Assembly (NCBI GenBank): GCA_029960905.1
Contig: JASBVU010000003.1
Location: 1 to 18,510 of the forward strand
Direction: 5' to 3'
Length of the DNA stretch: 18,510 bases
DNA from: Thermoanaerobacterium sp.
GTDB lineage: Bacteria > Bacillota > Thermoanaerobacteria > Thermoanaerobacterales > Thermoanaerobacteraceae
Shown here in pieces: positions 1 to 18,510 of this stretch. Below the pieces are notes generated by a model that saw only the letters and a program-made list of their open reading frames with translations, was not told the DNA's origin and made no database searches. The position numbers were made by a program, and so were the translations under genes. Each line of letters starts with the position of its first letter. The first letter of the stretch is position 1.

Positions 1-577
1 ACGGCTCATAGCTTCTAGCTTTTTTTACAGCTTCTACAAAATACTTTGAGTTTCTGTAGTTGTTTAGATCCGAATAGTTTCTGGTGTTTTTTACACCGTC
101 ATGCCCTGTCAGCACCAATATATCTGGTTTATATTTACTCAATAGAGCCACCACTTTATCAGGCTGCTCTTTTTCATCTACTATTTCTCCATAAGCTACT
201 ATATTTGCCTTCTTGTATGCATCTAAACAAATATTCAAATACCCTTCATCGCCATCTATATGGAGAACCGTACCAGGTTTGCCGTACGGCTCACTTCGGT
301 TTGATCGCATCACATTTGATTTCCTCAAATCTTTTGATTGAGCAATCTTTTTAATTAGATAATTTGCCTTTCTCTGATATGGTTCATCGTATTCGTTAAT
401 TCTGGTCAATGAAGCCGGCAACAGATCATCTTCAGGTGCATCAGCAACAATGCGCATATTTAGTCCGTGTAACAGGTAATGTCTTGTTCCTCTATTTTCT
501 ATGACATCTATAACTTTAAACAGCAAATCAAAACCGTGTGATTTCCTCACTACTATGTCATTGACTTTAAAAGGCAT
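1..577 (-). CDS. yabG: YabG sporulation peptidase, N-terminal part (cut by window edge)
   Basis: The frame stays open from the ATG at 577 to the left edge, giving about 192 residues of a protein that is usually about 290. It starts MPFKVNDIVVRKSHG and contains GTVLHIDGDEGYL, KPDILVLTGHDG and NYRNSKYFVEAV, which match my memory of Bacillus YabG. YabG is a protease made late in the mother cell that trims spore coat proteins so that they can be cross-linked. The conserved GHD histidine is inside the window; the expected catalytic cysteine region lies beyond the edge. A strong GGGGGG ribosome site at 583-589 fixes the start. A sigma-K-like promoter lies just upstream (616-643), which fits the known mother-cell timing. 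No frameshift is visible in the part seen. Confidence 0.93.
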   Translation of the reverse strand, partial: MPFKVNDIVVRKSHGFDLLFKVIDVIENRGTRHYLLHGLNMRIVADAPEDDLLPASLTRINEYDEPYQRKANYLIKKIAQSKDLRKSNVMRSNRSEPYGKPGTVLHIDGDEGYLNICLDAYKKANIVAYGEIVDEKEQPDKVVALLSKYKPDILVLTGHDGVKNTRNYSDLNNYRNSKYFVEAVKKARSYEP

Positions 578-615
578 AAAGATCCCCCCACAACATTATA
601 GTCATTTTCATATAC

Positions 616-643
616 TATAATATGCAGGGTTCTATATACTTGT
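616..643 (-). promoter_or_regulatory. Candidate sigma-K promoter of yabG
   Basis: On the minus strand CATATTATA at 616-624 fits the sigma-K -10 pattern CATAnnnTA and is preceded by G. The -35 dinucleotide AC is at 642-643, 17 bases upstream, which is the expected spacing. The predicted start near 608 leaves a leader of about 30 bases with the ribosome site inside it. A TATAAT at 595-600 is closer to the gene, but its transcript would begin inside the ribosome site, so it is less likely. The sigma-K dependence of Bacillus yabG is known; here it is inferred. Confidence 0.5.
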
Positions 644-649
644 TATATA

Positions 650-1201
650 TTATTCTTCCATTTGTTTTCCCAAGAATGTCGCAGCAGTCTCCGCTATCTT
701 AGCCTCAACCTCCGTAAGAACGACGCCGCTTTCTCTTGTAAAGATTATTACAGTTCCAATCGTATCACCCCGTGAAATAATCGGAACTATGACTTGTGAT
801 ACCGGCATAAATTCTTGCCCTTCTGCTATTGCAATAGTGCCTTTGTCTTTTCCTTCTCCAAGTATGACAGTCCTCTTTTCCTCCATGTACTTTTCCAACT
901 CTGGACTTATCGCTTTGTCAATCAATTCTTTCTTAGGCATCCCTGCCACAGCGATGACATTGTCACCATCTGTTATGCAAACAGGTTGCTTTGTTGATTG
1001 ATATATGCTATCTGCGTATTCTTGTGCAAAGTCTCCAAGTTCACTTATAGGAGAGTACTTCTTTAATATTATTTCACCTTCCCTGTCAGTGAAAATCTCT
1101 AACGGATCGCCTTCTCTAATCCTCAATGTCCTTCTTATTTCCTTTGGAATTACAACTCTTCCAAGGTCATCTATTCTTCTAACAATTCCAGTCGCTTTCA
1201 A
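650..1201 (-). CDS. spoVT: Stage V sporulation transcription regulator SpoVT
   Basis: SpoVT is a forespore DNA-binding protein that adjusts sigma-G-dependent transcription and affects spore germination. The first 50 residues are an AbrB-type swapped-hairpin DNA-binding domain (GIVRRIDDLGRVVIPKEIRR), nearly identical to Bacillus SpoVT. The rest is a GAF-like domain ending in ETAATFLGKQMEE. I choose the TTG at 1201: the family begins (M)KATGIVRR, a GGAGG lies 8 bases upstream of this TTG, and the ATG at 1216 overlaps that ribosome site. This gives 183 residues, against 178 in Bacillus. An upstream ATG at 1237 would add 12 residues without family support. It lies between prsA and yabG, each apparently with its own promoter. 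Confidence 0.95.
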   Translation of the reverse strand: MKATGIVRRIDDLGRVVIPKEIRRTLRIREGDPLEIFTDREGEIILKKYSPISELGDFAQEYADSIYQSTKQPVCITDGDNVIAVAGMPKKELIDKAISPELEKYMEEKRTVILGEGKDKGTIAIAEGQEFMPVSQVIVPIISRGDTIGTVIIFTRESGVVLTEVEAKIAETAATFLGKQMEE

Positions 1202-1240
1202 ATTATGTACCTCCATTTCCTGAAATTTTAAGTTCAAGAT

Positions 1241-1270
1241 TAGTATTTATGCATTTCCATTATTTTATAC
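1241..1270 (-). promoter_or_regulatory. Candidate sigma-G/sigma-F promoter of spoVT
   Basis: On the minus strand GTATA (1266-1270) and AATACTA (1241-1247) are separated by 18 bases. This resembles the forespore pattern GHATR-N18-CATnnTA with one deviation, A for C at the first -10 position. Bacillus spoVT is known to be sigma-G dependent. The -35 element sits in the tail of the preceding prsA terminator. The assignment is an inference from position and spacing. Confidence 0.42.
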
Positions 1271-1299
1271 ATAAAAAAGACACTTCTTTAAGTGTCTTT
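1265..1299 (-). terminator. Intrinsic terminator after prsA, overlapping its stop codon
   Basis: Two perfectly complementary 10-base arms (1276-1285 and 1290-1299, loop CTTT) form a hairpin. On the minus strand the second arm runs into TTTTTTAT. Two bases of the prsA TAA (1298-1300) lie inside the stem. The stem is AT-rich, but the run of T supports termination. Confidence 0.75.
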
Positions 1300-2203
1300 A
1301 TATTGTTACTTTTATATTCTGAGGGAATTTCTCAATTTTAGCTGCCTTTTTGAGAGCTTCTGATTTCTGATTAAATATGTCTTGCTTTTTGTTGTTTTCC
1401 AAGTAAGAAATTATACTGCTTTTTACGTCATCAAAAGATTTTGTAGATTTGCCTTCAGATTTAATTATATGATATCCGTACTGAGTCTTTACAGGCTTTG
1501 ATATTTCTCCGGGTTTTAACGCAAATGCAGCATCTTCAAATTCTTTTACCATTGTGCCTCTCGCAAACTCTCCAAGTTCACCACCACTGTCCTTTGTAGA
1601 CGTATCTATCGAATATTGTTTTGCAAGATCTGCAAAGTTGGCACCTTTCATAAGCTTATCGTATATTTCATTGGCAGTTTTCTCGTCAGAAACTAATATA
1701 TGACTGGCTTTAACCACCTCAAACTGACTTTTATTGTCGTTGTAATATTTTAAAGCATCGCTGTCCGTAACTTTTACGTTTTTCGTCCAGCTATCTACAA
1801 GCTTATTTATAAGGACATTGTCTTTTGCCATTTCTTTAGTAACTTTGCTGTTTGTAGCTTTTTCTGCGTTGTATTCATCAGTTATTTCTTTATTTGTTGC
1901 TGTAAACTTTTCTTTTTGAGCTTCTTTTAGCAGAAGCTTCTCCAGAATCAGATTATCTAAGACAGAGTTCTTCACTACGTCAATAAACTTTTGCTCATTG
2001 TAGTTTTGATTCCAGATATCTTTAGTGTACTGCGGATCACTCTCTATCTGTGCTTTAACCTGATTAAATGAATCCTGATATTCTTTTAACGTTATGTCTT
2101 GTCCGTCAACTTTCGCAACGATGTTTTTGTTTACACCACAAGAAGTCAGTGTGGTAAGGGCCAATGTCAATGCTAAAAATGCTCCTAATCTTTTAAGCTT
2201 CAA
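1298..2203 (-). CDS. prsA: PrsA-like foldase lipoprotein (PpiC/parvulin peptidyl-prolyl isomerase)
   Basis: This is a secreted, lipid-anchored folding catalyst that isomerises prolyl bonds in exported proteins. Residues 1-21 (from the TTG) form a signal peptide ending in the lipobox LTSC, with Cys22 the lipidation site. A SurA-N-like helical region follows, then a PpiC domain at about 164-252 (KASHILVSD, GGELGEFARGTM, TQYGYHIIK). I favour TTG at 2203: GAAAGGA lies at proper distance from it and the product then starts MKLKRLGAF, a typical signal peptide. The ATG at 2212 touches the ribosome site with no spacing. Length is 301 residues. It has its own promoter inside the mfd 3' end and a terminator. 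Several parvulin lipoproteins may exist in such genomes, so orthology to Bacillus PrsA is likely but not certain. Confidence 0.9.
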   Translation of the reverse strand: MKLKRLGAFLALTLALTTLTSCGVNKNIVAKVDGQDITLKEYQDSFNQVKAQIESDPQYTKDIWNQNYNEQKFIDVVKNSVLDNLILEKLLLKEAQKEKFTATNKEITDEYNAEKATNSKVTKEMAKDNVLINKLVDSWTKNVKVTDSDALKYYNDNKSQFEVVKASHILVSDEKTANEIYDKLMKGANFADLAKQYSIDTSTKDSGGELGEFARGTMVKEFEDAAFALKPGEISKPVKTQYGYHIIKSEGKSTKSFDDVKSSIISYLENNKKQDIFNQKSEALKKAAKIEKFPQNIKVTI

Positions 2204-2238
2204 TGCATTCATCCTTTCACATTACTATTTATATACTC

Positions 2239-2267
2239 ATTATATATCAGTTTTAATTTATCTGCAA
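2239..2267 (-). promoter_or_regulatory. Sigma-A promoter of prsA
   Basis: On the minus strand TTGCAG (2262-2267), a 17-base spacer and a perfect TATAAT (2239-2244) lie just ahead of prsA. The -35 element overlaps the last codons of mfd, so prsA can be expressed independently of the pth-mfd operon. Confidence 0.6.
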
Positions 2268-5200
2268 ACATTTAATTTTGCTGACCAAATGGATCAATTC
2301 CTTCAATAAGTCTTCCTTTTTACCATACTTATAAGTGATGTATGGCGGAATTTGGCCTGAAAACATTATTTTGCCTTTAAATTCGTTTACTAAAGCATCT
2401 ACGATACTTAAGTTTATAGACTTACTGTCTTTAAATTTCAAGATTATGGAATTGCCTCTTTCAGTAATCTCCAATATATTTGCATCTCTTGCCAGTGCTT
2501 TTAAATAAGCAACATCTATAAGGGCTTCTACGGCTTTTGGATACTCTTTAAATCTGTCTATAAGCTCATCTTTTATGTCTTCAACGTCTTTTTCGTTTTC
2601 GATGGAAGAAATCTTTTTATACATTTCAAGCCTTTGATTCTCATCTTCAATATACTCCTTATCTATATAAGCGCTAACTTTAATGTCAATTGCTGTATTT
2701 GGCTTATCTTCTTCAGATGTTCCTTTTAAGCTTTTAATTGCCTCATCAAGAAGTCTCAAGTACATGTCGTACCCTACCGCATCTATATGTCCGTGTTGCT
2801 CAGCTCCTAATAGATTTCCAGCTCCTCTTATCTCTAAATCCCTCATGGCAATTTTAAATCCTGAGCCAAACTCCGTAAACTCCTTTATAGCTTCAAGCCT
2901 TTTTTCTGCGACTTCTGTAATAACCTTATCTTTCCTGTAAGTAAAATATGCATAAGCCAATCTGTTAGACCTTCCAACTCTCCCCCTCAATTGATACAAT
3001 TGGGACAAACCCATTTTATCCGAATCATACACTATTATGGTATTTACATTTGGTATATCCAATCCTGTTTCAATTATTGTAGTACACACTAATATATCAT
3101 AATCCCTGTTTAAAAACCCTATCATAATATCTTCCAGCTTGCCTTCCTCCATCTGACCATGTGCAACAGCAATACGGGCTTCAGGCACTAACTCTTTTAA
3201 AATCGAAGCCATTCTTTCAATGCCATCAATCCTGTTGTATACAAAATAAACTTGACCACCGCGGCCTAATTCTCTCAAAATTGCATCCCTTATGAGATCT
3301 TCATTAAATTCCACCACATACGTTTGAACTGGATACCTATCTTCAGGAGGATTCTCTAATACGCTCATATCCCTTATACCTATAAGAGACATGTGCAGCG
3401 TCCTTGGAATAGGCGTTGCAGAAAGAGATAATACATCAATGTTTTCTTTCAACTTTTTAATCTTCTCCTTATGCTTTACGCCAAATCTCTGCTCTTCATC
3501 TATGATTAAAAGACCAAGGTCCTTAAACTTCACATCGTTTTGTAAAATTTTATGTGTTCCCACCAGAATGTCTACGGTGCCATCGGCTACCATTTTAATG
3601 ATTTGCGATTGTTCCTTGTTGCTTCTAAAGCGTGATAGCATCTCAATCTTGACTGGAAAATCTTTAAACCTTTGCACAAAATTATTGTAGTGCTGTTCGG
3701 CTAATATAGTCGTCGGACACAAAAAAGCCACCTGCTTACCATCTGCAACAGCTTTAAATGCAGCTCTAAGTGCCACTTCTGTCTTCCCATATCCTACGTC
3801 ACCGCAAAGCAATCTATCCATAGGTTTATCGCTTTCCATGTCTTTCTTTATCTCTTCTATACACCTAAGCTGATCTTCCGTCTCTTCATACGGAAACCTT
3901 TCTTCGAAGTCTTTCTGCCACGGCGTATCCTTAGAAAAAGCATATCCTTTCATTGTCTGTCTTTTTGCATACAGTTTAATCAAATCCTTCGCTAAATCTT
4001 CAACGGCTTTTTTTGCCCTTTTCTTGGCTTTTGACCAATCGCTGCCACCTAACTTATTCAGTTTTGGCGGTTTGTCTTCTGGTCCAATGTATTTTTGCAC
4101 CAAATCCAACTGTTCAACAGGCACAAACAGCTTATCATCACCTGCATATTTTATCTTAAGGTAATCTTTTGTGACACCATCAACTGTTATTTTCTCGATT
4201 CCTTCATATTTTCCTATGCCGTAATTTACATGTACAACGTATGAACCCACCGTAAGCTCTGTAAAATTCTTAATCCTTCCACCATTTTTTACTTTAAGTG
4301 ATTTTTTTGACCTTCTTGATTGTCCAAAAATCTCAGCGTCACTTATTAACGCAAATTTGGCATCTACGTATTCGAATCCTTTGCTGATTGTGCCTGGATA
4401 TATTAGCACACCACCATCCGGTATATCGTACTCTTCGTCTTCAATGATAGGGACTTCCAATCCATATCCTATAAGGGAATTTCTCAATAACTTTCCTCTC
4501 TCTAAATTGCTGGAAAGCATGACAACCTTGTAATCAGATTTTCTGTAAAACTTAAGGTCATCTGCCAAAAGCTCCAACTTTCCATGAAAAGGGTGCATCG
4601 TTCTTGATACAAAATTAACGATTTTTTTTACTTGGATATTTTCATCAGACTTTACAATGGTGTTCATTAAAATCAGCGATTTATCCGAAAGCTTCCTTAG
4701 GATGTCATCATAGCCAAACAAAAGGTTTGACTGCTCAGGTATGACTTCACCAGACAAAAGCAACGACTTAAAATTCTCATTAAACTCCTTAACAATATTT
4801 GAGGCCCTTTCTTTCACTCTCATATTTTCATCAACTATTATGAAAGCATCATCAAAGTAATCAACAATGGAATAGAGATTATCGTAAAAAAAGCCTATTA
4901 ATTCCCCTATATTGGTTATATTTCTGGTTTCAGAGATATTTTCCATTATTTCATCAAATTTCTTCTTAATCTTTTCTGCTCTACCGCTTTGAGTCTCTTT
5001 TATTTTAGAGATGTACGAATTCACCTTACTGCTTAAATTAGAAAGCCCCTTTTTGATGTTCTCATCTTCCAAAATAAACTCTCTGGCAGGAAATAGTTCA
5101 ACTTCGTCTATATTGTCCAAAGACCTTTGCGTAAATGTATCAAAGCTTCTTATAGAGTCAATTTCATCGTCAAAAAGCTCTATCCTAAAGCCTTCTTCTT

Positions 5201-5753
5201 CCATGGGAGAGAAAAAATCAATTATGCCGCCACGTATACTAAACTGTCCTTTCCCCTCCACCATAGGCACTCTTTCATATCCCATGGTGACCAAAAATGA
5301 TGAAAGCTCATTTAAGTCCACCGTATCGCCAATTTTGTACTTTTTCTTGTATTTTAAAAACACGTCTTTAGGCACAACTTTGTTCAAAACTCCATCTATT
5401 GAAGCCACAAATGCATAAGGCTTATCGTCAATGATTCTCTTAAGAGCAGCAAGTTTTTTGCCAGTGATGTCTAAACTTGACGCATCCACTTTATAAAATA
5501 ATGCATCTCTTGATGGAATCAAATATGCATCGCCATTTAACAATGAGCTTAAATCTTCTTGTATCAATTTAGCTTCCACATCATTGTATGTTATGAAAAG
5601 CACCTTCTTATTTAGCTTCTTTACAATGTAGTGAGCTATGTGAGCTTTTTGAGAATCAGTTAGTCCGTATATTAAAAGCGGTAGTCTCTCATTTGTGAGA
5701 GCCTCGTTTATTTCCCCAACCTCTCTTAAATTTTCTATCGGCTTTATAAACAA
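2253..5753 (-). CDS. mfd: Transcription-repair coupling factor Mfd
   Basis: Mfd is an ATP-driven DNA translocase that pushes stalled RNA polymerase off damaged DNA and recruits UvrA. Residue numbers are approximate. The N-terminal UvrB-like module includes FSIRGGIIDFFSP near 175. The CarD-like polymerase-interaction domain (GSYVVHVNYGIGKYEG) is near 500. The helicase core has Walker A GDVGYGKTE near 650, the DEEQ box (LLIIDEEQRFG) near 750, SATPIPRTLHMS and the RGRVGRSNR motif near 925. A TRCF C-terminal domain follows. The TTG at 5753 has GAGGTG 6 bases upstream and starts 5 bases after the preceding stop; it gives 1166 residues against 1177 in Bacillus. An ATG at 5786 would overlap the upstream gene by 28 bases and has no such ribosome site. 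It is the last gene of the pth operon. Confidence 0.97.
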   Translation of the reverse strand: MFIKPIENLREVGEINEALTNERLPLLIYGLTDSQKAHIAHYIVKKLNKKVLFITYNDVEAKLIQEDLSSLLNGDAYLIPSRDALFYKVDASSLDITGKKLAALKRIIDDKPYAFVASIDGVLNKVVPKDVFLKYKKKYKIGDTVDLNELSSFLVTMGYERVPMVEGKGQFSIRGGIIDFFSPMEEEGFRIELFDDEIDSIRSFDTFTQRSLDNIDEVELFPAREFILEDENIKKGLSNLSSKVNSYISKIKETQSGRAEKIKKKFDEIMENISETRNITNIGELIGFFYDNLYSIVDYFDDAFIIVDENMRVKERASNIVKEFNENFKSLLLSGEVIPEQSNLLFGYDDILRKLSDKSLILMNTIVKSDENIQVKKIVNFVSRTMHPFHGKLELLADDLKFYRKSDYKVVMLSSNLERGKLLRNSLIGYGLEVPIIEDEEYDIPDGGVLIYPGTISKGFEYVDAKFALISDAEIFGQSRRSKKSLKVKNGGRIKNFTELTVGSYVVHVNYGIGKYEGIEKITVDGVTKDYLKIKYAGDDKLFVPVEQLDLVQKYIGPEDKPPKLNKLGGSDWSKAKKRAKKAVEDLAKDLIKLYAKRQTMKGYAFSKDTPWQKDFEERFPYEETEDQLRCIEEIKKDMESDKPMDRLLCGDVGYGKTEVALRAAFKAVADGKQVAFLCPTTILAEQHYNNFVQRFKDFPVKIEMLSRFRSNKEQSQIIKMVADGTVDILVGTHKILQNDVKFKDLGLLIIDEEQRFGVKHKEKIKKLKENIDVLSLSATPIPRTLHMSLIGIRDMSVLENPPEDRYPVQTYVVEFNEDLIRDAILRELGRGGQVYFVYNRIDGIERMASILKELVPEARIAVAHGQMEEGKLEDIMIGFLNRDYDILVCTTIIETGLDIPNVNTIIVYDSDKMGLSQLYQLRGRVGRSNRLAYAYFTYRKDKVITEVAEKRLEAIKEFTEFGSGFKIAMRDLEIRGAGNLLGAEQHGHIDAVGYDMYLRLLDEAIKSLKGTSEEDKPNTAIDIKVSAYIDKEYIEDENQRLEMYKKISSIENEKDVEDIKDELIDRFKEYPKAVEALIDVAYLKALARDANILEITERGNSIILKFKDSKSINLSIVDALVNEFKGKIMFSGQIPPYITYKYGKKEDLLKELIHLVSKIKCLQIN

Positions 5754-5758
5754 TGCAA

Positions 5759-6127
5759 TCACCTCAACATAATCCAATTCCAGCACCCGTGAATGACGGC
5801 TGTCATAAAAATAGCAGCATATATATTTACTTGTCTTAATACATAAAAAGCAACAGCTCCAAAAACAATGTGTGTGACGATGCTTAAAACTGATGCCTTA
5901 AAATTTATTTCTTTTGGTGATGCAACAAAATCCTTAAAGGCTTCCACAACCCCAAATATAAAATGAGCACCAATGACACTGCCAAAGATGTATCCCATGA
6001 CAGTTTTAGACGATTCCTCAATAAGTGGCACGCCGTATATTATAGCTTTGTCGCCGTACATATCTACAACAAGTTTATTCAAAAAGTACGACAAAAGGAC
6101 GCTTATGAAGCCACCTATGATAAACAT
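5759..6127 (-). CDS. Small four-helix membrane protein with PrsW-type intramembrane protease motifs
   Basis: A 122-residue integral membrane protein with hydrophobic segments at about 2-21, 43-62, 79-97 and 101-121. It carries, in order, E37-E38-S-S-K41 (EExxK), F58-G-V-V-E62 (FxxxE), H86-I-V-F-G90 (HxxxG) and H113-G-C-W-N117 (HxxxN). As I recall, these are the four signature motifs of PrsW proteases, the relatives of CAAX proteases that cleave anti-sigma factors such as RsiW. The usual family member is clearly longer, so this would be a nearly minimal core. The start overlaps the end of pth by 13 bases without a good ribosome site, suggesting translational coupling, and mfd follows 5 bases after its stop. 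In Bacillus this slot holds fin, a zinc-finger anti-sigma-F protein, which it does not resemble. Protease activity is inferred from motifs only. Confidence 0.8.
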   Translation of the reverse strand: MFIIGGFISVLLSYFLNKLVVDMYGDKAIIYGVPLIEESSKTVMGYIFGSVIGAHFIFGVVEAFKDFVASPKEINFKASVLSIVTHIVFGAVAFYVLRQVNIYAAIFMTAVIHGCWNWIMLR

Positions 6128-6687
6128 TTGTTGTTGCCATTGTACAAATTCATGGCATGTTCAACTCCATTCTCTATTATATCCAAAACGGCATTTGCTG
6201 CATTATCGATAGAATTTGCAACTATATCCATATCACTTTCCTCAAACCTACCTAAAACATGCTCTATCATGTCACCTTTTGGCTTTCCTATACCCAATCG
6301 CACTCTTGGAAAGTCCTCACTATTTAATATATATATAATCGATTTCATGCCGTTATGCCCACCTGCACTGCCTTTCTTCCTTACTCTTATTTTACCCACG
6401 TCAAGGTCTTTATCATCATATACCACAATCAAATTGGAAAGTGGCAATTTGTAAAAATCAACTATGTCGTAAACAGCCTCACCACTGGAATTCATAAATG
6501 TCTGAGGCTTTTGCAACACTATTTTTTCACCTTTATAGAGTCCTTCACCAATTAATGACTTGAATTTAATTTTCTTTAAAGCTATATCTAATTTCTTTGA
6601 AAGATTGTCTATCACTTCAAAACCCACATTGTGCCTTGTCTTTTCATACTCTTTTCCGGGATTTCCAAGTCCTACAACAATGTACAT
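6115..6687 (-). CDS. pth: Peptidyl-tRNA hydrolase
   Basis: Pth cleaves the ester bond of peptidyl-tRNA released from stalled ribosomes and so recycles tRNA. The protein starts MYIVVGLGNPG, with Asn9, the catalytic His19 in TRHNVGF, Asn66 in FMNSSGE, the catalytic Asp in VYDDKDL near 91-92, and Asn112 in SAGGHNGMKS. Length is 190 residues, normal for the family. A GGAGGG six bases upstream fixes the ATG at 6687; an ATG 18 bases earlier would place the ribosome site inside the gene. It is the first gene of a pth / small membrane protein / mfd operon with tight spacing. Confidence 0.97.
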   Translation of the reverse strand: MYIVVGLGNPGKEYEKTRHNVGFEVIDNLSKKLDIALKKIKFKSLIGEGLYKGEKIVLQKPQTFMNSSGEAVYDIVDFYKLPLSNLIVVYDDKDLDVGKIRVRKKGSAGGHNGMKSIIYILNSEDFPRVRLGIGKPKGDMIEHVLGRFEESDMDIVANSIDNAANAVLDIIENGVEHAMNLYNGNNKCLS

Positions 6688-6715
6688 TATAAACCCTCCA
6701 GTCATGCTATTTTTT

Positions 6716-6737
6716 ATTATATCACAAAAAACTGTGA
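6716..6737 (-). promoter_or_regulatory. Pth operon promoter -10 with a dyad in the spacer
   Basis: A perfect TATAAT (6716-6721, minus strand) is preceded by TGA, an extended -10. The -35 region is only a T-run. The spacer is occupied by an inverted repeat TCACA-N6-TGTGA (6722-6737), which could bind a dimeric regulator. It is the reverse arrangement of a CRP site. The promoter call is moderate; the regulatory reading is speculative. Confidence 0.45.
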
Positions 6738-6756
6738 AAAAAAGTTTAAGTTTGAT

Positions 6757-6800
6757 ACAAAAAAAGTTCCTTACCAGCGGGAGGAGACTGGTAAAGAACT
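6757..6800 (-). terminator. Intrinsic terminator of htrA with C-rich loop
   Basis: Arms of 13 bases (6765-6777 and 6788-6800) pair with one G-U wobble, and the minus-strand product continues in seven T residues. The 10-base loop on the minus strand reads TCTCCTCCCG, which is complementary to a Shine-Dalgarno sequence. It lies 20 bases after the htrA stop. Confidence 0.85.
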
Positions 6801-6819
6801 ATTTAGCATTATTTACATT

Positions 6820-8175
6820 TTATTGTGCATTTGAACTGCTCATAAGTTTTACTTTTGTACTGAGTGTCCTGCCATTTCTCCAGAATGTAACAGTTATAGT
6901 ATCGCCAACTTTATGCTTAGCTATTATGCTTTGCAGCGAATCAAAAGTCTCAACTTTCGTACCATCTACTGCTGTTATCACATCACCTGCTTGAAGTCCA
7001 GCTTCATCTGCACCACTTCCTTGTTGTACTTGTGCAATATAGAGTCCCACTGGTATATTGTACTGTGCAGCATCCTGTTGTGTGACTTCCTGTACACTTA
7101 CACCCATCATTGGTCTTTCTACATATCCGTGTTTTATCAAGTCGTCTATTATAGGTTTTGCTTCATTTATTGGGATGGCAAATCCCATTCCCTCAACAGG
7201 TGTGCTTTGACTTTGAAACATTCCAAACGGGTCTTGAGTATCTGAACCACCTGTAGATGTCAACTTCACACTTGTTATTCCGACAACCTCACCATTGCTG
7301 TTGACTAAAGGCCCACCGCTGTTGCCAGGATTTATAGCTGCGTCTGTCTGAATAAGGTTAACTGGGCCATAATCGCTTTGAAGATTTCTGTTAAGACCGC
7401 TTATTATTCCTGCTGTAACCGTACCTGCAAAACTTTCTCCAAGCGGGTTTCCTATTGCAACTGCCAGATCTCCAACTTCAAGCTTTGAGGAATCGCCTAA
7501 TTTTGCTGGAATCAAATTTGTAGCATTAATCTTCAATACTGCCAAATCCGTCTTTGAATCTTTGCCTATAAGCTGTGCTGGAAACTTCCTGCCGTCAGAT
7601 AAATTTACCGTTATCTTAGAAGCGCCATCCACAACGTGGTTGTTTGTCACGATATAACCTTGGGAATCGATGATTATGCCTGAACCACTGCCTTCAGGCA
7701 CCAGTGCGCTTCCAAATCCATTTGTGTATGAGACGCTTGTATCAATTCCGACTACGGAAGGACTTACAATCTTAGCTATATTGGCAATCAAGTTAAAATT
7801 GCTATTGTCTGATGATGAAAGCGGCAAATACCTATTTATAACCTGCGTCTGCTGACCTAAATTAGTGTATTTCATGATTCCTGCGACAGTTCCACCACCG
7901 ATAAGTGCTGCAATTAGTGCAACAGCCACAAATGAAACCAACATCCTTCTTCTGAATCTTTTTACCATCTTGCCTAAGCTTTTTTTGTTGCTTCTAAATT
8001 CTACTCTTGATGTCGTATAGGTTCCACTTTCCTCAGCATTATATGTTGCTTTAATCTCTTGAGTGTCATTTAGATTTTCGCCTTTTATGTCATCAGAACC
8101 TAAGGCATCGTCAGTCTTGAAATTATCTATTTCATTTTCGCCTATATTTTTGTTTTGTTCATTTTCAAAATCCAT
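6820..8175 (-). CDS. htrA: HtrA/DegP-type membrane-anchored serine protease
   Basis: HtrA degrades or refolds misfolded exported proteins at the outer face of the membrane. Residues 1-75 are a charged cytoplasmic tail, about 78-100 one transmembrane helix, then a trypsin-like domain with the triad His180 (VTNNHVV), Asp210 (KTDLAVLKI) and Ser286 (INPGNSGGPL), and one C-terminal PDZ domain (about 350-440, including GSGADEAGLQAGDVI). Length is 451 residues from the ATG at 8175. AAGGAGG lies nine bases before that ATG; two nearer in-frame ATGs are 0 and 3 bases from it, and a farther one precedes it, so they are less likely. The gene has its own promoter carrying a box shared with the intergenic small-RNA candidate, and it follows a two-component system, as expected for a CssRS-like envelope-stress response. 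Confidence 0.95.
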   Translation of the reverse strand: MDFENEQNKNIGENEIDNFKTDDALGSDDIKGENLNDTQEIKATYNAEESGTYTTSRVEFRSNKKSLGKMVKRFRRRMLVSFVAVALIAALIGGGTVAGIMKYTNLGQQTQVINRYLPLSSSDNSNFNLIANIAKIVSPSVVGIDTSVSYTNGFGSALVPEGSGSGIIIDSQGYIVTNNHVVDGASKITVNLSDGRKFPAQLIGKDSKTDLAVLKINATNLIPAKLGDSSKLEVGDLAVAIGNPLGESFAGTVTAGIISGLNRNLQSDYGPVNLIQTDAAINPGNSGGPLVNSNGEVVGITSVKLTSTGGSDTQDPFGMFQSQSTPVEGMGFAIPINEAKPIIDDLIKHGYVERPMMGVSVQEVTQQDAAQYNIPVGLYIAQVQQGSGADEAGLQAGDVITAVDGTKVETFDSLQSIIAKHKVGDTITVTFWRNGRTLSTKVKLMSSSNAQ

Positions 8176-8209
8176 ATTCATCATCCTCCTTATCATCTCT
8201 CATGATTAC

Positions 8210-8252
8210 ATTATAAATTAGAATTTTTAATAAACTGTGAACATATTGTAAA
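8210..8252 (-). promoter_or_regulatory. htrA promoter with regulator box (copy 1)
   Basis: On the minus strand the box TTTACAATATGTTCA (8238-8252) is followed after exactly 22 bases by a perfect TATAAT (8210-8215). No good TTGACA exists at the normal distance, so the promoter probably needs an activator bound next to the -35 region. The leader is about 28 bases and contains the AGGAGG. The same layout recurs at 8363-8405. The likely activator is the adjacent OmpR-type regulator, by inference. Confidence 0.68.
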
Positions 8253-8279
8253 TTATTTTTAATAATTTCATGTCGATGG

Positions 8280-8316
8280 GAAAAATAAATGCAGCCCGAG
8301 GGGTGGCTCGAGCTGC
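8280..8316 (-). terminator. Intrinsic terminator between the histidine kinase gene and htrA
   Basis: A GC-rich hairpin has arms at 8291-8300 and 8307-8316, with a single mismatch, and on the minus strand it is followed by ATTTATTTTT. It would end both readthrough from the two-component operon and the short transcript starting near 8356. The loop on the minus strand is CCACCC. The htrA promoter begins just downstream. Confidence 0.8.
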
Positions 8317-8356
8317 TATAATAAGGGAGGTCAAGGAGAGGCTTTTCTCTCTCTCG
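8280..8356 (-). ncRNA. Candidate small RNA upstream of htrA
   Basis: A predicted transcript of about 75 bases runs from seven bases after the TATAAT at 8363-8368 to the terminator at 8280-8316. It has no ATG. Its only TTG lacks a ribosome site, and that frame runs on through the terminator. The 5' part can fold as GAGAG / CTCTC. Next comes a single-stranded stretch with ACCTCCCTT (CCTCCC at 8325-8330), complementary to Shine-Dalgarno sequences, then the terminator hairpin. This order (hairpin, C-rich seed, terminator) resembles known firmicute C-rich regulatory RNAs such as RoxS/RsaE. Its promoter carries the same box and spacing as that of htrA. Alternatively, it may be only an attenuated leader remnant. 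No target is identified. Confidence 0.5.
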
Positions 8357-8362
8357 ATTATT

Positions 8363-8405
8363 ATTATAACCTTAATTTATGAATAAAGTATGAACAAATT
8401 GTAAA
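8363..8405 (-). promoter_or_regulatory. Promoter of the small-RNA candidate with regulator box (copy 2)
   Basis: On the minus strand TTTACAATTTGTTCA (8391-8405) differs from the htrA box at one of 15 positions and lies exactly 22 bases from a perfect TATAAT (8363-8368). A TTTATT also recurs at the same place in both spacers. The box begins 10 bases after the stop codon of the histidine kinase gene. Because the kinase gene ends here and a terminator follows about 50 bases on, the promoter makes sense only for a short transcript. Confidence 0.62.
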
Positions 8406-8414
8406 AATTTTATT

Positions 8415-9836
8415 TTACTGCTTAACTTTTTTTGACTTAAGTGTAAAAGTAAATGTAGTACCATCTACATCGCTACTTGTAGCCCATATATCCTCATTGT
8501 GAAGATTTATGATGCTTCTTACTATATAAAGCCCTAATCCGACGCCAGGACTACCACTTCTGGCTTTGTCAACTTTGTAAAACCTGTCCCATATATGGTC
8601 AATTTCATCAGGCGGTATCGTCTTACCTTTATTTTGGACTTTTACATAAATCTTTTCTTTTGCCTTTTCTGTAGATATGTGTATATAACCACCGGGATTT
8701 GAAAATTTAATTGCATTATCTATCAAATTAGTAAGCACCTGTTCTATCTTGTCTTTATCTGCCTCTACAATTTCTTTGTCGCTTTCAAAGTCTACCTTAA
8801 CCATCAGATCCTTATCGTTTATCCTTGCTTCCATCTTTATTATAGTCAGCCTTATAAGCTCGTTTATGTCAAATTCGGATATGTTTAGCGGAAAAGCCCC
8901 TGACTCCATCTTTGTTATATCTAAAAGTTCAGATATTAATCGGGACATTCGCCTCGTTTCTTTTTGAGCTATCTCCAAATAAAATTTTGATTTCTCCGCA
9001 GGTATAGTTCCATCCACGACGCCATCTATATAGCCTTGGATCGTGGACAAAGGCGATCGAAGCTCATGTGAAACATTAGCCACAAACTCTTTCCTTGCAT
9101 TATCCATCCTGCCCAATTCGCTTGACATTATATTGAAAGACTTCGCCAAATCTCCTATTTCATCGTCATCTACAACGTTTATCTTTGTTGAAAAATCGCC
9201 TTTTGCCATTCTTTCTGTTGCAATGCTCATCTCTTTTAAAGGATTAGAGATTCTCTTTGATGTATAAGAAATAAGTATAAATGCTATTATTATGGATATA
9301 GATATGGCCAAAAGCATTATAAAAAATATGTCCATCAATGTTTTCTGCATCTCTACTATAGGTGCATGCATGAATATGGCACCTTGAATCTTTCCAGCCA
9401 GTACAAGTGGAAAGCCAACAGTCAAAACAGGCTGCGTAAACCTGCCACCGAAATATCCTCTTCTTACAATTGTCTCACCTTTTAAAATGCTTTTGATGTC
9501 ATCTTTACTTAGCGTGACGCCTGTCCAATTCTTTTCAAAGTTTTTCGACTGTATATATATGCGTCCATCTGTACTTACAACCCAAATTGATGCATTTATA
9601 AGTCTGTCGATGACATTTAAATCTTGATTAAGCCTATCTATGTCTATGTCCCCTATGAGGTAATCGTTCAAGACGGTATTTATCTGCTTACCTTCTTCTA
9701 CCATTATCTTTTCTTTATCGCGAAAATAGTAATTCTCAAACATGATGTAGAAAAGCACAGAAAGTATCGACATTGTAAGCAGTATTATTGCAATGTTTGT
9801 GAAAAGCAGCCTTCTAAAGAGCCTATTTCTGCTCAA
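8415..9836 (-). CDS. Sensor histidine kinase of an OmpR-type two-component system
   Basis: The protein has 473 residues. It has transmembrane helices at about 11-33 and 167-191 flanking an extracellular sensor region of about 130 residues. A HAMP domain follows (about 192-245, with ISNPLKEMS), then a dimerisation domain with phospho-accepting His257 (VANVSHELRSPLSTIQGY), and an ATPase domain with the N box NLIDNAIKFS and the G box GSPGVGLGLYIV. It would autophosphorylate on a membrane or envelope signal and pass phosphate to the regulator encoded just upstream. The start is TTG, one base after the regulator's stop, with GAGGTG seven bases before it. The position next to htrA suggests a CssS-like role in sensing secretion stress; the sensor region itself does not prove this. 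Confidence 0.95.
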   Translation of the reverse strand: MSRNRLFRRLLFTNIAIILLTMSILSVLFYIMFENYYFRDKEKIMVEEGKQINTVLNDYLIGDIDIDRLNQDLNVIDRLINASIWVVSTDGRIYIQSKNFEKNWTGVTLSKDDIKSILKGETIVRRGYFGGRFTQPVLTVGFPLVLAGKIQGAIFMHAPIVEMQKTLMDIFFIMLLAISISIIIAFILISYTSKRISNPLKEMSIATERMAKGDFSTKINVVDDDEIGDLAKSFNIMSSELGRMDNARKEFVANVSHELRSPLSTIQGYIDGVVDGTIPAEKSKFYLEIAQKETRRMSRLISELLDITKMESGAFPLNISEFDINELIRLTIIKMEARINDKDLMVKVDFESDKEIVEADKDKIEQVLTNLIDNAIKFSNPGGYIHISTEKAKEKIYVKVQNKGKTIPPDEIDHIWDRFYKVDKARSGSPGVGLGLYIVRSIINLHNEDIWATSSDVDGTTFTFTLKSKKVKQ

Positions 9837-9837
9837 A

Positions 9838-10521
9838 TTATTTCACCTCGAATTTATATCCCACACCCCATACAGTTGTTAATTTCCAGTTTGGACCATC
9901 CCCTATTTTTTCCCTCAAACGTTTTATGTGTACATCGACGGTTCGGCTGTCCCCCATGTATTCGTATCCCCATACGTTTTCTAACAATTGGTCTCTTGTA
10001 AACACTTTATTTGGATGAGTACACAAAAAGTAAAAAAGCTCCAATTCCTTCGGTGTAAGGTCCACATTTTCACCTTTGTATCTCACTTTGTACTCGCTTA
10101 AGCTTATAGAGAGATCAGGATATGTCACACTGTCACTGTCATTTTCCTCATGTTCATACCTTCTCAACACAGCCTTGACACGAGCAACTAATTCTTTCCC
10201 ATCAAAAGGCTTAACGATGTAATCGTCAGCGCCTATCTCCAGACCCAATACCTTGTCAAAAGTATCGCCTTTGGCTGTAAGCATTATAATAGGCACATTT
10301 GTGAATTTCCTTACCTCTTTGCACAATGTCATTCCATCAATGCCGGGAAGCATCAAATCAAGTATAATAAGCAAGGGGAGTTCTTCTTTTATTTTGTTCA
10401 ATGCCGTAAGCCCGTCACTGATCTTAACTGTTGCAAAGCCTTCCTTTTCAAGATAAAGTGAAATTATCTCACATATATTTCTATCATCATCAACTATATA
10501 TATTTTTTTGTTTTCACCCAT
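9838..10521 (-). CDS. OmpR/PhoB-family response regulator
   Basis: The protein has 227 residues. The receiver domain shows the acidic pocket DDD at 11-13, the phospho-acceptor Asp55 (LIILDLMLPG), Thr82 and Lys104 (IVKPFDG). The C-terminal winged helix includes LTPKELELFYFLCTHPNKVFTRDQLLENVWGYEY split over two helices and SRTVDVHIKRLREKIG. The ATG at 10521 is preceded by AAGGGGTG; a start at 10590 would add 23 residues not typical of the family. It forms a two-gene operon with the kinase. The paired boxes beside htrA are the obvious candidate binding sites, since OmpR-type regulators bind direct half-sites next to the -35 region. No copy of that box is visible ahead of this gene, so autoregulation is not supported. 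Confidence 0.95.
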   Translation of the reverse strand: MGENKKIYIVDDDRNICEIISLYLEKEGFATVKISDGLTALNKIKEELPLLIILDLMLPGIDGMTLCKEVRKFTNVPIIMLTAKGDTFDKVLGLEIGADDYIVKPFDGKELVARVKAVLRRYEHEENDSDSVTYPDLSISLSEYKVRYKGENVDLTPKELELFYFLCTHPNKVFTRDQLLENVWGYEYMGDSRTVDVHIKRLREKIGDGPNWKLTTVWGVGYKFEVK

Positions 10522-10546
10522 ACAAACACCCCTTCTTTTTAAGACT

Positions 10547-10575
10547 ATTATACATAATTGATTTAAAAACCGCAA
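10547..10575 (-). promoter_or_regulatory. Sigma-A promoter of the two-component operon
   Basis: On the minus strand TTGCGG (10570-10575), a 17-base spacer and TATAAT (10547-10552) precede the regulator gene by about 26 bases. Together with the prs terminator upstream, this separates the two-component genes from the glmU-prs operon. Confidence 0.65.
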
Positions 10576-10589
10576 TGATGGATTGTACA

Positions 10590-10614
10590 TATAAAAAAAG
10601 GCACCTTAGTGCCT
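10590..10614 (-). terminator. Intrinsic terminator of the glmU-prs operon, overlapping the prs stop
   Basis: The stem AGGCAC/GTGCCT (10600-10605 and 10609-10614, loop of three bases) is followed on the minus strand by seven T residues. Two bases of the prs TAG (10613-10615) lie in the stem. Confidence 0.85.
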
Positions 10615-11563
10615 ATACAAACAATTTGCTAACAGACATTCCTTCATATATTCGCATTATGGCTTCCGCCAGCAATGGAGCTACAGTCCTAACCTTTATC
10701 TTGCTTATCTTCTTCTCTTCAGGAAGCGGAATAGTATCCGTTATTATCAATTCTTTTATTGGAGAATCCATCAACCTTTCTATTGCAGGACCTGACAAAA
10801 CACCGTGTGTAGCACATGCATACACCTCTTTTGCACCATTGTCGATAAGCGCTTGCGCTCCCTGTTGCAGCGTCCCCGCTGTATCAATAAGGTCATCTAC
10901 TAATATGGCTATTTTCCCTCTTACATCACCTATAAGGTTCATTATCTCTGCTACATTAGCCTTTGGCCTTCTCTTATCTATTATAGCTATAGGCGCATTA
11001 AGTTTTTCTGCAAAATTCCTTGCTCTTACGACACTTCCGTGGTCTGGTGATACAACAACCACATCTCCACCCAAATCCTTTTCCATGAAATATTTTGCAA
11101 GTATAGGACCGCCAAGAAGATGATCAACTGGTATATTGAAATATCCTTGAATCTGTGCAGCATGCAGATCCATAGTCAAAACTCTGTCGGCGCCTGCAAC
11201 TGTAATAAGATCAGCCACCAACTTTGCTGTTATCGGATCTCTTGGCTTAGACTTCCTGTCTTGTCTGGCATAACCGTAATAAGGTATGACAGCAGTTATC
11301 TCGCCAGCAGATGCCCTTTTAAACGCATCTATCATTATGAGAAGCTCCATCAAATTATCATTTACTGGTGAACATGTGGACTGAACGACAAATACATGTG
11401 CACCTCTTATGCTTTCTTTGATTCTGACACTTATCTCACCATCGCTAAACGTGCCAACCTCTGAATCACCTAATGTAAGTCCTAAATTTTCGGCAATCTC
11501 CTTAGCTAATTCAGGATTTGAATTGCCACTAAAAATCTTAATTGCTCCTCCGTGTCTTACCAC
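10613..11563 (-). CDS. prs: Ribose-phosphate pyrophosphokinase (PRPP synthase)
   Basis: Prs transfers pyrophosphate from ATP to ribose 5-phosphate, making PRPP for purine, pyrimidine, His, Trp and NAD synthesis. Visible are the ATP-site region [14 protein letters not shown] (98-111), [11 protein letters not shown] (132-142), the flexible catalytic loop [10 protein letters not shown] (197-206) and the PRPP-binding loop [10 protein letters not shown] (222-231). I choose GTG at 11563: an AAAGGAGG lies nine bases upstream within the glmU end, and the product ([19 protein letters not shown]) has 316 residues, like the 317 of Bacillus. An ATG at 11626 would lie in glmU and add a basic extension absent from the family. 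It starts two bases after the glmU stop, so translation is probably coupled. Its product PRPP is the effector of PurR, encoded 2 kb away. Confidence 0.97.
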
Positions 11564-11565
11564 TC

Positions 11566-12939
11566 CTATAGTCCTCCTTTTTTTCTTCTTTCTTCTACCC
11601 ATCCTTCTTTGTTCGTCTGACGGCACCTTGCTATCGCCAATGCGCCTTCTGGCACTTCATCTGTTATGGTAGAACCTGCAGCAATAAAGGCATTGTCGTT
11701 GACTTTAAGAGGCGATACCAAGTTCACATTGCATCCAACAAAAACATCATCACCTATGATTGTCTTGTGCTTGTTTTTGCCATCGTAATTGACAACTATA
11801 GAACCACAGCCCATGTTTACACGCTTTCCGACTTCTGCATCGCCTATATAAGTCAAATGGGGCACTTTCGTTCCTTCACCTATGACAGACTTCTTTATCT
11901 CTATAAAATTGCCAAGCTTAGCATTGTCGTGTATTACGCTTTCAGGCCTTATCTGGGCAAACGGTCCAAGTTTTATATTGTTGTGGAGTTTTGATTCAGT
12001 AATCATAGAAAATACTATTTTGCAGCCATTTCCTATTTCCGAATCGATGATGTGGGAATTGGGTCCTATTTCACAGTCTTCGCCAATCGTAGTCTTACCT
12101 TCTATCAAAGTGCCGGGATATATAATCGTGTCCATTCCTATCACGACATCAGGTCCGATGTAAGTGTTGTCAGGATCGATTATGGTAACTCCGTCTAACA
12201 TAAGCCTTTCATTTATCCTTTTTCTCATGACTTTTTCTGCATCTTTTAGCTGTACTCTTGTATTGACCCCCATTATCTCCTCATTTGAAGCTTGATATGC
12301 TCCAACTTTTCCACCTAATCTTATCACTATCTCTATGGCATCCGTCAGATAATATTCCCCTTGTGCATTGTTGTTGCCTATATGTTGAAGCGATTTCTTT
12401 AAATAGTCAGAGTTAAAAATGTACATTCCGGAATTTATCTCATGGATACCTTTTTCTACATCACTGGCATCTTTGTCCTCAACAATTTTTAAAACATTGC
12501 CATTTGAATCCCGTACAATTCTTCCATACCCATCTGGAACGTCAAAAAAAGAAGATAGTATTGTGATAGTATTTTGCTCTTTTAGATGGAAGTCATAGAA
12601 TTTTTTTAATGTCTCAGACATTATAAGCGGTGTATCACCAGTCAAAATCATTACGTTGCCTGTGTCAGGCAATAAGTCCTTCGAAACCATGACAGCATGT
12701 CCAGTACCAAGCTGCTTTTCTTGATACGCATATTTAACGCTGTCACCCAATACATTTTTTACTTCATTTGCACCATGTCCTAAAACGACAACTACATCAT
12801 TTGAACCAGCTTCTTTGGCACTCCTTACAACCCACTCAACCATAGGCCTTCCACAAACTTTGTGGACCACTTTTGGATGCTTTGATTTCATCCTCTTTCC
12901 AAGTCCTGCAGCAAGTATAAGCGTAACAAAATTATCCAT
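11566..12939 (-). CDS. glmU: Bifunctional GlmU (GlcN-1-P acetyltransferase / GlcNAc-1-P uridylyltransferase)
   Basis: GlmU makes UDP-N-acetylglucosamine, the first committed sugar nucleotide of peptidoglycan. The N-terminal pyrophosphorylase half has the nucleotide loop [19 protein letters not shown] (8-26), QLGTGHAVM, the metal-site LTGDTP and EINSGMYIF. The C-terminal half is a left-handed beta helix of hexapeptide repeats with the acetyltransferase signature [14 protein letters not shown], its catalytic His near 360, and [14 protein letters not shown]. The length of 457 is standard. The ATG at 12939 has AGAAGGTG five bases upstream. It is co-transcribed with prs, as in Bacillus (gcaD-prs). 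Confidence 0.97.
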
Positions 12940-12988
12940 TGTGACACCTTCTAATACACTTAATATTTTAACTCTTTACTCCTATACT

Positions 12989-13017
12989 ATTTTAACTATA
13001 AATTTGACAAAGTTCAA
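12989..13017 (-). promoter_or_regulatory. Sigma-A promoter of glmU-prs
   Basis: On the minus strand TTGAAC (13012-13017), a 17-base spacer and TAAAAT (12989-12994) lie between the spoVG terminator and glmU. A second reading, TTGTCA with 18 bases and TATAGG, overlaps it and cannot be excluded. Confidence 0.5.
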
Positions 13018-13048
13018 CAAAAAAATAAAAAGGAGAAACCTCCTTTTT
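13015..13048 (-). terminator. Intrinsic terminator of spoVG, overlapping its stop codon
   Basis: Perfect 9-base arms (13027-13035 and 13040-13048, loop of four) are followed on the minus strand by ATTTTTTTG. The first two bases of the stem are shared with the spoVG TAA (13047-13049). Confidence 0.8.
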
Positions 13049-13328
13049 ATTCCTGTCCTTGCGGCTTGTCCTGCTCTTTAGCTTTTTCGTATTCGCTAAG
13101 TATAGCAGATTGAATCTTTGCTCTAGTCTCTGAATTTATTGGATGTGCAATATCTTTAAACTCTCCTTCGGGTGTCTTGCGGCTAGGCATAGCTATAAAC
13201 AAACCATTCTGTCCCTCAATAACCTTTATATCATGAACAACAAATTCATTATCGAAGGTTACAGAAACCACAGCTCTCATCTTGCCTTCCTCGTTTATTT
13301 TTCTCACCCTAACGTCTGTAATTTCCAT
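13047..13328 (-). CDS. spoVG: SpoVG, RNA-binding sporulation and septation regulator
   Basis: A 93-residue protein beginning [19 protein letters not shown], with [33 protein letters not shown] and [11 protein letters not shown], all typical of SpoVG. It is a small nucleic-acid-binding regulator that affects asymmetric septation and, in other firmicutes, cell-wall and virulence genes. The ATG at 13328 has AAGGTGGTGA upstream; a TTG at 13349 would place that site inside the gene. It is monocistronic here: a sigma-H-like promoter lies upstream and a terminator overlaps its stop. Confidence 0.96.
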
Positions 13329-13416
13329 AAGCTCACCACCTTCCTGCAATATAAGCCAATAATTAAATGACTTTTAAACATAAGAAAAATTAAATAAAAT
13401 CTCTTACCTTAATATT

Positions 13417-13441
13417 ATTCGCCATTAAATCAAAATTTCCT
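13417..13441 (-). promoter_or_regulatory. Sigma-H promoter of spoVG
   Basis: On the minus strand GGAGGAAAT (core AGGAAAT at 13435-13441) and GGCGAAT (GAAT at 13417-13420) are separated by 14 bases. This fits the sigma-H pattern RnAGGAwww...RnnGAAT and the spacing I recall for Bacillus spoVG. The leader is about 80 bases. Confidence 0.7.
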
Positions 13442-13500
13442 CCATGAAAAATTAAAATTTAGAAAAATTTTGATAAAAAATTTCATTTTATGCCACCAAA
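13442..13500 (-). promoter_or_regulatory. AT-tract region upstream of the spoVG promoter
   Basis: This stretch consists of phased A and T tracts (AAAATTT and AAAAATTTT repeats) directly upstream of the sigma-H elements. The AT-rich box upstream of Bacillus spoVG is known to stimulate transcription and to be bound by AbrB, so a matching role is inferred. It holds no reading frame, and I see no clear terminator for purR in it. Confidence 0.4.
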
Positions 13501-13524
13501 CTATTATTTCCATTATTATGCATA

Positions 13525-14349
13525 TTATACATTATTTAGCCAATTGCTTATCTCCATCTTTACAGTTTCTTTTTCTTCATCCATATCTACAAGTGTAAAT
13601 ATGGAAAAATAGTTTTTGACAACCTTGTTCTCAGGCTCTTTTGTAGATATCATGACACCAGCACCAATGACTTCTGCATCAAACTCATTCATAAGCTCAA
13701 TCATGCCTTTTATGGTGCCGCCCGCTTTCATGAAATCATCTATCAAAACAACTTTTGAATTTCTCTCTAAAGATCTCCTTGAAAGGGACATGGCTTTTAT
13801 CTGTTTTTGCGAACCTGAAACGTAGTTTATCGAAACAGATGAACCTTCAGTTACTCTATTGTCCTGCCTTATAATTACCAATGGCACATTTAATGCTTTA
13901 GCGCACATGATAGCAATGGGTATCCCTTTTGTCTCAACTGTAACAACGGCATCAACATCTTTATCCTGAAACGGATACGATAAAATTTCACCTATCTTAT
14001 TGGCATATTGAGGAGAATAAATGATGTCAGCAGTATACAAAAAACCTCCGGGAATAATCCTTTTGGGATCCTGAAGCTTATTGCATATATCTATCATAAA
14101 TTCTCGATAATTATCTATATTATTTATAGGAATGTACTTTATACCACCGCCAGCCCCTGCAACAGTCTTTATTTTACCTAAGCCGAACTTTTCTAATATA
14201 CCCTGAAGTATATCCATGTCTTCTGATGCAGTGGACTTTGCCACATTAAATAAGTCCATAAAATAATTCAAATTGTACAATTTATTGGGGTTTTCGGTCA
14301 ATATCTTAAGTATAACGCTGATCCTCTCGTACCTTTTGTATGAATTCAT
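13525..14349 (-). CDS. purR: Pur operon repressor PurR (Bacillus type, phosphoribosyltransferase fold)
   Basis: PurR represses purine synthesis and transport genes and is released by PRPP. The N-terminal 70 residues form a winged helix (LTENPNKLYNLNYFMDLFN, AKSTASEDMDILQ). A type I phosphoribosyltransferase fold follows, with the PRPP loop VVLIDDFMKAGGTIKG at about 200-215 and the family segment VTEGSSVSINYVSGSQKQIK. The length of 274 is normal. GGAGGT lies seven bases before the ATG at 14349. It is not related to the LacI-type PurR of enteric bacteria. It is divergent from murC. I see no convincing PurBox (CCGAAC core) in its own promoter. Confidence 0.96.
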   Translation of the reverse strand: MNSYKRYERISVILKILTENPNKLYNLNYFMDLFNVAKSTASEDMDILQGILEKFGLGKIKTVAGAGGGIKYIPINNIDNYREFMIDICNKLQDPKRIIPGGFLYTADIIYSPQYANKIGEILSYPFQDKDVDAVVTVETKGIPIAIMCAKALNVPLVIIRQDNRVTEGSSVSINYVSGSQKQIKAMSLSRRSLERNSKVVLIDDFMKAGGTIKGMIELMNEFDAEVIGAGVMISTKEPENKVVKNYFSIFTLVDMDEEKETVKMEISNWLNNV

Positions 14350-14382
14350 CGAAAAACCTCCAAAGACAAACTTTTAATTAAC

Positions 14383-14411
14383 ATTATATTTTAAAGTTCA
14401 TTAATTTGCAA
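14383..14411 (-). promoter_or_regulatory. purR promoter, interleaved with that of murC
   Basis: On the minus strand TTGCAA (14406-14411), a 17-base spacer and TATAAT (14383-14388) precede purR. Its elements interleave with the murC promoter on the other strand. Confidence 0.65.
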
Positions 14412-14424
14412 TATGTGATATAAT
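14397..14424 (+). promoter_or_regulatory. murC promoter with extended -10
   Basis: TGATATAAT at 14416-14424 is an extended -10. The best -35 is a weak TTCATT (14397-14402) with a 16-base spacer. The transcript would have a leader of about 75 bases before murC. Confidence 0.55.
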
Positions 14425-14506
14425 CTTTTTGTATAGTATTTTATCTTCATAAAGAGACCGTTTTTTGGCAATAATAATAACAAAATTTGAAAGAGGTGCT
14501 ATATTA

Positions 14507-15904
14507 ATGATAATAGACATCGAAAATTTTAAAAGAGTTCATTTTATAGGAATTGGTGGCATAAGCATGAGCGGCCTTGCACATATAATGCTAAATTCTG
14601 GACACATTGTAACAGGGTCAGACATAAAGGATTCTCATATAATAAAAAAATTAAAAAATGAAGGCGCAATAATTAATATCCCTCATAGCGCTTCAAATGT
14701 GGACGGAGCAGACTTAGTCGTATACACCGCAGCAGTAAAGGAAGACAATCCTGAAATGATAAGAGCACGAGAGCTCAATATACCAACAATAGATAGGGCA
14801 ACACTTTTGGGTGAAATAATGAAAAAATACAAGTACGGCGTTGGAGTCGCTGGAAGCCACGGTAAAACCACCACGACTTCTTTGATTTCTGTTTTGCTGG
14901 AAGAGATGAATTACGACCCAACAGTCTTAGTTGGGGGTGAGGTTGACATAATCGGCGGAAATGTAAGAGTAGGCAACTCAGAGTACTTCATAACAGAAGC
15001 ATGTGAATACACAGACAGTTTCTTAAAGTTTTATCCGTATATTGCAGTCATTTTAAACGTCGATTCAGATCACCTTGATTACTTTAAAAACATCGACAAC
15101 ATAAAGCAGTCATTTACACAGTTTGCAAACCTCGTTCCAAATGACGGTTTTGTAGTTGCATGCGGTGATGATCCTAATACAATGAGCGTACTTAAAGATG
15201 TAGATCGCAATGTCATAACGTTTGGAATTGACAGCAACTGTACGTGGAACGCCAAAAACATAAAATTTGATGAAAAAGGATTTCCTTCATTTGATGTGTA
15301 TTACAATGGTAATTTTGTGGAAAGTTTTGAACTGTCTATTATAGGAAAGCACAACATATTAAACGCATTGGCAACGCTGGCAGTATGTCACCTTTTAGGT
15401 GTAGACGTAAAAAAGACTCCGGATGTCATTAAAAAGTTTAAAGGCACCCATAGAAGATTTGAATTCAAAGGCACAATCGACGGTGCAATGATCATCGATG
15501 ACTATGCACACCATCCAACAGAAATAAAAGCTACATTGTCTTCCGCATTAAATTACCCTCACAACAGAATAATATGCGTATTTCAGCCTCACACATATAC
15601 AAGGACTTATTCGCTTTTACATGACTTCGCTGCTTCTTTTGACGACGCCGATATAACAATAATAACAGATATATACGCTGCGAGGGAAAAGGATACGGGA
15701 ATCGTGCAGGCGGAAGATCTGGCCAATCTTATAAAAGATAGAGGAAATGAAGTATACTACATAAAGGAATTTGCTGACATAGTAGACTATCTCAAAAGCA
15801 CTATAAAAAGCGGCGATCTTGTGATAACAATAGGTGCAGGAGATGTATACGAGATAGGAAACATGCTTTTAAACTTCAATAAAAAAGCAGCAATAGGCGC
15901 ATAA
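14507..15904 (+). CDS. murC: UDP-N-acetylmuramate--L-alanine ligase MurC
   Basis: MurC adds L-alanine to UDP-MurNAc using ATP, the first peptide step of peptidoglycan synthesis, in the cytoplasm. The N-terminal UDP-binding motif is FIGIGGISMSGLA (13-25). The ATP loop is GSHGKTTTT (116-124), followed by TEACEYTDSFL, ILNVDSDHLDYF, GKHNILNALA, the HRRFEFKG motif and IIDDYAHHPTEI, all diagnostic of MurC rather than other Mur ligases. Length is 465 residues. The ATG at 14507 has AGAGGTG eight bases upstream; an ATG 42 bases earlier lacks a ribosome site. It is the only plus-strand gene in the middle of the window, and its stop codon lies inside a shared terminator hairpin. Confidence 0.97.
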   Translation: MIIDIENFKRVHFIGIGGISMSGLAHIMLNSGHIVTGSDIKDSHIIKKLKNEGAIINIPHSASNVDGADLVVYTAAVKEDNPEMIRARELNIPTIDRATLLGEIMKKYKYGVGVAGSHGKTTTTSLISVLLEEMNYDPTVLVGGEVDIIGGNVRVGNSEYFITEACEYTDSFLKFYPYIAVILNVDSDHLDYFKNIDNIKQSFTQFANLVPNDGFVVACGDDPNTMSVLKDVDRNVITFGIDSNCTWNAKNIKFDEKGFPSFDVYYNGNFVESFELSIIGKHNILNALATLAVCHLLGVDVKKTPDVIKKFKGTHRRFEFKGTIDGAMIIDDYAHHPTEIKATLSSALNYPHNRIICVFQPHTYTRTYSLLHDFAASFDDADITIITDIYAAREKDTGIVQAEDLANLIKDRGNEVYYIKEFADIVDYLKSTIKSGDLVITIGAGDVYEIGNMLLNFNKKAAIGA

Positions 15905-15943
15905 AAAGATAAATAGGCCTTTAGCCTATTTATCTTTTTATGC
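15899..15943. terminator. Bidirectional terminator shared by murC and the LacI-family gene
   Basis: A perfect 20-bp inverted repeat (15899-15918 and 15924-15943) has a five-base loop. Each strand ends in CTTTTT. The stop codons of both converging genes (15902-15904 and 15930-15932) lie within the stem. Confidence 0.88.
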
Positions 15944-16943
15944 ATGACTTTCTTTCGATCAATTTTACTGGTACAATTATGTGATCCGCAACAAAGTCTT
16001 TATTTTTAATGTTTTTAAGTAGCAGCTCTGCAGATTTCACACCCAAATCAAATGTGGAAATGTCTATCGTCGTAAGAGGCGGATTAGCATAAGCGGAAAG
16101 AGGAATATTGTTAAACCCGATAAGGGATATGTCTTGCGGCACCTTCAATCCATAATCTATAGCTGCCCTTATGACGCCAAAAGACATTATATCGTCTGTC
16201 ACAACAACCGCAGTAGGCTTTTTTTGCTTCAAAATCCTCATCATGGCATTGTACCCGCCATCTTCTGAAAATTCATCTTGAGCAACCAATTCTTTGTCAA
16301 ACAGAATATTATTCTCTTCCAATGCTAATTTATATCCATCAAGTCTATCTAAGCTTACTACGAATTCCAGTGAACCACTTATAAATGCTATCTCTCTATG
16401 ACCGTGTTTTATAAGGTAATTAGTAGCAAGCCTTGATGCTCCAATATTGTCATTATCTACCCAGCATACACCTTTAGAGTCTAAAGGCTTTCCTATTACA
16501 GTAAAAGGGAACTTTTCTTCTCTAAGCCAAGGTATTAGCTCATCTGTAGTCCTTGAGCAGAGAAGCACGATGCCGTCTACTCTTCTGCCCTTGACCATGT
16601 CTATAACAGCTTGTTTTTCTTCCTCTTCATTGCCTGAAGTAGATATAAGCAAATCGTATTTTTCATTGTGAGCAACAACGCTTATGCCTCTCATAACTTC
16701 CGGAAAAAAAGGATTTGAAAATGCATCTTCTGCAGAGCGAGGCATTATAAGACCTATAGTGTAAGTCATCTTGCTGGCTAAACTTCTTGCAATAGCATTG
16801 GGATAATACCCCAACTCTTCCATAGCCTTAAAAACTCTTTCCTTCGTTTCTTTGCTTATCCTTGGATTATCCGCAATAACCCTTGACACAGTCGAAGGCG
16901 CAACATGGGCTCTTTGTGCAACATCTTTTATTGTTACATTCAT
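15930..16943 (-). CDS. LacI-family transcription repressor
   Basis: A 337-residue repressor with an N-terminal LacI helix-turn-helix (TIKDVAQRAHVAPSTVSRVI, 4-23), a hinge helix (PNAIARSLAS) and a periplasmic-binding-like effector domain (IGLIMPRS, VDGIVLLCSR, CWVDNDNIGASRLATNYLIKHGH, ISLIGFNNIPLSAYANPPLTTI). It resembles MalR-type sugar regulators more than CcpA, but the ligand cannot be read from sequence and no sugar genes are nearby, so its targets are probably elsewhere. AAGGTGGTG precedes the ATG. A perfect LacI-family operator in its promoter indicates autoregulation. It is convergent with murC. Confidence 0.93.
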   Translation of the reverse strand: MNVTIKDVAQRAHVAPSTVSRVIADNPRISKETKERVFKAMEELGYYPNAIARSLASKMTYTIGLIMPRSAEDAFSNPFFPEVMRGISVVAHNEKYDLLISTSGNEEEEKQAVIDMVKGRRVDGIVLLCSRTTDELIPWLREEKFPFTVIGKPLDSKGVCWVDNDNIGASRLATNYLIKHGHREIAFISGSLEFVVSLDRLDGYKLALEENNILFDKELVAQDEFSEDGGYNAMMRILKQKKPTAVVVTDDIMSFGVIRAAIDYGLKVPQDISLIGFNNIPLSAYANPPLTTIDISTFDLGVKSAELLLKNIKNKDFVADHIIVPVKLIERKSCIKR

Positions 16944-16959
16944 TTTAACACCACCTTAG

Positions 16960-16973
16960 TGAAACCGATTGCA
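16960..16973 (-). promoter_or_regulatory. LacI-family operator in the repressor's own leader
   Basis: TGAAACCGATTGCA fits the general LacI/cre pattern TGnAAnCGnTTnCA at every fixed position. It lies just after the -10 element, across the expected transcription start, so a bound repressor would block initiation. It could also be read as a cre site for CcpA. Confidence 0.75.
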
Positions 16974-16982
16974 GTTAATTAT

Positions 16983-17011
16983 ATTTTATATCAATTTAGA
17001 ATTATTGTCAA
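16983..17011 (-). promoter_or_regulatory. Sigma-A promoter of the LacI-family gene
   Basis: On the minus strand a perfect TTGACA (17006-17011), a 17-base spacer and TAAAAT (16983-16988) lie between the stop of the membrane protease gene and the operator. Confidence 0.75.
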
Positions 17012-17023
17012 CTTATGAAAACC

Positions 17024-17971
17024 TCAATAAATGAACTTGACAATTCTTCCGTAATATTGAGAACCCGATATCCCCAATAACTCCAAACCTATCATGGTTA
17101 AAAAAATCAATCCGGATAATAAAAGGGGCCATTGAAGCAATATCTTAATATCATCTTTTAAAGTTGTAGTGCTGTGGATAATATATGGATCTGTAGTTTT
17201 TACGAGTTTCAAAAGAAGCATGTAAAGAATCGTACCTGCTGCTATCGCAATAAATCCATACACCACGACAGACAAAAATGGAATATCCATTTTTACCATG
17301 GTTCCAGGCTTAGGTCCTGCTATATTCGAAACTTTATACGATACATATTGTAATATTAACACCATGGTATTGTTTGTAAAATGTCCTAACATCGAAGCGT
17401 AAATTGAGTCAGTCCTTTGAACGAGAAATCCTAACAAGCACCCTAAAAAGACTACACTTAAAAAATTCTGCACATTAAGATGCAATGCAGCAAACATTAT
17501 ACCCGATATGACGACAGCCTTTATAGAACCTCTCATCTCATAACTTCTCAAAATAAGCCCTCTTGTAAGTATCTCCTCGCATAAAGCTGCAGTACCTGAA
17601 ATTATCAATATCTGTTTTATCAATCCTCCAACATCGCTGGCAGCATTTATAGGCGGAATCGGTATTCTCCCAAATTTACTTAAAATGTAATTTGTCAGAA
17701 TACTAAAAAAGCTGGATACAAACATGCCGCATATCATTATAGCTATTATTAAAAATACATGATTTAAGTCAAGCTTATTTAGCCTTAATACGTATCTTAT
17801 GTCGTACCTTTTAAAAATCAAAAAAAGAACCACAGGCAGTAGAACGATACCAAACTCCGTTATGATAAGCCCCACGTACAATGATTTCCTTTGAACGTAT
17901 GAGCCTACAAAAACAAATAGAACTAATATTAGCAAATAGATCTTATTAGTATCTTTTTCAGACGGCCTCAT
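17024..17971 (-). CDS. CPBP/CAAX-type intramembrane protease
   Basis: A polytopic membrane protein of 315 residues with about eight hydrophobic segments. The Abi/CPBP core has all three motifs: E132-E133-I-L-T-R137 (EExxxR), F160-A-A-L-H164 (FxxxH) and H197-F-T-N-N201 (HxxxN). Family members cleave substrates within the membrane or process peptides and quorum or bacteriocin-immunity factors; the substrate here is unknown. I choose the ATG at 17971, seven bases after AAGGAG; a start at 18055 would add 28 residues without a ribosome site and run toward the hsp20 promoter. It is divergent from hsp20, and no terminator follows, so readthrough into the LacI-family gene is possible. Confidence 0.9.
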   Translation of the reverse strand: MRPSEKDTNKIYLLILVLFVFVGSYVQRKSLYVGLIITEFGIVLLPVVLFLIFKRYDIRYVLRLNKLDLNHVFLIIAIMICGMFVSSFFSILTNYILSKFGRIPIPPINAASDVGGLIKQILIISGTAALCEEILTRGLILRSYEMRGSIKAVVISGIMFAALHLNVQNFLSVVFLGCLLGFLVQRTDSIYASMLGHFTNNTMVLILQYVSYKVSNIAGPKPGTMVKMDIPFLSVVVYGFIAIAAGTILYMLLLKLVKTTDPYIIHSTTTLKDDIKILLQWPLLLSGLIFLTMIGLELLGISGSQYYGRIVKFIY

Positions 17972-18020
17972 ACAAAAACTCCTTTTCATTTTGTCTACAA
18001 TAGATTTTACCATACATATA

Positions 18021-18049
18021 TTGAAAATGTAAGAATAAAAAAGTCTATT
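18021..18049 (+). promoter_or_regulatory. Candidate hsp20 promoter
   Basis: TTGAAA (18021-18026), a 17-base spacer and TCTATT (18044-18049) precede hsp20. A short AT-rich dyad, ACAAAA/TTTTGT (18054-18068), lies in the leader. No CIRCE element or CtsR heptad repeat is visible. Confidence 0.45.
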
Positions 18050-18091
18050 TTTCACAAAATATTTTTGTAAAATTTATTGGAGGTGTCATTT

Positions 18092-18502
18092 ATGAGCTTG
18101 ATAAAATGGCGTGGCAACGACATGTGGCCAGACTTTAATTTTGATTTCAACTTACCTGCTCTTTCAAATATATTTGCACGCCCTAGAATAGATATTACGG
18201 AATCCGAAACTGAAATTACAGCGACAGCCGAATTACCTGGCGTTGACAAAAAAGACATAGAAATAAGCGTCCACGATGATGTACTTGAGATAAAGGGACA
18301 GACATCAAAAGAATCCGAAAGAAAAAATCAAAGCTATTATTTAAACGAAAGATATTATGGTTCATTTGAAAGAAGAATAGGACTTCCCGCTGAAGTTGAC
18401 TCAGAAAGAACGACTGCAAAATTTGAAAACGGAATATTGACAATCGTAATGCCAAAATTGCATCCAGACAAGCCAAAAGGCAGAAAGATAAATATACAGT
18501 AA
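18092..18502 (+). CDS. hsp20: Hsp20/alpha-crystallin small heat-shock protein
   Basis: An ATP-independent chaperone that binds unfolding proteins in large oligomers. In its 136 residues the alpha-crystallin domain covers about 32-123 (PRIDITESETEITATAELPGV split across the first strands, DVLEIKGQ, GSFERRIGLP), with the signature FENGILTIVMPK near its end. A C-terminal I-x-I-type tail, KINIQ, can bind neighbouring subunits. The ATG at 18092 is preceded by GGAGGTG six bases upstream. It is divergent from the membrane protease gene. The eight bases after its stop hold nothing recognisable before the window ends. Confidence 0.95.
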   Translation: MSLIKWRGNDMWPDFNFDFNLPALSNIFARPRIDITESETEITATAELPGVDKKDIEISVHDDVLEIKGQTSKESERKNQSYYLNERYYGSFERRIGLPAEVDSERTTAKFENGILTIVMPKLHPDKPKGRKINIQ

Positions 18503-18510
18503 AAACAAAG

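Follow-up and report, generated by a model that had tools for sequence, protein, structure and literature searches.

A conserved candidate small RNA gene with an anti-Shine-Dalgarno-like core between a sensor kinase gene and htrA in one family of thermophilic bacteria

The DNA analyzed here (the window) is a stretch of 18,510 nucleotides from Thermoanaerobacterium sp. On its minus strand, a response regulator gene, a sensor kinase gene, a small RNA (sRNA) unit and htrA follow one another (Table 1), and the order kinase-sRNA-htrA was found in all 20 host-family genomes searched. The best PDB sequence match of the response regulator was MtrA (2gwr), and the best NCBIfam profile for the sensor kinase was WalK, whose score of 319 bits falls short of the cut-off of 725. 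The gene for the protease HtrA, which combines a trypsin-like domain with a PDZ domain, looks likelier to start at the ATG at 8175, which follows AAGGAGG, than at the listed position 8196 upstream of this apparent ribosome site. In one family member (G019; L057/L045), stop codons split the kinase gene, yet the sRNA and both promoters are present.

Table 1. Features of the kinase-sRNA-htrA locus, in window coordinates.
Feature	Position	Strand	Basis or remark
OmpR/PhoB-type response regulator gene	9838..10590	-	Pfam Response_reg and Trans_reg_C (receiver and winged-helix output)
Sensor histidine kinase gene	8415..9836	-	Pfam HAMP, HisKA, HATPase
Putative binding site of the response regulator at the sRNA promoter, TTTACA-n5-TTCATA-n5-TTCATA, 11-bp pitch	8378..8405	-	Sequence; like design at other copies and at htrA
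-10 element TATAAT of the sRNA, 9 bp after the third repeat	8363..8368	-	Sequence
Candidate small RNA gene, ~76 nt	8281..8356	-	Predicted from sequence; start placed from the -10 element, end at the U tract
5' hairpin formed between a purine-rich arm and CUCUC and CUUG	8332..8356	-	Predicted, not in every copy
Core CUCUCCUUGACCUCCCUU with two C-rich anti-Shine-Dalgarno-like blocks	8323..8340	-	18/18 columns invariant in 20 genomes
Seed ACCUCCCUU, open in the fold	8323..8331	-	Sequence and predicted fold
Intrinsic terminator	8281..8316	-	10-bp stem 8316-8291, loop CCACCC, U tract 8290-8281
Three-repeat site of the htrA promoter (TTTACA, TTCACA, TTAAAA)	8225..8252	-	Sequence
-10 element of the htrA promoter	8210..8215	-	Sequence
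htrA (trypsin-like domain and PDZ)	6820..8196 (listed ORF)	-	Pfam

An initial annotation of this DNA had proposed a unit of about 75 bases with its own promoter and terminator and without a credible reading frame. Such a unit lies on the minus strand at about 8356-8281 and recurs in 20 of 20 family genomes, and no reading frame is common to all copies, which show length differences of 2 and 4 nt. The minimum free energy of the segment 8356-8280 was -28.8 kcal/mol, compared with -15.3 ± 3.1 kcal/mol for dinucleotide shuffles (z = -4.3); in this fold the terminator stem is followed by AUUUAUUUUU, and the terminator was also picked up by a consensus scan. The core carries the blocks CUCUCC and ACCUCCCUU and is a longer conserved unit than the seed initially singled out, and the predicted folds leave an anti-Shine-Dalgarno (anti-SD) stretch unpaired before the terminator. 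The open C-rich seed and the CCACCC terminator loop of the fold first drawn were recovered, but its 5' hairpin is not general, being predicted in six of nine sequences folded singly (it is absent in L019, L051 and L053) and missing from the RNAalifold consensus.

Rfam contains models for LhrC and for RsaE. Searches of Rfam at gathering and permissive thresholds gave no credible match, the lowest E value being 0.68 (CyaR, at 18.1 bits where 47 would be required), which agrees with the earlier designation of the sRNA as possibly undescribed; RsaE was not among the six weak matches up to E 10. With its own predicted promoter, no open reading frame, a terminator and conservation as RNA, the unit qualifies as a candidate intrinsically terminated sRNA gene.

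To describe conservation along the locus, nucleotide identities were compared between genus 1 (nine genomes) and genus 3 (ten genomes). The core was 100% identical, and all 18 of its columns are invariant at the locus in the 20 genomes. Identity amounted to 84% from the repeats to the -10 element of the sRNA and 76% in the sRNA 5' arm. Lower values were obtained for the htrA box (69%), the 3' portion of the kinase coding DNA (about 62%), the stem-loop of the terminator (about 60%) and the htrA gene start (41%), and the spacer that separates the terminator from the htrA box was 51% identical, with a range of 21-51% between genera. An alignment (A1) comprised 17 of the 18 distinct sequences; L015 was left out of it, identical sequences were collapsed and the third, more divergent copy of G005 is absent. 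In the terminator, 97% of cells are paired, against 36-49% in slid controls, and two-sided compensating changes occur in 5 of 10 pairs, with 19 such cells compared with 7.6 ± 2.3 in shuffled alignments; the number of further pair types (10 versus 11.2 in shuffles) was not in excess. The 5' hairpin, whose register varies, pairs in 83% of cells of the register counted and shows zero two-sided changes. The covariance test suggested at the outset was borne out for the terminator pairs but not for the 5' hairpin, and codon-like conservation, which had been named as a sign against an RNA, was not seen in that no frame is shared. It appears that the sequence of the core and the ability to terminate are under stronger selection than the 5' structure.

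When 41 genomes were searched with a 221-bp query, 24 of them gave a match to the region at E ≤ 0.01, comprising 20 family members at E ≤ 9.9e-22 and four others with weak matches (4e-5 to 0.0035). A covariance model built from 17 sequences recovered the sRNA in all 20 family genomes (E ≤ 2.8e-19) and gave no match in four other genomes of the order except a weak one in G020 (E 0.0072), which reads like coding DNA and was rejected as a homologue. When 398 genomes of the phylum were searched with this model under stricter filters, by which weak matches may be lost, seven family members and three weak matches (E 3e-5 to 9e-4) were obtained; one of the latter is a gene-end terminator and two are C-rich stretches near terminators, and all three were rejected as homologues and are taken as chance or convergence. 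Across the order and the 398 phylum genomes, no convincing homologue was found outside the host family. The 18-mer core occurs at 15 loci in named genomes, eight of them in the host family, in records that include Thermoanaerobacterium saccharolyticum and Thermoanaerobacter wiegelii, and seven in unrelated taxa, a number that we estimate to be close to chance expectation. Among the matches listed, the open-licence literature held no description of such an RNA in the host genera. The candidate sRNA gene is conserved, apparently undescribed and, within the genomes searched, confined to one thermophile family.

The promoter of the sRNA contains three hexamers (TTnAyA) at 8405, 8394 and 8383, and the htrA promoter (8252-8210) is built likewise of three hexamers, a gap of 9 bp and TATAAT. 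The sRNA promoter was not among the predictions of a generic sigma-70 scan. Using a 24-position consensus derived from the window's own sRNA site, we obtained scores of 20-24 at the sRNA and 21-23 at htrA in 20 of 20 family loci; the score of 24/24 at the window's sRNA is uninformative, because the consensus was taken from that very site. As a yardstick, two sites reached a score of 20 in a related-genome sample of 798,320 positions; one of these reached 21, and no site scored 22. The co-control with htrA that had been proposed initially thus holds at the level of promoter design, and the two-component system probably commands htrA.

The repeat/-10 pattern was then searched genome-wide. With up to two mismatches, 64 sites were found in the nine genomes of the genus, compared with one for the reversed pattern, and eight of them lie in the window's genome. 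Sites with zero or one mismatch precede the sRNA, a second sRNA, htrA, a second HtrA gene and an ABC-transporter ATPase gene there, while two-mismatch sites belong to a gene for a protein of about 219 amino acids (with a signal-like start, judged by eye, and no clear family), to a purple-acid-phosphatase-like gene and to one place without a clear gene. The second HtrA paralogue (L113:1044-2288, plus strand) is 76% identical over 402 amino acids to the HtrA of the window and has the same promoter design. Since the purple-acid-phosphatase-like gene has a two-mismatch site, other regulators may read such repeats, and related regulators of the same type may read similar ones. The gene set with repeat promoters fits envelope or secretion stress, a putative signal suggested by htrA and the genes that have this promoter design in common with it.

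Besides the copy at the locus, the sRNA is found elsewhere in the genus. Two to three copies are present in five of the nine genus genomes, while the other four, and all 11 family members outside the genus, have one strong copy. Second copies with an identical core lie in G000, G002, G003 and G007 upstream of a gene for a MacA-like adaptor, an assignment based on a domain search with the G000 protein alone; this gene has its own weaker repeat promoter of similar build, recognized by eye and outside the set of sites with up to two mismatches. G005 has two extra copies in tandem, separated by about 1.1 kb, with one and two changes in the core. The extra copies carry a like promoter, core and terminator.

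A related element was noticed after the gene for the ~219-amino-acid protein, which is probably secreted, in the same four of nine genomes that have the MacA-linked copies (L051:100-200, minus strand; L263-L266), where ACCTCCCTATA and an sRNA-like terminator stand in the 3' UTR. This element may give rise to a third C-rich RNA, born from a 3' UTR. In G006, the corresponding place after the gene holds a zero-mismatch three-repeat promoter and a weaker C-rich stretch.

The seed ACCUCCCUU equals ACCUCCUU of the presumed 16S tail plus one extra C. The sequence TGGATCACCTCCTT occurs at 3-5 sites each in five of the nine genus genomes, sites that would be 16S ends; the remaining four genomes, of which one is a single contig, gave no match. 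The anti-SD-like core agrees with the type of C-rich seed put forward at the start. Pairing of the core was computed on a sample of 368 script-called genes from 400 kb, the starts of which were chosen by SD strength. The mean energy at gene starts was -12.9 kcal/mol compared with -8.7 kcal/mol within genes, and 30 shuffled cores (applied to every second gene) paired more weakly at starts than the true core (-11.4 ± 0.6 kcal/mol). As the starts were picked by SD strength, these energies speak for pairing with ribosome sites at large but go no further, and they would be accounted for by a generic complementarity to SD sequences.

No preference for particular targets emerged. Pairing energies of 98 membrane or secreted-like genes did not differ from those of 270 other genes (p = 0.29), although SD strength itself, at the script-called starts, was higher in membrane-like genes (p = 0.0007). 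A search for the core complement with up to three mismatches in 21 genomes returned 58 matches, of which 19 are sRNA genes; the 39 others are not in excess over the 53 obtained with the reversed pattern. In the contexts of 20 of these 39, the matches lie mostly inside genes and in a few cases near starts (L192, L199/L200 and L202, L199 and L200 being the same site in two genomes of genus 3), and no match seen was common throughout the genus. The patterns AAGGGAGGT and CAAGGAGAG followed by ATG occurred 38 and 27 times in the nine genus genomes versus 27 and 20 times for the reversed patterns, a mild excess in counts that include overlapping matches twice. Recurrent matches at ribosome sites concerned a short holin-like peptide gene (six of nine genomes), a TIGR04086-like membrane protein gene and an acyltransferase-like gene (five of nine each; names assigned by eye); we do not claim them as targets. 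Seven starts of regulon members or neighbours ranked at percentiles 0.19-0.88 of the sample, so that regulon members escaping repression were not apparent. Searches with the core complement and with ribosome-site patterns thus revealed no conserved specific target in the genus genomes. The earlier suggestion that the RNA lowers the synthesis of exported proteins in particular is not supported by these data.

CpxQ, MicA and RybB are enteric envelope-stress sRNAs with different regulators and seeds, CpxQ being cut from a 3' UTR. The present RNA would resemble them as the sRNA arm of an envelope-stress regulon, with the stress deduced here from gene content, and differs from CpxQ in having its own predicted promoter. 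Judged by analogy of design, the csRNAs of the CiaRH system and LhrC of the LisRK system are closer parallels than CpxQ or MicA/RybB. RoxS uses a C-rich UCCC motif in target binding, RoxS/RsaE and FsrA are under other regulators, and the hosts of the csRNAs, the streptococci, belong to a bacterial class different from that of the present host. According to PMC4132741, RsaE and FsrA also employ a C-rich UCCC motif to bind their targets. The likeness of the present RNA to RoxS/RsaE and FsrA is confined to this short motif, and no Rfam family was matched at its threshold; the RoxS/RsaE-class identity considered initially is not supported.

The csRNAs of Streptococcus, as outlined in PMC3091779 and PMC8186281, are small, exist in several copies and are transcribed under CiaRH from promoters with the direct repeat TTTAAG-N5-TTTAAG, in a regulon that includes htrA; of 61 predicted csRNAs, 32 have two stem-loops and 16 a terminator only. 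The present RNA shares with csRNAs so described two-component control through a repeat of 11-bp pitch (presumed here from sequence), a promoter design in common with htrA, several copies, small size, an unpaired anti-SD stretch before the terminator, and one or two stem-loops. It differs from them in its repeats, which are TTTACA-N5-TTCATA-N5-TTCATA and number three rather than two, and in the absence of a CAU anti-start-codon 5' of the seed within the invariant core; in several genus-3 copies a CAU lies two bases 3' of the seed, where it would face upstream of the SD. Because it has neither the CiaR repeat nor the anti-start-codon placement, we do not class it as a csRNA. LhrC1-5 of Listeria monocytogenes, as described in PMC4132741, require LisRK, are induced by cell-envelope stress and bind lapB mRNA through redundant CU-rich (UCCC) sites. 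The present RNA recalls LhrC in its redundant C-rich sites, in the two or three copies of some genus genomes and in its link, presumed from the promoter, to a two-component system. The numbers differ, however: LhrC has five copies and three CU-rich sites, some of them in loops, whereas the C-rich blocks here number two and the copies per genome one to three. The present RNA looks to work like csRNAs and LhrC, a likeness of design that need not mean homology.

Building on the observed anatomy, conservation, copies and common promoter design, we infer the transcription, regulator binding, base-pairing and targets of the RNA as follows. Activation of the kinase, with envelope or secretion stress as the putative signal, would lead the response regulator to bind the three 11-bp-spaced repeats and to activate the sRNA alongside htrA, each from a promoter of its own. 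The RNA of about 76 nt would end at its own terminator and display the C-rich core with its two anti-SD-like blocks, which would base-pair with the ribosome sites of several mRNAs and reduce translation while HtrA clears damaged exported protein; the extra copies elsewhere would raise the dose. Taken as a whole, we consider it likely that a two-component-controlled sRNA, switched on alongside htrA, represses translation in this manner. A wider reading, to which we give a low though appreciable probability, is that a network of C-rich RNAs (the sRNA, its dispersed copies and the 3' UTR element) under one envelope two-component system acts in these thermophiles not on a few selected mRNAs but broadly, slowing translation initiation to an extent set by RNA dose. 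On that reading, the two invariant anti-SD blocks resemble the 16S tail, and the 3' UTR element has its own promoter in one species.

The main rival to a base-pairing sRNA is that the RNA acts chiefly by sequestering a protein, as a sponge does, or by imitating the 16S tail at the ribosome. Invariance over 18 nt with two C-rich blocks exceeds the need of a short seed, the seed departs from the presumed 16S tail by a single C, and the pattern searches found no conserved specific target, all of which speak for it; against it, the core has no GGA motif, and a C-rich sRNA of similar build binds an mRNA in Listeria, as reported in PMC4132741. We regard this rival as unlikely. The RNA could also be a short peptide gene, since in many copies a frame of about 18 codons, starting at a TTG within the core, runs to where the aligned stretch ends. 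However, the frame sequence varies between copies, the TTG is CTG in L052, the frame lacks a ribosome site before it and the copies show length differences of 2 and 4 nt, and we find a peptide gene hardly credible.

Two further explanations start from the position of the unit between its neighbours. It lies on the same strand directly upstream of htrA and ends in a terminator, as would a terminated leader, or attenuator, in which read-through sets htrA expression. Yet htrA has its own promoter of like design after the terminator at 20 of 20 loci, and identity between genera in the spacer from the terminator to that promoter is only 21-51%. The existence of dispersed copies moreover makes it unlikely that the unit serves as an htrA leader, and these copies, as judged by eye, either precede no gene with such a promoter (G005) or precede the MacA-like gene with its own weaker repeat promoter; altogether, we hold attenuation to be quite improbable. 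Toward the other side, the kinase ORF ends at 8415 and the repeats start at 8405, about 10 bp on, with no terminator in between, so that the sRNA terminator would serve the kinase operon too, and 3' UTR processing may be a second source of the RNA. That the unit is nothing but a terminator of the kinase operon, with the RNA a 3' UTR by-product, nevertheless seems very unlikely to us, as a plain terminator would retain neither an invariant 18-nt stretch upstream nor a promoter under regulation, and it would not recur at dispersed places together with promoter and core.

If the preferred reading, a two-component-controlled sRNA pairing at ribosome sites, is true, a further bacterial group besides the streptococci and Listeria couples an htrA-linked two-component system with a multicopy anti-SD sRNA. 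This would suggest convergence on, or deep ancestry of, a circuit design that joins a protease to a translational brake, and the invariant 18-nt core makes target experiments straightforward.

Some loci outside the host family were also read. In family f4 of the same class (L047-L050), at four of four loci examined by eye, a promoter with repeats and an HtrA-like gene come directly after a kinase homologue, leaving no room for an sRNA, as in a circuit without the RNA arm. In G038, from another family (L042), the first ~130 bases after the stop of a kinase homologue hold, by eye, a three-repeat promoter (TTAACA/TTCATA/GTCATA) with TATAAT 9 bp on; an unrelated stretch of about 80 nt with a strong terminator comes after it and is possibly an unrelated sRNA in the same place. 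Around the center of L260, in the distant genome G126, CACCTCCTTTCCTCCTTTTTGATAGCGCCC...GGGCGC-ATTTTT forms an anti-SD-rich stretch before a terminator and perhaps represents an independent anti-SD sRNA.
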